DNA of 64,000 nt, taken from contig JAFZRF010000045.1 of the NCBI GenBank assembly GCA_017620025.1, positions 124,001-188,000 on the forward strand. Reading direction: 5' to 3'. This stretch comes from Ruminococcus sp. GTDB lineage: Bacteria > Bacillota > Clostridia > Oscillospirales > Ruminococcaceae. The notes under the pieces were generated by a model, which was given only the letters and a program-made list of their open reading frames with translations, was not told the DNA's origin and searched no databases. Below are positions 1-64,000 of this stretch, piece by piece; position 1 is the stretch's first letter; the number at the start of each line of letters is the position of its first letter. Position numbers and translations under genes: made by a program.

Positions 1-1
1 C

Positions 2-709
2 ATAGTCAACGGCATAGACTACAAGGTATTTGATCCTGCCAAGGACAAGCAGATATATGCCAACTACAGTGCGAAGAACTTCCATGAGAAGAAGGCTGTC
101 AACAAGGAGAAACTCCAGGAGGAGCTCGGACTTCCGGTTGACAGGAACAAGTATATGATCGCTATAATCAGCCGTCTTACCGACCAGAAGGGACTCGACC
201 TCGTCAACTACGCCATGGAGCGCATCTGCGACGAGAACACCCAGTTCGTGGTCATCGGTACAGGCGACCCGAGATACGAGAATATGTTCAAGCACTTCCA
301 GTGGAAGTATCCGGAGAGAGTATCCGCAAATATACTCTACTCCGACAAGCTGGCACACAAGCTGTATGCAGCTGCCGATACCATGCTGATGCCCTCGCTG
401 TTCGAGCCCTGCGGCCTCACACAGCTCATCGCCCTCCGCTACGGCACAGTGCCGATAGTACGTGAGACAGGCGGCCTCAAGGATACGGTGCAGCCCTACA
501 ACGAGTTTGACGGCACAGGCACAGGCTTCTCCTTCGCCAACTACAACGGCGACGAGATGCTCGGAGCTATCAACTACTCCAAGAGCGTGTACTACGACCA
601 CCGTGAGGAGTGGGACAGGATAGTACGCCGCGGCATGGAGACTGATTTCTCATGGAACAGCTCCGCAAGACAGTACGAAGGTATGTACAGCTGGATGATA
701 AGCTGGTAA
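2..709 (+). CDS. glgA: Glycogen synthase, C-terminal part (runs in from left edge)
   Basis: This is the C-terminal half of a GT5-type glycogen/starch synthase, which transfers glucose from ADP-glucose to the end of an alpha-1,4-glucan. The open frame already begins at base 2 (IVNGIDYKVFDP), so the start lies outside the window. Visible family marks are ISRLTDQKGLDL, the acceptor/donor loop around MPSLFEPCGLTQLIALRYG, and VRETGGLKDTV, all in the order expected for the second Rossmann domain. The end at SWMISW and a TAA looks natural. The next gene follows after a 55-base gap containing a hairpin. Confidence 0.93.
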   Translation: MVNGIDYKVFDPAKDKQIYANYSAKNFHEKKAVNKEKLQEELGLPVDRNKYMIAIISRLTDQKGLDLVNYAMERICDENTQFVVIGTGDPRYENMFKHFQWKYPERVSANILYSDKLAHKLYAAADTMLMPSLFEPCGLTQLIALRYGTVPIVRETGGLKDTVQPYNEFDGTGTGFSFANYNGDEMLGAINYSKSVYYDHREEWDRIVRRGMETDFSWNSSARQYEGMYSWMISW

Positions 710-717
710 GAATATCC

Positions 718-741
718 GGGAGCGGTGATATGACCGCTCCC
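718..741 (+). terminator. Hairpin after glgA
   Basis: A 9-bp perfect stem (GGGAGCGGT / ACCGCTCCC) with a 6-nt loop lies just after the glgA stop. There is no clear U-run behind it, so it may stabilise the 3' end or end transcription inefficiently. Confidence 0.45.
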
Positions 742-764
742 ATACATATAAAGGAGGTATTATT

Positions 765-1445
765 ATGAAATACGAGATCATCGGCAATATCGTTCCGGGA
801 GTAGAGTGTACTCTCAATACCGGAGAGTCAATGTATACCCAGTCCGGCGGAATGATATGGCAGAGCGACGGAATAGAGATGACTACCAACACCAAGGGCG
901 GCGGACTCAAGAGCCTCGGCAGACTTCTTGCAGGCGAGTCCATATTCATGGCAAACTACACCTCCAAGGTTGACGGCGCAACTATCGCTTTCGGTTCTAC
1001 CGTATCCGGCAAGATAGTACCTGTCAATGTATCGCAGACAGAGATGATATGTCAGAAGGGCGCCTTCCTCTGTGCTGAGAACGGCGTAAAGCTCGAGATC
1101 ACCTTCACCAAGAGGCTCGGCGCAGGATTATTCGGCGGCGAGGGCTTCGTGCTCCAGAAGATCACCGGAAACGGCATGGCATTCCTCGAGGCTGACGGCG
1201 ATGTTGTCGAGAAGGTACTTGCACCCGGCGAGTCTATCAAGGTGGATACCGGTAATGTAGTAGCCTTTGAGACTTCTGTAAAATACGATATAGAGACCGT
1301 AAAGGGACTCAAGAACGTACTGCTCGGCGGCGAGGGACTTTTCCTTACAAGACTCACAGGCCCCGGCAGGATCATTCTCCAGACACAGAACTTCAATGAC
1401 TTCATAAACAAGATCATTGCAGTGCTGCCGAAAAATAATTCATGA
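765..1445 (+). CDS. AIM24/TIGR00266 family protein
   Basis: A 226-residue protein of the AIM24 family (bacterial homologues of a mitochondrial biogenesis factor), built of repeated beta-strands with many glycines (for example GGGLKSLGRLLAG, KRLGAGLFGGEGFVLQ, LGGEGLFLTRLTGPG). The molecular role of the bacterial family is not established. The start is fixed by AAGGAGGT eight bases upstream. Length is usual for the family. It stands alone between two hairpins, so it is probably its own transcription unit or loosely coupled to glgA. Confidence 0.85.
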   Translation: MKYEIIGNIVPGVECTLNTGESMYTQSGGMIWQSDGIEMTTNTKGGGLKSLGRLLAGESIFMANYTSKVDGATIAFGSTVSGKIVPVNVSQTEMICQKGAFLCAENGVKLEITFTKRLGAGLFGGEGFVLQKITGNGMAFLEADGDVVEKVLAPGESIKVDTGNVVAFETSVKYDIETVKGLKNVLLGGEGLFLTRLTGPGRIILQTQNFNDFINKIIAVLPKNNS

Positions 1446-1452
1446 CGAATAT

Positions 1453-1476
1453 ATGCAGGGGCTATGGCCCCTGCAT
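1453..1476 (+). terminator. Hairpin after AIM24 gene
   Basis: A 10-bp perfect stem (ATGCAGGGGC / GCCCCTGCAT) with a 4-nt loop follows the AIM24 stop and is trailed only by a short T-rich stretch. It sits immediately upstream of the next ribosome binding site. Confidence 0.5.
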
Positions 1477-1497
1477 TTACATATAACGGAGGAAACT

Positions 1498-2355
1498 ATG
1501 ACCGAATTTGAAGAAGCACTTAAAGACATAGGAAGGGAAGCCCTTATCCCCGCATCGCAGAAGTTTCTCAGCAGGCTTGTGCTGCTGACCGAAAAGGAAT
1601 ACCCGGCCGGAGCGATACCCGTCGGCGCCTCCAAGTGCGGCGGTTTTCCGGATCTCCCGCCGGAGATAGAGTACCCGCTGCGTCCGGAAGTGAGATACCG
1701 CCGCAAGGGAGGACCGCTGCAGCGCTATGACTGCGCCTCCATGCAGCTTATCGCACAGATAAACCTTCGTGAGCTTGCGGAGTCCGGCGCAGACCCGGAG
1801 CATCTCTTCCCGCAGACCGGTATGCTTTATTACTTCTGGTCATGTGACGGAGCGACCTTTGATCAGAGCGACTTCACAAGACAGGACTTCACAATAATGT
1901 GTTTCGGCAAGGACGGAAAGATAGTTCAGCCGGAGGAATACCGTCATCAACGTGTCATATACTGGGACGGCGATATGTCGCAGCTGAGGCGTGTTTCGCC
2001 TCCCTGCCCGTACAATACCGAGTTCTATGAGGGCGAGAAGGAAGACGAGCTGCCGGAGTATGCCATAGGCTTTGAAGAGGAGTTCGATTACAGCAGGGAT
2101 ATAGAGCGTGATGAACAGTTCAGAGCACTGGAGGAGGAGCATCCCGGCATATTTGACGATACACAGTTCCACACCGACAAGCTGCTCGGCATCCCGACAG
2201 GCGGCAACTACCCGGAGCTCTGTGACGACGAGGTGAATCTCCTTCAGTTCGGCTTCCAGTACGGCTGCCTGTGGAACATCTACTGGATAATAAAGCGTGA
2301 CGACCTTCTCAGACGTGATTTCGACAAGGCGTATTTGGATTTCGACTGCGACTGA
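1498..2355 (+). CDS. DUF1963 (YwqG-like) protein
   Basis: A 285-residue cytosolic protein of the DUF1963/YwqG family. The diagnostic stretch near residues 40-55 (SKCGGFPDLPPEIEYP) matches the family signature in which a conserved lysine and glycines precede DLP. The C-terminal part reads KLLGIPTGGNYPELC and then LLQFGF, which is where the family usually has a GG(Y/W)P and a glutamine-rich strand. Function is unknown. An upstream in-frame ATG at 1417 overlaps the previous gene, but GGAGG seven bases before 1498 decides for the shorter form. Confidence 0.8.
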   Translation: MTEFEEALKDIGREALIPASQKFLSRLVLLTEKEYPAGAIPVGASKCGGFPDLPPEIEYPLRPEVRYRRKGGPLQRYDCASMQLIAQINLRELAESGADPEHLFPQTGMLYYFWSCDGATFDQSDFTRQDFTIMCFGKDGKIVQPEEYRHQRVIYWDGDMSQLRRVSPPCPYNTEFYEGEKEDELPEYAIGFEEEFDYSRDIERDEQFRALEEEHPGIFDDTQFHTDKLLGIPTGGNYPELCDDEVNLLQFGFQYGCLWNIYWIIKRDDLLRRDFDKAYLDFDCD

Positions 2356-2374
2356 GCAGCGGAAAGGAAGATAA

Positions 2375-3037
2375 ATGGAAAGTAAGATAAGAGGCGCTAT
2401 ATTCGATATGGACGGTCTTATGCTCGATACCGAGAAGCTCTACCTTCTCTACTGGAAGCAGGCGGCTTCCGAATTCGGCTATGACATGAAGGACGAGCAC
2501 GTATGGTCGATACGTTCCCTTGCAAGGAAGTACTCCATAGCAAGGCTGAAGAGCCTGTTCGGGGAGGACTGCCCGACCGAGGACATCCGTGCCCGCCGGA
2601 CAGTGCTGATCAACGAGCACGTCATGAAGCACGGCATCGACCTGAAGCCCGGCCTGTTCGAGCTGCTTGACTACCTCCGTGAGCACGGCGTAAAAATGGC
2701 AGTTGCCACAGCCACGCCCCGTGAGCGAACGGTAATGTACCTGACGAAGGTCGGTGCGATGGACTATTTCGACGCTCTTGTCTGCGGAGACATGGTGACG
2801 AACGGCAAGCCCGACCCGGATATATACCTTACCGCAGCAAGGGAGCTCGGTCTCCCGCCGGAGGAATGCGCCGCTCTTGAGGATTCACCGAACGGAGCAA
2901 CGGCAGGATACCGTGCGGGCTGCAAGGTGCTTATGATACCTGATATGACTCAGCCGGACGCTGAGCTGATGCCGCTGCTGAGCGGAGTATACGAAAGCCT
3001 TGACAAGGCGATCGATTTCTTTGAGGGGAGGGTTTGA
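2375..3037 (+). CDS. HAD-superfamily hydrolase, beta-phosphoglucomutase-like
   Basis: A 220-residue cytosolic HAD phosphatase or phosphomutase of subfamily IA with an alpha-helical cap. Motif I is FDMDGLMLDTE (nucleophile and acid Asp residues at about 11 and 13), motif II is VATATPRE, motif III Lys is in NGKPDPDIY, and motif IV is ALEDSPNG. Such proteins act on small sugar phosphates or nucleotides; the substrate cannot be told from sequence. An AAAGGAAG site precedes the ATG. The next gene begins one base after the stop region, so the two are probably translated from one message. Confidence 0.87.
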   Translation: MESKIRGAIFDMDGLMLDTEKLYLLYWKQAASEFGYDMKDEHVWSIRSLARKYSIARLKSLFGEDCPTEDIRARRTVLINEHVMKHGIDLKPGLFELLDYLREHGVKMAVATATPRERTVMYLTKVGAMDYFDALVCGDMVTNGKPDPDIYLTAARELGLPPEECAALEDSPNGATAGYRAGCKVLMIPDMTQPDAELMPLLSGVYESLDKAIDFFEGRV

Positions 3038-3038
3038 T

Positions 3039-3305
3039 ATGGCAAAAACAAGCGTATCGGAGGTCTTCGATATCCCGAAGTTCTTCTACTTCGACAGTCA
3101 GAACGACTATTCCGGCAGCAAGGATGATTTCTCATACAAGGTGATAACAGGCGAGAAGTTCACTGCCAAGACATGGCACGGAAAGCTCTGCTCCATGAAG
3201 GCGACTATCGAGCATGAGCAGGAGTTCGACCGTACACAGGAGGGCTTCGACGCCATGATAAAGTGGCTTGAGGATCGCTACAATGAAGGAATTCAGAGTA
3301 CATGA
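3039..3305 (+). CDS. Small hypothetical protein
   Basis: An 88-residue soluble protein rich in aromatic and charged residues, with a central FSYKVITGEKFTAKTWHG strand-like segment and a C-terminal helix (AMIKWLEDRYNEG). I do not recognise a family. The ATG at 3039 is preceded by GAGGGGAGG, which is a stronger signal than the in-frame upstream codon at 3000 inside the HAD gene. It starts one base after the HAD stop and its end overlaps the start of the following acetyltransferase by 23 bases, so the three genes form an operon. Confidence 0.65.
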   Translation: MAKTSVSEVFDIPKFFYFDSQNDYSGSKDDFSYKVITGEKFTAKTWHGKLCSMKATIEHEQEFDRTQEGFDAMIKWLEDRYNEGIQST

Positions 3306-3747
3306 AATGGAGTACACCGGAAAGAGGATACAGGCAGAAATCCTGCCGCTGATTCCTTTCCGTGACAGCTTCTATCCGCAGTACGAACGGCTGTATAATG
3401 AATGCTTCGGTGATATGCGCAAAGCTCTTGAGATAAAGCCGTATGACTTCCTTTCGGATATCCGTCAGCTTGACGGGAAGAAGGAGGATATCTTTCTCCT
3501 GACGGAAGGCGGTACCCTGATCGGCGGCGTTGCCTGCTATGGTACGGAGATAGACGATCTCTTTGTCAGCCGGGAGCATCAGGGAAAAGGGTACGGAAGA
3601 ATGCTTCTGATATGGGCGGTAAATCATATCAGAGAGCATACTGATGAACCGGTAACTCTCCATGTTGCCGAATGGAACCGGAGAGCGGCAGACCTGTATA
3701 TCAGCAACGGCTTCGTTATCCGGAAAACAGAACTGATAAAACGATAA
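3283..3747 (+). CDS. GNAT-family N-acetyltransferase
   Basis: A 154-residue GNAT acetyltransferase. The acetyl-CoA loop is seen as VSREHQGKGYGRMLL, followed by the typical beta-strand LHVAEWNRRAADLYISNGF. The substrate is unknown. The ATG at 3283 has GAGG at a suitable distance; a TTG five codons earlier is less likely. It overlaps the preceding small gene by 23 bases and ends directly at a strong bidirectional terminator shared with uvrA. Confidence 0.85.
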   Translation: MKEFRVHEMEYTGKRIQAEILPLIPFRDSFYPQYERLYNECFGDMRKALEIKPYDFLSDIRQLDGKKEDIFLLTEGGTLIGGVACYGTEIDDLFVSREHQGKGYGRMLLIWAVNHIREHTDEPVTLHVAEWNRRAADLYISNGFVIRKTELIKR

Positions 3748-3782
3748 AAGCCTGAAAGCAAATTGACCGCTTTCAGGCTTTT
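3746..3782. terminator. Bidirectional terminator between GNAT gene and uvrA
   Basis: A 14-bp perfect stem (AAAAGCCTGAAAGC and its complement) with A- and T-runs on both sides separates the convergent GNAT and uvrA genes, so it can act in both directions. Confidence 0.9.
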
Positions 3783-3786
3783 GTTA

Positions 3787-6609
3787 TTATTTCAGATAAG
3801 GCTTCAGATACTGTCCGGTATATGACTGCGGACACTCTGCGACCTCCTCGGGCGTGCCCTGCGCGACTATCGTTCCGCCGCCGTCGCCGCCGTCCGGACC
3901 GAGGTCAATTATATGGTCGGCCACCTTGATGACGTTGAGGTTATGCTCGATGACGAGAACGGTATTTCCCTGATCCGTCAGCTGCTGGAGAACGTCAATG
4001 AGCCTGTGTACATCTGCGGTGTGCAGACCTGTTGTCGGCTCGTCAAGGATGTATATGGTCTTTCCGGTCGCACGCTTTGAGAGCTCCGTCGAGAGCTTCA
4101 CTCTCTGCGCCTCACCGCCGGAGAGCGTGGTCGCCGGCTGACCGATGCGGATATATCCGAGACCGACATCCTGCAATGTCTTCAGCTTCCTTGCTATCTT
4201 CGGGATATGCTCGAAGAAGTCAACGCCCTCATCGACTGTCATCTCAAGCACATCGTATATCGACTTGCCCTTGTAGTGTATCTCGAGGGTCTCACGGTTG
4301 TACCTCTTGCCCTTGCAGACCTCGCAGGGAACATAGATATCCGGGAGGAAGTGCATCTCTATCTTGATGATTCCGTCACCCTCGCAGGCCTCACAGCGTC
4401 CGCCCTTCACGTTGAAGCTGAAACGCCCGCTGCCGTAGCCGTGCGCCTTTGCGTCCGGAGTCTGTGCAAAGAGATCACGTATATCGGTGAATACTCCGGT
4501 ATATGTCGCCGGATTGGAACGCGGAGTCCTTCCGATAGGCGACTGGTCGATGCAGATCACCTTGTCCAGGTTCTCCAGTCCCTCTATGGAAGCGAACTTT
4601 CCGCTCTTGACCTTTGCACGGTTCAGCTTGGCAGCAAGATGCTTGTAGAGTATCTCATTGACCAGTGAGGACTTACCCGAGCCCGATACTCCGGTAACGC
4701 AGACCAGCTCACCCAGCGGTATGCTCACGTCTATGCCGCGGAGGTTATGCTCCTCTGCACCGTGTACCGTGAGGAAGCAGCCGTTGCCCTTTCTGCGGAC
4801 AGCCGGAACGTCTATCTTCTTCCTGCCGCTGAGGTACTGACCGGTTATGGAATTCTTGCATTTCAGCAGCTTGTCAACAGTACCGGAGAATACCACCTCT
4901 CCGCCGTGTATTCCTGCGCCCGGACCGATATCGACGATATGATCCGCCGCAAGCATGGTATCGTCGTCATGTTCAACCACTATAAGGGTGTTGCCGAGGT
5001 CACGCAGCTTTTTCAGAGTTGCGATGAGCTTGTCGTTGTCCTTCTGATGAAGTCCGATGGAAGGCTCATCGAGTATATAGAGCACTCCCACAAGTGAAGA
5101 GCCTATCTGCGTTGCAAGGCGTATTCTCTGGCTCTCGCCGCCGGAAAGAGTACCGGAGGAGCGTGAGAGCGTGAGGTAGTCAAGACCTACGCTGCTGAGG
5201 AAGCCGAGACGCTCCTTTATCTCCTTGATGATGCGCTCACCGATGAACTGCTGCTGCTTTGTCAGCTCAAGGCCGTTGAAGAAATCGAGTGCTTTGCGTA
5301 CCGAAAGGTCGGTCAGCTCACTTATGCTCAGTCCGCCTACTGTAACGGAGAGGTATTCGTCACGCAGCCTTCTGCCGTTACATTCCGGACAGAGGACTTC
5401 GCTCATGCAGTCCTCTATCTCGCTGCGTGAGTAGTCGCTGTTCGTTTCACGGTAGCGGCGTTCAAGGTTGTTGATAACTCCCTCGAAAGGCGACTTGTAC
5501 CTGCCGCCGCCGATGGATGCCGGGCGTTCAAGTTCAAGCGCAGTATCACCCGTGCCGTAGAGGAAGACATCAAGATCTCCCTTTTTCAGCTTCTTCACCG
5601 GAACATCGACCGGAATGCCGTAGTGCCTTGATATCGCACGGTAGTACATGGTCGATATGGAGGTCTCGTCAAGGCTGTTCCAGCCGGAGGCCTGTATAGC
5701 GCCCTCCATGATCGAAAGATCCTTGTTTGGAACTATAAGATCGGGATCGACACGCCTGAACATACCGAGACCGGTACACTTCGGGCAGGCTCCCATCGGG
5801 TTGTTGAAGGAGAACATGACAGGCTCAAGCTCGCCGATGCTGATATTATGCTCCGGACAGGCGTAGTTCTGCGAGAAAAGTATCTCCTCGCCGCCGATGA
5901 CGTCCGCTATCGCAAGACCGTCCGTGAGACGGAACACCGTTTCAAGGCTGTCGGTGATACGGGATTCTATGCCCTCCTTGATGATGATACGGTCAACGAT
6001 TATCTCGATGTTATGCTTCTTGTTCTTGTCGAGTTTGATATCCTCGGTCAGCTCATACATGATGCCGTCTATGCGCACACGTACAAAGCCGCCCTTCCTT
6101 GCGCTTTCGAGCTCCTTGGTGTATTGTCCCTTGCGTCCGCGCACTATCGGAGCAAGCAGTTGCAGACGGGTTCCCTCCGGCAGTGCCATGAGGGTATCCA
6201 CCATCTGATCCACGCTCTGCTGTGATATCTCACGTCCGCAGACCGGGCAGTGCGGTATGCCTATGCGTGCATACAGCAGACGGAGGTAGTCGTAGATCTC
6301 GGTGACCGTTCCCACGGTGGAACGCGGGTTCTTTGAGGTCGTCTTCTGATCGATGGATATGGCAGGGGACAGACCCTCTATGCTGTCTACATCCGGCTTG
6401 TCCATCTGACCGAGAAACATACGCGCATAGGAGGAAAGGCTCTCCACGTATCTTCTCTGACCGTCCGCATATATCGTATCAAAGGCGAGCGAGGACTTGC
6501 CCGAGCCGGAAAGACCGGTCATGACGATGAGCTTGTCTCGCGGTATCTCAAGATCAATGTTCTTGAGGTTGTTGACCCTCGCACCCTTTATGATTATCTT
6601 GTCTATCAT
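3787..6609 (-). CDS. uvrA: UvrABC excinuclease subunit A
   Basis: The 940-residue DNA damage sensor of nucleotide excision repair, of full family length. It has two ABC ATPase modules: Walker [13 protein letters not shown] near residue 33 and [13 protein letters not shown] in the second half, with signatures [14 protein letters not shown] and [15 protein letters not shown]. Zinc modules are visible as [23 protein letters not shown] and the pair CEACEGDG with CEVCKGKRY. The ATG overlaps the uvrB stop (TAATG), so uvrB and uvrA are translationally coupled, and the gene ends at the bidirectional terminator. Confidence 0.98.
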
Positions 6610-8579
6610 TACTTCTCTCCCCTGAGTTCCTTTATCTTGTCGCGGAGATAGGCAGCGTGTTCGAATTCAAGCAGCTTTGCGGCGTTCTTCATCTCCGCCG
6701 TGAGCTTCTCTATCATCTCGTTCTTCTCCGCAGCGGAAAGCTTCTTCCGCTTTGTCTTCTCCTCGACCTTCTCCTTCGAGGTTATCTCAAGTACGTCTCT
6801 TACGTCCTTGATGATGGTCTTCGGCACTATACCGTGCTCTTCGTTGTATGCCATCTGTATGCTGCGCCTGCGCTCGGTCTCAGTGATAGCACGCTCCATC
6901 GAGCCTGTAACGGTATCGGCGTACATTATTACCTGACCGCCCGCATTACGGGCAGCACGTCCTATGGTCTGTATCAGCGAGGTCTCGCTTCTGAGGAAGC
7001 CTTCCTTGTCGGCATCGAGTATGGCGATAAGGCTTACCTCAGGGATATCAAGGCCCTCACGCAGCAGGTTGATCCCGACAAGCACATCGAACTCTCCGCT
7101 CCTGAGATCCTTGATTATCTCCATACGTTCTATGGTGTCTATATCATGGTGCATATAGCGCACCCTCACGCCGAGCTTCTCGTAGTAGGCGGTAAGATCC
7201 TCCGCCATCTTCTTTGTGAGCGTGGTGACGAGGACTCTTTCCTTCCTCTCCGCACGTATATTGATCTCGGAGAGCAGATCGTCTATCTGTCCCTGAGTGG
7301 GCTTTACTATGATCTCCGGATCGACAAGTCCGGTCGGACGAATGACCTGCTCAACGATGATATCCGTTTTCTCACGCTCGATAGTACCGGGCGTAGCGCT
7401 GACATATACCGCCTGATTGATATGGGCGTTGAATTCATCGAAGTTCAGCGGACGGTTGTCGAAGGCCGAAGGCAGTCTGAAGCCGTAGTCCACAAGAGTT
7501 GTTTTTCTTGCATGGTCTCCGGCGTACATCGCACGCACCTGCGGCAGCGTTACATGGCTCTCGTCCACGAAGAGCAGGAAATCGGTGGGGAAGTGGTCGA
7601 GCAGAGTCATGGGAGTGCTTCCCGGCGGGCGTCCTGCAAGTACACGGGAGTAGTTCTCAACTCCGCTGCAATAGCCGACCTCACGTATCATCTCCATGTC
7701 GTAGTGAGTTCTCTCCTTGATACGCTGCGCCTCTATCAGCTTGCCCTGAGCGGTGAAGTAGTCTATGCGCTCCGCAAGCTCCCTGTCGAGCTCGGCGAGA
7801 GCGTTCTCTATCTTGTCGTCGCCGACTACATAATGGGAAGCCGGGAATATGGCAACGTGAGAGAGCGTTGCCTTCACCTCTCCCGTCACTACGTTTATCT
7901 CCGAGATGCGGTCCACCTCATCACCGAAGTATTCTACACGTACAGCCGTATCGCCCGAGCGGGCAGGGAATATCTCCACAACATCGCCCCTTACGCGGAA
8001 GCGGTTTCTCTCGAAGGCTATGTCATTGCGCTCATAGCGTATCTTTACGAGCTCCTTTATCAGCTCGTCACGGGGCTTCTCCATGCCCTGACGTATGGAT
8101 ACGCACATATTCCTGTACTCTTCCGGACTTCCGAGGGAGTATATGCAGGATACACTGGCAACTATTATAACGTCACGTCTCTCCGCAAGGGCAGAGGTGG
8201 CGGAATGGCGAAGCTTGTCTATCTCATCGTTTATGGAGGAGTCCTTCTCGATGTAGCTGTCGGTGCTGGGGACGTATGCCTCCGGCTGATAGTAGTCGTA
8301 GTAGGAGACAAAGTATTCAACAGCGTTCTCCGGGAAGAACTCACGGAATTCCGAGCAGAGCTGTGCGGCGAGTATCTTGTTGTGTGCGAGCACAAGAGTC
8401 GGCTTGTTGACTCTTGCGATGACGTTAGCCATGGTGAAGGTCTTTCCCGAGCCGGTAACGCCGAGGAGTATCTGCTCCTTCTTTCCCGATTCTATACCGC
8501 TTGCGAGCTTGTCTATGGCCTGCGGCTGATCGCCCGCAGGAGCGTAATCCGAATGGAGTATGAAGTGGTCGTGTATCAT
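6609..8579 (-). CDS. uvrB: UvrABC excinuclease subunit B
   Basis: The 656-residue helicase-like damage-verifying subunit of nucleotide excision repair. Walker A GVTGSGKT lies near residue 40, the damage-probing beta-hairpin region reads [18 protein letters not shown], helicase motif VI is [12 protein letters not shown], and the last 40 residues form the UVR domain that contacts UvrC. It is first in the uvrBA pair. The region upstream carries two copies of a palindromic repeat whose ends contain a TATAAT box. GGAGG precedes the ATG. Confidence 0.98.
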
Positions 8580-8605
8580 AGCCTGCCTCCTTGCTTATAT
8601 AAAGA

Positions 8606-8634
8606 ATGAATGCTTTGCATTCATTATACCATAT
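8606..8634. repeat. 29-bp palindromic direct repeat, copy 1
   Basis: A 29-base unit identical to 8722-8750. Its first 19 bases are a perfect palindrome (ATGAATGC, TTT, GCATTCAT) and its right end reads as TATAAT on the minus strand. It lies in the uvrB 5' region. Confidence 0.75.
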
Positions 8635-8656
8635 AAGCGAAGCGCATATGGTATAA
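8624..8656. repeat. Palindrome overlapping repeat copy 1
   Basis: The 11-base arm at 8624-8634 is perfectly complementary to 8646-8656, separated by AAGCGAAGCGC. Each arm carries a TATAAT-like box pointing in opposite directions. It could form a cruciform or be a regulator site. Confidence 0.6.
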
Positions 8657-8721
8657 TCGCCCGATTGCAGGGAGCAAATCTCTTGATTTGCGTATCTGCA
8701 AGGGCATTAAGAAGAATTAAT

Positions 8722-8750
8722 ATGAATGCTTTGCATTCATTATACCATAT
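8722..8750. repeat. 29-bp palindromic direct repeat, copy 2
   Basis: Second identical copy of the 29-base unit at 8606-8634, 116 bases away. On the minus strand it supplies GGTATAAT, a likely -10 element for uvrBA; a good -35 is not visible at the right distance. Confidence 0.7.
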
Positions 8751-8854
8751 ATAATAGGAAAGATAAAGAGGAAAGAACAAATTTTCTGCAAACATTCTTC
8801 CGATTGTACTATTGATACAATTTCTTGTCCGGGTTTTGGATTTAACATATTATC

Positions 8855-8883
8855 TTGACAAATCGATCAAGATAGTGTATATT
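8855..8883 (+). promoter_or_regulatory. Sigma-A promoter of first GH9 gene
   Basis: TTGACA, 17-nt spacer, TATATT, 73 bases before the GH9 start codon. The 377-base gap between uvrB and this gene otherwise holds only the palindromic repeats. Confidence 0.8.
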
Positions 8884-8956
8884 ATAAATGTAAAGCGGCA
8901 GCACAGAGCTGCAAGTCTTTGCACTTCAATAAATATATTGAGAGGGGTTAATTAAA

Positions 8957-11452
8957 ATGAAACTGAAAAAAGTCTTAGCGGCCGTGTCGGCAATGACACT
9001 GTCCGCAGGTATGCTCTCAGCATATCCGACAGCCGGAGTAGCAGATGCTGCCGGCGCAAAGTACAACTACGGCGAAGCACTCCAGAAGTCAATGTTCTTC
9101 TACGAGGTTCAGCAGTCAGGAAAGCTGCCCGACTGGAACAGTGTAGGCTGGAGAGCTGATTCCATGCTCAAGGAAGACGGTACATGCGCTGACGTAGTTG
9201 ACGGCGGCTGGTTCGATGCCGGCGACCACTTCAAGTTCACTCTGACAAATGCCTATTCCGCATCTGTTATGGCATGGGGACTTATCGAGTACAAGGAAGC
9301 TGTAAAGAAGGCCGGTCTCTATGATCTCTACATGAACAACCTCCTCTGGGGTCTTGATTACATCTCAAGATGTGACCTCGGCGATGAGGTTATCGGTACG
9401 ATCGGACCTGACGGCTTCGACCACAAGTGGTGGGGAAGCCCTGAGGTTTACATCAGAAAGTATGCTATCATGGACGGCAAGGGCAAGGAAGACAGACCTT
9501 ACGATACCATGAAGTGCTCTACAGTAACCGGATATATGGCTGCTGCTCTCGCAGAGGGTGCTATCCTCCTCAAGGATGATAATCCTTCACTTGCAGAGGC
9601 TTACCTCAAGCAGGCAAAGAGCCTCTTCGAGCGTGCCGACAAGGTAAGAAGCGACAGCGGACAGGGCGTTCAGAAGTCATACTATAATATTGAGCAGCAC
9701 GGTGACGAAACCGACTACATCGACGAGCTGATGTATGCTGCAAACTGGCTCTACAGAGCTACAGGCGATCAGTCCTACCTTGACAAGTGCAAGAGCGACT
9801 ATATCCCGAAGTATCCTCTTGAGAACCAGTCCACCGACAGAAAGTACACATGGGGCTTCTGCTGGGACGATTCCTCACAGGCTGCTGCTCTGCTCTATGC
9901 TCAGAACACAGGCGATGAGGAGTGGGTAGCTCACGTCAAGAAGCACCTCTCCTACTGGATGGGTCTCGGCTCATCAGCCGGAGTAAAGGCATTTGACAAC
10001 ATCACTCCCGGCGGACTTTCATACCTCTTCCAGTGGGGCTGTCTCCGTCATGCAACAACTACAGCATGGCTTGCAAAGCTTGCTACAGATACTATTCTCA
10101 AGGACGATTCTTCCTTTGCCGCACAGGCAGACAAGTGGGCTGACAGCCAGATGAACTACTGCTTCGGCGATAACGAGATGGGCATCAGCTACGTTCTCGG
10201 TATGGGCGAGAAGTGGCCTTCAGTATTCCACCACAGAGGAGCTTCCGGTATCCACGACGACCACTGGAACGAGCTCGGCTCTTCCAAGGCTTCCACAAGC
10301 GGTGAATCCTGGCAGACAGAGTATGCACATACTCTCTACGGCGCACTCATCGGCGGTCCTGACAGCAAGGGCAACTACGGAAGCTACTCAGTATCCGATT
10401 ATCAGTACACAGAGGTAGCTATCGACTACAACGCAGGTTATACCGCAGCACTCTGCGCTATGATCGACGATTACGGCGGAACCCCGCTTTCAGACTTCCC
10501 GCCCGCAGAGACACCCAAGTGGGCTGAGTGGGAAGTAGCAGCAGTCCTCAACGGACAGCCTGCTTCAAGCTATACAGAGATCAAGGCATGGGCTATGAAC
10601 CATACTGCATGGCCGGCAAGAGTAGCCAAGGACGTTAAGTTCCGCTATTTCTTCGATGTATCCGAGCTTTTTGAAAAGGGTCTCACCATAGATCAGGTCA
10701 AGGTTGAGACCAAGGCTCAGCAGTACTCAGAGGGCGAGCAGGGCTTCGCAAAGGCTGCCGGTCCGTTCAAGTACGAGGGCGATCCCACAGGAAATACCTA
10801 CTACGCTGAGATCTATTTCGAGGACGGCAGAGCTATCATGCCTACCGGCCAGAGCGAGCACAGAGACGAGGTTCAGTTCCGTGTATCCATTCCGGACGCT
10901 ATAGACGGACAGTCCACAGCAGGCGCATGGGATGCCTCCAACGACTGGTCATACCTCGGCGGACTTGCAACAGCATCAGACCTCAAGAAGGATGATTCAC
11001 TCAACGAGCACATCACAATGTACGTTGACGGCAAGCTTGTATGGGGCGAGGAGCCTGACGGTTCAAAGCCCGTGATCGAGCCTGTTACAAAGCCCGGCAC
11101 AGGTACATCACAGCCCGGAAATACTGAGCCTACAACTGTAAAGCCTACAGAGCCCGAGCCGACAACAGTGCCTCCGACAGAGCCTCAGCCTACAACAGAG
11201 CCTGAGCCCACAACTCTCGGTTCTGAGAACGGCAACACCAAGTACGGCGACACAAACGAGGACGGATCAATCAACGTTGCAGACGTTGTAGGTGTACTCC
11301 AGTTCGTTGCAAATCAGTCAAAGTATCCGCTTACCGATCAGGGACGTATCAATGCAGATGTTGACGGCGTTCCCGGCATCACAGGCGACGATGCTATCTA
11401 CATCACAAAATATGACGCAAGCGTCATAACTAAATTCCCGGTAGAATCATAA
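8957..11452 (+). CDS. GH9 endoglucanase with CBM3c-like module and dockerin
   Basis: A secreted 831-residue cellulase expected to cut beta-1,4-glucan chains by inversion. Order of parts: signal peptide (cut near residue 31), GH9 catalytic domain (about 36-515), a CBM3c-like module (about 525-700) of the kind that makes GH9 enzymes processive, a Pro-Thr linker (about 705-750), and a C-terminal dockerin with two Asn/Asp-rich calcium loops (DTNEDGSINVADV and the repeat ending in ITGDDA). Catalytic residues are in place: Asp87 and base Asp90 in DAGDH, His425-His426-Arg427, and acid Glu486 in TEVAIDYNAG. GAGAGGGG precedes the ATG, and a terminator follows the stop. Confidence 0.95.
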   Translation: MKLKKVLAAVSAMTLSAGMLSAYPTAGVADAAGAKYNYGEALQKSMFFYEVQQSGKLPDWNSVGWRADSMLKEDGTCADVVDGGWFDAGDHFKFTLTNAYSASVMAWGLIEYKEAVKKAGLYDLYMNNLLWGLDYISRCDLGDEVIGTIGPDGFDHKWWGSPEVYIRKYAIMDGKGKEDRPYDTMKCSTVTGYMAAALAEGAILLKDDNPSLAEAYLKQAKSLFERADKVRSDSGQGVQKSYYNIEQHGDETDYIDELMYAANWLYRATGDQSYLDKCKSDYIPKYPLENQSTDRKYTWGFCWDDSSQAAALLYAQNTGDEEWVAHVKKHLSYWMGLGSSAGVKAFDNITPGGLSYLFQWGCLRHATTTAWLAKLATDTILKDDSSFAAQADKWADSQMNYCFGDNEMGISYVLGMGEKWPSVFHHRGASGIHDDHWNELGSSKASTSGESWQTEYAHTLYGALIGGPDSKGNYGSYSVSDYQYTEVAIDYNAGYTAALCAMIDDYGGTPLSDFPPAETPKWAEWEVAAVLNGQPASSYTEIKAWAMNHTAWPARVAKDVKFRYFFDVSELFEKGLTIDQVKVETKAQQYSEGEQGFAKAAGPFKYEGDPTGNTYYAEIYFEDGRAIMPTGQSEHRDEVQFRVSIPDAIDGQSTAGAWDASNDWSYLGGLATASDLKKDDSLNEHITMYVDGKLVWGEEPDGSKPVIEPVTKPGTGTSQPGNTEPTTVKPTEPEPTTVPPTEPQPTTEPEPTTLGSENGNTKYGDTNEDGSINVADVVGVLQFVANQSKYPLTDQGRINADVDGVPGITGDDAIYITKYDASVITKFPVES

Positions 11453-11469
11453 CATATTCATAATTTGGC

Positions 11470-11503
11470 AATAAAGGGAGGATTACCTCCCTTTATTGTT
11501 TTT
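11470..11503 (+). terminator. Terminator of first GH9 gene
   Basis: Stem AATAAAGGGAGG / CCTCCCTTTATT with a short loop, followed by TGTTTTTT. Confidence 0.88.
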
Positions 11504-11574
11504 TGCCGTTTTGTTCAAAACAGACAAAATGGCATTAATGATATTAGGAGAATACACGAATTTCTAAAAAACTA

Positions 11575-11603
11575 TTTACTTTTTTAAGCGGATATACTAT
11601 AAT
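11575..11603 (+). promoter_or_regulatory. Probable promoter of second GH9 gene
   Basis: TTTACT, 17-nt spacer, TATAAT, giving a leader of about 130 bases in front of the GH9 start at 11741. Confidence 0.6.
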
Positions 11604-11671
11604 ATTTATGATAAGTGAAACGGGTGCAGGCTAATTATAGCTTCTGACTTATCGGCAAGAATTGGTATAAT

Positions 11672-11695
11672 CGCAATGTATGCACTGGCGTTGCG
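11672..11695 (+). promoter_or_regulatory. Conserved leader element of tandem GH9 genes, copy 1
   Basis: A 24-base block beginning CGCAATGTATGCACTG and ending TTGCG that recurs with three changes at 14964-14987 in front of the next GH9 gene. Its ends (CGCAA and TTGCG) can pair. It lies in the 5' untranslated leader, 45 bases before the start. Confidence 0.5.
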
Positions 11696-11740
11696 TTTAT
11701 AATTAAACACTTTTCAAAATTATCAGGGAGGGTTTTAAAC

Positions 11741-14700
11741 ATGCACAAGAAATTTAAAGCTATTTCTGGAAGCCTGATGGCAGCAGCAATGCTTGCTTCT
11801 TCTGTTGCAGCATTCGCAGTTCCTGTAACAGCTAACGCTGGACAGCAGCTCGGCCAGACAGACTTCGAGGACGGTACTGGTCTTCCGTGGCACACCTGTG
11901 AGACCAACCCCGCAAGACAGCACTTTGAGATCACTGACAGCGGTGAGTATGTAGTTTACATCGACAATCCGGACGGATCCGATGGTAGATGGGATCTCCA
12001 GCTTCGTCACAGAGGCCTCAAGCTCACAAGCGGTCACAAGTACACAGTTCAGGCTGAGATCACAGCTTCTGATGCTGGTTACGTTTACTCCAAGATCGGT
12101 AACTACTCAGGCGATGCTGAGTACTGGCACGATCTCGGCGACGGCGAGTGGAAGCCCCATCAGTTCTCTGCTGGTGAGACACTGAAGCTTGATACATCCT
12201 TTACTGCTGCAAGCATTGAGGACGGCCCTGCAGAGTGGGCATTCCACTATGCTAACAATAACGGAAAGTACAACAACAATGATACTGGTATGCCTGCTGG
12301 CTCCACTATCACATTCGATAACCTGTCACTCATCGACGAGTCAGGTTCTGAGAACGACTTCGATAAGACCAACGAGTTCGGTGTTATCAGACCTCAGTCC
12401 AACGTTCGTCTGAACCAGGTTGGTTACTACGAGCAGCTCGCTAAGAAGGCTTCTTACGTAACAGATGCTTCTACACCTCTTACATTCCATATCTATAATT
12501 CTTCAGGTACAGAGGTATATACAAATACTGCAAGCAAGGTTATCTCAGGCGATTTCGATTCCGGTACACCTGAGGATACTACAACTCAGCTTGATAAGGG
12601 CACAGGTACAAAGTACAAGGATTCCGGTAAGTACGTTCAGATCCTTGACTTCACAGACTTCACAACCGGCGGCGCTGACTACTACATCGTTGTTGACGAT
12701 ACAGTAGGTGTAAGCGGCACAAGATCCGGTAAGAAGGAAGCTGCTTTCGATACAACTGTTGAGGGCGGCAAGGTAATGTGGACAAACTGGAAGACAGGCG
12801 TTTCTTACCAGATGAACAAGTCACATCCCTTCAACATCGCTAACACAGTATATGACGGACTTCTGAGAGATTCCATCAACTACTTCTATCAGAACCGTTC
12901 AGGCTGCCCGATTGATTCTAAGTACATCTCTTCCGGCGACAAGGAGTCACTCTCTCATAGTGAGTACGGCCACAGCCCGGATAAGGCTTATGTACAGTCC
13001 AAGTGGGTTAAGGCTTACGGCATGGAGTTTGACGGCGATACATCATACTCCATCACTGCTACAGGCGGTTGGTACGATGCCGGTGACCACGGTAAGTACG
13101 TTGTTAACGGCGGTGTATCCGTATGGACACTCCAGAATATGTACGAGATGACCAAGAAGCTCGGCACAGATGCCAAGTGGACAGACGGCAAGACAATGCT
13201 CGTTCCTGAGGGCGGCGACAAGGTTCCGGATGTTCTCGACGAGGCAAGAGTTGAGCTCGACTGGATGTTCGACATGATCGTTAAGAGCGATGATCCTTAC
13301 TACGGCAAGGATGCCGGTCTTGTTTACCACAAGCTCCACGACCACAAGTGGACAGGTCTTGCTATCCACGCTTGGAAGTACGAGGGCTTCGATAACATGA
13401 CTCGTATCGTTAAGCCTCCGACGTATGCTGCTACATTCAACATGATCGCTTGTGCTGCTCAGGCTGCACGTCTCTGGGAGCCTTTTGATTCAGCTTATGC
13501 TAAGACTTGTCTTGAGCACGCTGAGACTTCACTTGCTGCTGTTGAGAAGCTCAAGAGCAGCTGGGATATTGCTGAGGGATCTTCCAAGAAGCAGGATACA
13601 CCTACAGGTTCTTCTACAGGTAAGGACGTATACTTCGCTCCTCTGGATCAGGCTATCGGCGGTGGTCCTTACGGCGATACATACGTAGGCGATGACTACT
13701 ACTGGGCACTCTGTGAGCTCTATGCTACAACAGGTAAGGAAGAGTATCTCACAAAGCTCAAGGAATACAAGAACCCCAACGACTCCACAGAAATGGATAA
13801 GGCTCTCAGCCTGACATCCAACCTCGGCGGCGGTGAGAACAAGGGTTCATTCAGCTCATTCAACTGGGGCTGTACATCAGGTCTCGGTACTCTGTCACTC
13901 TACCTCAACTCTGAGGGATTCGTTTCAGATGCTGACCACAAGACAGTTACTGACTCCATCCTCAAGGCTGCTGATGCCTACATCGAGGAAGAGAATACTC
14001 AGGGTATGGGTATTCCTTACCACGGTTCTTCCTTCCAGGATGATATCAATATCGGACCTGGCATCACAGTTACAGGTTACGAGTGGGGCTCCAACTCCTT
14101 CGTTGCTAACAACGCTATCGTAATGGCTTACGCTTACGATGCTTCCGGCAAGATCAAGTACATCGACGGTGCTTCAACAGCTATGGACTACATCTTCGGA
14201 CGTAACGGAAATGACTTCTCTTACGTATCCGGTTACGGTGACGTAGCTCTCCAGTATCCTCACCACAGACTCTGGGCACACGGCGTAGACCCGGCATTCC
14301 CGATGGCTCCCGCTGGTTGTCTCTCAGGTGGTCCTGGTGCTGGTATGCAGGATCCTTACGTAGGCGGTCTGGGTTATAAGAGAGGTACTCTCGCAAGCCA
14401 GAAGTGCTATGTTGACTCTGCTGAGGCATGGTCTGTAAACGAGATCACAATCAACTGGAATGCTCCTCTTGCTTGGATGACTAACTATCTCCAGGATGTA
14501 GCTCCTACAATTAAGAAGCGTGAAGATGTTGAGCCTGAAACAAAGCCTGTTCAGACACCAACAGATACACCTACTGAGCCTACAACAGCTTCAACTCCTA
14601 CACCTACAGGTAGCGGTGATGTTACACTCTGGGGCGATGCTAACGAGGACAACAAGGTTAACGTTGCTGACGCAGTAGCAGTTCTCCAGTACATCTGCAA

Positions 14701-14869
14701 CCAGACTAAGTACGCTCTGACTGATCAGGGTAAGACCAACGCTGACGTTGTAGATCACGGTCAGGGTATCACAGGCGACGATGCTATGGCTATCCAGAAG
14801 ATCGACGCTTCACTGATCAAGCAGTCTGACTGCCCTGTTTCCTCTTCAGCTCTCAAGAACTTCAAGTAA
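11741..14869 (+). CDS. GH9 cellulase with CBM4-like and Ig-like modules and dockerin
   Basis: A secreted 1042-residue cellulase resembling the CBM4-Ig-GH9 class (CbhA/CelK type). Parts in order: signal peptide to about residue 34, CBM4/9-like cellulose-binding domain (about 36-205), Ig-like domain beginning VRLNQVGYYEQLAKKASY (about 222-320), GH9 domain (about 355-925), Thr-Pro linker and a dockerin (about 965-1042, DANEDNKVNVADAV). Catalytic Asp446 and Asp449 (DAGDH), His841-His842-Arg843 and Glu901 are all present. The gene uses many GCT and GGT codons, more than its neighbours, which suggests selection for high expression. GGGAGG precedes the ATG. Confidence 0.95.
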   Translation: MHKKFKAISGSLMAAAMLASSVAAFAVPVTANAGQQLGQTDFEDGTGLPWHTCETNPARQHFEITDSGEYVVYIDNPDGSDGRWDLQLRHRGLKLTSGHKYTVQAEITASDAGYVYSKIGNYSGDAEYWHDLGDGEWKPHQFSAGETLKLDTSFTAASIEDGPAEWAFHYANNNGKYNNNDTGMPAGSTITFDNLSLIDESGSENDFDKTNEFGVIRPQSNVRLNQVGYYEQLAKKASYVTDASTPLTFHIYNSSGTEVYTNTASKVISGDFDSGTPEDTTTQLDKGTGTKYKDSGKYVQILDFTDFTTGGADYYIVVDDTVGVSGTRSGKKEAAFDTTVEGGKVMWTNWKTGVSYQMNKSHPFNIANTVYDGLLRDSINYFYQNRSGCPIDSKYISSGDKESLSHSEYGHSPDKAYVQSKWVKAYGMEFDGDTSYSITATGGWYDAGDHGKYVVNGGVSVWTLQNMYEMTKKLGTDAKWTDGKTMLVPEGGDKVPDVLDEARVELDWMFDMIVKSDDPYYGKDAGLVYHKLHDHKWTGLAIHAWKYEGFDNMTRIVKPPTYAATFNMIACAAQAARLWEPFDSAYAKTCLEHAETSLAAVEKLKSSWDIAEGSSKKQDTPTGSSTGKDVYFAPLDQAIGGGPYGDTYVGDDYYWALCELYATTGKEEYLTKLKEYKNPNDSTEMDKALSLTSNLGGGENKGSFSSFNWGCTSGLGTLSLYLNSEGFVSDADHKTVTDSILKAADAYIEEENTQGMGIPYHGSSFQDDINIGPGITVTGYEWGSNSFVANNAIVMAYAYDASGKIKYIDGASTAMDYIFGRNGNDFSYVSGYGDVALQYPHHRLWAHGVDPAFPMAPAGCLSGGPGAGMQDPYVGGLGYKRGTLASQKCYVDSAEAWSVNEITINWNAPLAWMTNYLQDVAPTIKKREDVEPETKPVQTPTDTPTEPTTASTPTPTGSGDVTLWGDANEDNKVNVADAVAVLQYICNQTKYALTDQGKTNADVVDHGQGITGDDAMAIQKIDASLIKQSDCPVSSSALKNFK

Positions 14870-14909
14870 TTCTTATAGCGCAAGAGAAACACGCTAAGCA
14901 ATAACTAAT

Positions 14910-14944
14910 AAGGCTGTACGGCTTAGCCGTACAGCCTTTCCTTA
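14910..14944 (+). terminator. Terminator of second GH9 gene
   Basis: A 13-bp stem (AAGGCTGTACGGC and its complement) with loop TTA, followed by a T-rich tail. Confidence 0.88.
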
Positions 14945-14963
14945 TATGCAGGTCAAACCTTAA

Positions 14964-14987
14964 CGCAATGTATGCACTGACATTGTG
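14964..14987 (+). promoter_or_regulatory. Conserved leader element of tandem GH9 genes, copy 2
   Basis: Near-identical to 11672-11695. Here it lies only 32 bases before the start codon of the third GH9 gene, right after the preceding terminator. No separate promoter is obvious in the 25 bases between, so the element may be part of a duplicated promoter or leader. Confidence 0.5.
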
Positions 14988-15019
14988 TTATACCATTACT
15001 GAAAAGGGAGGGAATCAAC

Positions 15020-18000
15020 ATGAACAGAAAGTTCAAAGCAATCACCGGAAGCCTCATGGCCGTAGCCATGCTCGCTTCCTCCGCAGCAGTATTCGCAGTG
15101 CCTGTTACTGCCGATGCCGGACAGCTGCTCGGTCAGACAGACTTCGAGGACGGCGTAGGAATTCCGTGGCACACCTGTGAGACGGAACCCGCAAGACAGC
15201 ATTGCGAGATAACTGACGGTAAGTATTTTATCCACATTGATAACCCGGACGGAGCAGATGCAAGATGGGATCTCCAGTTCCGTCACAGAGGTCTCAAGAT
15301 TCTGGAAGGACATACGTACACTCTGCAGGCTGAGATCAAAACAGACTCGGAGGGATACATCTATTCCAGGATCGGAGACTACTCAGGCAATTACGACTAC
15401 TGGCACGATCTCGGCGACGGCGAGTGGACACCGCATCATTTTGAAGCCGGTGAAACACTCAAGCTCGATACGAGCTTCACAGCTACAAACGTACAGGACG
15501 GATATGCTGAGTGGACATTCCAGTATGCCAACAACAACGGCTGGTCAAATATGCCTGATACCGGAATGCCTTTCGGAGCTACTATCGAATTCGATAATAT
15601 GTCTCTAATCGATGAGTCGGGCAGCGAGGCCGACTTCGACAAGATCAACGAGTTCGGCATTATCAGGCCGCAGTCCAACGTCCGTCTGAATCAGGTCGGC
15701 TACTACGAGAAGCTTGCAAAGGTAGCATCTTACGTAACAGATGCCTCCGAGCCGCTTACTTTCCACATTTATGACGCCAACGACAAGGAAGTCTACACCA
15801 ATACGGCAAGCAAGGTAATCAAGGATGATTACGATTCAGGCACACCTGAGGAGATCAAAAGCTACAAGGACGGCCACGGTATGCGCTACAAGGATTCCGG
15901 CAAGTACGTCCAGATCCTCGATTTCACCGAATTCATAACCGGCGGCGCAGATTACTATATCGTTGTCGATGATGAAGTCGGTGTAAGCGGCACAAGATCC
16001 GGCAATAAGGAAGGCGCCTTCGATACAACTATCGAGGACGGCAAGGTCATGTGGACTAACTGGAAGACTGGTGTTTCCTATCAGATGAACAAGTCGCACC
16101 CCTTCAATATCGCCAAAACAGTATATGACGGCCTTCTGAGAGATTCAATGAACTACTTCTATCAGAACCGTTCCGGCTGTAAGGTTGAGGCGTCTTACAT
16201 ATCATCCGGCGATAAATCAAGCCTCTGTCACGACAAATACGGCCATAACCCTGATACAGGCTATGTACAGCCGAATTGGGTCAAGTATTACACTAAGGAT
16301 TTCGACGGTGAAAAGGAGTATTCCGTAACTGCAACAGGCGGCTGGTACGATGCCGGCAACCACTGCAAGAGCGTTATCAACGGCGGAAGCGCTGTGTGGA
16401 CACTCCAGAATATGTATGAGATGTCCAAGAAGTTCGGCACAGATGCTAAGTGGACAGACGGCAAGACGATGCTCGTTCCGGAAGGCGTCGACAAGGTTCC
16501 GGATGTTCTCGATGAAGCAAGATACGAGCTTGACTGGATGTTCGACATGATCGTCAAGCCGGAGGATCCTTATTTCGGCGAAGATACCGGAATGGTATAC
16601 CACAAGATGCAGGATCACAGGTACACAGGCCTTGCGATCCACGCATGGATATATGAGGGCTATGACAACATTGAACGTATCATCAAGCCGCCGACCTATG
16701 CGGCAACATTCAACATGATCGCCTGCGCTGCACAGGCATCACGTCTCTGGGAGGAATTCGATCCGGAGTATGCTGCAAAGTGTCTCGAGAACGCTGAAAC
16801 TTCGCTTGCTGCTGTTGAGAAGTACATTGACAAATGGAATATCGTATTGGGACTGCCAAAGGAACAGGATTATACCGACAGTTCATACACAAGAGGCAAT
16901 GATGTATACTTCGCTCCTATGGATCATGCCATCAGTTCAGCAGCCTACGGCGATTCATTCGTAGTTGATGACTACTACTGGGCACTATGCGAACTCTATG
17001 CCACGACCGGCAAGGAAGAGTATTACGAAAAACTCAAGAAATACAAGAATCCCAACGACCCGACTGGTATGGACAAGGCATTCAGCCTGACCACCAACCT
17101 CAGCACAGGGGAGAACTATGGCTCATTCAGCTCATTCAACCGGGGCTGTACAGCAGGATACGGTACTCTGTCGCTCTACCTCAATACCAAGGAATACGTA
17201 TCAGCGGAAGATTATAACACAATATCAGATAATATCATCAAGGCAGCTGATAACTACCTCGCTGAAGAAGACAAGCAGGGCATGGGTATACCTTACCGTG
17301 AAGTAACCTATGAAGATCAGACGGACATAGGATTGAATAACTCTGTATCAGGCTATGAGTTCTATTCCAACTCCTATGTTGTCAACAACGCTATCGTAAT
17401 GGCTTATGCTTGCATGGCGTCTACAAATGGCTTAAAGTACCTCGATGGAGCTTCGCTTGCAATGGACTACATTTTCGGCCGAAATGGAAATGACTTCTCA
17501 TATGTTTCCGGATACGGTGACGTTGCTCTTCAGTATCCTCATCACAAGCTATGGGCGCACGGCGTGGATGACGAGTTCCCGATGGCTCCTGCAGGTGTGC
17601 TCTCCGGCGGCCCTTGCAGCGGAATGACTGATCCTTACATTGGCAGCTTGGGCTACAGGAGAGGTACTGTTGCAAGCCAGAAATGCTATGTTGATAATGC
17701 TGAGGCATGGTCTGTAAACGAAGTCTCAGTTCAGTGGAATGCTTCTCTTGCCTGGATGACAGCTTTCTTACAGGATATAGGACCTATAGGCCCTCCTCAT
17801 CTGTGTCCTCCGACAGATCCGGTACCTACTGAGCCGGCAACAAAAGGCGAAACTCCGGGTGTCTCATTGTGGGGCGATGCAAACGAGGATAACAAGGTAA
17901 CTGTTGCCGATGCTGTAGCTGCTCTCCAGTATATCTGCAATCAGACAAAGTATGCGCTGACCGACCTGGGCTTAGCCAATGCTGATGTCGTAGATCACGG

Positions 18001-18109
18001 CAAGGGCATCACAGGTGATGATGCTATCGCTATCCAGAAGATAGATGCAGGTCTGATCAAATCTTCCTATCTTCCCGTGACATCTTCTGAGCTCAAAAAC
18101 TTCAAGTAA
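15020..18109 (+). CDS. GH9-family paralogue with dockerin, catalytic base replaced (possible pseudo-enzyme)
   Basis: A 1029-residue tandem paralogue of the preceding gene with the same layout: signal peptide, CBM4/9-like domain, Ig-like domain, GH9 domain and dockerin (DANEDNKVTVADAV near the end). The usual catalytic base is changed: the DAGDH motif reads DAGNH, with Asp444 kept but Asn447 (AAC codon) where the paralogue has Asp449. The substrate-binding HHR is HHK (Lys843). The general acid Glu901 is retained. Inference: hydrolysis is weak or lost and the protein may act as a cellulosome-borne cellulose binder, unless another residue serves as base. The reading frame is fully intact over 3 kb, so it is under selection. 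GGGAGGG precedes the ATG. Confidence 0.92.
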   Translation: MNRKFKAITGSLMAVAMLASSAAVFAVPVTADAGQLLGQTDFEDGVGIPWHTCETEPARQHCEITDGKYFIHIDNPDGADARWDLQFRHRGLKILEGHTYTLQAEIKTDSEGYIYSRIGDYSGNYDYWHDLGDGEWTPHHFEAGETLKLDTSFTATNVQDGYAEWTFQYANNNGWSNMPDTGMPFGATIEFDNMSLIDESGSEADFDKINEFGIIRPQSNVRLNQVGYYEKLAKVASYVTDASEPLTFHIYDANDKEVYTNTASKVIKDDYDSGTPEEIKSYKDGHGMRYKDSGKYVQILDFTEFITGGADYYIVVDDEVGVSGTRSGNKEGAFDTTIEDGKVMWTNWKTGVSYQMNKSHPFNIAKTVYDGLLRDSMNYFYQNRSGCKVEASYISSGDKSSLCHDKYGHNPDTGYVQPNWVKYYTKDFDGEKEYSVTATGGWYDAGNHCKSVINGGSAVWTLQNMYEMSKKFGTDAKWTDGKTMLVPEGVDKVPDVLDEARYELDWMFDMIVKPEDPYFGEDTGMVYHKMQDHRYTGLAIHAWIYEGYDNIERIIKPPTYAATFNMIACAAQASRLWEEFDPEYAAKCLENAETSLAAVEKYIDKWNIVLGLPKEQDYTDSSYTRGNDVYFAPMDHAISSAAYGDSFVVDDYYWALCELYATTGKEEYYEKLKKYKNPNDPTGMDKAFSLTTNLSTGENYGSFSSFNRGCTAGYGTLSLYLNTKEYVSAEDYNTISDNIIKAADNYLAEEDKQGMGIPYREVTYEDQTDIGLNNSVSGYEFYSNSYVVNNAIVMAYACMASTNGLKYLDGASLAMDYIFGRNGNDFSYVSGYGDVALQYPHHKLWAHGVDDEFPMAPAGVLSGGPCSGMTDPYIGSLGYRRGTVASQKCYVDNAEAWSVNEVSVQWNASLAWMTAFLQDIGPIGPPHLCPPTDPVPTEPATKGETPGVSLWGDANEDNKVTVADAVAALQYICNQTKYALTDLGLANADVVDHGKGITGDDAIAIQKIDAGLIKSSYLPVTSSELKNFK

Positions 18110-18118
18110 TACCGAAAA

Positions 18119-18154
18119 AAGGCTGTACGGCGCTGTCCGTACAGCCTTAATTTT
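18119..18154 (+). terminator. Terminator of third GH9 gene
   Basis: A 10-bp stem GGCTGTACGG / CCGTACAGCC followed by TTAATTTT; the stem is nearly the same as that after the second GH9 gene, as expected from tandem duplication. Confidence 0.85.
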
Positions 18155-18164
18155 GTCAATCAGA

Positions 18165-18342
18165 TTGGGATTCTAAAGGGGCTGCGCCCCTTTAGCGGAG
18201 TCCAGAGGCAGCGCCTCTGGCAGGGTGCGGGACAGAGTCCCGCATTTATCCGCAGGGCGCTTCGCAAGGGATGAATTCCAAAACAGTCCGGGGGACTGTT
18301 TTGGAAGAGGGGACGCCTTGCAAGTGAAGGCGTCCCCTTATT
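18165..18342. repeat. Multi-hairpin intergenic element
   Basis: Five consecutive near-perfect hairpins fill about 170 bases: AAAGGGG/CCCCTTT, CCAGAGGC/GCCTCTGG, TGCGGGAC/GTCCCGCA, CCAAAACAGTCC/GGACTGTTTTGG and AGGGGACGCCTT/AAGGCGTCCCCT. The left end (GATTCTAAAGGG) recurs as a fragment at 26479. It lies between the GH9 and rplA terminators and encodes no protein. It looks like a repeat family rather than a gene. Confidence 0.65.
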
Positions 18343-18364
18343 AAACTAAGTTTTTTAAAGAATT

Positions 18365-18393
18365 AAGGCAGTACGACAAACGCCGTACTGCCT
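18365..18393. terminator. Hairpin between element and rplA
   Basis: Stem AAGGCAGTACG / CGTACTGCCTT with a 7-nt loop and T-richness on both sides. Confidence 0.55.
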
Positions 18394-18408
18394 TTCACAT
18401 ATACAGAC

Positions 18409-18440
18409 CAAAAATGCTGTACCCGAAGGTACAGCATTTA
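18409..18440 (-). terminator. Terminator of rplKA
   Basis: On the minus strand the stem AATGCTGTACC / GGTACAGCATT encloses a TTCG tetraloop and is followed by TTTT. Confidence 0.88.
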
Positions 18441-18453
18441 ACGGTATCACTGA

Positions 18454-19149
18454 TCAGACACCGTACTTGTTTGTAGCAACCGGAACGCCGGGGCCCATTG
18501 TGGAAGCAACTGTGCAGCTCTTGAGGTAAGTACCCTTAGCAGCAGCAGGCTTAGCCTTAACGATAGCCTCCATGAGAGTGGAGAAGTTCTCCTCGAGCTT
18601 CTCAGCACCGAATGAAGCCTTGCCGATGGGGCAGTGGATGATGTTGGTCTTGTCGAGACGATACTCGATCTTACCAGCCTTAGCCTCCTGAACAGCCTTA
18701 GCTACATCGGGAGTAACTGTACCAGCCTTCGGGTTCGGCATGAGACCACGGGGACCGAGGACCTTACCGAGACGTCCTACAACACCCATCATGTCAGGTG
18801 AAGCAACAACAACGTCGAAGTCCATCCAGTTTTCCTTTGTGATCTTGTCAACCATATCGAGACCGCCAACGTAATCTGCGCCTGCAGCCTGAGCAGCCTC
18901 ATACTTGTCTTCCTTGCAGAATACGAGAACTCTTACGCTCTTACCTGTACCGTTAGGAAGTACAACAGCGCCTCTAACCTGCTGGTCAGCGTGACGGGAG
19001 TCAACGCCGAGACGGATGTGAGCCTCGATAGTCTCATCAAACTTTGCCTTTGCGTTCTTGCAAACTAAATCCAGAGCCTCTGCGGACTCATAGAGCTTGT
19101 TATAATCAACAGCCTTTGCGCTGTCAACATATTTCTTGCCGTGTTTCAT
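18454..19149 (-). CDS. rplA: 50S ribosomal protein L1
   Basis: Ribosomal protein L1 (231 residues), which binds 23S rRNA at the L1 stalk and normally also represses its own operon. Family marks are [44 protein letters not shown] and [16 protein letters not shown]. It follows rplK after a 117-base gap holding a small CCGGG/CCCGG hairpin and a GGTGGGAGG stretch, which could be an L1 target (inference). A terminator ends the unit here, so rplJ and rplL are not adjacent. Confidence 0.98.
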
Positions 19150-19266
19150 TATATATCCTCCTATTTAAGTGGTAATACCGGGATTATCGATACCCGGTTA
19201 GCGGAATTTTCCTCCCACCAATAGAACTCTGAACGGGAATCCCTGAGGGTGCCCCTTCATCATTCA

Positions 19267-19692
19267 TCAGTCAACTACTACAACGCCCATTGAACGAGCT
19301 GTACCAGCGATCATGCTCATAGCAGCCTCGAGTGAACCAGCGTTCAGGTCGGGCATCTTGATCTCAGCGATCTTCTGGATCTGCTCCTTGGTGATGTTAG
19401 CAACCTTGGTCTTGTTGGGTACTCCTGAGCCGCTCTCGATGTTGCAGGCCTTCTTGATAAGAACTGCTGCGGGGGGAGTCTTTGTGATGAAGGAGAATGA
19501 ACGGTCTGCATATACTGTAATAACTACAGGGATGATCATGCCGATATCGTTCTTTGTTCTCTCGTTGAATTCCTTTGTGAATGCCATGATATTAACGCCG
19601 TGCTGACCGAGTGCCGGACCAACAGGCGGGGCAGGAGTAGCCTTTCCTGCTGCGATCTGAAGCTTAATGTAGCCAACTACTTTCTGTGCCAT
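19267..19692 (-). CDS. rplK: 50S ribosomal protein L11
   Basis: Ribosomal protein L11 (141 residues) of the GTPase-associated centre. Seen: [21 protein letters not shown] at the N-terminus, a C-terminal RNA-binding domain ending ARSMGVVV. The start has GGAGG in front. It lies downstream of nusG as in most bacteria. Confidence 0.98.
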
Positions 19693-19812
19693 GTATTCGC
19701 ACCTCCATAAATGTGGTAAACGGCGGGATAAGCATTATTTTATCCCTCCCACTGAGGTCACCTTGACCTCTCTTTGACCTGTGTTTTGCCGCCGGAATGA
19801 AGTCCGCCGGAC

Positions 19813-20343
19813 TTAATCCTCCACTGTGATAACCTGATTGATAGGCAGTGTAGTGGGGGTCTCTCGGCCGAACATTGATACAAGAAGATCAACTGTTCTT
19901 TCCTCGAGATCGATGTTCTGAACAACTCCGATAAAGCCGTCCATAGCTGTTCCGTTGATCTGTACTCTGTCGCCCACCTTGAAGTTGACCTCAATAGTGG
20001 AGGAAACATCGATACCGAACAGCTTCTTGACTTCCTCCTCGGTAAGGGGAGTAGGCTCTGAAGCCGGACCAACGAAGCCTGTGCAGCCTCTGGTGTTTCT
20101 CACAACATACCATGAATCGTCAGTGACGATCATCTTGACCAGAACGTAACCCGGGAAGGTCTTACGCTCGATCGTTTTGCTTTTTCCGTCCGTGATCTCC
20201 TCGACCACTTCGGTAGGAACTCTGACTTCATTGATAAGATCATGAAGCTTACGGTTTTCAACAACCTTCTTTATATTCTCGGCTACCTTGTTTTCATAGC
20301 CGGAATAAGTGTGGATAACATACCACTTTGCTGCTTCTGACAT
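19813..20343 (-). CDS. nusG: Transcription termination/antitermination factor NusG
   Basis: NusG (176 residues) binds RNA polymerase and links it to Rho or ribosomes. The NGN domain starts AAKWYVIHTYSGYENKVAENI, and the C-terminal KOW motif reads KVGDRVQINGTAMDGFIGVV. The ATG at 20343 is preceded by AGGAGG at 7 bases, which is preferred over the in-frame TTG at 20349. Confidence 0.97.
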   Translation of the reverse strand: MSEAAKWYVIHTYSGYENKVAENIKKVVENRKLHDLINEVRVPTEVVEEITDGKSKTIERKTFPGYVLVKMIVTDDSWYVVRNTRGCTGFVGPASEPTPLTEEEVKKLFGIDVSSTIEVNFKVGDRVQINGTAMDGFIGVVQNIDLEERTVDLLVSMFGRETPTTLPINQVITVED

Positions 20344-20366
20344 TAGCAATCCTCCTCAGATTTCCT

Positions 20367-20627
20367 TTACTGGTAGATCAGACGCATCAATGCAAGGAAT
20401 CCTGTATCGAGCAGACCAACGAGGATGGCTGCACCAGCAACTACTGCAAGAACTACAGAAGTGTTGTTGATAACGGTCTTCTTTGACGGCCATACTACCT
20501 TCTTGAATTCGATTCTTAAGTCCTTGAACCACTTGGCGATCTTGTTGGGCTGCTTCTTGTCAGCCTTCTTCTCGCTCTTTTTCTCGGACTTCTTCTTCTC
20601 AGAAGTATTTTCCTGATTATTCGCCAT
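20367..20627 (-). CDS. secE: Preprotein translocase subunit SecE
   Basis: An 86-residue SecE with a very Lys/Glu-rich N-terminal extension (about residues 8-30) and one C-terminal membrane helix (NTSVVLAVVAGAAILVGLLD). WFKDLRIEFKKVVWPSKK is the conserved amphipathic signature. The ATG at 20627 has GAGGGGAG upstream, so the longer in-frame extension is rejected. The place between rpmG and nusG is standard. Confidence 0.95.
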   Translation of the reverse strand: MANNQENTSEKKKSEKKSEKKADKKQPNKIAKWFKDLRIEFKKVVWPSKKTVINNTSVVLAVVAGAAILVGLLDTGFLALMRLIYQ

Positions 20628-20644
20628 AAAAATACTCCCCTCGC

Positions 20645-20794
20645 TTACTTGGTTTCCTTGTGAAGAGTGTGCTTTCTGCAGAACTTGCAATGCTTCATCA
20701 TTTCGATTCTGTCAGGATCATTCTTCTTGTTTTTCTTGGAAACATAGTTGCGCTGCTTGCACTCAGTACAAGCTAATGTGATCTTAACTCTCAT
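20645..20794 (-). CDS. rpmG: 50S ribosomal protein L33
   Basis: A 49-residue zinc-type L33, beginning [19 protein letters not shown] and ending KHTLHKETK, with the two CxxC pairs CTEC and CKFC. AGGAGGTG stands before the ATG. It is the first gene of the rpmG-secE-nusG-rplK-rplA unit. Confidence 0.97.
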
Positions 20795-20893
20795 GTTCGG
20801 CACCTCCTGAATTATTTCTTTCTCCTTGCGGAGACAGCTTGATTTGCCTCCCTCGTGAGGGGCAAAAAAATAAACCCCATACGAGGTAATAAC

Positions 20894-20922
20894 ATTATAG
20901 CATACTCTCTCCGGCTTGTCAA
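20894..20922 (-). promoter_or_regulatory. Consensus promoter of rpmG-secE-nusG-rplKA
   Basis: TTGACA, 17-nt spacer, TATAAT on the minus strand: a perfect match to the housekeeping sigma consensus, 100 bases before rpmG, as suits a ribosomal operon. Confidence 0.95.
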
Positions 20923-20979
20923 GCTTTTTCCGGAAAATTTTTGCGATATTCCGTTATTTTTCCTTTGCGGAGGATATTG

Positions 20980-21019
20980 CCGTGCCGCTGAGCGTTCTTC
21001 GGGGGCTTCAGCGGCACGG
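20980..21019 (-). terminator. Inverted repeat after purine permease
   Basis: A 12-bp perfect inverted repeat (CCGTGCCGCTGA and its complement) just downstream of the permease gene. No U-run follows, so termination is uncertain. Confidence 0.4.
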
Positions 21020-21036
21020 AATATGACCGTTCTGCA

Positions 21037-22398
21037 TCAGAGAAATACATATTTCAGTATGAAAAGCACTGTGAGTACATACATTATCGGGTTTATGTTC
21101 TTCCTCTTTCCGCAGAGGAGGTTTATGACAACATAGGAGATGACGCCGAGTGCGATACCCTCGGAAATGCTGTAGAACAGCGGCATTGCGATGATGCAGA
21201 GGTAAGCGGGTATTGCGTTGGTGTAGTTGTTTTCGCCGAACTTGATCTCCGTGATGGTGCTGAACATCAGGAATCCCACAACGATGAGTGCGGGAGCGGT
21301 CGCAAAGGCGGGGATGGCAGTGAACAGCGGCGCAAGGAACATGGAGACAAGGAAGAGGATTGCTGTTGTGAGCGCTGTAAGGCCTGTTCTTCCGCCGGCA
21401 GCAACGCCCGCAGAGGATTCAACGAAGGTCGTGGTCGTGGAAGTACCGAGTACAGCTCCAGAGGTAGTAGCAACGGCATCAGCCATGAGAGCCGGCTTTA
21501 TGCGCGGCAGCTTACCGTTCTTGTCGAGCATACCTGCCTTGGTGGATACACCGATGAGTGTGCCGAGCGTATCGAAGAGGTCAACGAAGAGGAAGGAGAA
21601 GATAACAACGATGAAGTTGAATATCCCGACTGTGCTGAAATCAACATTGAAGCACTGTCCGAAGGTCTCGCCGAGCTTTGAGAAATCTGTCATGCTGAAC
21701 GATGGCAGCAGCGAGTAGTACTCGTTCGCCGGATCGACGGTATAGATACCGACTGCCTGACAGAGTATGCCGAGTATCCAGGTACCGATGATACCGAGGA
21801 GTATTGAACCGGGCACCTTCTTTATATAGAGGACTGCTGTACCGAGTACGCCTATCACAGCAAGCAGGGCACATATACCCGAGGTGTGGAAATTGTCACG
21901 GAAGCTCACAAGGGAAACGAGGGTAGCTGAGTCAACGGCAAGTCCGGCATTCTGAAGGCCGATGAAGGCGATAAACAGTCCAATGCCTACGGATACCGCA
22001 CGTTTCAGCGTGAGGGGGATAGCGTCGAATATCGCCTCACGCACATTCGTGAGCGAAAGCACTATGAATATGATACCCTCTATGAATACCGCCAGCAGAG
22101 CCACCTGCCAGGGATAGCCCATGATGCCGCAGACGGTGTATGCCATGTAGGCATTGAGTCCCATACCGGCAGACAGTGCAAAGGGCAGATTTGCAACGAG
22201 CGCCATGCAGAGCGTACCGATGAAGGAAGCAAGGCAGGTAGCGAGCAGGACCGCCGTGCTGTCCATTCCGGTCGAGGAGAGAATACTCGGGTTTACGGCG
22301 AGTATGTAGGCCATAGTCATGAAGGTCGTGATACCGGCAGTTATTTCGGTCTTTGCATTGGTCTTGTTAGCCTTCAGTTTGAAAAGTTTCTCAAGCAT
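21037..22398 (-). CDS. NCS2/AzgA-type purine permease
   Basis: A 453-residue membrane protein with about 12-14 hydrophobic segments, of the AzgA/PbuG guanine-hypoxanthine permease group (MTMAYILAVNPSIL near residue 30, then SAGMGLNAYMAYTVCGIMGY and VDLFDTLGTLIGV). It probably takes up hypoxanthine or guanine. The ATG at 22398 has AAGGAGA in front. It overlaps the hpt stop by 8 bases, so uptake and phosphoribosylation of the base are made together. Confidence 0.9.
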   Translation of the reverse strand: MLEKLFKLKANKTNAKTEITAGITTFMTMAYILAVNPSILSSTGMDSTAVLLATCLASFIGTLCMALVANLPFALSAGMGLNAYMAYTVCGIMGYPWQVALLAVFIEGIIFIVLSLTNVREAIFDAIPLTLKRAVSVGIGLFIAFIGLQNAGLAVDSATLVSLVSFRDNFHTSGICALLAVIGVLGTAVLYIKKVPGSILLGIIGTWILGILCQAVGIYTVDPANEYYSLLPSFSMTDFSKLGETFGQCFNVDFSTVGIFNFIVVIFSFLFVDLFDTLGTLIGVSTKAGMLDKNGKLPRIKPALMADAVATTSGAVLGTSTTTTFVESSAGVAAGGRTGLTALTTAILFLVSMFLAPLFTAIPAFATAPALIVVGFLMFSTITEIKFGENNYTNAIPAYLCIIAMPLFYSISEGIALGVISYVVINLLCGKRKNINPIMYVLTVLFILKYVFL

Positions 22399-22960
22399 GA
22401 TCGTTCTCCTTATCCGTATTGTATTCTGCGATGTAGGGGAGGCTGCGGTAGAATTCACCGTAATCAAGGCCGTAGCCGATCACGAAGTGATCCGGGATAG
22501 TGAACAGGGAATAGTCTGCATTCAGCTCCACGATTCGCCTTTCGGGCTTGTCGAGAAGGGTGACTACCCTGAGGGAGGCCGGCTTTCTTGCGTGCAGCAG
22601 CTTGAGAACGTCATTGAGCGTACGGCCTGTATCTATGATGTCCTCAACTATGATCACGTCTCTTCCCTCGATATCCTGCTGTATATCCATAGTGATGTTG
22701 ACGATGCCTGAGGACTGCGTACTCTCATAATAGCTCTTTGCTGCCATGAAGCCTATCTCACACGGCACGCTCACAGCCCTGCAAAGGTCCGCAAGGAAAA
22801 TGAAAGAGCCCTTGAGTATGCTGACAAGGAGTACCGGCGAGCCCGTGTAGCAGGAATCGATGTATTCACCGGCCTTCTTTATCTCGCTGCGTATCTCCTC
22901 CTCACTGATGAGCACACGCCTGATACCGCTCAGGTATTCTTCTTTGCTTCTGATCTCCAT
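22391..22960 (-). CDS. hpt: Hypoxanthine phosphoribosyltransferase
   Basis: A 189-residue enzyme joining hypoxanthine or guanine to PRPP to give IMP or GMP. The PRPP motif VIIVEDIIDTGRTL lies near residue 103, with LLVSILKGSFIFLADL and FVIGYGLDYGEFYR at the usual places. It is first in a two-gene unit with the permease and has its own promoter at 23019-23047. Confidence 0.95.
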   Translation of the reverse strand: MEIRSKEEYLSGIRRVLISEEEIRSEIKKAGEYIDSCYTGSPVLLVSILKGSFIFLADLCRAVSVPCEIGFMAAKSYYESTQSSGIVNITMDIQQDIEGRDVIIVEDIIDTGRTLNDVLKLLHARKPASLRVVTLLDKPERRIVELNADYSLFTIPDHFVIGYGLDYGEFYRSLPYIAEYNTDKENDHA

Positions 22961-23018
22961 AGTACCACCTCATTACTGTCGTTTTCAGCTGCGGGAGCTG
23001 TTAATAATTGATATAATT

Positions 23019-23047
23019 ATTATAACACCACAAGGCATATCAGTCAA
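23019..23047 (-). promoter_or_regulatory. Promoter of hpt-permease
   Basis: TTGACT, 17-nt spacer, TATAAT on the minus strand, about 60 bases before the hpt start. The 312-base gap to the pectate lyase otherwise holds only the opposing promoter at 23185-23213. Confidence 0.85.
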
Positions 23048-23184
23048 CAGAAAAAGCCGTATTCAGCCGGATTTTCAACAAAGAATATGCACAAACCGCT
23101 CAGCCTTTCCACGGAAGAGACTATACTGTATACCGCGGCGTTGTGACATAGCATAAAATGCCATGTTTCCGATACGATAGTTCA

Positions 23185-23213
23185 TTGTCGCAGCGGCGCA
23201 CAGATGCTATAAT
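23185..23213 (+). promoter_or_regulatory. Promoter of pectate lyase gene
   Basis: TTGTCG, 17-nt spacer, TATAAT, 60 bases before the start codon. Confidence 0.75.
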
Positions 23214-23272
23214 TATATCAGATGAAGAGAACGTGCAAAGTAAGGGAAAAATGACAAGGAGGGTAAAAAGAA

Positions 23273-25540
23273 ATGAAAGCAGTAAAAAGACTGGCTGCAC
23301 TTTCAGCAGCCCTGGTAACGATGTCCGCCGTGCTGCCGTATGTACCGGAAGGGCAGGGGACAGTCTCCGCAGCAGGAAAGGTGCTCGCCTTTCCGGGAGC
23401 AGTCGGCGGCGGAAAGTACGCCACCGGAGGAAGAGGCGGAGAGGTATACCACGTAACGAACCTCAACGACAGCGGCGAGGGTTCCTTCCGTGATGCCGTA
23501 AGTCAGTCCGGACGCATAGTCGTGTTCGACGTCAGCGGCACTATCGAGCTTGAGGGCAATATCCTCTGCCACGACAATATCACCATAGCAGGCCAGACTG
23601 CACCGGGCGGCTCGGGCATCACCCTAAAGAACTACAAGATGGGTATGTCCGGCGACAATATCATCTGCCGCTATATAAGCTCACGTCCCGGTCCCTACGC
23701 CTCGACGAGCTCCGGCAACGATGCCTGGGGCGGCGCAAAGGGCTCCGGCTCCATCATAGACCATTGTTCCATGGGCTGGACGACGGACGAGCAGTGGGGA
23801 CTCTACTCCAACAACAAGAACTATACCGTGCAGTACTGCGTAATCGGTCCGGCAGATTCGTGGGGCGGTCACAAGAAAGGTCTCCACGGCTTCGGCATAA
23901 TGATGGGCAACGGCTCTCTCAGCTTCGACCACAACCTTATCATACACAATGTATCCCGCAACTTCCGTGGAAAGGTCCCGGGTACTGAGGTCGCCGACTT
24001 CACCAACAACGTGATATACGACTGGGGCTACCAGACAGCCTACGGCACTATAGGCCATCTCAACTACGTGAACAACACACTCAAAGCCGGCAAGTCCACC
24101 ACTGGCGGCTATCACTGGATGAATGTTGACAGCACGACAAGCCCGCAGAACTTCAAGGTATACTGTTCAGGCAACCGCATGATAAACAAGGACGGCTCCC
24201 TCAACCAGATAACCTTCGACAACTGGTCGGGAGTGACGGTCAAGGAGTCCATAGGCATCACGAAGAACGATCTCTACAGCGCACAGCCCTTCCCGATAAC
24301 GCAGTACGGCGAGAACATCTCCTCCGTACAGGGCGCTGAGTCTGCGGAGGCCGCCTTCGACCACGTTGTCAGCTTCGCCGGAAACGGAATCGCTCCGGAT
24401 AAGAGGACTGCCATAGATCAGCAGTGTGCCGCCGATGCAAAGAACGGCACAGGCAGCTGCTCCGGCACCGCCGCCTATGACGGCTCTGTGACCGATCTCA
24501 ATAAGTACAGCATACAGTGCGGCGTGTCCTACACCTATCCTTCACCGGTCACAAAGAAGGAGATAACCGATAACGACAACGACGGCATGGATGACAGCTG
24601 GGAGCTCGCAAGAGGCCTTGACCCGAACGATCCCACCGACTACAAGGGCGATTACTGCGGCAAGGGCTACAACAACATAGAGTACTACATCAACGACCTC
24701 ACCGTTGATTCCTTCCCGGAGGGCGTAGTGGAGCTCTCTCCCGAGGGCACCTTCCCGGACGTACCGCATGACGATTCCTCTGTGAGCGGAAAGCTGATAA
24801 AGGAACTGAACGTGAACAGCAGCGCACATCCTATGGGCTGGGAGATCAGTGAAACAGTAAAAGCCGGCTCACCGGTATTCGGCGACCGCAGCTTCGTATT
24901 CACTTCCTTCCCGCAGGAGCTTGAAGGGGCAGAGCAGCTCCTCACCGCCTGCGATGCCAAGGGCGAAACGGGCGATACTGCCACATTCACAGCCGGAGCG
25001 GATATGGAGCTGTACATCGGCCTTGATACCCGCCTTGAAAAGATACCGGACTGGCTGAATGATTATACAAAGACCTCTCTGACGGCTTCGACCGACAACG
25101 ACGTGACCTTCGAGCTGTACTCAAGGAAATGCAGCGCAGGCGACAGGATAACTCTCGGCGGCAACGGCCAGTCAGGCTACTGCGTGAACTACATAGTCCT
25201 TGCATCAGCCCTTGCCCAGCCGGCAACCGATCCTCCGACGGAGCCTCCCACAGAGCCGGAGACTGTACCTCCTGCAGAGCCTCCGACCGAGCCTCCGACA
25301 GAGGAAGAGACCGCCGCTCCCGTATACGGAGACGCAAACGGCGACGGTACGGTAAATGTAGCCGATGCGGTAGCAGTCCTCCAGTACACAGCCAACCAGA
25401 CCAAGTACCCCATGACTGAGTATCAGCAGCTCTGCGCTGATATAGACGGAGCGCCCGGCATAACCGGTATGGATGCTATAATTATTCAGAAAGTGGACGC
25501 CGGACTGATAAGCAGAGCCGATCTTCCGCTTGAAAACTGA
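23273..25540 (+). CDS. Pectate lyase (PL1-like) with dockerin
   Basis: A secreted 755-residue lyase expected to cleave pectate by beta-elimination. Parts: signal peptide to about residue 33, right-handed parallel beta-helix (about 38-400) with FPGAVGGGKYATGGRGG, YISSRPGP and the catalytic-type Arg in NFRGKVPG, a calcium-binding DNDNDGMDDSWE loop with NPTD-like continuation, a carbohydrate-module-like region (about 500-640), a Pro/Thr/Glu linker and a C-terminal dockerin (GDANGDGTVNVADAV). The dockerin is close to those of the GH9 enzymes, so all may dock on the same scaffold. CAAGGAGGG precedes the ATG. Confidence 0.9.
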   Translation: MKAVKRLAALSAALVTMSAVLPYVPEGQGTVSAAGKVLAFPGAVGGGKYATGGRGGEVYHVTNLNDSGEGSFRDAVSQSGRIVVFDVSGTIELEGNILCHDNITIAGQTAPGGSGITLKNYKMGMSGDNIICRYISSRPGPYASTSSGNDAWGGAKGSGSIIDHCSMGWTTDEQWGLYSNNKNYTVQYCVIGPADSWGGHKKGLHGFGIMMGNGSLSFDHNLIIHNVSRNFRGKVPGTEVADFTNNVIYDWGYQTAYGTIGHLNYVNNTLKAGKSTTGGYHWMNVDSTTSPQNFKVYCSGNRMINKDGSLNQITFDNWSGVTVKESIGITKNDLYSAQPFPITQYGENISSVQGAESAEAAFDHVVSFAGNGIAPDKRTAIDQQCAADAKNGTGSCSGTAAYDGSVTDLNKYSIQCGVSYTYPSPVTKKEITDNDNDGMDDSWELARGLDPNDPTDYKGDYCGKGYNNIEYYINDLTVDSFPEGVVELSPEGTFPDVPHDDSSVSGKLIKELNVNSSAHPMGWEISETVKAGSPVFGDRSFVFTSFPQELEGAEQLLTACDAKGETGDTATFTAGADMELYIGLDTRLEKIPDWLNDYTKTSLTASTDNDVTFELYSRKCSAGDRITLGGNGQSGYCVNYIVLASALAQPATDPPTEPPTEPETVPPAEPPTEPPTEEETAAPVYGDANGDGTVNVADAVAVLQYTANQTKYPMTEYQQLCADIDGAPGITGMDAIIIQKVDAGLISRADLPLEN

Positions 25541-25644
25541 TACAATACCTCCTTGTGATGAATAAATATTTGTGTTGTTTCGCCCTGCTTCCGGCATATA
25601 CCGGAGACAGGACATATTTTCTGGATATTTTTTCATTCCGGGTA

Positions 25645-25673
25645 TTGACAAAACAGGAAATATGTGCTACAAT
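25645..25673 (+). promoter_or_regulatory. Promoter of ECF S-component gene
   Basis: TTGACA, 17-nt spacer, TACAAT, followed by a short leader with a TATCCC-TTCG-GGGATA-like hairpin before the ribosome binding site. Confidence 0.85.
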
Positions 25674-25725
25674 AATTGCGTTGTATTGTATCCCTTCGGG
25701 GAATAATAACAAGGAGGAATTTAAT

Positions 25726-26343
25726 ATGAAAAAAATGGACGTCAAGTCAATCGTACTGTTAGGACTTCTGTCGGCTATCGTGGTGCTGTTCAGCTTTACT
25801 CCTATCGGATCTATCCCGGTCGGACCGCTGGTAATCACACTGAATGTTATACCGATAGCTATCGCTGCAATTGCCCTTGGACCCACAGGTGGACTTATCG
25901 TGGGATCTGTGTTCGGACTGTTCAGCTTCCTTCAGTGCTTCGGCATCGGTATCCCCAGCGGAATGGGTGCTACCCTTGCAAACATCAACCCCTTCCTCGC
26001 ATTCGTTCAGCGCTTTGTTCCCAGAGCACTTGACGGTTTCCTTGTAGGTCTCATCTTCAAGGGCACTTCAAAGGCTGCAAACGTAAGCCTTGCAAGCTTT
26101 GTAACAGGCTTCTTCTCCGCCTTCCTCAACACGGTATTCTTCATGAGCGCACTTGTGCTTCTCTTCGGCAATACCGAGTATGTACAGGGCCTTATGAACG
26201 GAAAGAGCTTCATTCCCTTCGTTGTAGGATTTGTAGGCATCAACGCAGTATTTGAAATGATAGCCTGTACGCTTATTTCTGGTGCAGTCGGCACAGCCCT
26301 CTACAAGGCAAAGCTTATCAAGCCCGCAGCTGATAAAGACTGA
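25726..26343 (+). CDS. ECF transporter S component (vitamin uptake)
   Basis: A 205-residue membrane protein with about six hydrophobic segments, of the ECF-type substrate-binding subunits that pair with a shared EcfAAT energising module. The pattern of SIVLLGLLSAIVVLFSFTPIG and ALGPTGGLIVGSVFGLFSFLQ fits the PF12822-like group, which includes pantothenate (PanT) and folate subunits; the vitamin is not certain. AAGGAGG precedes the ATG at 25726, so the longer frame from 25555 is rejected. It is a single-gene unit with its own promoter and terminator. Confidence 0.82.
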   Translation: MKKMDVKSIVLLGLLSAIVVLFSFTPIGSIPVGPLVITLNVIPIAIAAIALGPTGGLIVGSVFGLFSFLQCFGIGIPSGMGATLANINPFLAFVQRFVPRALDGFLVGLIFKGTSKAANVSLASFVTGFFSAFLNTVFFMSALVLLFGNTEYVQGLMNGKSFIPFVVGFVGINAVFEMIACTLISGAVGTALYKAKLIKPAADKD

Positions 26344-26381
26344 TCATCATACATACGCAAACCAATAATATAATACAACAC

Positions 26382-26413
26382 AAGCCCTGAGGCATAATGC
26401 TTCAGGGCTTTTC
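26382..26413 (+). terminator. Terminator of ECF S-component gene
   Basis: Stem AAGCCCTGAGGCA / TGCTTCAGGGCTT with loop TAA, followed by TT. Confidence 0.85.
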
Positions 26414-26422
26414 GTATCCTGG

Positions 26423-26451
26423 TTGTGTTTTCGGGGGAGTTATGATATAAT
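26423..26451 (+). promoter_or_regulatory. Promoter of HAD-IB gene
   Basis: TTGTGT, 17-nt spacer, TATAAT, about 100 bases before the GTG start at 26555. Confidence 0.65.
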
Positions 26452-26472
26452 GTTCGTGGAAGAGTGATGACT

Positions 26473-26502
26473 AATCTGAGATTCTAAAGGGACAGCGTCC
26501 CG
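26473..26502. repeat. Fragment of multi-hairpin element
   Basis: GATTCTAAAGGG followed by ACAGCGTCCC matches the left end of the element at 18165-18342 but lacks the later hairpins. It falls in the leader of the HAD-IB gene. Confidence 0.5.
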
Positions 26503-26554
26503 CAACAAACACCCGTCTTCCGCCATAGAACTAACCGCATACTGGAGTGAGAAC

Positions 26555-27121
26555 GTGAACGCCTTTGATTTCGACAACACCCTCTATCACGGCGAGAGCT
26601 CTGTAGACCTTGCCATATTCATGATAAGAAACAATAAGAAAATAATACTCTGGCTGCCGAAGATATTCATAAATCTTCTTCGGTACAAGCTCTGTCTGAT
26701 AAGCCGTGAGAGGATAGAGGAGCTCATCAACTCCTTCATGCAGAACGTGCTGCATGACCGCGAGGAGGTCCTCGGCATAATGGACGAATTCTGGGCGCAG
26801 CACGCCCATAAGCTCGATACCTCCCTGATAAGCCGCATAGGGAAGGACGATATCATCATATCCGCCGGCCCTTCTTTCCTGCTCGAAGCAATAAGCGACA
26901 AACTCGGCACACATAATCTTATCTGCTCCGAGGTAGATTTTGATACCATGAGCGTAGCAAGGCTCTGCTTCGGCGAGAATAAGGTAAAGCGCTTCCGTGA
27001 GCTCTACGGAGATTCGGGCATAGGCACCTTCTACACCGATTCCTATAACGACAAGGCCTTCATGGATATATCGGAGCAGGTCTTCATCGTGAAGAAGGGG
27101 AGAATAAAACGCATAAAGTGA
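26555..27121 (+). CDS. HAD-IB family phosphatase
   Basis: A 188-residue phosphoserine-phosphatase-like HAD protein. Motif I is AFDFDNTLYHGE at the very N-terminus (Asp5 and Asp7), motif II contains the Ser of DIIISAGPS, and motif IV reads FYTDSYNDKAFM. Substrate is unknown. The start is a GTG with GGAG ten bases upstream; no ATG fits because motif I begins at residue 3. It converges with the alcohol dehydrogenase gene with only five bases between stops. Confidence 0.85.
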   Translation: MNAFDFDNTLYHGESSVDLAIFMIRNNKKIILWLPKIFINLLRYKLCLISRERIEELINSFMQNVLHDREEVLGIMDEFWAQHAHKLDTSLISRIGKDDIIISAGPSFLLEAISDKLGTHNLICSEVDFDTMSVARLCFGENKVKRFRELYGDSGIGTFYTDSYNDKAFMDISEQVFIVKKGRIKRIK

Positions 27122-27126
27122 CCGTG

Positions 27127-28203
27127 TCAGCCGATGTCTATGATATCGGCCATTATCCTCTCATCGATAAGATATGGGCACATAGCCATCTTTGCCTTGT
27201 TTGCCAGCACAGCCTCAGCCGACCTTTCAAGCAGCTCACGCTCTGCCCTTACCGGAGCGAGCGAGGAGATAAAGCTGCCGAGTTCTTCGGTATCCCTGAA
27301 TCCGGCGGCAATGAGCACAGCTTCACGCTTATCCGGAGCGGCATATTTCAGATACCCGCTCTGGAACGCACCGACAGCTGCACCGTGCGGTACACCGGCC
27401 TCATACGTCAGCAGATAGCTCAGCGAGTGGGGGATTGTGGTGCCGGTCTGTGCAATGGACATACCCGCAAGAGTCGAGGCGTTCATCAGCCTCTGAGCGC
27501 CCTCTGCGGTCAGTTCAAGACTGCCGTCAAGGAAAGGCCTGCAGGCCGCCCACTCACGCAGTCCTGCAAATACAGTCATATCGCTGTAGGTGTCAGCAAG
27601 TACATTTACAGCGCTCTCGATAAGATGCGAAAGTGCATCTACCGCCGTGACCTTTAAAAGTCTCGCCGGAGCATTCATCAGGTATTTCCCGTCCACAAGT
27701 GCGATATCGGGGAATACCTTTTTCTTGGCCGAGAGCTTTGTCCCGAGGTCGTGTCTTGTAAGCACTGATACCGCCGTAGCCTCCGAACCCGTACCGCAGG
27801 TAGTAGGCACAGCAGCAAGCGGGAGCGAATCACACTTTCCTTCCTCGTACAGATATTCCCATCCTTTGTCACTGTTCTTCATCATTATGGCAGCAGCCTT
27901 TGCAGCGTCGATGGGAGAGCCTCCGCCGATGCCAATAACGAAGTCAGCACCCGCACTGAGACCTTTGTCCCGAGCCACCATGACCGTCTCGACCGAAGGG
28001 TTTTCCTCAACGCCGTCAAAAACTGTGTAGGCGACGCTGTGTTCAGTCAGCGCAGAGATAACGTCGTCCAGCGAGCCGTTCGCAGCCGATGAGTGCTTTC
28101 CGGTTACAATAAGTGCGTGTGAACCGAGAGCGCAGAGCTCTGCGGAGTGCCTGCTGATACAGTCGTTTTCGCTGTAGATACGTGTCGGCATGAAGAATTT
28201 CAT
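27127..28203 (-). CDS. Iron-containing alcohol dehydrogenase
   Basis: A 358-residue NAD(P)-dependent group III alcohol dehydrogenase. The cofactor motif FVIGIGGGSPIDAAKA lies near residue 93 and the metal ligands are within DALSHLIES and IPHSLSYLLTYEAGVPHGAAVG. The length is slightly below the usual 380. The aldehyde or alcohol substrate is unknown. It could serve redox balance in sugar fermentation. It stands alone on the minus strand. Confidence 0.9.
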   Translation of the reverse strand: MKFFMPTRIYSENDCISRHSAELCALGSHALIVTGKHSSAANGSLDDVISALTEHSVAYTVFDGVEENPSVETVMVARDKGLSAGADFVIGIGGGSPIDAAKAAAIMMKNSDKGWEYLYEEGKCDSLPLAAVPTTCGTGSEATAVSVLTRHDLGTKLSAKKKVFPDIALVDGKYLMNAPARLLKVTAVDALSHLIESAVNVLADTYSDMTVFAGLREWAACRPFLDGSLELTAEGAQRLMNASTLAGMSIAQTGTTIPHSLSYLLTYEAGVPHGAAVGAFQSGYLKYAAPDKREAVLIAAGFRDTEELGSFISSLAPVRAERELLERSAEAVLANKAKMAMCPYLIDERIMADIIDIG

Positions 28204-28318
28204 AATATACCTCTTTTCTGTTATCGTTTATGTACCTGTGATGACTATCTGCGGCAGGTGCCTTTCCCGTATCAAGTGATAAAAAATGCAGAGCCCCGCA
28301 AAAACCGCAGTATTTGGC

Positions 28319-28347
28319 TTGACAAAACATGGATGGTCATTTATAAT
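28319..28347 (+). promoter_or_regulatory. Consensus promoter of SseB-like gene
   Basis: TTGACA, 17-nt spacer, TATAAT: perfect consensus, only 31 bases before the start codon at 28378. Confidence 0.92.
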
Positions 28348-28377
28348 TAAAGTATACTGATAAAGGAGGTATCCCTC

Positions 28378-28842
28378 ATGAGTGTATTAGATCTTAGAAA
28401 AGACCTCTTTCTGTGTCCTGTAGTATTTGAGAGCGACAAGATAGATGATAACAACATCCCTCTGCAGCTCTCTGCGCCTGATAAAGAACTCCATTTCACC
28501 CTCAAGGCAAAGGAAATGGCGGAGGCTGGTTCAGAGCTGCACTGCGTTGACGAGCTGCCTGATAATATGGAGCCTGCTAAGGAGCTTCAGGAGGGAGCTC
28601 TCCACCTGAGACTGCTCAACGCTCCCGACGGCAGCAGCTTCATACCGCTGTTCATCAGCTACAGCGTCATGACAGGCATATTCGGAAAGAATATCCATGT
28701 CGGAGTCATTAGCTTCGATGATGCCTATGAGCTCTGCAGGAGCGACGAGAGCATCGCCGGAATAGTTGCTGCTCCCGGTATACTCGATAATCTTATCATG
28801 CGTACAGGAATAGAGGAGTTTTACAACAGCTTCAATAAGTGA
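28378..28842 (+). CDS. SseB-like N-terminal domain protein
   Basis: A 154-residue cytosolic protein. The stretch DGSSFIPLFISYSVMTGIFG in its middle resembles the SseB N-terminal domain, in which a bound strand reads FxPLFTS. SseB-type proteins have no firm biochemical role. AAAGGAGG precedes the ATG and a strong terminator follows, so it is monocistronic with a consensus promoter. Confidence 0.6.
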   Translation: MSVLDLRKDLFLCPVVFESDKIDDNNIPLQLSAPDKELHFTLKAKEMAEAGSELHCVDELPDNMEPAKELQEGALHLRLLNAPDGSSFIPLFISYSVMTGIFGKNIHVGVISFDDAYELCRSDESIAGIVAAPGILDNLIMRTGIEEFYNSFNK

Positions 28843-28856
28843 TTTCTGATCTCAGT

Positions 28857-28890
28857 CAGGACGTGTCCGGTGGATGCGTCCTGTTTTTTT
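28857..28890 (+). terminator. Terminator of SseB-like gene
   Basis: Stem CAGGACG / CGTCCTG followed by seven Ts. Confidence 0.88.
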
Positions 28891-28891
28891 G

Positions 28892-29089
28892 TCAGTCGAG
28901 CTTTACCTTTTCCTGTACCATGCCGCTGTATTTCTCAATCTCAGCCAACCAGATCTTGCGAAGGCCGCCGTTGCAGCGTATCATAAAACGTCTGTACACC
29001 TCCGGCAGACTGATGTTGTGCTTTTCCTCGAATGCGTTAACTGTCGCTTCCGTATCAATGTCATCTGTAAGGTATTCAGATATCAGCAT
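28892..29089 (-). CDS. Short SUKH (SMI1/KNR4)-like protein
   Basis: A 65-residue protein whose NAFEEKHNISLPEVYRRFM followed by RCNGG matches the N-terminal core of SMI1/KNR4 (SUKH) domains, often immunity proteins against contact-dependent toxins. The family is usually 120 or more residues, so this is either a truncated gene or a minimal form. GAGG precedes the ATG. It lies 26 bases behind the phosphatase gene and shares its strand. Confidence 0.55.
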   Translation of the reverse strand: MLISEYLTDDIDTEATVNAFEEKHNISLPEVYRRFMIRCNGGLRKIWLAEIEKYSGMVQEKVKLD

Positions 29090-29115
29090 AATATCCTCGT
29101 TATTCTTATATTCAC

Positions 29116-29577
29116 TCAGAGAATACGTTCCCTGAGGTACTTCAGCAGACCCATGCAGCCCTCTTCGATATCGCTGTAGGCTTTTCCGAAGTCACGGGTG
29201 TACCATGGATCGGAAACATCGTCGCCGCGACTGGCAAAGGTCAGGAGCTTGTAAATCTTCCCGTCTTTGTCACTGCCGAAGATGCGGTTCATATTGCGGA
29301 TGTTGGCAGTGTCCATGCCGACGAAAAGATCATAGCGGTCGTAATCTGATTTCCGCAGCTGTACAGCAGTCTTTCCCGCACAGCCGATACCGTGCTTTGC
29401 AAGCTCGGCTCTTGCCGGAGGATATACCGGATTCCCGAGCTCCTCAGTACTTGTAGCGGAGGACGAGATGAGTATATCACCGGAGAGTCCGCAGTCAGAA
29501 ACGAGCTTTTTCATAATAAATTCCGCCATAGGCGACCGGCATATATTGCCGTGGCACACAAACATGATTTTATACAT
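29116..29577 (-). CDS. Low-molecular-weight protein-tyrosine phosphatase
   Basis: A 153-residue LMW-PTP. The P-loop reads VCHGNICRSPMAEF with the nucleophile Cys8 and Arg14, and the general acid Asp is in SDPWYTRDF near residue 120. It would dephosphorylate tyrosine in proteins, for instance in polysaccharide export control. It is upstream of the short SUKH-like gene in a probable two-gene unit. Confidence 0.93.
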   Translation of the reverse strand: MYKIMFVCHGNICRSPMAEFIMKKLVSDCGLSGDILISSSATSTEELGNPVYPPARAELAKHGIGCAGKTAVQLRKSDYDRYDLFVGMDTANIRNMNRIFGSDKDGKIYKLLTFASRGDDVSDPWYTRDFGKAYSDIEEGCMGLLKYLRERIL

Positions 29578-29813
29578 CTTTCCAAAACTCCTTAAATGTT
29601 TGATAATCGTCGCAAAATAGCCTCAATCCGTGTTTTGATATAACTCGGATAAAAATGCGTTTTCTTTTGTATCTTTGTATTATTTTTCATATAATCTCAT
29701 CCTTTATCATGTATCTGTGGAAAAAGTGTGGAAGAAAGTCTGGCTATATATTGCAGCAGAGAGGCTGTTTTTGTTGATTATGACTGCGTTAAAACAGTAA
29801 AATGAATAATGCG

Positions 29814-29936
29814 CTATCCTATCCCGAACAGACGCTTCATTTCCTTCTCAGTGTCTTCAAACTGTACATGAGTATACGTATTTAAAGTAACGCTTATGTC
29901 GGCGTGGCCCATAATGTATTGAAGCATCTTGGGATT
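29814..29936 (-). pseudogene. Tyrosine recombinase, C-terminal remnant
   Basis: Only the last 40 or so codons of a phage- or ICE-type integrase remain: NPKMLQYIMGHADISVTLNTYTHV, with the catalytic His of GHAD and the Tyr nucleophile in NTYTHV, then a charged tail. Upstream of the Asn codon the integrase similarity stops and the sequence belongs to other fragments. It cannot be functional alone. Confidence 0.75.
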
Positions 29937-30062
29937 CCTATCGACTGGGTAAGGTTCGGTCAGCTGTATGAGCAGTGGAAGTCTGGTGCTATAACGGCGG
30001 TATGGTTTCAGAAAGAGATGGGTCTGCTTACCAATACTTTCTACCGCAGGCAGAGGCGTTGA
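29931..30062 (+). pseudogene. Resolvase-like C-terminal fragment
   Basis: On the plus strand a 43-codon frame ending in TGA reads GIPIDW then LYEQWKSGAITAV and ends LLTNTFYRRQRR. The WKxGxITA...TFYRR pattern resembles the helix-turn-helix tail of serine resolvases. It directly abuts the integrase remnant on the opposite strand and overlaps the DUF4869 fragment, so the locus is a junction of broken elements. Confidence 0.5.
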
Positions 30063-30312
30063 ATATCCTGCCGGAATCATCGAAAAGCATAAGGAGCAGG
30101 GTTTTCACTCCTCCAGACAGCTCCTTGACTGAAATAGAGCCAAGCACAGGGCTGTCTATTACTCTTGAGCCAACAACATCAGATTTGTCTATGTCTTTTA
30201 TCATTTCTACACTGCGAGGATCGGTGATCCACTCATCCTCATAGGCATTATCAAAATACGTTGGAGGGTGATATATAGAGTTAGTCGTGTCCCCTAATAC
30301 TATTTTGAGCAT
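30028..30312 (-). pseudogene. DUF4869-like protein, truncated
   Basis: A 94-residue frame starting MLKIVLGDTTNSIYHPPTYF with DEWITDPRSVEMIKDIDKS and SVKELSGGVKTLLLMLF, as in DUF4869 proteins of Clostridia, which are often found near mobile elements. It stops soon after FNASACG, where intact members carry on for about 50 residues. The 3' part has been replaced by the recombinase fragments. Confidence 0.55.
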
Positions 30313-30569
30313 AACGACACCTATTCCGAGAGTTTACTATGGTACTATTATACCTGATATTCAATAATATTTCAAGTATTGGTTGCTATGGAATTACCTG
30401 ATTTCTATAATGTGTTTTGTTATGTTTGGAATAAATCCCAGCTTATTCGACTCCCGAGAATCAATAATAAAAAAATTTCCGTCTGAGAATTACGGTATAT
30501 AAGCACTTATCAGTATACACCCATGTTAGTTTTCGTATTGCCGTCAGACCTACAGCGAGATCTGTTTAA
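30313..30569. other. Intergenic, no gene seen
   Basis: AT-rich sequence without an open frame, promoter of good quality or repeat that I can support. It separates the DUF4869 fragment from the next remnant. Confidence 0.5.
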
Positions 30570-30800
30570 TTGATACGCAATAACGGCAGATTACAGGTAA
30601 CTGTCGCCAATATCCCGGCACATAAGCTCAACACCATGCACACGATCGTCGTTACCGCGGATTCCGGCAAGAAAACATACAAGGCCTGCGCCCTGTCGTA
30701 TGTTTACAAGTGTATCAACTCGCCGACCAGTGACCTCGAGTTCGATGCAATGCGCGCTATGTACGAGTATTACAAGGCTGCTGTGGTCTACAAAGCATAA
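30570..30800 (+). pseudogene. C-terminal fragment of a cell-surface-type protein
   Basis: A 76-codon frame with GRLQVTVANIPAHKLNTMHTI and CALSYVYKCINS and ending EYYKAAVVYKA. This looks like the final beta-rich domain of large Firmicute surface proteins, with the usual YKAAVxY end. There is no ribosome binding site and nothing that could be the missing N-terminal part, so it is probably a remnant. A terminator follows the stop, which supports a former gene end. Confidence 0.45.
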
Positions 30801-30810
30801 CATTAAAACG

Positions 30811-30838
30811 AAATCTGCCCCGGTCGGGGCAGATTTTC
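30811..30838. terminator. Terminator after surface-protein fragment
   Basis: Stem AAATCTGCCCC / GGGGCAGATTT with a GGTC loop and T-rich end. Confidence 0.85.
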
Positions 30839-31043
30839 TTTATGAAGTTGATATTTGTATCAATGTTATAAACGGCTTAAAACAGACGCTTGTTCGATAT
30901 CGGCGGTGTGAAACCGGCAGGCTTCTTGTATGGGAATGGCCGGGAATGGTTGTCAATTACAAAAGTAATACCCCTTAAGAGTGTCTGAGAATGAATTGCA
31001 GTTGGTAAACCTTTCTCAGTCTCTTAAAGGGCAGTGTCAGTAT

Positions 31044-31065
31044 CAAGCCCTTATAGGGCTTTTTT
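31044..31065 (+). terminator. Terminator-like hairpin
   Basis: AAGCCC, short loop, GGGCTT, then six Ts. A further stem (AAACCAC / GTGGTTT) follows at about 31068-31094. Confidence 0.55.
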
Positions 31066-31095
31066 CAAACCACACGTTCAACGGGTGGTTTTGAT

Positions 31096-31305
31096 TTATT
31101 CATCTTTCATAGTCTCAGTTTTGATATTTTCATCAGAAAATAACTGAGGATCAAACACCACTGTACCTGTTTCTGTACGGATGAAATACATATCGCTGTC
31201 AAACACTTTTCTGAGAATACTTATGGAAGTCTTAATTATCATAACTGCCGCCTTTTTTACATTCATATGGCACATATCAGCTGAGGAGTTTTCATGTTCC
31301 GGCAT
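31096..31305 (-). CDS. Possible small protein behind ATTGGACA promoter A
   Basis: A 69-codon frame starting MPEHENSSADMCH and ending with a charged tail. I recognise no family, and no clear ribosome binding site precedes it. Its only support is that it follows the sulfur-type promoter at 31400-31430. It may be a decayed gene. Confidence 0.3.
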   Translation of the reverse strand: MPEHENSSADMCHMNVKKAAVMIIKTSISILRKVFDSDMYFIRTETGTVVFDPQLFSDENIKTETMKDE

Positions 31306-31399
31306 CAACCGTGAATAATACTGTTAAGCTTTGAAAAAGGCTGTCTGTATCAAGTCTGTGAACATCTGCATCATCCAGTCTTTCGTTTGGTATGGATTT

Positions 31400-31430
31400 A
31401 TTATAACACCGGAAAAGCAGCTTGTCCAAT
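31400..31430 (-). promoter_or_regulatory. ATTGGACA-type promoter A
   Basis: On the minus strand ATTGGACA (TGGACA at -35), 17-nt spacer, TATAAT. Similarity to promoter B at 40415-40445 extends on both sides: TGACTTTT before it and ATACCAAACGAAAG after it occur in both, so the two regions share ancestry. Confidence 0.7.
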
Positions 31431-31467
31431 CCCCAAAAGTCATTGCTGATCATAGAAAACAGCTATA

Positions 31468-31950
31468 TCAGAATGTAAGACGCATCTGATACCATTCAGC
31501 ATTTCCGTGTACTGAATCAGAAACGCCTTCACTTACATATCCGAACTTTTCATAGAACGGGATAAGGTTTTCTTTACAGGTGAGAACTATTCCGCAGCGC
31601 TTCAGTTTTCTTGCCTCATTAATAACATATCCCATCAGCAGTGAGGCATGGCCTTTACACTGATATTCGGGAAGTGTCGCAACTCCGAAAAGCATCAGCC
31701 ATTTTCCCTCAGCAGCATACAATTCTGTGCCTTCATACATTTCGTCACACAGATCTTTACTGTCAGTGCTCATCCCGTTTATAATGCATATTATCTGCTT
31801 ATCCTTTTCCGCTACCCAGAAACATTCCGGATAATTACTCAGCCTGCATTCAAATGCTTTTCTGTCTGCTGCTTCAGCTGCTGGAAAGCATCTGCTCTCT
31901 AACTCCGTTACAGCATCAAGATCGTCAATATTCGCCTGTCTGATGATCAT
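31468..31950 (-). CDS. GNAT-family N-acetyltransferase
   Basis: A 160-residue GNAT enzyme: MIIRQANIDDLDAV at the start, ATLPEYQCKGHASLLMGYV as the acetyl-CoA loop, and PFYEKFGYVSEG at the end, as in arylalkylamine-type members. Substrate is unknown. AGGAGG lies 12 bases before the ATG at 31950; the in-frame extension to 32043 lacks support. Confidence 0.85.
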   Translation of the reverse strand: MIIRQANIDDLDAVTELESRCFPAAEAADRKAFECRLSNYPECFWVAEKDKQIICIINGMSTDSKDLCDEMYEGTELYAAEGKWLMLFGVATLPEYQCKGHASLLMGYVINEARKLKRCGIVLTCKENLIPFYEKFGYVSEGVSDSVHGNAEWYQMRLTF

Positions 31951-32150
31951 ACTCTGAACGTTCCTCCTGTAAACTGTCTCAACACAGATATCTCCGACTT
32001 TGCAACTGTTATTTCTGCCTTTTCCAATAGCCATTGTAAGCATATCCGTCGTTTGTTCCGATCAGAAGATGTTCTGATTCTGTAAATCCGGCTCTCTGTA
32101 TCACCTCAGCACTTTCTTCTGATTCCGGAGCCAATGCGTTATTTCCATAT

Positions 32151-32624
32151 TCACTCTTCCCACCCTTTGCAGACATCGCACCATCCGGCGGCATCGGCAG
32201 CCTGCTCCAGTTCATCAGGTGTCAGCTTTACAGATGTATATTCATTGCCGGCTGACGGATGTATGAAGGGAAAACGCTTCATCGATACATCAAGCCATAC
32301 AGGTATGCCCTCCGGAACAGCAAAAGGGCATACACCACCCGGTACAAATCCTGTCATCTCTTCCACGCGGTCTCTCGGAACCATGCCCGGCTTAGTGTGG
32401 AACTGGGCCTTGAATTTTGAACTGTTCACACGGCCGTCGCCTGCCATTACAACAATGACCGGTTTATCGTCCACTATAAATGAAAGTGTTTTGGCGATCT
32501 CTGCTTCAGAACATCCGAGCTGTTTTGCTGCGTGTTCAACAGTATCTATCGTGTCTGTGTGATCAATGACTCTGTCAGCAAATCCCTTTTTACTGAGCCA
32601 TTCAAATACTTTTTCGTTTCTCAT
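32151..32624 (-). CDS. YbaK/ProX-type aminoacyl-tRNA deacylase
   Basis: A 157-residue YbaK/EbsC-family protein that hydrolyses mischarged tRNA such as Cys-tRNA(Pro) or Ala-tRNA(Pro). Conserved marks: IAKTLSFIVDDKPVIVVMAGD, then KFKAQF, and GGVCPFAVPEGIPVWLD with the family's central glycines. Its cysteine-linked substrate fits the sulfur-rich surroundings, but that link is inference. Confidence 0.88.
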   Translation of the reverse strand: MRNEKVFEWLSKKGFADRVIDHTDTIDTVEHAAKQLGCSEAEIAKTLSFIVDDKPVIVVMAGDGRVNSSKFKAQFHTKPGMVPRDRVEEMTGFVPGGVCPFAVPEGIPVWLDVSMKRFPFIHPSAGNEYTSVKLTPDELEQAADAAGWCDVCKGWEE

Positions 32625-32641
32625 ATCTTATCTCCGACGGT

Positions 32642-32854
32642 TTATCTGTAATCCCGGGAAACATCCTCAAAAGAGCGTTCTCCGCGAATATATGCTTCAT
32701 ATGCGAGTTCTGCATCCTTGCCGTGAAATACAGTGCAGATCCCGCACATATCACAGTCTGCAATACACGGAAATCTTTCTTTGATGTAGTCCCTGCGTTC
32801 TTCGGCTGTAGAATTCTTGATATCCGGTGCTGGTGTCATACGCAGTCGCCTCAT
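32642..32854 (-). CDS. Small Cys-rich protein, paralogue 2
   Basis: A 70-residue protein with four cysteines in CIADCDMCGIC and the flanking pattern STAEERRDYIKERF and AYEAYIRGERSFEDVSRDY. The preceding gene has the same layout, so the pair are paralogues. Four closely spaced cysteines suggest a metal or iron-sulfur site. The family name is unknown to me. Its start overlaps the upstream paralogue by four bases (ATGA), so they are co-translated. Confidence 0.65.
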   Translation of the reverse strand: MRRLRMTPAPDIKNSTAEERRDYIKERFPCIADCDMCGICTVFHGKDAELAYEAYIRGERSFEDVSRDYR

Positions 32855-33075
32855 TTTATCAGCCGGTTCTGACGGTATTGCTCCATATATGTCCTGTTGA
32901 TCTCGCTGATCTCGCGTTTTCCGTCAATATAGTCCTGATATATTCCGAACGGACTTCCTCCGCCAAGCCAGCATGATGAACAGTTTTCACATCCGCCGCT
33001 GCCACAGTCCAGTGACTCCCTGATGATCTGTTCACGCTCTTCCCGTGTTGTATCCTTGATCAGAATTGATCTCAT
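32851..33075 (-). CDS. Small Cys-rich protein, paralogue 1
   Basis: A 74-residue protein with CGSGGCENCSSC, again four cysteines near residue 24-35, flanked by TREEREQIIRES and IYQDYIDGKREISEINRTY. GGAGG precedes the ATG. It is the upstream member of the paralogous pair and may bind a metal or an iron-sulfur cluster (inference from cysteine spacing only). Confidence 0.65.
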   Translation of the reverse strand: MRSILIKDTTREEREQIIRESLDCGSGGCENCSSCWLGGGSPFGIYQDYIDGKREISEINRTYMEQYRQNRLIK

Positions 33076-33108
33076 AATAACAGCCTCCTTTATAGAATTG
33101 CTCCTGCT

Positions 33109-33696
33109 TTACGTCATCTCTGCATTGACAGTATCTTCGCTTGCAGCCATTGCCTGCAAAGTCATGGTAAGCAGCTTATCGAGCTCCCAGCCGAGCTGAT
33201 CTGCACCACGTTCAATGACCTCTCTTGAACAGCCTGCCGCAAATCCTTTGCTTTTATACTTCTTTTTCAGGGATTTAAGTTCCATGTCCTTTGTACTCTT
33301 AGACGGACGCATCAGCGCTGCTGCCCATATCAGACCTGTCAGCTCGTCAGCCGCAAAAAGCACCTTTTCCATTTCATGCACCGGCTCGACATCAATAGTC
33401 ACGCCGCAGCCTACAGTTATGCCGTAGCCATGAGAACATACGGCATGAATTATGTCCTCGCTTACTCCGCCTTCTCTCAGAAGTTCAGGAGCTTTAAGGC
33501 AGTGTTCCTCCGGATACAGTTCAAAATCAATGTCATGGAGCAGTCCGACGATACCCCAGTATTCAGCTTCATCTCCGTATCCGAGCTCATTCGCATACCA
33601 CTTCATTACTGCTTCAACAGTAAGAGCGTGCTGTATATGGAACGGATCCTTGTTGTATTTTTTCAAAAGCTCAAAGGCTTCATTTCTTGTTATCAT
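33109..33696 (-). CDS. HD-domain hydrolase
   Basis: A 195-residue HD-superfamily metal-dependent phosphohydrolase, with HIQHALTVEAVM, the metal-binding VGLLHDIDFELYPEEH (HD pair near residue 54) and AVCSHGYGI. The last ligand is likely the Asp in LFAADELTG. Substrate unknown. The ATG at 33696 has GAGGTG upstream. A consensus promoter stands at 33787-33815. Confidence 0.87.
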   Translation of the reverse strand: MITRNEAFELLKKYNKDPFHIQHALTVEAVMKWYANELGYGDEAEYWGIVGLLHDIDFELYPEEHCLKAPELLREGGVSEDIIHAVCSHGYGITVGCGVTIDVEPVHEMEKVLFAADELTGLIWAAALMRPSKSTKDMELKSLKKKYKSKGFAAGCSREVIERGADQLGWELDKLLTMTLQAMAASEDTVNAEMT

Positions 33697-33786
33697 AATA
33701 TACACCTCACTGTAAAAAGACATTTTCTGTTAACCTGTCATATGTATCGCAAATTATAAACATATAAAATCTACGTGTTTAATATG

Positions 33787-33815
33787 ATTATATATCGCAA
33801 TTTTGGATTTGTCAA
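33787..33815 (-). promoter_or_regulatory. Promoter of HD-domain gene
   Basis: TTGACA, 17-nt spacer, TATAAT followed by CATATTA on the minus strand, the same extended -10 as the promoter at 41727-41755. Confidence 0.88.
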
Positions 33816-33962
33816 TAACAAACATGAAGAAATGCATACGGTCAGCAATAAACCGAACCGCAAGCGGTATTATGATACTGAGTGATCTCAGCGAGACAAT
33901 ACACCACACATTCTCAATGCGCCTATATCCTTTTCCTATTTCCCGGTATCAATATTCTGTTT

Positions 33963-33991
33963 TAGACAAAGCAGCATCGGCATGATATAAT
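33963..33991 (+). promoter_or_regulatory. Promoter of cystathionine-type enzyme gene
   Basis: TAGACA, 17-nt spacer, TATAAT, ending about 30 bases before the start codon. No leader ORF is present in this short leader. Confidence 0.75.
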
Positions 33992-34022
33992 AGTTCTAAA
34001 CTATATTAAAGAGGTGCATTAT

Positions 34023-35213
34023 ATGAAGCATTTATCAACAGAGCTTATTCATAACGGAAACGGGCAGTATTATAAAAAGATTGCAGAATCGCAGTCTGTA
34101 CCTGAAACGCTGCCTGTCTATTTTTCAAGTGTATTCACATTTGACGATGTGCCGTCTGTAGATGATATATATGAGCACAGGGCAGACGGCTATGTTTACT
34201 CCCGCATGAAAAACCCAAATGCTGACGCTGTATCGGAGATACTTGCAAAGGCAGAGGGTGCAGAGGCAGGACTTGTGTTCTCCTCAGGTATGTCTGCAAT
34301 AATCCTCAGCATACTGGCTGTTGTAAGTGCCGGTGATCACATTATTTCCTCCCCGGTGCTCTACGGCGGAGTGCATGATTTTCTGTCCAATGAGCTTGCA
34401 AGATACGGCGTATCAGTGACCTTTGTAGATTTTCTCAATGATGATATCGAAAAATTTATCCGTCCGGAAACAAAGCTTATCTACACGGAATCACTGAGCA
34501 ATCCGCTTCTTGAAGTGCCGGATTATAAAAAGACTGCCGACATCGCACACAAGCACGGCCTGCTGTTCTATATCGATAATACGTTTGCGACATCTGTTGT
34601 AGTAAGGCCGTATAAATACGGTGCTGATCTCGTTCTGTACAGTGCAACAAAGTATCTCGGCGGACACAGCGATATCATAGGCGGAGCAGCAGTCGGCCGT
34701 AAGGAGGTCATCGACAGGATACAGCCCAAGCTCGTTCTGTACGGAGCAGTTCTCAGCCCCGCAGAGAGCTGGCTGCTTGCAAGAAGCCTCAGGACGCTGC
34801 AGCTGCGTGTAAGAAAGCACAGCGACAATGCCCTTGCAGTAGCAAGATTCCTTGAATCTCACCCGAAGATAGAAAGGGTATACTATCCCGGACTTGAATC
34901 CTCACCTTCTCATGAGCTTGCAAAAGCACAGTTTGAGGACGGACACTTCGGCGGTATGCTGAGTGCAGATATCAGAGGAGGAGAAAAGGAAGCCTCCGCA
35001 GTTATAGCAAACCTCGGCTTTATCAAATTCGTACCGTCTCTTGCAGGAACAGCTACAAGCGTTTCCTATGCAGTCAAGACCTCGCACAGGGCATACTCAG
35101 ACGAGGAACTGAAAAAAGCCGGTATAACTGCCGGACAGCTGCGGTTCTCAATAGGACTTGAAGAAGCTGAGGATATAATAGCAGAGATATCGGCTGCACT
35201 CGATAAGATATAA
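34023..35213 (+). CDS. Cystathionine gamma-synthase/lyase family PLP enzyme
   Basis: A 396-residue trans-sulfuration enzyme of the MetB/MetC/MetY group using pyridoxal phosphate. Seen: SRMKNPNADAVSEILAKAEGA, FSSGMSAI, and the PLP lysine in LYSATKYLGGHSDIIGG near residue 208. Family members make or cleave cystathionine or release H2S or methanethiol; which reaction applies here cannot be decided from sequence. GAGGTG precedes the ATG at 34023. It is followed after 14 bases by an iron-sulfur protein gene. Confidence 0.93.
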   Translation: MKHLSTELIHNGNGQYYKKIAESQSVPETLPVYFSSVFTFDDVPSVDDIYEHRADGYVYSRMKNPNADAVSEILAKAEGAEAGLVFSSGMSAIILSILAVVSAGDHIISSPVLYGGVHDFLSNELARYGVSVTFVDFLNDDIEKFIRPETKLIYTESLSNPLLEVPDYKKTADIAHKHGLLFYIDNTFATSVVVRPYKYGADLVLYSATKYLGGHSDIIGGAAVGRKEVIDRIQPKLVLYGAVLSPAESWLLARSLRTLQLRVRKHSDNALAVARFLESHPKIERVYYPGLESSPSHELAKAQFEDGHFGGMLSADIRGGEKEASAVIANLGFIKFVPSLAGTATSVSYAVKTSHRAYSDEELKKAGITAGQLRFSIGLEEAEDIIAEISAALDKI

Positions 35214-35227
35214 AGCAGGTGATGTGA

Positions 35228-36121
35228 ATGCCTTCCAAGGAGAAGAAGAAAAAATCCGACAAAGCAAAAAAGAAGATACCTGAAGAGAAGAAAGTCCTCC
35301 CGCCGGAAGAAAAGCCGCAGCTTTCTGACGAGGAAAGGCTGAAGGAAAAGCTTGTAAAAAGAGCGCATAAGCTCGGGATAAACAAGATACGCTTTGCAAA
35401 CGTAGAGCGCTGGGAGGAGTTCCATGAGATAGAGAAGGAATTCTATCCGCAGTCGATATGGCCATGGAGCAGGACTGTAATATCACTTGCTGTACAGATA
35501 TTCCCCTCGATGATAGAGACCACACCGTCCGTTGTATATTCCGAGCTTTACAATACAACTAACCGCTATCTTGATGAAGCTGCCTATCTCATTGCAAACT
35601 ATCTGAATCAGAAGGGCTATCGTGCTCATTTCTTTCCCCGTGACTGCTACGGAGATATATCCGTACTCGTGAAGAAGCCGGAAGCGGCTTTTTCTCACGT
35701 TATCGCCGGGAAATACGCCGGTATGGGTACTATAGGCATGAACCACACCCTTCTCACACCGGAATTCGGACCGAGGATACGCCTTGTATCAGTGATAACG
35801 GATGCAGTTATTCCTCCTGATGATATGTTTCAGGAGGAGCTGTGTCTCCGGTGCAAAATGTGCGTAAAGAACTGTCCGACGCAGGCATTCACGCCTCACG
35901 ATGACAGGATAGTTGCCGATATGGATAAATTCCGCTGTGCCGCATATCATCAGAAGCTGAAGGGAGAATTCCGCTATCCGTGCGGAGTCTGCGTTGCGGT
36001 ATGTCCGGTAGGCGCAGATAAAAAGATCTACGGCAGGCATTCAGTGCCGGCAGAAGGTATTGCGCACTGTCAGAATTTTGGCTCAAAGAATGCTGTTGAA
36101 GCTCTTGAGAGCGAGACATAA
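35228..36121 (+). CDS. Double 4Fe-4S ferredoxin-domain protein, QueG-like
   Basis: A 297-residue protein with a Lys/Glu-rich N-terminal tail (residues 1-45), a middle domain similar to epoxyqueuosine-reductase-like proteins (GTIGMNHTLLTPEFGPRIRLVSVITDA) and two 4Fe-4S motifs, CLRCKMCVKNCP and CGVCVAVCP. Without the QueG corrinoid residues being clear, it may be an electron-transfer or reductase protein. It is translated from the same message as the cystathionine-type enzyme, so a role in reductive sulfur metabolism is plausible but unproved. Confidence 0.78.
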   Translation: MPSKEKKKKSDKAKKKIPEEKKVLPPEEKPQLSDEERLKEKLVKRAHKLGINKIRFANVERWEEFHEIEKEFYPQSIWPWSRTVISLAVQIFPSMIETTPSVVYSELYNTTNRYLDEAAYLIANYLNQKGYRAHFFPRDCYGDISVLVKKPEAAFSHVIAGKYAGMGTIGMNHTLLTPEFGPRIRLVSVITDAVIPPDDMFQEELCLRCKMCVKNCPTQAFTPHDDRIVADMDKFRCAAYHQKLKGEFRYPCGVCVAVCPVGADKKIYGRHSVPAEGIAHCQNFGSKNAVEALESET

Positions 36122-36157
36122 ATAACACCGTTCAGATCATTCTGAACGGTGTTATTC
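36121..36157. terminator. Bidirectional terminator
   Basis: A 15-bp perfect stem (AATAACACCGTTCAG and its complement) ends both the Fe-S gene and the opposing binding-protein gene. Confidence 0.9.
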
Positions 36158-36160
36158 TTT

Positions 36161-37261
36161 TTATTCCTTCTTTGCTGAATCATGATACTTCTGAAGCCCC
36201 TGCAGGAATTCATCATCGGGAGATTCTTTGATAAGGCTGCCGAGAGCATTTTCATAGATCTCATTGTTGATGTTTGCAGTGATATCAAACTCCTTGTCAA
36301 CGTATCCGAGCTCCTTCATTGCGTTATAGAATGTAACGGTCTTGAGCTCGTCGGGATCGGGATTGTTTATCGAGTGATTGTATATCTCCTCTTCAAGTAT
36401 CTTTTCATCGACATCGAGGTATTTTTTTGCATCAGCTACAGAACCGGCATGATCGGATTCAAGGAAGCTGCTCGCACGTATCATCGCACGGGAGAAGGCT
36501 TCAAATACTTCCGGTCTGCTGCTCACTTCCTTCGACAGCGCCACGTTGCGGCAGCAGATAGGGTGGTCGAAATAGTCTATCTCGTCGCAGTAAAGAATCG
36601 GCACAAAGCCTGCGTCGATGGCTTTCTGACGGAATGGTGCGTATACCGCAGCACCGTCTACCTCGGCGCTCTGCAAAGAAGCGTAGGCGGTAGTTCCGCT
36701 CTCTGTATTCTCTATCCGTATATCCTTTTCCAGATCTAATCCGGCCTCCTTCAGAGCGATGCGGAATTCGATATCGTATGTACTTCCTTTCTGCAAAATG
36801 ACGGTCTTTCCCCTGAGCAGCTCAAGACTGTAGTCCTTTTTATCCACGCCTCTGACGATCTCAGGATTGACAACAAGTGCATGACCGTCGCTCATTACTC
36901 CGCCTATCGACTGCAGCTCATGGCCCTCCCCGATAAAGTTGATGAGGTTTGTAGCATTGATCGGGGCAACGTCTATCTTGCCTGATTCAAGAGCTGACAG
37001 TTCTTCTGTATTGTTGGAGAACTGCGTAAGCGTTACGTCAAGCCCTTCATCCTTGAAATAGCCCTCTTCGTATGCGATGAAATACAATATATGTCCTGTC
37101 GCCGGAAGATGACCGATATTGAATGACGTAGTTATGTCTGATGAGTTCTGAGCAGAGCTGCTCCCTGATCTGTCGTTCTTTGCTGCCTGTGCCTCTGAAC
37201 CGCATCCGGCTAATACTGCGCCTGTAAGCAGCAGTGTCGTGATTACCTTGATATTATTCAT
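36161..37261 (-). CDS. ABC transporter substrate-binding lipoprotein, NMT1/SsuA-like
   Basis: A 366-residue lipoprotein (signal VITTLLLTGAVLAGC, lipid-bearing Cys near residue 19) of the NMT1/SsuA/TauA type that captures sulfonates, taurine or similar. Typical: FNIGHLPATGHILYFIAYEEGYFKDEGLDVTL is contiguous in the gene as the first strand-helix. No permease or ATPase of this type is next to it, so it is an orphan in this window. The ATG at 37261 has AAAGGA in front; the ATG at 37282 does not. It is driven by promoter D, of the sulfur type. Confidence 0.85.
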   Translation of the reverse strand: MNNIKVITTLLLTGAVLAGCGSEAQAAKNDRSGSSSAQNSSDITTSFNIGHLPATGHILYFIAYEEGYFKDEGLDVTLTQFSNNTEELSALESGKIDVAPINATNLINFIGEGHELQSIGGVMSDGHALVVNPEIVRGVDKKDYSLELLRGKTVILQKGSTYDIEFRIALKEAGLDLEKDIRIENTESGTTAYASLQSAEVDGAAVYAPFRQKAIDAGFVPILYCDEIDYFDHPICCRNVALSKEVSSRPEVFEAFSRAMIRASSFLESDHAGSVADAKKYLDVDEKILEEEIYNHSINNPDPDELKTVTFYNAMKELGYVDKEFDITANINNEIYENALGSLIKESPDDEFLQGLQKYHDSAKKE

Positions 37262-37294
37262 TGATAACATCCTTTCTTTCATTGATATATGTCA

Positions 37295-37325
37295 ATTATA
37301 ACCCGGCATCACGGTTTTGTCCAAT
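37295..37325 (-). promoter_or_regulatory. ATTGGACA-type promoter D
   Basis: ATTGGACA, 17-nt spacer after TGGACA, TATAAT on the minus strand, ending 34 bases before the SsuA-like start. It stands back to back with promoter E about 75 bases away. Confidence 0.82.
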
Positions 37326-37399
37326 ACAGGAACATGATTCAAAGCTATCGGAAATATATATTTATACATTCTCCGTATATCTTACGATAATGATTATGT

Positions 37400-37430
37400 A
37401 TTGGACTGTTTCAGGAAAATCATGTATAAT
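37400..37430 (+). promoter_or_regulatory. ATTGGACT-type promoter E of metQNI
   Basis: ATTGGACT, 17-nt spacer, TATAAT followed by CATATCATT, 35 bases before the leader ORF. Confidence 0.82.
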
Positions 37431-37464
37431 CATATCATTCACACGGGAAAGGAGAAGCAGTAAC

Positions 37465-37545
37465 ATGAAAATATCTCAGAACCATATACGCAATACATCT
37501 GCTGTTTCACTGGCTTTATACGCAGTCATGCGATGTTGCAGCTGA
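37465..37545 (+). CDS. Leader peptide with terminal Cys-Cys, upstream of metQNI
   Basis: A 26-residue ORF preceded by AAAGGAG at 9 bases. It begins MKISQNHIRNTSAV and ends VMRCCS, so two Cys codons (TGT TGC) stand one codon before the last. It ends 49 bases before metQ. No obvious intrinsic terminator lies between it and metQ, so if it senses cysteine it may act by translation or by another structure. It has the size and position of an attenuation leader. Confidence 0.65.
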   Translation: MKISQNHIRNTSAVSLALYAVMRCCS

Positions 37546-37594
37546 TACAGTGTCATTGATAATCATTAAGAAAACATGAAAAGGAGGTTTAAAC

Positions 37595-38446
37595 ATGAAA
37601 AAGAAATATATACACAGGTTCAGAAAAGGTCTGGTTACACTGCTGCTTGCAGCATCTGTCGCTGGCAGCACCGTCATACTCACAGGCTGCGGCAAGACCG
37701 GCGGCGGAAACAGTATAAAGGTCGGCGTATGCCCCGGTCCATACGGAGATATGTTCCGTGATGCGATCACGCCCGTCCTTGAAAAGAAAGGCTATTCTGT
37801 TGAGATAGTTGAGTTCTCCGATTACGTTCAGCCTGATACGGCTCTCGAGGACGGAGAGATAAATGCAAATATGTTCCAGAATCCTATCTATCTGAAAACC
37901 TTCAATGAAAACCACGGAACGCATCTGTCATGGCTCGTTGAGATACCTACGGCCGGAATGGGCGTTTATTCAAATAAATACAACTCACTTGCCGATATCC
38001 CCGACGGAGCAGAGATAGCCATCCCGAACGACAACACCAATATCCTCCGCTCCCTGAGAGTTCTTGAATCCGCAGGATATCTGACACTGGATCCGGAGCT
38101 TGATGCAACTGCTGTAACGCTTGATGACATAAAGGATAATCCTCACGGCTACAATTTTACGGAAGTCAGTGCAGAGGTGCTTACGACTGTTCTTGACAGC
38201 GTTGATGCTGCTGTGATAAACGGCAACTATGTGCTCGGTGCAGGTCTGGATCTTGCCGATGCTGTCTATCTTGAAACTGTTCCAGATAATTACTATAACA
38301 CGATCACCGTCCGTACAGAAGACAAGGATTCAAAGCTTGCACAGGATCTTATCGCAGCCGTGCATTCCGATGATTTCCGCAATGTCATAGAGGATAAGGA
38401 CAAGTTCTACTGGACATTCGGCAAACCGGATGACTACAAGCTGTAA
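37595..38446 (+). CDS. metQ: Methionine-type ABC transporter substrate-binding lipoprotein
   Basis: A 283-residue NlpA/MetQ lipoprotein (lipobox LTGC near residue 31) that binds methionine or a related compound. Marks: IKVGVCPGPYGDMF, the YVQPDTALEDGEINANMFQNPIYL segment split across the substrate cleft, and INGNYVLGAGLDLADA. GGAGG stands before the ATG. It is the first gene of metQNI after the leader peptide. Confidence 0.92.
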   Translation: MKKKYIHRFRKGLVTLLLAASVAGSTVILTGCGKTGGGNSIKVGVCPGPYGDMFRDAITPVLEKKGYSVEIVEFSDYVQPDTALEDGEINANMFQNPIYLKTFNENHGTHLSWLVEIPTAGMGVYSNKYNSLADIPDGAEIAIPNDNTNILRSLRVLESAGYLTLDPELDATAVTLDDIKDNPHGYNFTEVSAEVLTTVLDSVDAAVINGNYVLGAGLDLADAVYLETVPDNYYNTITVRTEDKDSKLAQDLIAAVHSDDFRNVIEDKDKFYWTFGKPDDYKL

Positions 38447-38457
38447 GGTGATTTCAG

Positions 38458-39468
38458 ATGATAGAATTCAGAAACACTTCTGTTTCATTCCGGCAGAAGA
38501 AGAATACGACCGAGGCTGTGAGAGATGTATCACTGACCATAGAAAAAGGTACGATCTATGGTATAGTCGGAGGAAGCGGTGCAGGAAAGAGCACGCTCCT
38601 CCGCACTATAAACCGTCTGCAGCCTGTCACCGGCGGTGATGTGCTTGTGAACGGTGAGAGCATCATCGGACTGAAAGGCAGCAGGCTGCGTGAACTCAGA
38701 AAGAATATCGGAATGATATTCCAGCACTTTAATCTTGCAAGCAACAAGACGGTATTTCAGAACATAGCATTCATGCTCGAGACCTTCGGCTGGAGCAGAG
38801 CTGATACGGAAAACCGTGTAACGGAGCTGCTTCGGTTTGTGAATATCCCCGAGAAAAGAGATGAATACCCCTCTGCTCTTTCCGGCGGACAGAAACAGCG
38901 TGTAGCTATTGCCAGAGCGCTTGCCAACAATGCGGATATCCTGCTCTGCGATGAACCCACTTCTGCTCTCGATGCCGAGACTACTCTCTCTGTGCTTGAA
39001 CTGCTGAGAAAGATAAACAGAGAGCTCGGCGTTACTGTCGTGATCATAACGCATGAGCTCGATGTAGTGAAATCGATATGCAGCAGGGTTGCGGTAATGG
39101 AGAACGGAAGAGTCGTTGAGGAGGGCGATGTATATGATGTATTCAGCTCTCCGAAGTCAGAATTCACCAGACTGCTTATAAAGCGCACACAGAATTTTGA
39201 GATACCGGAAGGGATACTCTCGGAGATAAGCGGAGATGTGCTGAAAATAACCTATCGGGGTGAAAGCGCCGTGGGACCGGTGCTCTCGGATATTGCCCGT
39301 GAGACCGGCGCAGATTATAATATCCTGCACGGAAAGATAGAATACATTAACGGTATACCGCTGGGTATACTCTATGTCAATATCTTGGGCAGCAGCGAAC
39401 TGCGTGAGACCGTCAGAGAAAAGCTGCGTGAAAAAACATCAGAAGTGGAGGTGCTGTATAATGTTTGA
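38458..39468 (+). CDS. metN: Methionine-type ABC transporter ATPase
   Basis: A 336-residue ABC ATPase: Walker A GGSGAGKSTLLR near residue 39, signature LSGGQKQRVAIARAL, Walker B LLCDEPTSALD, and a C-terminal NIL domain (about 262-336) of the kind that inhibits the transporter when methionine is bound. It begins 11 bases after metQ and overlaps metI by 8 bases. Confidence 0.95.
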   Translation: MIEFRNTSVSFRQKKNTTEAVRDVSLTIEKGTIYGIVGGSGAGKSTLLRTINRLQPVTGGDVLVNGESIIGLKGSRLRELRKNIGMIFQHFNLASNKTVFQNIAFMLETFGWSRADTENRVTELLRFVNIPEKRDEYPSALSGGQKQRVAIARALANNADILLCDEPTSALDAETTLSVLELLRKINRELGVTVVIITHELDVVKSICSRVAVMENGRVVEEGDVYDVFSSPKSEFTRLLIKRTQNFEIPEGILSEISGDVLKITYRGESAVGPVLSDIARETGADYNILHGKIEYINGIPLGILYVNILGSSELRETVREKLREKTSEVEVLYNV

Positions 39469-40126
39469 AAACATCCCTAAACTCGTTGACAATACCCTGA
39501 GAGCGCTTGCTCAGACCGGATATATGGTCGTGATCTCGCTTGCGGTATCCATAGTTCTGGGAGGCTTGCTCGGGCTGCTGATATATCTTACTTCCGAGGA
39601 GCTCTTCCTGCGCAATCGGGTTATAAACAATATCATGAACGTTGCAGTCAATATAATACGCTCGATACCGTTCCTTATACTTATGATATTCCTTCTGCCG
39701 CTCTCAAAGCTGATAGTTGGAACGAAGATAGGTCCTGACGCTGTCATCGTTCCTCTTTCTATCTGCAATACAGCTTTTTTCGCAAGACTTGCCGAGGCTT
39801 CATTCTCGGAGGTTGACAGAGGAGTGATAGAGGCCTTTGTGGCCTCGGGTGCGCCGAAGATTTCGGTCATAACCAAGATACTCTTTCCTGAGGCATTCCC
39901 GTCGTTCGTAAAGAATATTACTGTAACCGCACTGTCAGTACTCGGTTATTCGGCAATGGCAGGGCTTGTAGGCGGAGGCGGTCTCGGAGACCTTGCTTAC
40001 CGCTACGGTTATCAGCAGTACAAAACAGACGTGCTGCTTGTATGTATCATACTCCTTATAGTGCTTGTGCAGCTGATACAGTATACTGGTGACGGCATAG
40101 TGAGCCGCATTAATAAAAAGAGATAG
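39461..40126 (+). CDS. metI: Methionine-type ABC transporter permease
   Basis: A 221-residue membrane protein with about five helices and the permease loop EAFVASGAPKISVITKILFPEAFP, which holds the EAA motif. GGAGG lies before the ATG at 39461. The start overlaps the metN end, showing tight coupling. A strong terminator follows. Confidence 0.94.
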   Translation: MFENIPKLVDNTLRALAQTGYMVVISLAVSIVLGGLLGLLIYLTSEELFLRNRVINNIMNVAVNIIRSIPFLILMIFLLPLSKLIVGTKIGPDAVIVPLSICNTAFFARLAEASFSEVDRGVIEAFVASGAPKISVITKILFPEAFPSFVKNITVTALSVLGYSAMAGLVGGGGLGDLAYRYGYQQYKTDVLLVCIILLIVLVQLIQYTGDGIVSRINKKR

Positions 40127-40165
40127 AAAAACGTCTGACTCAAAGGCAGGAGTCAGACGTTTTTG
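40127..40165 (+). terminator. Terminator of metQNI
   Basis: Stem AAAAACGTCTGACT / AGTCAGACGTTTTT with a short loop. Confidence 0.9.
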
Positions 40166-40193
40166 CGTATTCATACCGAATATAACCCGGACA

Positions 40194-40226
40194 TAAAAAC
40201 AGCCTCTCCGCTGCCGGAGAAGCTGT
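40194..40226 (-). terminator. Terminator behind orphan leader B
   Basis: On the minus strand the stem ACAGCTTCTCCG / CGGAGAGGCTGT (one mismatch) is followed by TTTTTAT. It lies 59 bases after the leader B stop and before the 3' end of metI. Confidence 0.8.
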
Positions 40227-40284
40227 AAGTCATTCATATAAATGTATTTTTGGAGGTCGTACATTCAATGGTTTCAGCAAAATA

Positions 40285-40383
40285 TTATTTCCCTTTGTTA
40301 CATCGTCCTGTGCTGCACATTCGGTCTCTGCCCCTCACTACGGAGCGGAGCACTGAAAGTGCATTCGGTATTCTGTTGTTCAT
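40285..40383 (-). CDS. Orphan leader peptide B with two Cys
   Basis: A 32-residue ORF with AAAGGAG in front, beginning MNNRIPNALSVLR and carrying RMCSTGRC near its end. It has its own ATTGGACA-type promoter (40415-40445) and is followed by a terminator, but no gene follows on that strand: the next sequence is the 3' end of metI in antisense. It may be a stand-alone regulatory RNA or the relic of a lost operon. Confidence 0.6.
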   Translation of the reverse strand: MNNRIPNALSVLRSVVRGRDRMCSTGRCNKGK

Positions 40384-40414
40384 GTTCACTGCTCCTTTCG
40401 TTTGGTATGATCTT

Positions 40415-40445
40415 ATTATAACACAGGGATCAGCGTTTGTCCAAT
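40415..40445 (-). promoter_or_regulatory. ATTGGACA-type promoter B
   Basis: ATTGGACA, 17-nt spacer, TATAATA on the minus strand; the ATACCAAACGAAAG that follows also occurs after promoter A. A palindrome-like block (ATAGCAT...ATGCTAT) lies just upstream at about 40458-40482. Confidence 0.85.
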
Positions 40446-40543
40446 GCAGAAAAGTCATAGCATATTATAGGAAAATGCTATATCCTCAGTACTTGAAAAA
40501 GCGCCTGATCGATGTTATACTGTTTAGACGGGAACATGGGATA

Positions 40544-40846
40544 TCACATATCAGTGCTTGCAAGATGTGCGATATATGCGGCATATCCGCCATCGATATT
40601 GTATACATCATATTCCCTGTCTTCAAGTATCTCAGCAACTTCTTCGCTCAGGTCACCTGTTCTGCAAAGAACATAGACAGGTTTATCCTTCGGGAGCTTT
40701 GAAAGGCCTGTGGATATCTCATCAAACGGAACATTCACAGAGCCGGTGAAGCCTTTGAGTTCAAATTCATCCCTGCTGCGTATATCGAGCAGAGTTACAG
40801 TATTTGTATCAAGTGCGGCGATATCCGCCGCTGCTATTCTTTTCAT
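40544..40846 (-). CDS. Rhodanese-domain sulfurtransferase
   Basis: A 100-residue single rhodanese domain. The active loop reads VLCRTGD with the catalytic Cys near residue 60, as in sulfane-sulfur carriers; LLDIRSRDEFELKGFTGSVNVPF is the entry signature. AAAGGA precedes the ATG at 40846. Only 29 bases separate its start from the ThiF gene on the other strand, so each promoter would have to lie inside the opposing gene or upstream of it. Confidence 0.9.
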   Translation of the reverse strand: MKRIAAADIAALDTNTVTLLDIRSRDEFELKGFTGSVNVPFDEISTGLSKLPKDKPVYVLCRTGDLSEEVAEILEDREYDVYNIDGGYAAYIAHLASTDM

Positions 40847-40875
40847 ATCATTATTTCCTTTCGGGAGGTTTAAAA

Positions 40876-41679
40876 ATGGCACTTACCGACGAACAGCTCT
40901 CACGTTATTCAAGACATATAACTCTGAAAGAGATCGGCGTGAAGGGGCAGAAAAAACTCCTTGCGTCAAAGGTACTTATCATTGGTGCAGGCGGTCTCGG
41001 AGCACCTGCCGCTATGTATCTTGCTGCCGCAGGTGTCGGCACTATCGGTATCGCTGACAATGACAAGGTAGAGCTTTCAAACCTGCAAAGACAGATAATA
41101 CACACTACTGATGACATCGGAAAACCCAAAGTCGTTTCGGCGGCAGATACGATAAAAGCGCTCAATCCTGATGTCAATGTCATTACATACGAAACATATA
41201 TCAGCAGCAGGAACATTGCAGGGATCATAAAGGACTATGACTTCATACTTGACGGTACGGACAATTTCCCGACGAAGTTTCTTATCAATGATGCCTGTGT
41301 GCTTGGCCGCAAACCTTTCTGTCATGCCGGCATACTCCGCTTTGAGGGACAGCTTATGACCTATGTTCCGGAAAAAGGCCCCTGCTATCGTTGTATATTT
41401 GAAGCACCGCCGCCGAAGGATGCTGTGCCGAGCTGCCGTGAGGCCGGAGTTATCGGAGCTATGGCGGGCATCATCGGTTCCATGCAGGCTCTTGAAGCCG
41501 TGAAGTATCTCACGGGACAGGGCGAGCTGCTCACAGGAAGTATGCTTATATTCGACGGGTTGAAAATGGAATGGAGAAAGGTAAAGCTTCCCGACAGAGT
41601 TGCAGCCTGCCCTGTATGCGGCGATGATCCGGAAATAACAGAACTGACTGACTGCGAACAGACTGTATGCAGGATCTGA
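40876..41679 (+). CDS. ThiF/MoeB-family adenylyltransferase
   Basis: A 267-residue E1-like enzyme that adenylates the C-terminal glycine of a ubiquitin-fold sulfur carrier. Marks: YSRHITLKEIGVKGQKKL, VLIIGAGGLGAPAAMYLAAAG nucleotide loop, NLQRQIIHT, DGTDNFPTKFLINDAC, catalytic-type Cys in PSCREAGVIG, and the zinc pairs CYRC and CPVC. With the neighbouring rhodanese it may feed sulfur to a carrier in molybdopterin, thiamine or cysteine synthesis; no carrier protein gene is next to it. GGGAGG precedes the ATG. Confidence 0.9.
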   Translation: MALTDEQLSRYSRHITLKEIGVKGQKKLLASKVLIIGAGGLGAPAAMYLAAAGVGTIGIADNDKVELSNLQRQIIHTTDDIGKPKVVSAADTIKALNPDVNVITYETYISSRNIAGIIKDYDFILDGTDNFPTKFLINDACVLGRKPFCHAGILRFEGQLMTYVPEKGPCYRCIFEAPPPKDAVPSCREAGVIGAMAGIIGSMQALEAVKYLTGQGELLTGSMLIFDGLKMEWRKVKLPDRVAACPVCGDDPEITELTDCEQTVCRI

Positions 41680-41726
41680 GACTGAATTCAGAGTAGTTTA
41701 TCTATTAATTATATATGCATAATATG

Positions 41727-41755
41727 ATTATATAGCATATCATTATGATTGTCAA
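41727..41755 (-). promoter_or_regulatory. Consensus promoter facing antisense into the ThiF gene
   Basis: On the minus strand TTGACA, 17-nt spacer, TATAAT: perfect consensus. The transcript would run antisense into the 3' end of the ThiF/MoeB gene 48 bases away. No minus-strand gene follows, so it is either antisense regulation or a relic. Confidence 0.7.
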
Positions 41756-41856
41756 TACAGAGTCAGTGAACGGTATCCGGTTTTCACAAAGGCGGCAAGC
41801 ACGTTCTCAGAGCAATTCAGAAAAGATTCGCTTAATTTATAGACAGTAATAAATAT

Positions 41857-41895
41857 TAAAATGCCCCGCACCACTGAACGCCAGTGATGCGGGGG
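41857..41895 (-). terminator. Terminator of serine recombinase remnant
   Basis: Stem CCCGCATCACTGG / CCAGTGGTGCGGG-type on the minus strand followed by CATTTTAAT. A partial copy of this hairpin arm recurs at about 45697-45722. Confidence 0.75.
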
Positions 41896-41908
41896 TCGCT
41901 CTATCTAT

Positions 41909-42061
41909 TCACATTTCGATGCTGATTGTCACGCCTGACTTGAACCGGAATTCCAGGTAGTCATCGTGGACGGTCACTTTTTCCAGCAGCTTCTTCACCA
42001 GTGCCTCATCAAACTTTGTGATGTGGTATTGCTGAAAGTTACTCACAATAAACTGGCATGA
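41909..42061 (-). pseudogene. Large serine recombinase, C-terminal remnant
   Basis: About 50 codons ending ISIEM and TGA. ITKFDEALVKKLLEKVTVHD and DYLEFRFKSG are typical of the end of large serine recombinases of Tn4451/TnpX type, where they follow the zinc and coiled-coil region. Nothing more of the enzyme is present upstream, and the usual terminator is still behind it. Confidence 0.7.
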
Positions 42062-42084
42062 TAAAATAACACGCAACTGGCTAT

Positions 42085-42198
42085 ATGCAGTCAGGTCAAT
42101 TTCTGCTATACTTGTATGAACCCGACAACGAATCTTACGCTAAATCCGGAATCACACTGGAATATCATGACAGTGAAGCAGAGATCAGAAACGTCTGA
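42085..42198 (+). pseudogene. Short unidentified C-terminal fragment
   Basis: A 37-codon frame with protein-like composition (FLLYLYEPDNESYAKSGITL) ending before TGA. It has no ribosome binding site and directly adjoins the recombinase remnant, so it is most likely the end of a gene cut by the element. Confidence 0.35.
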
Positions 42199-42269
42199 TC
42201 GGTAAAAGCAGATCATCTGATCCGATGTTGGTTTGAACAACAAGCCCATCTGTAAGGAGAAAAGAAAAA

Positions 42270-42488
42270 ATGACTAAAGAAGTTGAACTCGTACTCAGCA
42301 AAAAGACCTATACAAGGTATCATAACACCCGTCCTACATATGAATGCATAAGCGACAGCGACGATGGCGAGGGCTACTGCTTTGTCGCTCTGGAAATGGA
42401 CGTTCTCTGGATAACGGCCACATACGAAAGGCTGCTGACCAATGATTTTTCGATCGTCATGCCGGAGGACTACAGAAGATTCGACTGA
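42270..42488 (+). CDS. Small hypothetical acidic protein
   Basis: A 72-residue protein with AAGGAG before its ATG. It starts MTKEVELVLSKKTYTRYHN and ends VMPEDYRRFD; a central Asp/Glu-rich turn (SDSDDGEG) separates two strand-like parts. No family is recognised. The neighbours are fragments, but this frame has a good start and a natural end, so it may be intact accessory cargo. Confidence 0.5.
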   Translation: MTKEVELVLSKKTYTRYHNTRPTYECISDSDDGEGYCFVALEMDVLWITATYERLLTNDFSIVMPEDYRRFD

Positions 42489-42503
42489 GCTCCGGACCGG
42501 CGG

Positions 42504-42611
42504 CAGGGAAACAGTTACACGGGCGGTATGGCTTATGAAAGATTGCAGAATGCTTATGGGCTTGAAAAAAATCAGTACAGATTGCTAAGAAACAACGCCT
42601 TTAATTTGTAG
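42504..42611 (+). pseudogene. Short unidentified C-terminal fragment
   Basis: A frame of 35 codons (SYTGGMAYERLQNAYGLEKN onward, ending NNAFNL) stops at TAG and has coding-like composition, but has no start codon with a ribosome binding site. Probably a gene remnant. Confidence 0.3.
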
Positions 42612-42693
42612 CCACAAAACAAGCGAGCCGCCTTTGTCATATTACGACTCAGTTCGTGAAGCTTTTTCAAAAAATGAATAGCAAGATACAATT

Positions 42694-42723
42694 ATGCCCC
42701 CGCCAGCAGCGGGGGCATTTTTA
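42694..42723. terminator. Terminator hairpin
   Basis: Stem ATGCCCCCGC / GCGGGGGCAT with loop CAGCA and TTTTT on the plus-strand side. It stands between the fragments and the minus-strand membrane-protein gene. Confidence 0.85.
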
Positions 42724-42740
42724 ATCTTATGGAACGCAGA

Positions 42741-43460
42741 TCAGTTAGCGTATACTTTTGACAGTTCATCGTTTCCCCATTCAGACCACTCAAGGCCGAG
42801 TGACAGAATGATGGCTACAGCAGCAGCCATTATGGTCAAAGCATAGAAAACAGTGAAAATGATCTGGACTACCGGGAAAAGCTTCAGGAAACCGATCAGC
42901 CCTACGCCGTAATCATTGAGGAATCTGAAGTGGAGCAATACCGGGATACCGGCGATTATAAACACCCCTGCGATGATAGCAAGTATCCCCGCTTTGGAAA
43001 AGACGGTGATAATGATTCTTCTGAGAAGCATGGCAAATGCGAATACAGGGCAGGTAATGGCAGAGACTTTTTGTCCGCTGGTCTTATCAAGCATCAAAGC
43101 ATCGCATTTATTCATAATGGTATCACACAAAGTAGTGCTTGCACTATGTAGAATTTCAAAAAAAGATGCAATTATCGCTGATGCACTTACTATGGCAGCA
43201 GAAGCGAAAACAATAGCCAATACGAAAAGAACTATAAACAGAAAAAAGAAAAAGAATATCATAGCCATCCTGAATCTCACATCATCAAAACTTACTAAGT
43301 TATGGATGAAAGTCAGCAAAGCAATACCTAAAACAGAAATAACTATGATATGGGTTTTTGAGAGGGCTCTGCTTATGAGTATTGAGACTGTTGAGAAGAG
43401 AAATAACGGTAAATACAGGACAGAAAGTAGATTTACAGCAATTAGTTTCAATGCTTTCAT
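42741..43460 (-). CDS. Multi-pass membrane protein of unknown function
   Basis: A 239-residue very hydrophobic protein with about six membrane segments, including a run of phenylalanines (MIFFFFFLFIVLFVLAIVF) near residue 70 and a cytosolic-type loop with CDTIMNKCDALMLDKTSG. No family recognised. GAGGTG precedes the ATG at 43460; GTG at 43469 is an alternative. It starts 14 bases after the lipoprotein gene and they likely form an operon. Confidence 0.7.
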   Translation of the reverse strand: MKALKLIAVNLLSVLYLPLFLFSTVSILISRALSKTHIIVISVLGIALLTFIHNLVSFDDVRFRMAMIFFFFFLFIVLFVLAIVFASAAIVSASAIIASFFEILHSASTTLCDTIMNKCDALMLDKTSGQKVSAITCPVFAFAMLLRRIIITVFSKAGILAIIAGVFIIAGIPVLLHFRFLNDYGVGLIGFLKLFPVVQIIFTVFYALTIMAAAVAIILSLGLEWSEWGNDELSKVYAN

Positions 43461-43474
43461 ACGTATCACCTCAC

Positions 43475-44389
43475 TCAGTTTATTACATATCTTATAGTTG
43501 ATATGCGTCTGTCTTCATTGCCTATATATGCATGCAATGCAGCTTCACTATCAGGATCAACGAAGATAAAAGTTGTACCGTCATATCCCAGACCGACAAT
43601 CGGAGAGCCTTTACAGTATGACGGCGTTCCTAAGCAGCCGTTTTTGCTGTTAGTCAGCTTTGTTATATTATCGCCGGCTGTGATGCCTCCCCAGAGCTTG
43701 ACATTGCTGTAGTTTATCTCAACGCCTACAGGTTTATGGCTGCTGTCATCGGCAGAGGTGATAACAGAAAGCCCTTTTACCTCATTGCACCTGTAAGAAT
43801 TGTAATCTTTCTCAATCATGGTGAGTTCAAAAGGCATCTCCATATCAAAGGTGAACTTGTCAAACAGCTCTTCTATGTTATATATCTGATCGTCTATCTG
43901 AATCTTATGAGAGAAGTTCTTATCGTTCAATATCTCTTCTTTAGCCTGATATAACGTGTATTCCTTAACAGGCAGGATAAAATCGGTATTGCAGTTTCTG
44001 CTGGCTGTTATAACAGGTGATCCGTTTTCTGTGCAGTCGCTGCCGAAGGGTACTGACTCAGAAGGATAAACGTCAACGCTTTCTACATAGTAATCGCCCG
44101 GAGTGACATATTCCGTGCCGGAAAAGCTGTTTTCTTCATTCAGTCTGAAAACGGCACTGTGGTTATCAGAATAATCATCTGTAGGATGTAATACAACTAC
44201 TACATGAAGCTCCTTTCTTGCTGACTTGCTGAGCTGGTAATATGATTCCGGAAGTTCCGTAATGCTCAGGGTTATTGTTGAATTGAGTGACTTTATCTCT
44301 CTGTCAGAACAGCCGCAGGTTAAAGCCATTACTATAAACGCTGCAGTCATAAAGCACATGGACAGCGATTTTTTACTGAAAAATCTCAT
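43475..44389 (-). CDS. Putative lipoprotein of unknown function
   Basis: A 304-residue exported protein with a signal segment FMTAAFIVMALTCGC and a likely lipid-bearing Cys near residue 27. The mature part is beta-rich (GTEYVTPGDYYVESVDVYPSE resembles an Ig-like or prealbumin-type fold) with scattered cysteines. I recognise no family. It is upstream of the membrane-protein gene. Confidence 0.65.
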   Translation of the reverse strand: MRFFSKKSLSMCFMTAAFIVMALTCGCSDREIKSLNSTITLSITELPESYYQLSKSARKELHVVVVLHPTDDYSDNHSAVFRLNEENSFSGTEYVTPGDYYVESVDVYPSESVPFGSDCTENGSPVITASRNCNTDFILPVKEYTLYQAKEEILNDKNFSHKIQIDDQIYNIEELFDKFTFDMEMPFELTMIEKDYNSYRCNEVKGLSVITSADDSSHKPVGVEINYSNVKLWGGITAGDNITKLTNSKNGCLGTPSYCKGSPIVGLGYDGTTFIFVDPDSEAALHAYIGNEDRRISTIRYVIN

Positions 44390-45015
44390 CCTCCAATATC
44401 ATATATAAATACAAATTGTTTTTTCGTGCAGCAAATTCTTCTGTTAAATGATATGCCTGTTGAAAATGCTGCACATATATTTATTATACATCATGAATGG
44501 AGAAAAGTCAACAAAATGCTATATTGTAAGATTTAGCTGCATGTGCCTCAATACGGAGGTGCTTTTTTATTGACAAGAGTTCAGACATCTGATATTATAA
44601 GAATATAGATATGTTCCAAAATACACCGCACGTTGAGTGCGTAGTTCTGCTGTCAAAACAAAAAATCCTGAAATGGCGTATTTACGTGGATAATCGGCAT
44701 TTGGCCTTTTCGGATTTGTTCCTCTGCACACTCATTTTTCTGTATGCGCAAACAGGTGAAAAATCCGAATGGCATACACGGTACATCTGATAACCAATCT
44801 GCACACTTTGATTTTTGACAACCAATTCAAGCACTCGATTTAGGGTGCTTGAAACTGCTTTTTCCGATTTTCCAGTGTGCAGATTGTATGTCACAGCGAA
44901 AAACAACGTAAAATCGCAGAGAAACGCACTAATCAAAAATTGCAATTCGGGTGTTTGCAAAATAGGGTTGAGTGTGTGGAAAGGTTGTCATTTTTTTAAA
45001 AGGAGGCGATTTGAT
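44390..45015. other. Intergenic region with nested inverted repeat
   Basis: About 620 bases without a convincing gene. The 92-codon minus-strand frame at 44682-44960 lacks a ribosome binding site and runs through the inverted repeat, so it is not accepted. The region holds the structure described at 44795-44886. Confidence 0.55.
44795..44886. repeat. Nested inverted repeat, MITE-like
   Basis: Outer arms CAATCTGCACACT (44795-44807) and its exact complement (44874-44886) enclose inner arms TTCAAGCAC (44826-44834) and GTGCTTGAA (44845-44853). Such nested arms suggest a small non-autonomous element or a structured RNA. Confidence 0.55.
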
Positions 45016-45690
45016 ATGAATGAAGCATGGGCAACGATTCTCGAAGACTATGAAGCAGCTAAATTTGCGCTGTGGTGCCCCAAGCATTGCAGCGGGTGGC
45101 GACGCGATGAAGACAAGGGCTTTTATTACTTATGGAAAGCATACTATGCTGCATTGAACGCAGAAGAAAAAGAGCCGCTTCTCTATGCTCGTATCCTAAT
45201 GATGATGGGAGACGAACAGAATTACAAGCAATCTGATTACACGCGCTTGCATCGATATTATTTACCTGCAAAAGAACAATACCAGATTGCCATAGAATCC
45301 GGTTTGCAACCGACAGAAAAAGAACTCGAAAAAATGCGGTTGTACACTGATAGCCTCACATATCGATTTGAATGCGAAGACAAGCCTTTTGACGAAGAGA
45401 TTTCTTATATTGAAGGACATGAGGTATTAGCTGATTTTGATTTTCATGACAGTAAGGTTATCTTTTTTTTTCACGATGAAAACAATGCGTGTATGAAACT
45501 TAAGTATACCAAAACCTTAGAACTCCGTTTTGAAGAAGTGGATGATATTGAAGTTAGGACTGATCCGGTATGTGACTGGATTGGAGATTTCTATTGTTAT
45601 CCCGCTTTTTATAATAAGAACAAACTCGTATTTGACATCGAATATTATAAAATACTGTGTTCGAAAATAGTCGTAGTATCATATGAATAA
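45016..45690 (+). CDS. DUF4085-like hypothetical protein
   Basis: A 224-residue soluble protein. N-terminal half is helical with many aromatic residues (GFYYLWKAYYAALNAEEKEPL), C-terminal half has the pattern LADFDFHDSKVIFFFHDENN common to DUF4085 and related 'HDS' beta-domains found near SUKH and other immunity genes. AAAAGGAGG precedes the ATG at 45016, so the longer upstream frame is rejected. It is more A+T-rich than the core genes, as are its neighbours. Confidence 0.55.
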   Translation: MNEAWATILEDYEAAKFALWCPKHCSGWRRDEDKGFYYLWKAYYAALNAEEKEPLLYARILMMMGDEQNYKQSDYTRLHRYYLPAKEQYQIAIESGLQPTEKELEKMRLYTDSLTYRFECEDKPFDEEISYIEGHEVLADFDFHDSKVIFFFHDENNACMKLKYTKTLELRFEEVDDIEVRTDPVCDWIGDFYCYPAFYNKNKLVFDIEYYKILCSKIVVVSYE

Positions 45691-45746
45691 CAAATAGCCC
45701 CGCATCACTGAATGTCAGAGATGTTGTTGTCAAGGGAGGTATGAAA

Positions 45747-47093
45747 ATGAATCAGGAATTCAAAGAGGATCTGATTGCACTGTTGCAGCTCCTGCATCAG
45801 GATAATGAACCATCAGCGGGTTACAGTCATGCTGAAATCGCAGACGCAGAAACAGCCCTCGGTATTTGTTTTCCGACTGCACTGAAAACGGTTTATGAAA
45901 CAGTCGGAAAGGACAATACTCTGGCAAAAGGGTTTTATGCTCCGTGTGAGATTAAAGTTCTTCAAGAACCAAGGACATATTGCTTCAAACCTTCCGGGGA
46001 ATATATCGGCTTTGAATTTGCTGATACAGACGGAAAAAGATATGCGTATTATCCTTTTCGCAGGCGTGACTGCGATTACAAATGCTATGAAAAGCTTGAA
46101 AGAGTATATGACAAACCTCATGAGCATTTTGCCAATGTTTCTGACAGCAGAAGAAAAACGCCTGACTATTCCGGATTCCTTGATTATTTCGCAGACAGAA
46201 TCATGGACAAAATGAAGTACATCATCACATTTACAGGCAAAAAAGCCCTGCATGATTATATCGCTGTCTGTCAGAGCTTTAGTGCGGAAGATTTTCAAAC
46301 ATATCTGCCGCACGTTTCATACGGTGAAGAAACCCGTCATATTATGCATTGTTCGCAAAAAGGACTGCTGATCGTATATGATGAAAACAGCGTTCCGAAA
46401 TTACAGATCGGAGCCGATTCCGCTTCAGCAGTTGAGGAAATCAGCCGAATTGTGAAAACCAAGCTGATACGGGATAACGGAAAGAAAGTAATTGATCCGA
46501 AATATTATTTCAATGAGCGGCTGCCCGAGGCGTTTTGTGAAAGACTGGAGCTCATCTATTCGATGTATTACGGGAAAGCCCCAGGAAAAGCAGAGCTTCC
46601 GGATGCATCCCTGTCTGCTCTTCCCGAAAGCTTATCGTTGTTTTATCAGATGATGGGAAGAAAGCTCTCTTCTCTTGATTCGCCGTATAGAATCGTTCCG
46701 TTTGATCAGCTGGATACAAGCAAAGAACGTGTTCTTTTTGCCGCTGAGGAACAGGGCGTATGTGAGTATCAGATCGACATAAATAGCGGCGAGGTGTATT
46801 ATAAAAGCGATTCTGCTTGTGAAAAAATGCCGATGTCTCTTGACAATTACCTGATATATATTTCAGTCATTGAAGGTACAGGCGTGATGCACGAACAGGC
46901 TTTTCTGTCAAAGAATGATGATTTCAGACCGTTTTTCGGATGCATTCCTGTCGGCGATCAGAATGTGTATATCAATCCCAAACGTAAGATCATTGCATTT
47001 GAATACGGAGAAAAGCCACTGGTTATGGCTCGCAGTTCACAGGCTCTGCAAATGCTTGAGGAACAATGCGGACTTGAACTGGAATACATTTAA
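45747..47093 (+). CDS. SUKH (SMI1/KNR4)-like protein, long form
   Basis: A 448-residue protein whose N-terminal region (AEIADAETALGICFPTALKTVYETVGK, then YCFKPSGEYIGFEFADTDGKRYAYYP) fits a SUKH immunity domain, and whose C-terminal half (LPESLSLFYQMMGRK, later VFFAAEEQGV-like strands and DDFRPFFGC) looks like a second divergent SUKH copy. Such proteins often neutralise polymorphic toxins. The ATG at 45747 is chosen because GGGAGG is seven bases before it, whereas ATG 45741 directly touches the site. No toxin gene is adjacent. Confidence 0.6.
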   Translation: MNQEFKEDLIALLQLLHQDNEPSAGYSHAEIADAETALGICFPTALKTVYETVGKDNTLAKGFYAPCEIKVLQEPRTYCFKPSGEYIGFEFADTDGKRYAYYPFRRRDCDYKCYEKLERVYDKPHEHFANVSDSRRKTPDYSGFLDYFADRIMDKMKYIITFTGKKALHDYIAVCQSFSAEDFQTYLPHVSYGEETRHIMHCSQKGLLIVYDENSVPKLQIGADSASAVEEISRIVKTKLIRDNGKKVIDPKYYFNERLPEAFCERLELIYSMYYGKAPGKAELPDASLSALPESLSLFYQMMGRKLSSLDSPYRIVPFDQLDTSKERVLFAAEEQGVCEYQIDINSGEVYYKSDSACEKMPMSLDNYLIYISVIEGTGVMHEQAFLSKNDDFRPFFGCIPVGDQNVYINPKRKIIAFEYGEKPLVMARSSQALQMLEEQCGLELEYI

Positions 47094-47165
47094 TGGAAAT
47101 CCTGCAGAGAGGAACAGCTCCGCACCACAGTATGGATACATATGAAATATAAAGGAGGATGAACG

Positions 47166-47792
47166 ATGCGCTGTCCGGAATGCCGCGAAGGCATCATGTA
47201 TAAATGCAGAGCAAAGATGAAAATCGGCACATTTGCAACTGTGCTGCGCTGTGATGAAGTAAATGACGCATGGGTGGATGAAGTCTGCTTGGAAACAGAA
47301 ATTGATTTCAATGACGTTCTTGAAGTTGCAGAGTCATACGGTGAAGTGGACTCTGACAACAGCCGTGACAGTATCATCCCCTCTGAGATCTATCACGGCT
47401 GGGACAAAAAAGAACTCACAGACATATGGTGTCCTTATTGCAGAACTGAAAAGCTGGAACATGGCATCACGGCACAGACAAAACGTGAAATAACCAGATG
47501 CCCCAGATGCCTTGCGATCTGGATCGGCAGCATTTCTCCGGAAAACATCTCAAATTACCGGAAATATATGGCAGACGGCATCAGGTTGCCTGATGAAACG
47601 GAAATTGACTCCTTCGGCGAGAAATTCCATGCAGTTATTGATGAAGCGCAAGATACAGAGTATATCTGCCCGAAGTGCGGCGACAGCATCATATACGGGA
47701 CAATTCGTGCAGCCGGGAAAAAAGCACACTGCTGCTACCGGTGCAGATCGGTCTGGTACAACCCGAACAGACTGCTGCAAAAGCCTGAATAA
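47166..47792 (+). CDS. Protein with several zinc-ribbon CxxC motifs
   Basis: A 208-residue protein with CxxC pairs at CPEC (residue 3), WCPYCRTE, CPRC, CPKCGDS and CYRC, which form about three zinc ribbons. The rest is a helical linker. It may bind nucleic acid or act as a chaperone-like zinc protein, but no family is recognised. AAAGGAGG precedes the ATG. Confidence 0.6.
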   Translation: MRCPECREGIMYKCRAKMKIGTFATVLRCDEVNDAWVDEVCLETEIDFNDVLEVAESYGEVDSDNSRDSIIPSEIYHGWDKKELTDIWCPYCRTEKLEHGITAQTKREITRCPRCLAIWIGSISPENISNYRKYMADGIRLPDETEIDSFGEKFHAVIDEAQDTEYICPKCGDSIIYGTIRAAGKKAHCCYRCRSVWYNPNRLLQKPE

Positions 47793-47968
47793 CCGAATAT
47801 AAATTATGATATCATCAGTCCACATAACAAAGCACCGCTGAATCCACCGCTGCTCTAAAACACAGTATTTCACGCCAAACATCAAACCGAGAAAGTCGAG
47901 GCACTTTGCGTGCATATTATTGATGTCACAAAACGGATCAGAAAAAAACTTCTGTCAGGAGTGTTAAT

Positions 47969-48730
47969 ATGGTATACGAACTACATGATACTTCCAAAGT
48001 AGAAAAACTTTTTGAAGGATGGCACGAAACACCGATCTATTCCTGCATCCAGAAAATCATGGGAAAGATCTACGTGGTAAATCCGGAGAACCCTGTATCC
48101 GCATTTGCCTTTGTGGGATGTTTCGGATTTTACGCAGGCAAGCCTGACCTGGAACTGATAAAGAACAAGCCTGCAGGATTTGTGATCATGGTACCTCAGA
48201 ACAGAAACTGGGCGGAAATGATCGAACGTGTATATCCCGATGCAAGGAAAGTGACACGATATGCGATCCGAAAGGATACGATATTTGATTCTGATGCTCT
48301 GAAGAATAATCTTCAGCTGCTTCCTGACGGATATGAACTGAGAAACATTGACGGAATAATCTATGAAAAGTGCCTTGAAAACCCTGTAACGGCAGATTTT
48401 GTATCTGCATTCGGAAGCAAAGAACAATATCTGAAATACGGCAGGGGCGTGGTGATTTTAAAGGCCGGCAGGATCGTATCAGGCGCATCATCCTATACAC
48501 GTTACAAAGATGGCATTGAACTTGAAGTAGAAACAGTCGAATCAGAACGCAGAAAGAAGCTTGCGCTCGTTTCCTGCTCGGCATTGATTCTCAGATGCCT
48601 GGAAGAAGACTTATATCCGAGCTGGGATGCACATGATATGAACTCTGTTCATCTGGCAGAAAAATTCGGATATCAATTCGATCATACATATACTGCGTAT
48701 GAGGTCGCATCAGGCGAAAGGACACATTGA
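47969..48730 (+). CDS. GNAT acetyltransferase (PF12746-like)
   Basis: A 253-residue protein of the large GNAT_acetyltran group: N-terminal half with VGCFGFYAGKP and FVIMVPQNRNWAEMIERVYP, C-terminal GNAT half with GAYSYTRYKDGIELEVETVESERRKKLA-type strand (read as SGASSYTRYKDG then EVETVESERRKKLALVSC) and SWDAHDMNSVHLAEKFGY. Substrate is unknown. CAGGAG precedes the ATG. Confidence 0.8.
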   Translation: MVYELHDTSKVEKLFEGWHETPIYSCIQKIMGKIYVVNPENPVSAFAFVGCFGFYAGKPDLELIKNKPAGFVIMVPQNRNWAEMIERVYPDARKVTRYAIRKDTIFDSDALKNNLQLLPDGYELRNIDGIIYEKCLENPVTADFVSAFGSKEQYLKYGRGVVILKAGRIVSGASSYTRYKDGIELEVETVESERRKKLALVSCSALILRCLEEDLYPSWDAHDMNSVHLAEKFGYQFDHTYTAYEVASGERTH

Positions 48731-48733
48731 TCT

Positions 48734-48787
48734 ATGATCAGAAGAGCTGATATAAAAGGTTCAGAAATACTGGCTGCGCTGCAATAA
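48734..48787 (+). pseudogene. N-terminal stub of an acetyltransferase
   Basis: Seventeen codons beginning MIRRADIKGSEILAAL, the usual start of a GNAT protein, then a TAA and no continuation. A degraded or recombined gene start. Confidence 0.4.
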
Positions 48788-48990
48788 AGATGTAGCCGGA
48801 ACTTGATTCCGACGTATCTGCGGAGGAATCCTCCCACACTCAAACCTGTCGATACTCTTATATGGATATCATTCCGAAATCAATATCAGGCTTCCGAAGG
48901 ACTTTGAGTGCGTAATTCAAGAAGTCAACGTGTAGAAAAGTGTATTTTTTAAATTGAGAACAACAGCTCCCAGATTTTGAGTTGTATTAC

Positions 48991-49410
48991 TCACCAATTA
49001 CCGTCCTCAGGCATTTCATTAACAGATATCCATGATATTTTGTCTGACACCTGCCCTGTTGACACAAAATCGGAAATAGCCTTCCACGCATCTTCAAGCG
49101 GTAAGAACAATCCCATCGAGGCATACATTTCATCATTATACTCGACAACTTCCGATAATCTATTTCTGTCATGAAGCGAAAGCATTTCGATACCTTCATC
49201 GTCATTCATGAAATGAAGATAAATGCCATAATCAGGATTCGGCTCAATCATAAGGCTAACCTCGTGGTTATCATCGAACTTTTAGTCTATGAATCCGTCT
49301 CCGCTGCCTTCCTGACAGAAAGCCTCAAAATCATCTATAATTCTTTTTTTCAAAATATCGAGATTTTTTACTTCAGTACTAACACCGTTTCCGTCATTAA
49401 AGATAACCAT
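48991..49410 (-). pseudogene. Imm1-like immunity gene interrupted by an in-frame stop
   Basis: From an ATG at 49410 with AGGAGGT in front, the frame reads MVIFNDGNGVSTEVK on to GDGFID, then a TAA at 49284-49282 (codon 43), and goes on in the same frame as KFDDNHEVSLMIEPNPDYG to the end WISVNEMPEDGNW at 48991. The whole resembles Imm1-type immunity proteins of about 140 residues. A single base change would restore it, so it is a recent pseudogene or needs readthrough. It follows promoter module P1. Confidence 0.7.
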
Positions 49411-49455
49411 AATAAACCTCCTGATTGTTTGGAATCATGATTCCATTTTTGTACT

Positions 49456-49528
49456 TTATCATTATACCATAATCCTTCCGTTTCATCAAATCAAAACGGA
49501 CAGGCACAGGGTGTTTTACTACTAAGGA
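49456..49528 (-). repeat. Promoter module P1
   Basis: On the minus strand this unit holds TTGATG, 17-nt spacer, TATAATG, preceded by an extra block shared only with P2 (starting CCTTAGTAGTAAAAC). It feeds the Imm1-like pseudogene. Confidence 0.75.
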
Positions 49529-49547
49529 TTTTGGGGGAGTATTCTTT

Positions 49548-50054
49548 TCAAATATTGTTCTGCCTGCAAAAATCAGCGAATGATTCTGCATATCTGATCT
49601 TCTGTGAGCACCCATCGTAATGATTTTCTCCTGCGATAACAGCTTGCAGCCAGTTTCGTTTTTCTGTCATGTCATAAGAATCAAAACGGATCTTTTTCTG
49701 CGTTTCCTTTTTCATCGCATTCATCAGATAATAGATACGCCTGCTGTGCTCTTTTTTACATATAACACCGAAGCAAATGACATCCATCTGATCATAAGGG
49801 TCTGCATAAAGACTGAACACCAAGCAGTTATTTCTGTGATTTCCGATTACCCAAAGGTCACCTTCGCCGGATTTCTGATCAAAGAAGAAATCAAATAACT
49901 TTTCTGCATCAATGTATATACCCATAGTATCCATAATAGCTTTCAGATTGGGATTTAGATAATCGTTTTCCGGATACCCGTAGAGTACAATGTGTATAGG
50001 CGATGATATATGAAAAGTGCATACATCAGCACTTACTTCAGATTCAAGGGACAT
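49548..50054 (-). CDS. Hypothetical protein in promoter-module array
   Basis: A 168-residue soluble protein beginning MSLESEVSADVCTFHI with GYPENDYLNPNLKAIMDTMG and FDFFFDQKSGEGDLWVIGN, ending FADFCRQNNI. Family not recognised; by position it may be an immunity or effector-related protein. The ATG at 50054 has GAGAGGAG upstream; the longer frame to 50219 only translates the promoter repeat and is rejected. Confidence 0.6.
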   Translation of the reverse strand: MSLESEVSADVCTFHISSPIHIVLYGYPENDYLNPNLKAIMDTMGIYIDAEKLFDFFFDQKSGEGDLWVIGNHRNNCLVFSLYADPYDQMDVICFGVICKKEHSRRIYYLMNAMKKETQKKIRFDSYDMTEKRNWLQAVIAGENHYDGCSQKIRYAESFADFCRQNNI

Positions 50055-50076
50055 CGTAGCTTCTCCTCTCGTTTTT

Positions 50077-50148
50077 CTCATTATACCATAATCCTTCCGT
50101 TTCATCAAGCCAAAACGGACAGGCACAGGGCGTTTTACTACTAAGGAT
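50077..50148 (-). repeat. Promoter module P2
   Basis: Near-identical to P1 over its whole length, including the upstream block; TTGATG, 17-nt spacer, TATAATG on the minus strand, 25 bases before the gene at 50054. Confidence 0.78.
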
Positions 50149-50184
50149 TCTTCTTGATTATGTGTTATTGCAGTAAGTCGCAAT

Positions 50185-50724
50185 TCATCTTTGCAATTCA
50201 ACCGTATATATTTCTTCAACGGGACAAGATATTTTCACTAATCCAATTGAAACAAATTTTCCATACAGCTTTCTGAATTCATGTAAAATCAAATTGCTTG
50301 CTTTATAGAATGCTTCATCCGGATCTTCATGTGTAAGAGCCAGCGTGCAATGAGGAACCCACTTGTTTGGCTGATACCATTCCCAACCGGAAGAGTCATA
50401 TTTCTCTAAGTATTCGTACAATTCTTTTTGAAACTGATACATACTGTCATTCATAACCGGTGATGCAAAAATCGTTCTTGAATCTGTGAACATTCCAACA
50501 GAACAGATATTTGCCGGCATGGTTTTGTGAGTTTGGGCAAATAATCTCAATTGTTCGATACACGCCGTTTCATTCACATCATTAAAACAAGCTAATGTAA
50601 GATGCGGTCTTGTTTCCCATTTCAAAAATATTGTGCTGATGTTTTCATCAGCTACTCGTTGTGCCAAATGTGAAAGGTTTTGCTCTGTTGCTTTATCAAA
50701 GTATAATTCTATCGCATACTGCAT
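50185..50724 (-). CDS. 2H phosphoesterase, 2'-5' RNA ligase-like
   Basis: A 179-residue protein of the 2H (LigT-like) superfamily with both HxT/S motifs: RPHLTLACF near residue 40 and VPHCTLALT near residue 126. Members hydrolyse 2',5'- or cyclic phosphodiesters, and some counter signalling by antiviral oligoadenylates; that role is only inferred here. AGGAGTG precedes the ATG at 50724. It has module P3 as promoter and no terminator copy after it. Confidence 0.85.
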   Translation of the reverse strand: MQYAIELYFDKATEQNLSHLAQRVADENISTIFLKWETRPHLTLACFNDVNETACIEQLRLFAQTHKTMPANICSVGMFTDSRTIFASPVMNDSMYQFQKELYEYLEKYDSSGWEWYQPNKWVPHCTLALTHEDPDEAFYKASNLILHEFRKLYGKFVSIGLVKISCPVEEIYTVELQR

Positions 50725-50777
50725 ATTGCACACTCCTGATATTTCTTATCTAACATATATTTTGACAATTCTCCGTT

Positions 50778-50861
50778 TGTACTTCACCATTATACCATAA
50801 TCCTTCCATTTCATCAAGTCAAAACAGGCAAAAAAACAGCGGCTCACTTCAAGTGAGCCGC
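50778..50861 (-). repeat. Terminator-promoter module P3
   Basis: Contains on the minus strand a hairpin GCGGCTCACTT / AAGTGAGCCGC with T-run (end of the gene at 50898), then TTGATG, 17-nt spacer, TATAATG (promoter of the gene at 50724). The arrangement recurs at P4 and P5. Confidence 0.82.
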
Positions 50862-50897
50862 AGACGGAAGCATCAAAGCAGACTTTCAAGATACTGC

Positions 50898-51620
50898 TTA
50901 TTCCTGCACAGGTTTATTATTGTCAGGAATCATATTCGGTGTAATAATCCCGTTTTCGAGCCACACTTCGATCAATTCTTTGGATGCTCTTCCTTCGTTG
51001 AGCCGTTTTTGAATCAAATGAATCGGGAATGTATCGTCAAAGACTTTTTCATTCAGCGGAACAAATCTGATATTCGTAAAGCCCTGACTGATGATGGCAT
51101 CCCGCAGCTTCTCTGTTACGATCGGGATATTCGGCAAATTGGTAAAAGTGAAAATATCGCTTCCGTCATAGGATGCCGGATCAAAACTGACTCCGTTCGT
51201 GCATATGCCTGTATGCGCAAGTCTGCGTCCGCATTTTTTACAATGCGGCAATGTGATGCCTGACATATTTCTGAGCAAACCACATCTTCCTGTCACGACC
51301 ATTTCATAGTATTTCAGGTCTTCCAGTTTTATCTCAGATTCATAACGAAAGGGGTTCCATTTCTGCACAACTGCGTTTCTGAACCTGACTCCTGTAAGAC
51401 CACTCTCTTTCAGAAATGTATAAAACCGTTCGGAAATCATAGACCTGTTCATTATGAGATAGTAGTCAAACGGTTCCCCCTCGATTTGGAATTTGATTGG
51501 CTCCTCATACGCAGTTTTTCTTGATGTGCATTCACATATACTTACTATTTTCGATGTATTACCCGATCCCCAAGAGGCTCTATATTCCTCCGTCTCCATC
51601 TCATACATAAAATAATACAT
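50898..51620 (-). CDS. Imm11/Imm43-like immunity protein
   Basis: A 240-residue protein with two half-repeats typical of Imm11/Imm43 immunity proteins: IMNRSMISERFYTFLKESGL followed by TGVRFRN, and PNIPIVTEKLRDAIISQGFT followed by NIRFVPL. A CxxC pair (CKKCGRRLA) lies between them. It probably protects against a secreted toxin; no toxin gene is adjacent. AGGAGG precedes the ATG. Confidence 0.6.
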   Translation of the reverse strand: MYYFMYEMETEEYRASWGSGNTSKIVSICECTSRKTAYEEPIKFQIEGEPFDYYLIMNRSMISERFYTFLKESGLTGVRFRNAVVQKWNPFRYESEIKLEDLKYYEMVVTGRCGLLRNMSGITLPHCKKCGRRLAHTGICTNGVSFDPASYDGSDIFTFTNLPNIPIVTEKLRDAIISQGFTNIRFVPLNEKVFDDTFPIHLIQKRLNEGRASKELIEVWLENGIITPNMIPDNNKPVQE

Positions 51621-51655
51621 GATAAACCTCCTGATTGCCTGATTACCTACATCCT

Positions 51656-51729
51656 ATTATACCATAGTTCTTCCATTTCATCAAGTCAAAACAGGAAAAA
51701 AACAGCGGCTCACTTCAAGTGAGCCGCTG
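51656..51729 (-). repeat. Terminator-promoter module P4
   Basis: On the minus strand: hairpin AGCGGCTCACTT / AAGTGAGCCGCT with T-run, then TTGATG, 17-nt spacer, TATAAT. It ends the small gene at 51760 and starts the Imm11-like gene. Confidence 0.82.
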
Positions 51730-51759
51730 CCGGAAGCATCATACTGCTTCATGCTTCGG

Positions 51760-51978
51760 TTATTTATGATGCTGCCTTTTGTTCTCGTATTTCCCGGATG
51801 TTTTCTTCGTTTTCCTTTTCGATTCCGGTTTGCTGCAAACCAGCTTAGTCAGATATGCTTCGGCTTTTATATCGCTGTCAGATTTCGCAACGACTTCAGC
51901 CTTTCCTCTGCACGAAAACCACACTATTCCGTTTTCCACATAATATTGGCATTCCGTATCCACTTCATAGTGTTTCAT
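51760..51978 (-). CDS. Small hypothetical protein
   Basis: A 72-residue protein starting MKHYEVDTECQYYVENGI with WFSCRGKAEVVAKSDSD and a very basic, Lys-rich tail. AGGAGGTC precedes the ATG at 51978. No family is recognised. It lies behind the peptidase gene without a promoter module of its own. Confidence 0.55.
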   Translation of the reverse strand: MKHYEVDTECQYYVENGIVWFSCRGKAEVVAKSDSDIKAEAYLTKLVCSKPESKRKTKKTSGKYENKRQHHK

Positions 51979-52065
51979 ATTCTGACCTCCTGTCGTCTGC
52001 AATGACGTGTACTGCGATTACAGTATAATACTACTAAAACGCCGGTAACTGACCATACAATATTG

Positions 52066-53448
52066 TTATTTGTAAAGCGCTTTGATACAACAGTTGTTGG
52101 GCTCAAAGTCTGTCTTCAAAACATCCTTTATATCGCTGTCGGTCATATCCTTCCAGTTATGATCAACATAAACGAAGGACTGCCCTTTTTCGGATACGGT
52201 TTTATATTCAAAATTGCCGATCGGTGTCAAAGCTTCCGGATCCAATTGTCTGAAATCAATGCTTTCTCCCTCAACAGGCGCACCGTTCGGATAGGTAATG
52301 ACAACAGCATAGCCGGTAACATCTAAGGGCGTATCAAGCTCTATGGTATGATATCCGCGGCAGCCGAGCTTTGCATCCTGAGAATACAGCAGATCCTGCA
52401 TTCCAGCATCATATATCTCGATCCTGATATCCTGTTCGTCAAAGTCGTTATATGTGCCGACAGCGGCAAGCTTTCCTGCTTTATGGAATACATTCGCGAC
52501 CTTTGTGCCTCCTTCCGTCCTGACAGATCTGTTCTGCAAGCTGCTGATGTCAAAGCCGAGTGCCTCTGCATACGGTGTATACAGGGATATGAGAGTCTGC
52601 TCGTCGCCTGCATCATAGCTGAGAACCTCGCTGTATTGATCCGTGACAGAGTGGCTTATGGCAAATTCGAGAGGAGCGCTGTAGGATACATAATAAAATC
52701 CTGCCGAGACATTATTGCTGTTGTATGTGATCCATGCACCGTCCTCAGAAGCAGGCTCTCTGAAGTATTCCTTTGGGAAATGGTCATCATAGCCTATGAT
52801 AGTGATATCGTGGTCGAAGCCTATCGTTTCATGGTAGTTTATGGTGCGATAAGGGCCGAAAAATCCGATTTTACTGTTATCACTGTCAAGAACCCCGACA
52901 GCGACTCCGCCCCTTTTACGGACATTCTCCTTTATGGCTTCCCTGTCATTTGGATCAAGGATCACGGAGCTGTCAAGAACAAGGTCATCAAAACCATGTG
53001 ACAATTCTTCTGCGACTGTCCACTGCAAGCCACCTACTTCTTTTCTGTCAGCGCCTTTCTTTAAGAAAATGCCCTCGTCCTTTTCATCCGGATAGATGAT
53101 ATCGAGAAGGTGCAGGGGGTCTATTGTTATATAGCTGCTGTTTTTCTTGAAATATGAAGTCTCCATGCTCGCAGATGCTGCATAGAGCCAGCAGGTACCA
53201 TATTTCTGAGACTTCATATCAAACTCAGTCATCTCATCAGCAATACTATAGTATCCGTCCTCACCGTGGACGTAGTCATACAACGGTTTCGCCTTTGTTG
53301 TTACTTCAGCAGTTGTCGCTTCGGTCAAAGCTGTAGTTTCAGAAGTTGATGCGACAGTATTTTCAAAATCAGAAGTATGATTGTCAGCGCAGCTGACTAA
53401 AGAAAGCGTACCTGCAATAATAAGTGATAAAATAAGTAGTTTTTTCAT
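52066..53448 (-). CDS. Papain-family (C1) peptidase lipoprotein with lectin-like domain
   Basis: A 460-residue exported lipoprotein (signal KKLLILSLIIAGTLSLVSC, lipid-bearing Cys near residue 21) followed by a Thr/Ala-rich linker and a C1-type peptidase: nucleophile Cys in QKYGTCWLYAA, His in GFDHDITIIGYDDH and a downstream Asn in ITYNSNN, where classical papains have Asn-Ser-Trp. The C-terminal 170 residues fit the lectin-like domain seen in such surface peptidases. Substrate unknown. AGGAGG precedes the ATG. It follows module P5. Confidence 0.82.
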   Translation of the reverse strand: MKKLLILSLIIAGTLSLVSCADNHTSDFENTVASTSETTALTEATTAEVTTKAKPLYDYVHGEDGYYSIADEMTEFDMKSQKYGTCWLYAASASMETSYFKKNSSYITIDPLHLLDIIYPDEKDEGIFLKKGADRKEVGGLQWTVAEELSHGFDDLVLDSSVILDPNDREAIKENVRKRGGVAVGVLDSDNSKIGFFGPYRTINYHETIGFDHDITIIGYDDHFPKEYFREPASEDGAWITYNSNNVSAGFYYVSYSAPLEFAISHSVTDQYSEVLSYDAGDEQTLISLYTPYAEALGFDISSLQNRSVRTEGGTKVANVFHKAGKLAAVGTYNDFDEQDIRIEIYDAGMQDLLYSQDAKLGCRGYHTIELDTPLDVTGYAVVITYPNGAPVEGESIDFRQLDPEALTPIGNFEYKTVSEKGQSFVYVDHNWKDMTDSDIKDVLKTDFEPNNCCIKALYK

Positions 53449-53524
53449 TTTTCCTCCTGCTGTTCGATATCTGAAAAATTTCAATAACGACCATATCTTC
53501 TCTGTGTTCTTTTTCGTACCTCAC

Positions 53525-53599
53525 CATTATACCATAATCCTTCCATTTCATCAAGTCAAAACGGGTGAAAAAACAACGGCTCACTTCAAGTGAGCCGCT
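53525..53599 (-). repeat. Terminator-promoter module P5
   Basis: On the minus strand: hairpin AGCGGCTCACTT / AAGTGAGCCGTT with T-run (end of the TcdA-like gene), then TTGATG, 17-nt spacer, TATAATG before the peptidase gene. Confidence 0.82.
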
Positions 53600-53609
53600 G
53601 CCGGAAGCA

Positions 53610-54392
53610 TTATACTGCTTCGTCATTCGTTCTTGTCCATCCCTTAGTCAGATCACTGACCACCTCGCCTGCGATAAGAAGGCCGGCGACTGCGGGAACG
53701 AAGGCGGTACTGCCGGGGATATCTCTGCGTTCTGTGCATTTATGCTGCGCTCCGGGCGGGCATATACAATGACTGCGGCAGCTTATGGACATATCTTCAA
53801 GTGGACGAATCGGCTGCTCGTCAGAGTAAACGACCTTCAGATTCCTGACGCCCCTCTTCCTCAGTTCATACCTCATCACACGGGCGAGCGGACAGACCTT
53901 CGTTTCATAAATGTCTGCTATTTTCATGCGTCCCGCATCAAGCTTGTTGCCTGCGCCCATTGCGCTTATTATCGCTGTATTCTTCTCCTTGCATCTCATA
54001 ATTAGTTCCAGCTTTGCGGTTACTGTATCAACTGCATCTACAACATAATCATACTCGTCAAACGGGAAATCATCGGCGTTTTCGGGCAGAAAGAAGCACT
54101 TGTGTATGCGTATGTCAGCATCGGGATTTATCTCAAGCATACGCTCAGCCATGACCTCTGCCTTGTATTTGCCTACGGTCTTTCTTGTGGCAAGTATCTG
54201 CCGGTTGAGATTCGTAAGGCACACCTTATCATCATCGATGAGATCAAAATGACCGACACCGCTCCTTACAAGAGCCTCACAGACATATCCGCCGACTCCG
54301 CCTATACCGAATACCGCCACTCTCGACTCCGAGAGCTTTTTTATTGCCTCCGCACCGATAAGGAGCTGTGTTCTTGAAAACTGATTAAGCAT
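53610..54392 (-). CDS. tcdA: tRNA threonylcarbamoyladenosine dehydratase
   Basis: A 260-residue E1-like enzyme that cyclises t6A in tRNA to ct6A. Marks: FSRTQLLIGAEAIKKL, VAVFGIGGVGGYVCEALVRSG, LTNLNRQILAT, and CPPGAQHKCTERRDIPGST near the end. It is the core gene at the right end of the module array, and its terminator is the P5 hairpin. GAGAGGG precedes the ATG. Confidence 0.92.
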   Translation of the reverse strand: MLNQFSRTQLLIGAEAIKKLSESRVAVFGIGGVGGYVCEALVRSGVGHFDLIDDDKVCLTNLNRQILATRKTVGKYKAEVMAERMLEINPDADIRIHKCFFLPENADDFPFDEYDYVVDAVDTVTAKLELIMRCKEKNTAIISAMGAGNKLDAGRMKIADIYETKVCPLARVMRYELRKRGVRNLKVVYSDEQPIRPLEDMSISCRSHCICPPGAQHKCTERRDIPGSTAFVPAVAGLLIAGEVVSDLTKGWTRTNDEAV

Positions 54393-54434
54393 AGTATCCC
54401 TCTCTATTCATATAAAATCTATACATATAGTCTG

Positions 54435-54463
54435 ATTATATACCATATTATCAAAGATGTCAA
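54435..54463 (-). promoter_or_regulatory. Promoter of tcdA
   Basis: TTGACA, 17-nt spacer, TATAATCA on the minus strand, 43 bases before tcdA. Confidence 0.88.
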
Positions 54464-54485
54464 TAACCAATCCTTATAATACCTA

Positions 54486-54514
54486 TTGACAAAATATAGA
54501 TAGTATGATATATT
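54486..54514 (+). promoter_or_regulatory. Promoter of leader and thiol operon
   Basis: TTGACA, 17-nt spacer, TATATT on the plus strand, back to back with the tcdA promoter. Confidence 0.82.
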
Positions 54515-54557
54515 ATATACATAGTATTTCAGTATGTATTGCGTGGAGGTGTTTGTT

Positions 54558-54629
54558 ATGCTTAATAATTGTTTCATGAGGAATATGTGTGTATGTATGA
54601 CAGGTCGCTCCATGCTCGCTGTATCATAG
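54558..54629 (+). CDS. Cys-rich leader peptide of the glutamate-cysteine ligase operon
   Basis: A 23-residue ORF with GTGGAGGTG in front, reading MLNNCFMRNMCVCM at its start: Cys codons at positions 5, 11 and 13. It ends at TAG 32 bases before an intrinsic terminator (54662-54686), which itself precedes the ACT-domain gene. Position, size, Cys codons and terminator fit a cysteine attenuator: stalling at Cys codons when Cys-tRNA is low would change folding so as to let transcription pass. Confidence 0.7.
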   Translation: MLNNCFMRNMCVCMTGRSMLAVS

Positions 54630-54661
54630 TCTTTTGTCATGCCTATGAATATCGAAGCAGG

Positions 54662-54686
54662 AGAGACAGCAATGTCTCTATTTTTA
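54662..54686 (+). terminator. Attenuator terminator before thiol operon
   Basis: A 6-bp stem AGAGAC / GTCTCT with loop AGCAAT followed by ATTTTTAT. Short, but placed between leader and first gene, with the same T-run style as the metK attenuator. Confidence 0.6.
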
Positions 54687-54703
54687 TATCCGGAGGTATG
54701 ATC

Positions 54704-54946
54704 ATGAAGAAGATAGAAATCATTTCAGATGACAGGATAGGTCTTGTCGGCGAGATATCAAAGATAATAAGCAGGGCAGGCGGCGATATGGTAGCCCATA
54801 CTGCCAATGTAGTCTCTGACGGCGCAGCTGAGATATCACATTTCACGGCAGAGGTTGAGCTCGGTACAGAGCCGGATGAAGCGGCTCTTTCAAAGAAGCT
54901 GCGAAGGATAAAAAACGTCAGGCAGGTAAGGATAACAGATATATGA
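54704..54946 (+). CDS. ACT-domain protein
   Basis: An 80-residue single ACT domain (MKKIEIISDDRIGLVGEISK, VRQVRITDI), probably an amino-acid-binding regulator. GGAGG is seven bases before the ATG at 54704; the ATG at 54698 is too close to it. As first gene of the glutamate-cysteine ligase operon it could sense an amino acid such as cysteine or glutamate (inference). Confidence 0.82.
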   Translation: MKKIEIISDDRIGLVGEISKIISRAGGDMVAHTANVVSDGAAEISHFTAEVELGTEPDEAALSKKLRRIKNVRQVRITDI

Positions 54947-54956
54947 GGTGATAGAT

Positions 54957-56339
54957 ATGAAAGATACGATCCGCAATGCTATATATGAAAAATACATCAC
55001 ACCTACAAGAGCAGAGCGTCCTGATTATATCGGAGTTGAGATAGAACTGCCTGTCGTCAATCTCAGCGGTAAGCCTGTTGATGAGGCTGTCTCGATAAGC
55101 GTGGCAGAGAGATTCACTGAGCACTTCGGATTTGTTCCGGAGGGACATGATTCTGCCGGAAGTCTGACATCCGCAAAGGATACCGCAACAGGGGATATTC
55201 TCTCCTTTGACTGCTGCTATTCAAATCTCGAGCTCTCCTTCGGAAAGGCTGTAAGTCTATTTGAGGTCCGGGACAGGTTTGAAAAATACATCCGCTTCCT
55301 CAATGCGGAATTTGCCAAGCACAATTACACTCTCACAGGCATGGGTGTCAATCCTCATGCGGACATAAATCACAACAAGCCGATACAGAACGAGCGTTAC
55401 CGTATGCTCTATCACTACCTGCACTCCTATCCTCAGCACACGAAGGAAGTTGATATCCGTTTCCATGAACGCCCTGATTTCGGCACCTTCACAAGTGCCT
55501 CGCAGGTACAGCTCGATGTGAGATACGATGAGCTTACGGATGTGATAAACGTATTCGGACTGCTCGAGCCGTACAAGGCGCTCCTGTTCGCAAATTCCTA
55601 TCTGCCCGATTATCCCGAATTCCTCTGCGTGAGAAATATGCTGTGGGAGCACAGTATGCAGGGCTATAATCCGCATAACGTGGGAATGTTCGCACAGAAG
55701 ATATCAAGCGTTGACGAGCTTGTTGACTACATAGGTACACAGTCGATATACTGCACGATGCGTGACGGCAGATATGTGGACTTCACTCCCGTTGCCATCG
55801 ATGAATACTTTTCAAAGGACAGGATCGACGGTGAGTATTTTGACGGCGAGAGCTACCGGAAGATATCCTTCTCGCCGGAGAGCAGCGATATCGATCACCT
55901 CCGCACATTCAAATTCGAGGACCTGACTTTCAGAGGAACTATCGAATACCGCAGCTCATGCTGCCAGCCCTTGTCTGAGGCAATGACAGTTGCAGCCTTC
56001 CATACAGGCCTGAAGGAAAAGCTACCGGAGCTGAAAGAGCTGATCGAAAACGACAGAGTCATATACTCACACGGATTCAGCGCGCTTGAGCTCCAGAAGC
56101 TGCTCTCAAAGCGCAGACTTCCGGATTTCCTCGATCAGAGCGCCGTTGAGAATCAGCTTACGAACATACTCGATCTTGCATCAGCCGGCCTCAGAAAGCG
56201 CAGACTCGGCGAGGAGATACTCCTTGATCCGCTTTACGAAAGAGCAGAAAGACATACAAATCCCGCAAAGGAAATGCTTGACGGAATATCTGCGGGACAC
56301 ACGATAAGAAATTACATTGAGCAGTACGCTGCAATATGA
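54957..56339 (+). CDS. Glutamate-cysteine ligase homologue (GCS2 family)
   Basis: A 460-residue protein of the GCS2 (plant/EgtA-like) group of carboxylate-amine ligases, which join Cys to the gamma-carboxyl of Glu with ATP. Marks: YIGVEIELPVVNLSG (Glu-binding start), SFDCCYSNLELSF, TGMGVNPHADI and TFRGTIEYRSSCCQPLSEAM near residue 330. GAGGTG precedes the ATG at 54957. It follows the ACT gene within 10 bases and is directly followed by a second ligase homologue. Confidence 0.85.
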   Translation: MKDTIRNAIYEKYITPTRAERPDYIGVEIELPVVNLSGKPVDEAVSISVAERFTEHFGFVPEGHDSAGSLTSAKDTATGDILSFDCCYSNLELSFGKAVSLFEVRDRFEKYIRFLNAEFAKHNYTLTGMGVNPHADINHNKPIQNERYRMLYHYLHSYPQHTKEVDIRFHERPDFGTFTSASQVQLDVRYDELTDVINVFGLLEPYKALLFANSYLPDYPEFLCVRNMLWEHSMQGYNPHNVGMFAQKISSVDELVDYIGTQSIYCTMRDGRYVDFTPVAIDEYFSKDRIDGEYFDGESYRKISFSPESSDIDHLRTFKFEDLTFRGTIEYRSSCCQPLSEAMTVAAFHTGLKEKLPELKELIENDRVIYSHGFSALELQKLLSKRRLPDFLDQSAVENQLTNILDLASAGLRKRRLGEEILLDPLYERAERHTNPAKEMLDGISAGHTIRNYIEQYAAI

Positions 56340-56349
56340 GGTGAAACGA

Positions 56350-57483
56350 ATGAGTAAATACTTATACAGCGGAAAGTTCGGGATAGAACGAGAGACTCTG
56401 AGGACAGACAGCCATGGCAGGCTCGCCCAGACACCGCATCCTTTCGGCAACGACGAGCATATTACCCGTGATTTCTGTGAGAACCAGATAGAGCTCGTTA
56501 CTCCTGTTGCAGAGAGTATAGACGAGGCTCTCGGATATCTTGCGGAGCTTGACAGGAAGGCCAGAGAGACCCTTGAGAAAAACGGCGAGAGCATATGGCT
56601 CTACAGCAATCCTCCCCACTTTGACAGCGAGGACGAGATACCGATAGCGGATTTCACCGGCGATCATTCCTCAAAGCGCAGCTACCGTGAAGTACTTCAG
56701 CGAAAATACGGCAAGAAGCTGATGCTCTTTTCCGGCATACACTTCAATTTCTCCTTTGCCGAAGAGTACCTGCGGGAGCTGAACACCGAAAACAAGGATC
56801 TTCATATTTTCAAGGACGAGCTTTATCTGAGACTGTACAAGCAGCTTATGGTACACAGCTGGCTGCCCGTACTACTGACTGCGGCAAGTCCGTACTACGA
56901 TGCCTCCCTTGACAGGGACGGTAAAAGCGGCATAATCATGAGCGAGTATTCTTCACTGAGGAACAGCCCCCGCGGCTACTGGAACAAGTTCCTCCCCATA
57001 CTCGATCACCGCAGCCTGAAGACATTCACAGGCAGTATCAAAAAGCATATCGTGACCGGATCTCTGTATTCGGCAAGCGAGATATACCTGCCGGTACGTC
57101 TGAAACCGAAGGGCATAAACACTCTTGAAAACCTTGCCGAGAACGGCGTTGACCACATCGAACTGAGGATGTTTGATCTCAACCCGTCAGCACCTCTCGG
57201 CATAGACGGCAGAGACCTTGAGTTTGCTCATCTGCTGATACTCTGGCTGCTTACTCGCCCGGATTTCGATTTCACTCCGGAGAAGCAGGAAAAGGCAGTG
57301 TGCGACCACAAGAACGCTGCCCTTCTTGACCCCGATACGAAGCTGCTTGAACGTGCAGAAGAGATTATCGGAGAGATGGAGGAATACTTCGGCGGCAATG
57401 AGAAAGCGCTTGAGGTTATCGGTTTTGAAAAGGATAAGATAAGCGGACGCAAGGTCTGTAACAGCAATAAATACTATGAATAA
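56350..57483 (+). CDS. Glutamate-cysteine ligase homologue (GCS1/GshF-N type)
   Basis: A 377-residue protein similar to the ligase domain of GshA/GshF: FGIERETLRTD near residue 10, HITRDFCENQIELVTPV, SGIHFNFSF and DHIELRMFDLNPSAPLGID. It is about 100 residues shorter than E. coli GshA and has no ATP-grasp half as in bifunctional GshF. GAGGTG precedes the ATG at 56350. Two different ligase families in one operon is unusual. Confidence 0.85.
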   Translation: MSKYLYSGKFGIERETLRTDSHGRLAQTPHPFGNDEHITRDFCENQIELVTPVAESIDEALGYLAELDRKARETLEKNGESIWLYSNPPHFDSEDEIPIADFTGDHSSKRSYREVLQRKYGKKLMLFSGIHFNFSFAEEYLRELNTENKDLHIFKDELYLRLYKQLMVHSWLPVLLTAASPYYDASLDRDGKSGIIMSEYSSLRNSPRGYWNKFLPILDHRSLKTFTGSIKKHIVTGSLYSASEIYLPVRLKPKGINTLENLAENGVDHIELRMFDLNPSAPLGIDGRDLEFAHLLILWLLTRPDFDFTPEKQEKAVCDHKNAALLDPDTKLLERAEEIIGEMEEYFGGNEKALEVIGFEKDKISGRKVCNSNKYYE

Positions 57484-57496
57484 GGCGGTGGCATAG

Positions 57497-58255
57497 ATGT
57501 GCGAGCTTCTTGGCTTCACTTCGGAAAAGAATACTGACATATCAGATTATCTGCGGGCTTTCTTTGCACACAGCAGAAAGAATCCGCACGGCTGGGGACT
57601 GATGTATGAGGACGGCAGGCGTGAGATACTGAAGGAAGCTGTAAGTGCGGAGAACAGTACGTTTTTATCAGACGTTATAGACAGCCTGCCGGAGCAGAAG
57701 CACGCTCTCGCACATATCCGCTTTGCCACTGTCGGAAGGATCTGCGAAAAGAACTGCCACCCCTTCACAGGCACGGATATCTCCGGCAGAGAATGGACTC
57801 TCATACACAACGGCACTATCTTCAACGGAAAGCACAACCACCGCTATTCAGCGATACAGTCCGGCGATACGGATTCAGAGAGGTTTTTCCTCTCGATGAT
57901 AGATACCATCAATGATCATATCTCAAGGCACGTTCCGAACGAGCGTGAGAGATTTGAGCTGATCAACAATTTCATAGTTGAGAACTCTCCGAGGAACAAG
58001 CTGAATCTTATCATATACGACGGAGAGCTTCTGTATGTCCATAAGAATCTGAAAAACACGCTCTGCTTCAAACGGACAGACGGAGGCATCATATTTTCGA
58101 CAAAGCCTCTTGACAGCGGAGTATGGATACCCTTTCCCATGGCGCAGGTCATCGCATACAAGAGCGGTCAGGAGGTACACCGCGGAGACCGCCACAAGGG
58201 TATGTTTGTTCCTCCGCTTGACTATATCACACCTATGGACGCAATGTACATATGA
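57497..58255 (+). CDS. Class II glutamine amidotransferase, EgtC/YafJ-like
   Basis: A 252-residue N-terminal-nucleophile amidohydrolase. The catalytic Cys2 follows the initiator Met (MCELLGFTS), with HGWGLMYEDGR, ALAHIRFATVG, HPFTG and LIHNGTI as in GATase_4/EgtC/YafJ. EgtC removes gamma-glutamyl groups in ergothioneine synthesis, so this enzyme may cleave a gamma-glutamyl amide made by the neighbouring ligases. That is inference from context. GGCGGTGG precedes the ATG. Confidence 0.85.
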   Translation: MCELLGFTSEKNTDISDYLRAFFAHSRKNPHGWGLMYEDGRREILKEAVSAENSTFLSDVIDSLPEQKHALAHIRFATVGRICEKNCHPFTGTDISGREWTLIHNGTIFNGKHNHRYSAIQSGDTDSERFFLSMIDTINDHISRHVPNERERFELINNFIVENSPRNKLNLIIYDGELLYVHKNLKNTLCFKRTDGGIIFSTKPLDSGVWIPFPMAQVIAYKSGQEVHRGDRHKGMFVPPLDYITPMDAMYI

Positions 58256-58267
58256 CAGGAGGACACT

Positions 58268-58477
58268 ATGAGCACAAATGAACTCAGGCAGGCTGTATTC
58301 GATGAAAACGAGGCCGCATTTTCAATGAGTGGAAGGAGCTACCTGCTCTACGGCTGGGAGCAGTGCGACGGATACGTACTGAGCCTTGAAAAGGACGGCG
58401 AGCTTGTCTGGCAGACAATGCCTAAGACAAAGAAGGAGTGCATTGAGGAGTTTATGGAGTATTATCCGAAGCTGTGA
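58268..58477 (+). CDS. Small hypothetical protein, last in thiol operon
   Basis: A 69-residue soluble protein (SYLLYGWEQCDGYVLSLEKDG, ending FMEYYPKL) with AGGAGG before the ATG and 12 bases after the amidotransferase. No family recognised; one Cys. A terminator follows it. Confidence 0.7.
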   Translation: MSTNELRQAVFDENEAAFSMSGRSYLLYGWEQCDGYVLSLEKDGELVWQTMPKTKKECIEEFMEYYPKL

Positions 58478-58551
58478 GCTCTGGAATACCGCACGGGTAT
58501 ATTTTGAGAATTCCATGTTTTTTCATCCGCTGAATAGCTCAATAAAGAATG

Positions 58552-58583
58552 AGGCTGCGTAATTTGACATTACGCAGCCTTTT
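58552..58583 (+). terminator. Terminator of thiol operon
   Basis: Stem AGGCTGCGTAA / TTACGCAGCCT followed by TTT. Confidence 0.9.
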
Positions 58584-58651
58584 ATCGGTCATGCAGGCAG
58601 ATAGTTCACAAGCAACCTTTCAAAAATGTAATGTTATGTAAGCTTAAACAC

Positions 58652-58680
58652 AGGACAAAGGATTTCTGATGATGTATAAT
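58652..58680 (+). promoter_or_regulatory. Promoter similar to ATTGGACA class
   Basis: AGGACA, 17-nt spacer, TATAATAAGATCAT; the sequence after the -10 matches that of promoter B. About 65 bases before the small membrane-protein genes. Confidence 0.55.
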
Positions 58681-58745
58681 AAGATCATGGAAACGGGGAT
58701 GACCCGAATAAACCAGAGCTTTTATAACGAAGGGAAGTATTTATC

Positions 58746-58949
58746 ATGAAAAAGTCAGAGATCATCGTATTTACAGTTTATAAGGTTATCTATGTAATGT
58801 GTGCTATTGGCGCGGTATACAACTATATCATGGATATGATCAGTCCTACAGCCGTCAATTGCAGCTTGTCTTCAAACGGTTTTGTTTCACTTATTGCCAT
58901 GACAGGTGTCCTTGCTCTGATCCTGAAAAAAGAACGCGAAGCAGAATAA
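58746..58949 (+). CDS. Small membrane protein 1
   Basis: A 67-residue protein with two membrane segments (IIVFTVYKVIYVMCAIGAVY and FVSLIAMTGVLALIL) and a charged C-terminal end. GAAGGG-type site upstream. First of three small membrane-protein genes; function unknown. Confidence 0.6.
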   Translation: MKKSEIIVFTVYKVIYVMCAIGAVYNYIMDMISPTAVNCSLSSNGFVSLIAMTGVLALILKKEREAE

Positions 58950-58995
58950 CGATATAAACTCAAAACATCTTGAATGTGAAACGGAGGAAAACATA

Positions 58996-59238
58996 ATGAA
59001 TAAGCTTAGTAAAATGTTCGAAGGTAATTATGAGACAAAAACACCTGACAAGTTTGAAAACACAAAAATATATTTAGCAGTATCTGTTATAGGATGCCTT
59101 TTCAGCTTAATATCATTTATCCTGGCATTGGTCGATCAAAACACTAATAGCTGCGTGGTTTTCCTTATTGTATTTTTAGTATGCATGAACTGCGGAATTG
59201 AGTATTTTAAACACAAAAAGTTCAGATCATTAGAGTAA
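58996..59238 (+). CDS. Small membrane protein 2
   Basis: An 80-residue protein with a short soluble N-terminus and two membrane segments (IYLAVSVIGCLFSLISFILA and VVFLIVFLVCMNCGIEYF). AACGGAGGA precedes the ATG. Function unknown; same direction and close spacing as its neighbours. Confidence 0.65.
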   Translation: MNKLSKMFEGNYETKTPDKFENTKIYLAVSVIGCLFSLISFILALVDQNTNSCVVFLIVFLVCMNCGIEYFKHKKFRSLE

Positions 59239-59257
59239 TAATAAAGAGGTGAAAATT

Positions 59258-59677
59258 ATGAATACTTTCAAAAGATATTTATCCGTACTTATGATCATAG
59301 GCGCTGTTATTTTTGCTGTTGGCTTTGTTTTATTAGCAATAGATAAGACTTATTTCAAATGGCAGATGATAATCGCTCTGTTAGCAGCTGTTTGCATATA
59401 CGTCCTTCCTATGTCATTATTCCTTTCAAGCCGTGCATCAACAGTTGAAGTCAGGATCAATAAGCCAAAAGACGAACTGATCAATAGGATCGATGACATT
59501 TCATTCAACAAGTGCAACAGAAAGAATAAAAAAGAAGCTGGTAAAGAGACCATATATTCAGCAGCTGATAAATTCAGCGCATGGCTGACTAACCCCGTAA
59601 AGGTTTCCGACCATGATGAATACGTTATTGTAGAAGTGCCGAAGGCATATAAAAAGTATTATTCAAACCTTGCATAA
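59258..59677 (+). CDS. Small membrane protein 3
   Basis: A 139-residue protein: two N-terminal membrane segments (VLMIIGAVIFAVGFVLLAI and MIIALLAAVCIYVLPMSLF) and a soluble C-terminal part (about 60-139) rich in Lys and Asp. GAGGTG precedes the ATG at 59258; GTG at 59249 is an alternative. No family recognised. Confidence 0.65.
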   Translation: MNTFKRYLSVLMIIGAVIFAVGFVLLAIDKTYFKWQMIIALLAAVCIYVLPMSLFLSSRASTVEVRINKPKDELINRIDDISFNKCNRKNKKEAGKETIYSAADKFSAWLTNPVKVSDHDEYVIVEVPKAYKKYYSNLA

Positions 59678-59713
59678 AACCGGATATTACATAGTTATCG
59701 TTTGATTGTCTTA

Positions 59714-59747
59714 CTGACAAGCTGAGGAACACACTCAGTGTTGTCAG
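59714..59747. terminator. Stem-loop between convergent genes
   Basis: CTGACAA and CTGAG pair with CTCAG and TTGTCAG. There is no U-run, so termination is uncertain. Confidence 0.4.
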
Positions 59748-59779
59748 GATAATGCTCAGCCCGGAAAGCTTATTCCTCG

Positions 59780-60238
59780 TTAATATGTACGGGCACTTAT
59801 AAATGAGATACCATCATTGCAGTTCTTTCGCTCGTAGTACATATCCGTGAGATCCTTTAATGTGGTGCTTTGCATGAATTCACAAAGGTAACTGGTCATT
59901 GGCTCCCACAGGCATTTTTCTATTGCATCGGTCGCATTTTGTTCAAGCTCCTTGCTGAACTGCGATGACGTGAGTATCGATCTGTCAAGGGCGTTCACGA
60001 TCTCGTACAGAGTAATATCCCCGATATCACGCAATATCCTGTAGCCTCCGCCTGAGCCCTTAACGCTGTATACAAGGTTGGACTGCTTTAACAGCGGAAG
60101 TATCTGTTCAAGATATTTTGCAGAAATATTATTTCTCTTTGATATGGCATTGACCTTTACCGTGTTCTCATTGTTTATGTTTAAAGCTATATCAAGCAGT
60201 GCTATGATACCGAATTCGACTTTGGTGGATATTCTCAT
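59780..60238 (-). CDS. Rrf2-family regulator, CymR-like
   Basis: A 152-residue winged-helix regulator of the Rrf2 family: MRISTKVEFGIIALLDIALN, then NNISAKYLEQILPLLKQSNL (recognition helix region) and GSGGGYRILRDIGDITLYEIVNALD. It lacks the three-Cys cluster site of IscR and so is nearer to CymR, the cysteine-metabolism repressor of Firmicutes. It lies next to metK, and the window has several sulfur-linked promoters it could control. GAGGTG precedes the ATG at 60238. Confidence 0.82.
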   Translation of the reverse strand: MRISTKVEFGIIALLDIALNINNENTVKVNAISKRNNISAKYLEQILPLLKQSNLVYSVKGSGGGYRILRDIGDITLYEIVNALDRSILTSSQFSKELEQNATDAIEKCLWEPMTSYLCEFMQSTTLKDLTDMYYERKNCNDGISFISARTY

Positions 60239-60344
60239 TGTTTTCACCTCGATTAATATGATACTTTAAGTTTATCATATCATCGTTGTTTTTTCAAGCT
60301 TTCTGAATATACGGTTATCCTATTATCGCTAATGCATTTAGTAT

Positions 60345-60375
60345 ATTGGACATTTCGCCTTCCGTATGATATGAT
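60345..60375 (+). promoter_or_regulatory. ATTGGACA-type promoter F, antisense to metK
   Basis: ATTGGACA, 17-nt spacer, TATGAT on the plus strand between the rrf2-type gene and metK. It points into the 3' end of metK in antisense; no plus-strand gene follows. Confidence 0.6.
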
Positions 60376-60444
60376 AAATGCAGAGAAAAGACAAGAGGTA
60401 AATATAGGAGAGATACACTGTTCATTTCAATCTGATCGTAAAAC

Positions 60445-61632
60445 TTACGCATTCACCGAAACATTCAATATTTTTCTGAGTGCTGACACTTTGTTTGTAC
60501 GCTCCCATGTGAAGTCTGCATCAGGTCTTCCGAAATGTCCGTATGCAGAAGTCTGAGCGAATACCGGCTTTCTGAGTTCAAGTTCTCTGATGATACCGCT
60601 CGGAGTGAAATCAAATACTTCCGAAACCGCTGACTGTATATCCTCATCCGGAATTATGCCTGTGCCGAATGTATTGACATAGATCGACACCGGAGCAGCT
60701 ACGCCGATAGCGTATGCAAGCTGTATCTCTGCACGTTCTGCAAGTCCGGAGGCTACGATATTTTTAGCAGTCCACCTTGCAGCATAAGCGGCACTTCTGT
60801 CAACCTTTGTGGAGTCCTTGCCGCTGAATGCACCGCCTCCGTGATGTGCAGCTCCGCCGTATGTGTCAACGATGATCTTTCTGCCTGTGAGACCGCTGTC
60901 TCCGACCGGTCCGCCGATAACAAATCTGCCTGTGGGATTCACAAGTATGCGTACTTCGTCGTTGAGCCAGTTTTCGGGAATAACAGGTCTGATCACATAT
61001 TCGATAAGGTCTTTGCGGAGCTGTTCCTGTGACACCTCCTCATCGTGCTGTGTGGAGATAAGTACAGTGTCGATACCGACAGCCTTGTCGTCCTCATAGA
61101 TTACGGATACCTGAGTTTTGCCGTCGGGACGGAGATAGGAAAGAGTGCCGTTCTTGCGTACTTCGGTAAGTCTGTATGCAAGTCTGTGTGCCAGTGAGAT
61201 AGGCAGCGGAAGCAGCTCGGGAGTTTCATTTACAGCGTAGCCGAAGATGATTCCCTGATCTCCGGCACCGATGTCCGTGCCGTTTTCTTCTCTTACTTCG
61301 AGAGCAGAGTCAACGCCCTGTGCGATGTCAGGCGACTGCCTGTCAAGCAGATTGATTATCTCAGCGGTATGGCCGTCAAATCCGAGTGCTTTATGATCAT
61401 AGCCGATACTGTTAATAGCGTCACGGACTACCTTTTCTGTATCTATCTCAGCAGATGAACCTATCTCTCCCGCGAGGATAACGGTATTGTTCTTGAGGAC
61501 AGTCTCAGCTGCAACTCTTGCTGCAGGGTCTTTTTCAAGGTAAGCGTCGAGGATCGAGTCTGAGATACGGTCTGCGACCTTGTCGGGGTGTCCCTCTGTT
61601 ACGGATTCTGATGTGAAAATATACTTGCTCAT
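60445..61632 (-). CDS. metK: S-adenosylmethionine synthetase
   Basis: A 395-residue enzyme making SAM from methionine and ATP. Marks: [30 protein letters not shown] near residue 120 and [15 protein letters not shown] near residue 265 with [18 protein letters not shown] precedes the ATG. A Cys-rich leader ORF and an intrinsic terminator lie in its 5' region, and promoter C is of the ATTGGACA type. No SAM riboswitch fold is recognised there. Confidence 0.97.
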
Positions 61633-61652
61633 GATTGATTCTCCTTAATACA

Positions 61653-61686
61653 TAAAAATAGGGAAGGCAGAAAACTGCATTCCCTT
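61653..61686 (-). terminator. Attenuator terminator before metK
   Basis: On the minus strand GGGAATGCAG, loop TTTT, CTGCCTTCCC (one mismatch) followed by TATTTTTATG. It lies between the leader stop (61717) and metK (61632), so it can switch metK expression. Confidence 0.8.
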
Positions 61687-61716
61687 TGTTCTTGTTATTT
61701 GCGCAGCTGCGCATGA

Positions 61717-61803
61717 TCAGAATACAAAAGTGCTGTTTCCATGACAAAAAACTATTCGATTGTTTATAGTCATACAACAGCAGCAACATATCTTCTTCAT
61801 CAT
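61717..61803 (-). CDS. Leader peptide with five consecutive Cys codons, upstream of metK
   Basis: A 28-residue ORF with AAAGGAG eight bases before its ATG, beginning MMKKICCCCCMT: Cys codons TGT TGC TGC TGT TGT at positions 6-10, and another Cys at 20. A small GCGCAGCTGCGC hairpin and then an intrinsic terminator follow. Five Cys in a row in a short ORF is very unlikely by chance and is the mark of an attenuation leader that senses Cys-tRNA. It is outside the size cut of ordinary gene finders. Confidence 0.78.
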   Translation of the reverse strand: MMKKICCCCCMTINNRIVFCHGNSTFVF

Positions 61804-61832
61804 GAAACAACTCCTTTCTTTTTGATGATATT

Positions 61833-61863
61833 ATTATACCGCATAATGCAGCAACTGTCCAAT
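61833..61863 (-). promoter_or_regulatory. ATTGGACA-type promoter C of metK
   Basis: ATTGGACA, 17-nt spacer after TGGACA, TATAATA on the minus strand, 30 bases before the leader ORF. Confidence 0.88.
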
Positions 61864-62090
61864 TCCGAAAAACTATAATCAGTTATAACTCAGAATAATA
61901 ACTTGGAAAATCCTCTGTACAGACAGATCCGGGGTGCGGTGGGGAATTCGATACGGCAAATGTTCTCCATTGTCAGCGATTATGATCGCGTTGAACAAAA
62001 CCCTGTTATAAGAACTTTTTCCTACTCTGTAACTATGCTCTCACTCTCATCGGATTTCGCAGCATGAACGGAAAATCCTGACTTATAACG
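61864..62090. other. Intergenic, no gene seen
   Basis: Between the metK promoter and the luxS terminator there is no supported frame, repeat or structure. Confidence 0.5.
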
Positions 62091-62126
62091 AAAAAATGGC
62101 ATACCCTCAACAACAAGAGTATGCCA
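62091..62126 (-). terminator. Terminator of aminotransferase-luxS
   Basis: On the minus strand ATGGCATAC / GTATGCCAT followed by TTTTTT. Confidence 0.88.
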
Positions 62127-62163
62127 TATATATGCAGATCTGCAGCAGAAAAACAATACTGTT

Positions 62164-62619
62164 TCAGTATTTCAGTTGTCCTTCAGTATATCCGTCAAGC
62201 ACAGTGAGCATATCCTCTGCGACTGCCTTTGCACCGTCGAGGTCGTGGAGGAGGTAGTTTCCGCATTCCTTACGCTCAGATCCGGGAATCTTTCCGCTGA
62301 AATCAGCCACAAAACGGAAACTCTCCTGAACGAGCTTTATTGCCTGCTCATGTGAGACTTTATCGCGAAGTATCAGGTAAAAACCGGTCAGGCAGCCCAT
62401 GGGGCCTACGTAGATAACGCTGTCAGAGAACTCGCTGTTTCTGGAGTATGTAGCAAATAAATGCTCAAAGGTATGGAGTGCGCCGTTGGTGAGATAGTCT
62501 CCGCCGTTCGGCTTCTTCATGCGTATATCATAGGTCACGGCGTCGCCGTCGATGCGGGATATATACATACCCTTCTCCAGCTTGTCGTGGTCAACTGTAA
62601 AGCTTGCTATAGTCTTCAT
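62164..62619 (-). CDS. luxS: S-ribosylhomocysteine lyase
   Basis: A 151-residue LuxS, which cleaves S-ribosylhomocysteine to homocysteine and the autoinducer-2 precursor. Marks: SFTVDHDKLEKGMYISR, the metal site NGALHTFEHLFATY, GPMGCLTGFYL with the catalytic Cys, and ECGNYLLHDL supplying the last metal ligand. It follows the aminotransferase stop after four bases. AAGGAGTGAGG precedes the ATG at 62619. With MetK it closes the activated methyl cycle. Confidence 0.93.
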   Translation of the reverse strand: MKTIASFTVDHDKLEKGMYISRIDGDAVTYDIRMKKPNGGDYLTNGALHTFEHLFATYSRNSEFSDSVIYVGPMGCLTGFYLILRDKVSHEQAIKLVQESFRFVADFSGKIPGSERKECGNYLLHDLDGAKAVAEDMLTVLDGYTEGQLKY

Positions 62620-62623
62620 ATCC

Positions 62624-63790
62624 TCACTCCTTAGGCATCTTCTTCCTGATATCGTTAAGACGTTCGAGAGCACCCTCGAGCGTTTCGTTCTTCTTGGCGT
62701 AGTGCAGCCTTATATAGCGGTTCTCAGGCTCCTTGAAGAAGCTCGAGCCCGGTACTGCTCCGACGCCGACATACTCTGCCAGCTTCTCGCAGAATACAAG
62801 GTCGCTCTTGTAGCCGAATTCGGAGATATCAAGGAGTATATAGTAAGCACCCTCTGGTATGGTATGCTGTATGCCGATATCGTCAAGGCCTCTGAGGAAG
62901 AGGTCACGCTTCTCGGTGTACTTGTCCTGAAGCCACTTGTAGTAATCATCGCCGAAACGCAGTCCGGTGACCGCTGCCTCCTGGAGCGGTGCTGCTGCGC
63001 CGACTGTAAGGAAGTCATGCACCTTCTTCACGGTGTCGATGATATGAGGCGGAGCAATGACGTAGCCCAGTCTCCAGCCTGTGATAGAGTAGGTCTTTGA
63101 AAGCGATGAGCAGGAGATAGTTCTCTCCCACATATCCGGCAGGCTTGCAAAGTAGATGTGCTTGTGGGGGGCGTATACGATGTGTTCATACACCTCGTCC
63201 GTGATAACGAAGGTATCGTACTTCTTTGCGAGGTCTGCGATTATCTGTAATTCCTCCAGTGTGAATACCTTGCCGCAGGGGTTGGAAGGGTTGCAGAGTA
63301 TCAGAGCCTTCGGGTGCTGTTTGAAAGCAGCCTCGAGCACATCTGCATCAAAGGTGAATGCGGGCGGTATCAGCGGTACATAAATCGGCTCAGCGCCGGA
63401 TAGTATGGTATCTGCACCGTAGTTCTCGTAGAAGGGCGAGAACACTATTACCTTGTCGCCGGGATTGGTGACGGACATCATTGCAGCCATCATTGCTTCT
63501 GTGCTTCCGCAGGTGACAACTATCTCGCCGTTGGGATCGATAGTGCGTCCCATGAGACGGGACTGCTTTTCTGCGAGTGCCTCACGGAAATTCTGTGCTC
63601 CCCAGGTTATGGAGTACTGGTGGAAATCCTCCTTGGTGACCTGGGCAAGGCGGTCGAGTATCTCTCTGGGCGGCTCGAAATCCGGGAAGCCCTGGGAGAG
63701 GTTGACAGCGCCGTATTTATTTGATATCCTCGTCATACGTCTTATGACGGAATCGGTAAAACCTGCTGTGCGGCTTGAAAGCTCGGGCAT
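62624..63790 (-). CDS. Class I/II aminotransferase
   Basis: A 388-residue PLP aminotransferase of fold type I: VNLSQGFPDFEPPREI near residue 30, VTCGSTEAMMAAM, LCNPSNPCGKVF, TDEVYEHIVY and the PLP lysine in SSLSKTYSITGWRLGY near residue 235. The group includes methionine-, aspartate- and kynurenine-type enzymes. Coupling to luxS suggests a part in methionine or homocysteine metabolism (inference). GGAGG precedes the ATG. Confidence 0.9.
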   Translation of the reverse strand: MPELSSRTAGFTDSVIRRMTRISNKYGAVNLSQGFPDFEPPREILDRLAQVTKEDFHQYSITWGAQNFREALAEKQSRLMGRTIDPNGEIVVTCGSTEAMMAAMMSVTNPGDKVIVFSPFYENYGADTILSGAEPIYVPLIPPAFTFDADVLEAAFKQHPKALILCNPSNPCGKVFTLEELQIIADLAKKYDTFVITDEVYEHIVYAPHKHIYFASLPDMWERTISCSSLSKTYSITGWRLGYVIAPPHIIDTVKKVHDFLTVGAAAPLQEAAVTGLRFGDDYYKWLQDKYTEKRDLFLRGLDDIGIQHTIPEGAYYILLDISEFGYKSDLVFCEKLAEYVGVGAVPGSSFFKEPENRYIRLHYAKKNETLEGALERLNDIRKKMPKE

Positions 63791-63802
63791 ATTAATCCTC
63801 CT

Positions 63803-63829
63803 TAAATAAAATGGGCGGAGAACCGCCCA
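63803..63829 (-). terminator. Hairpin in leader of aminotransferase gene
   Basis: On the minus strand TGGGCGG, TTCT, CCGCCCA, then TTTTATTT, ending just before the ribosome binding site. Either the terminator of the upstream gene or an attenuator of this one. Confidence 0.65.
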
Positions 63830-63834
63830 TTCAG

Positions 63835-63926
63835 ATTCATAATTAAGAATTCATAATTCATAATTGCGGTATCGCCTGCGGCGATGATATTTAATTATGC
63901 ATTATGCATTATGAATTATGCATTGA
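63835..63926. repeat. AT-rich MITE-like repeat
   Basis: ATTCATAATT-type repeats on the left and ATTATGCATT-type repeats on the right flank a small GC hairpin (ATCGCC, TGC, GGCGAT). The flanks are roughly inverted copies. It lies between the promoter at 63931 and the aminotransferase gene. Confidence 0.5.
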
Positions 63927-63930
63927 TGAT

Positions 63931-63959
63931 ATTATATCATTTTTAGATGTTGTAGTCAA
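63931..63959 (-). promoter_or_regulatory. Probable promoter of aminotransferase-luxS
   Basis: TTGACT, 17-nt spacer, TATAAT on the minus strand, overlapping the end of the preceding gene. Confidence 0.7.
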
Positions 63960-64000
63960 TATTTCTCTCGTCGATAACACGTCTTGACTTGTGCTCTGAA
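63943..64000 (-). CDS. Unidentified gene, C-terminal end only
   Basis: A minus-strand frame runs in from the right edge and ends at a TAA. Its last residues read KSRRVIDERNIDYNI. Too short to name; the frame is chosen because its composition looks like protein and it ends before the next promoter. Confidence 0.35.
   Translation of the reverse strand, partial: SEHKSRRVIDERNIDYNI

Follow-up and report, generated by a model that had tools for sequence, protein, structure and literature searches.

Why would a gene for the synthesis of S-adenosylmethionine (SAM) be preceded by a short open reading frame (ORF) carrying a run of cysteine codons? The question is raised by the window, a stretch of 64,000 nucleotides of Ruminococcus sp. 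DNA, in which a metK gene lies behind such an ORF. Control of amino-acid genes in Firmicutes is thought to rely mostly on T-boxes, riboswitches and repressors, the SAM riboswitch and the T-box being the usual terminator-based devices for metK and amino-acid genes; leader-peptide attenuation is a textbook mechanism, and cysteine is rare as its read-out. Passages of PMC2965389 say much the same, placing Firmicutes amino-acid genes mostly under T-boxes, riboswitches and repressors.

The leader ORF and the metK paralogue behind it

The elements of the locus are collected in Table 1. As a preliminary description had stated, the ORF has 28 codons, a ribosome-binding site, five Cys codons in a row at positions 6-10 and a sixth, which we place at position 20. 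Its second ATG is the sole start in 13 other leaders of our alignment A1, where the first ATG is specific to the window, and promoter-like boxes similar to those of the window are also visible in 13 relatives. Among the 378 short ORFs of the window with a Shine-Dalgarno-like site, this leader alone has a run of three or more Cys codons, and in 25,264 such ORFs from 60 first-order Markov windows, runs of three occurred 20 times, runs of four twice and runs of five not at all. That the run arose by chance and has no function, a reading with nothing in its favour beyond the small size of the ORF, is contradicted by these 60 windows, by the conservation of the leader at metK2 and by the leaders at the mcc locus described below, and we regard it as practically negligible.

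Table 1. Features of the metK2 locus (positions in the window)
Feature	Position	Strand	Basis or remark
Promoter TGGACA-17 nt-TATAAT	61833..61861	(-)	11/12 consensus positions
Shine-Dalgarno site AAGGAG of the leader ORF	61811..61816	(-)	Sequence; aligned in relatives
Leader ORF MMKKICCCCCMTINNRIVFCHGNSTFVF, 28 codons	61717..61803	(-)	27 codons from the conserved second ATG, 61800
Five Cys codons in a row, TGT TGC TGC TGT TGT	61774..61788	(-)	Proposed sensor
Strand 2 GCACTTTTGT of the predicted antiterminator, within the last leader codons	61724..61733	(-)	Masked fold; conserved, without covariation
Small hairpin GCGCAGCTGCGC, in the interval from leader stop codon to terminator	61701..61712	(-)	Stalled-ribosome folds
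Strand 3 ACAAAGGGAATGC, common to antiterminator and terminator	61677..61689	(-)	
Intrinsic terminator, strands 3:4 and U run	61654..61685	(-)	Folds; both-side changes in 2/12 pairs
metK2, S-adenosylmethionine synthetase, 395 aa	60445..61632	(-)	TIGR01034, 567.9 bits against a cut-off of 309.4

The intrinsic terminator earlier noted between the leader ORF and metK was also found: the hairpin AGGGAATGCAG-TTTT-CTGCCTTCCCT, followed by ATTTTT, folds at -14.9 kcal/mol, ends 21 nt upstream of metK2 and is kept across the aligned relatives. It was missing from the list of a consensus scanner, for which a single mismatch in the stem is the probable reason. An Rfam search of the whole window returned no family at gathering score and there is therefore no SAM riboswitch and no T-box in it, in agreement with the earlier remark that none is recognised at this metK. 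The SAM riboswitch (RF00162) and the T-box (RF00230) are also terminator-based, but neither stands before metK2, where both were ruled out by the lack of a match at gathering score; as a positive control, the SAM riboswitch model scored 79.6 bits at the other metK of the genome. Elsewhere in the genome there are eight T-box matches at E <= 0.001, one of them above the cut-off.

The genome from which the window comes (2.7 Mb in 70 contigs, estimated to be 76% complete) has two metK genes that are 61% identical, and we call the copy in the window metK2 and the one on contig C50 metK1. The only SAM riboswitch detected in the genome is at metK1. The statement that metK is usually under a SAM riboswitch thus holds for metK1, but not for the gene in the window, which is a paralogue and not the housekeeping metK. 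A tree of 50 MetK proteins united the 10 metK2 rows (100/100) and, at 100/97, a group of 12 made up of these rows and the MetK proteins of a Clostridia genome from water buffalo rumen (L041) and of genome G080, apart from the metK1 rows; within this group the placement of G080 is unsure (91/58). MetK2 retains the catalytic motifs GHPDK, GAGDQG and GGGAFSGKD, and its residues 3-387 match solved SAM synthetases; for these reasons it is probably an active SAM synthetase.

As to the surroundings of the gene, luxS lies directly upstream of metK2 in the window and has a separate terminator of its own. Positions 54948-58255 (+) hold two glutamate-cysteine-ligase-like genes and a gene for an EgtC-like amidotransferase, all under their model cut-offs, and in L003, L005, L009, L013 and L015 relatives of the amidotransferase gene share the strand of the metK2 leader and lie no more than about 1 kb upstream from it.

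Conservation and folding of the metK2 leader

A search of contigs found 55 loci with MetK relatives, and the upstream DNA was examined for 33 of them in addition to the window. All 15 loci with a metK2 of 85-96% identity and readable upstream DNA (L003-L013 and L015-L018) have a Cys-run leader, with 3, 4 or 5 Cys or with the variants CCRC (L017) and CCHCC (L018), and a further locus, L029, has a diverged metK2 leader, MKKCCCTRNNCIRC. Of these loci, L009 belongs to the laboratory strain Ruminococcus flavefaciens 007c. Conservation of the Cys codons had been set beforehand as a check on the attenuator reading: in 16 of the 16 relatives that have metK2 and readable upstream DNA, these 15 and L029, the Cys codons are kept at the same place while other codons vary, and the differences in the length of the run are whole codons, in frame. 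Comparison of the relatives shows the ORF, its frame, its Cys run, the terminator and the gene context to be genuine features of the locus. Alignments A1-A3 were made without L003 and all alignments without L014, which is at a contig edge; L018 was left out of A1 and L029 out of A1 and A2. The reason in the case of L003 is that the terminator loop of its metK2 leader is longer by about 90 bases (L003:1979-2072), and the added bases include a hairpin-like stretch with a T run.

We also built a covariance model of the metK2 leader (R1), and it matched 20 of the 125 genomes of the genus at E <= 0.01, 15 of them strongly (E < 1e-19); at the other five matches a Cys run is lacking, and they resemble terminators hit by chance. 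A metK2 gene (88-100% identity) is present in 14 of the 125 genomes, and these are 14 of the 15 with a strong match. In all 14, which are close relatives and so not independent, the leader is directly upstream of metK2 (E < 1e-26), and all 14 also carry a metK1, 59-62% identical to it. Since the locus and genome collections overlap (L003 is G006, L005 is G022 and L018 is G243, for instance), the counts from the two are not additive. In the fifteenth genome, G019 (contig C1, L105), the leader ORF is kept, metK2, the terminator and the 3' half of the attenuator are gone, and the flanking DNA resumes past the site where metK2 stands in L005. We ruled out that this is the leader of another gene; it looks like the relic of a deletion at the metK2 locus. 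Two matches, L090 and L111, are on the opposite strand at metK2 leaders, and the weak matches to leader models at L089, L091, L106-L110, L114, L116-L119 and L165-L167 were dropped, as there is no Shine-Dalgarno ORF with a three-Cys run at the matched site. At one of these, L166 in G193, a short ORF rich in spaced Cys codons (VLTARGALKGYFWCEEESCTDCGCGSAFCNC..., L166:486 (+)) lies about 150 nt past a weak match to R2, the model of the mcc leaders introduced below.

The leader RNA folds better than shuffled sequences (z -2.38), and its terminator helix is paired in 89.4% of the cells of the alignment. Both-side changes occur in 10 cells of 2 pairs; among 500 shuffles, none reached the number of changed cells or the covariation score and 416 reached the number of such pairs, and since the changes are confined to one clade they may be single events. 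In the predicted antiterminator, the 2:3 helix, the alignment contains no both-side changes because the helix hardly varies. With all RNA masked as far as a ribosome on the first Cys codon, and strand 4 not yet made, strand 3 paired with leader-ORF RNA in 15 of 16 metK2 leaders, L029 being the one that differs. The leader stop codon adjoins strand 2, and the trp attenuator has this same geometry. In many minimum-energy folds strand 2 formed a helix with the Shine-Dalgarno/start region, whose covariation was not above that of shuffles, and the Cys-codon region, considered by eye as strand 1, was rejected because the folds preferred the Shine-Dalgarno/start region instead.

Good folding and the strong conservation of strand 2 would also be expected of a small-molecule riboswitch or a protein-bound RNA in which the ORF is incidental. 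Such an RNA fits poorly with indels of whole codons in the Cys run and with a conserved Shine-Dalgarno site and start, it does not account for different Cys leaders on sister operons, and no Rfam family matches; we consider it scarcely probable.

The folds speak less uniformly for a leader ribosome that acts on the terminator. With only the ribosome footprint masked, and strand 3 scored as paired with any upstream RNA, be it strand 2 or another, strand 3 was free for upstream pairing at all positions of the Cys run in 6 of 16 metK2 leaders and at one or more in 11 of 16 (in the window at 1 of 5 positions), and a ribosome at the stop codon excluded upstream pairing of strand 3 in 8 of 16. The terminator was the more stable state in every metK2 leader row listed, and the decision of the switch must therefore be kinetic. 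With the upstream RNA masked, the mean advantage of the terminator was 11.1 kcal/mol with the ribosome on the Cys codons as against 15.0 kcal/mol at the stop, and it was lower on the Cys codons in 16 of 16 leaders; with the footprint mask the means were 12.7 and 14.8 kcal/mol and it was lower in 13 of 16. Some of the difference between the two positions comes from the greater length of RNA masked when the ribosome is at the stop. The three exceptions with the footprint mask, in which the Cys position is no better for the antiterminator than the stop, are L009, L017 and the window itself (10.6 kcal/mol on the Cys codons, 10.4 at the stop). Because this folding support is mixed, we infer the metK2 switch more from conservation and from its kin than from its own energetics. 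The earlier proposal of a Cys-leader attenuator before metK is in this sense supported by comparative evidence, with predicted metK2 folds that are mixed.

Could the leader ribosome instead open or close the ribosome-binding site of metK2, as in mycobacteria, and not act on a terminator at all? The only Cys-codon leaders known to have been studied by experiment, the polycysteine leaders of mycobacteria, reportedly act on translation in M. smegmatis (Canestrari 2020, in the words of passages citing that work). Against this stands the hairpin with its U run, which ends 21 nt short of metK2 and which the aligned relatives retain; and in folds made once that included the Shine-Dalgarno site of metK2, this site was left unpaired. 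We consider translation attenuation improbable here, and prefer a ribosome-mediated attenuation of transcription.

Cys leaders on other genes of the methionine-to-cysteine route

A family-wide search of 396 genomes with R1 gave nine genomes at E <= 0.001: our own, G243 (at metK2), five without a Cys ORF, and G324 and G175. In these last two, the Cys leaders MTRTLQCGCCFCLHSNSILYRQRNSFCIK (G324) and MFAVNTLNTCCCCCAYYNCIASKQRNSFRVSG (G175) are followed by a terminator-like hairpin and then by an mccB-like and an mccA-like gene, the former having cystathionine gamma-lyase/homocysteine desulfhydrase as its best NCBIfam match, just below the cut-off, and the latter being cysteine-synthase-like. Our own genome has an mccB-mccA pair 5 kb past the edge of the window on the same contig and strand, preceded by a gene for a methyltransferase of the LCM family (PF04072), and this methyltransferase-mccB-mccA unit is headed by a second Cys leader, which has a separate terminator and reads MRAMNMMCCCMCTVVNERILPAYAQRCYAFF (C57:195724). 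R1 did not detect this leader at E <= 1, and it has no Rfam match, the T-box (RF00230) included.

Relatives of mccB are present in 72 of the 125 genomes of the genus. The best 30 of the 72 loci were fetched, of which 28 reach far enough upstream (L123 and L129 are cut by contig ends), and in every one of the 28 the methyltransferase is preceded by an ORF that has a Shine-Dalgarno site and contains adjacent Cys codons. The longest Cys run has three codons in 25 of the 27 leaders counted, and of the remaining two leaders one reaches 2 and the other 5; the leader of L139, outside this count, has CC twice. No leader was found directly before mccB, within 450 nt, in the 30 loci (one with 217 nt); it sits one gene further up, before the methyltransferase. 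Eight genomes (G000, G128, G105, G010, G068, G006, G022 and G007) have both the metK2 leader and the mcc leader.

Covariation was seen more widely in the mcc leaders. In alignment A4, with 21 rows after removal of L148 and of six near-identical rows (L126, L132, L135, L139, L145 and L146), the antiterminator is a 10-bp helix that is 96.2% paired, and 4 of its 10 pairs show both-side changes (reached by 2 of 500 shuffles); for the terminator the corresponding figures are 95.2% and 8 of 11 pairs (0 of 500 shuffles). In the stalled-ribosome fold, most of strand 3 was paired with the leader ORF in 21 of 21, and with the footprint mask all positions of the Cys run were permissive in 20 of 21. Strand-3 pairing was excluded by a ribosome placed on the stop codon in only 3 of 21, and simple covering of strand 2 therefore does not explain the off state of the mcc leaders. 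R2, the model made from the mcc leaders, matched 11 of the 396 family genomes at E <= 0.001; in our own, G008, G063, G436, G243, G516 and G480 a Cys-rich ORF precedes the methyltransferase, in G447 it is weak, and in the other three there is no Cys-rich ORF at that place.

A functional Cys-rich micropeptide, binding metal or serving in redox reactions, would also explain why the reading frame and the Cys run are conserved, since the run would then be kept for the peptide itself. The peptides of the metK2 and mcc leaders, however, have little in common beyond their Cys runs, the leaders read precede genes of the methionine-to-cysteine route (the G019 orphan excepted) and most end at a terminator, and in the metK2 leaders strand 2 falls on the very codons that are conserved at the C-terminal end. 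For a micropeptide we therefore see very little room, and we return to the leaders as attenuators.

The most complete arrangement was found in L041, the genome from water buffalo rumen. There a Cys leader, MKNINKSRQMNNCFCCCILCVRIGDTVCL, behind which a hairpin and a U run were recognised by eye, is followed almost without gaps by LCM methyltransferase-metK-luxS-mtnN-mccB-mccA, in which the mtnN-like nucleosidase belongs to PF01048 and mccB and mccA are likewise assigned by likeness. Its metK is 71% identical to metK2, and R1 scored its leader at only 17 bits (E 0.14). An LCM-type methyltransferase, metK, luxS, mtnN, mccB and mccA together supply all enzymes for the conversion of methionine to cysteine via SAM. 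In G080 (contig C33, L154:6101-8206 (-)) an LCM-family methyltransferase and MetK are fused into one protein of 702 aa, adjoining luxS, mccB and mccA on the same strand as well as a cysteine synthase; upstream of this fused operon we found no comparable Cys leader, only an 8-codon TTG ORF with two Cys. The clade of metK2 is in this way tied to luxS, mtnN, mccA, mccB and LCM genes in L041 and G080, which links the gene to the amino acid that its leader would sense. Judged by these neighbours, MetK2 likely does not serve general methylation and feeds methionine into cysteine. Cysteine as the signal for SAM synthesis, earlier called noteworthy, is logical, because metK2 belongs to the methionine-to-cysteine route, other genes of which have Cys leaders.

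An order-wide search of 355 genomes found an LCM relative in 10. Directly upstream of the five closest (46-54% identity, our own among them) lie Cys-rich ORFs, clear in four cases and weak in L172, and in four of the five mccB lies downstream within the stretch fetched. Cys-rich leaders on the methionine-to-cysteine route thus occur in at least four families by the grouping used (f1, f2, f13 and f24). The five distant homologues (34-37%; L176-L180), with neither mccB nor a Cys ORF in the stretch fetched, probably do something else. There is no Cys leader upstream of cysK on contig C23 of our genome, and the device is therefore absent from some sulfur genes.

Proposed attenuation by cysteine and its relation to known leaders

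The metK2 locus shares with trp/his-type attenuators an ORF with regulatory codons, here Cys, a conserved Shine-Dalgarno site and frame, and an intrinsic terminator before the structural gene. We consider it highly probable that the metK2 leader is a ribosome-mediated transcription attenuator that senses charged tRNA-Cys, and we infer the stalling, the metK2 switch, the direction of control and the metabolic flux as follows. RNA polymerase would start at the promoter (61861-61833) and a ribosome would begin the leader ORF. When charged tRNA-Cys is scarce, the ribosome would stall on the Cys run near the start of the leader. Strand 2 (GCACUUUUGU) would then be uncovered and could pair with strand 3 (ACAAAGGGAAUGC) while strand 4 has yet to be made; the 2:3 pairing would block the terminator, and metK2 would be transcribed. 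With sufficient cysteine, the ribosome would reach the stop codon and cover strand 2, so that strands 3 and 4 could form the terminator and transcription would end. If the leader is not translated, the Shine-Dalgarno/start region may capture strand 2, which would make termination the default. MetK2 would supply the SAM for a route from methionine to SAM, to SAH by a methyltransferase, to S-ribosylhomocysteine by MtnN, to homocysteine by LuxS, and to cystathionine and cysteine by MccA and MccB. A shortage of cysteine would thereby open metK2 together with methyltransferase-mccBA, and metK1 would stay under SAM feedback.

Cysteine thus appears to control SAM synthesis by way of a paralogue, and the same logic appears on the genes that lead from methionine to cysteine. 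This offers a testable explanation for the presence in some bacteria of two metK genes under different sensors, suggests how Ruminococcus of the rumen and gut may cover their need for cysteine, and ties an LCM-family methyltransferase to the methionine-to-cysteine route. In a wider proposal, to which we give an even chance, Clostridia of the Ruminococcus group would have a cysteine-starvation regulon of leader-peptide attenuators that evolved separately on several units, and a second SAM synthetase and the LCM methyltransferase would serve mainly to burn SAM to SAH, so that the sulfur of methionine can go into cysteine; the SAM pool set aside for cysteine would be insulated from the riboswitch control of metK1.

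Comparable leaders have been described in other bacteria. Cys-codon ORFs before sulfur-amino-acid genes, including cys operons of mycobacteria and related bacteria and cbs of Bifidobacterium longum, were predicted in Actinobacteria (Seliverstov 2005, PMC1262725, in the passages available to us). These polycysteine ORFs resemble ours in having runs of Cys codons in a short ORF before sulfur-amino-acid genes, but according to the same passages the run is near the stop codon and there is no conserved terminator. The metK2 leader differs in its occurrence in Clostridia, its Shine-Dalgarno start, a run near the start, an intrinsic terminator and a metK paralogue as its target, and with its run at codons 6-10 of 28 and a terminator present it falls outside the actinobacterial definition as given there. 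In Rhodobacterales, uORFC-8-2 upstream of cysS is, in the parts of PMC8632094 seen, also a Cys ORF with an intrinsic terminator and predicted attenuation by uncharged tRNA-Cys; unlike the metK2 leader, it usually has two Cys codons at 14-15, belongs to Alphaproteobacteria and is confined to cysS, with no link to metK or the methionine-to-cysteine route in those parts. Within Firmicutes, passages of PMC2965389 and PMC9413887 describe predicted His leader peptides with three to five His codons in a row as cases of leader-peptide transcription attenuation, and passages of PMC5794164 a Leu attenuator of ilv-leu in S. aureus; both differ from the metK2 leader in amino acid and pathway. Searches of an open-licence library turned up no description of a Cys leader from Clostridia or from the upstream region of a metK, and the terms cysteine, metK, cystathionine and Ruminococc- are absent from the main texts of PMC11109978 and PMC6429828 by term counts. 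Attenuation by Cys codons is known elsewhere, and the regulon in Clostridia seems to be new.

Some further elements at these loci may bear on their regulation. An Rrf2-family regulator gene (window 59780-60247 (-)), which matches IscR and CymR models below their cut-offs, lies about 200 nt after metK2 and could be an extra layer of repression; in L005 its relative is located 2.6 kb further on. Upstream of the -35 box of metK2, at 61873-61888 of the window, there is a dyad, TTATAACTGATTATAG, with CTATAACTGATTATAG in L009 and L011, and 24 of the 27 mcc promoters (loci L121-L150) have TTCC-N-R-TAGGAA between the -10 box and the leader; these dyads are possible regulator sites. Finally, an AT-rich stretch at 63838-63925 of the window, with repeated TTCATAATTC / GCATTATGCATTATGAATTATGCA seen by eye, has a similar counterpart before mccB in L121 and is possibly a small mobile repeat.
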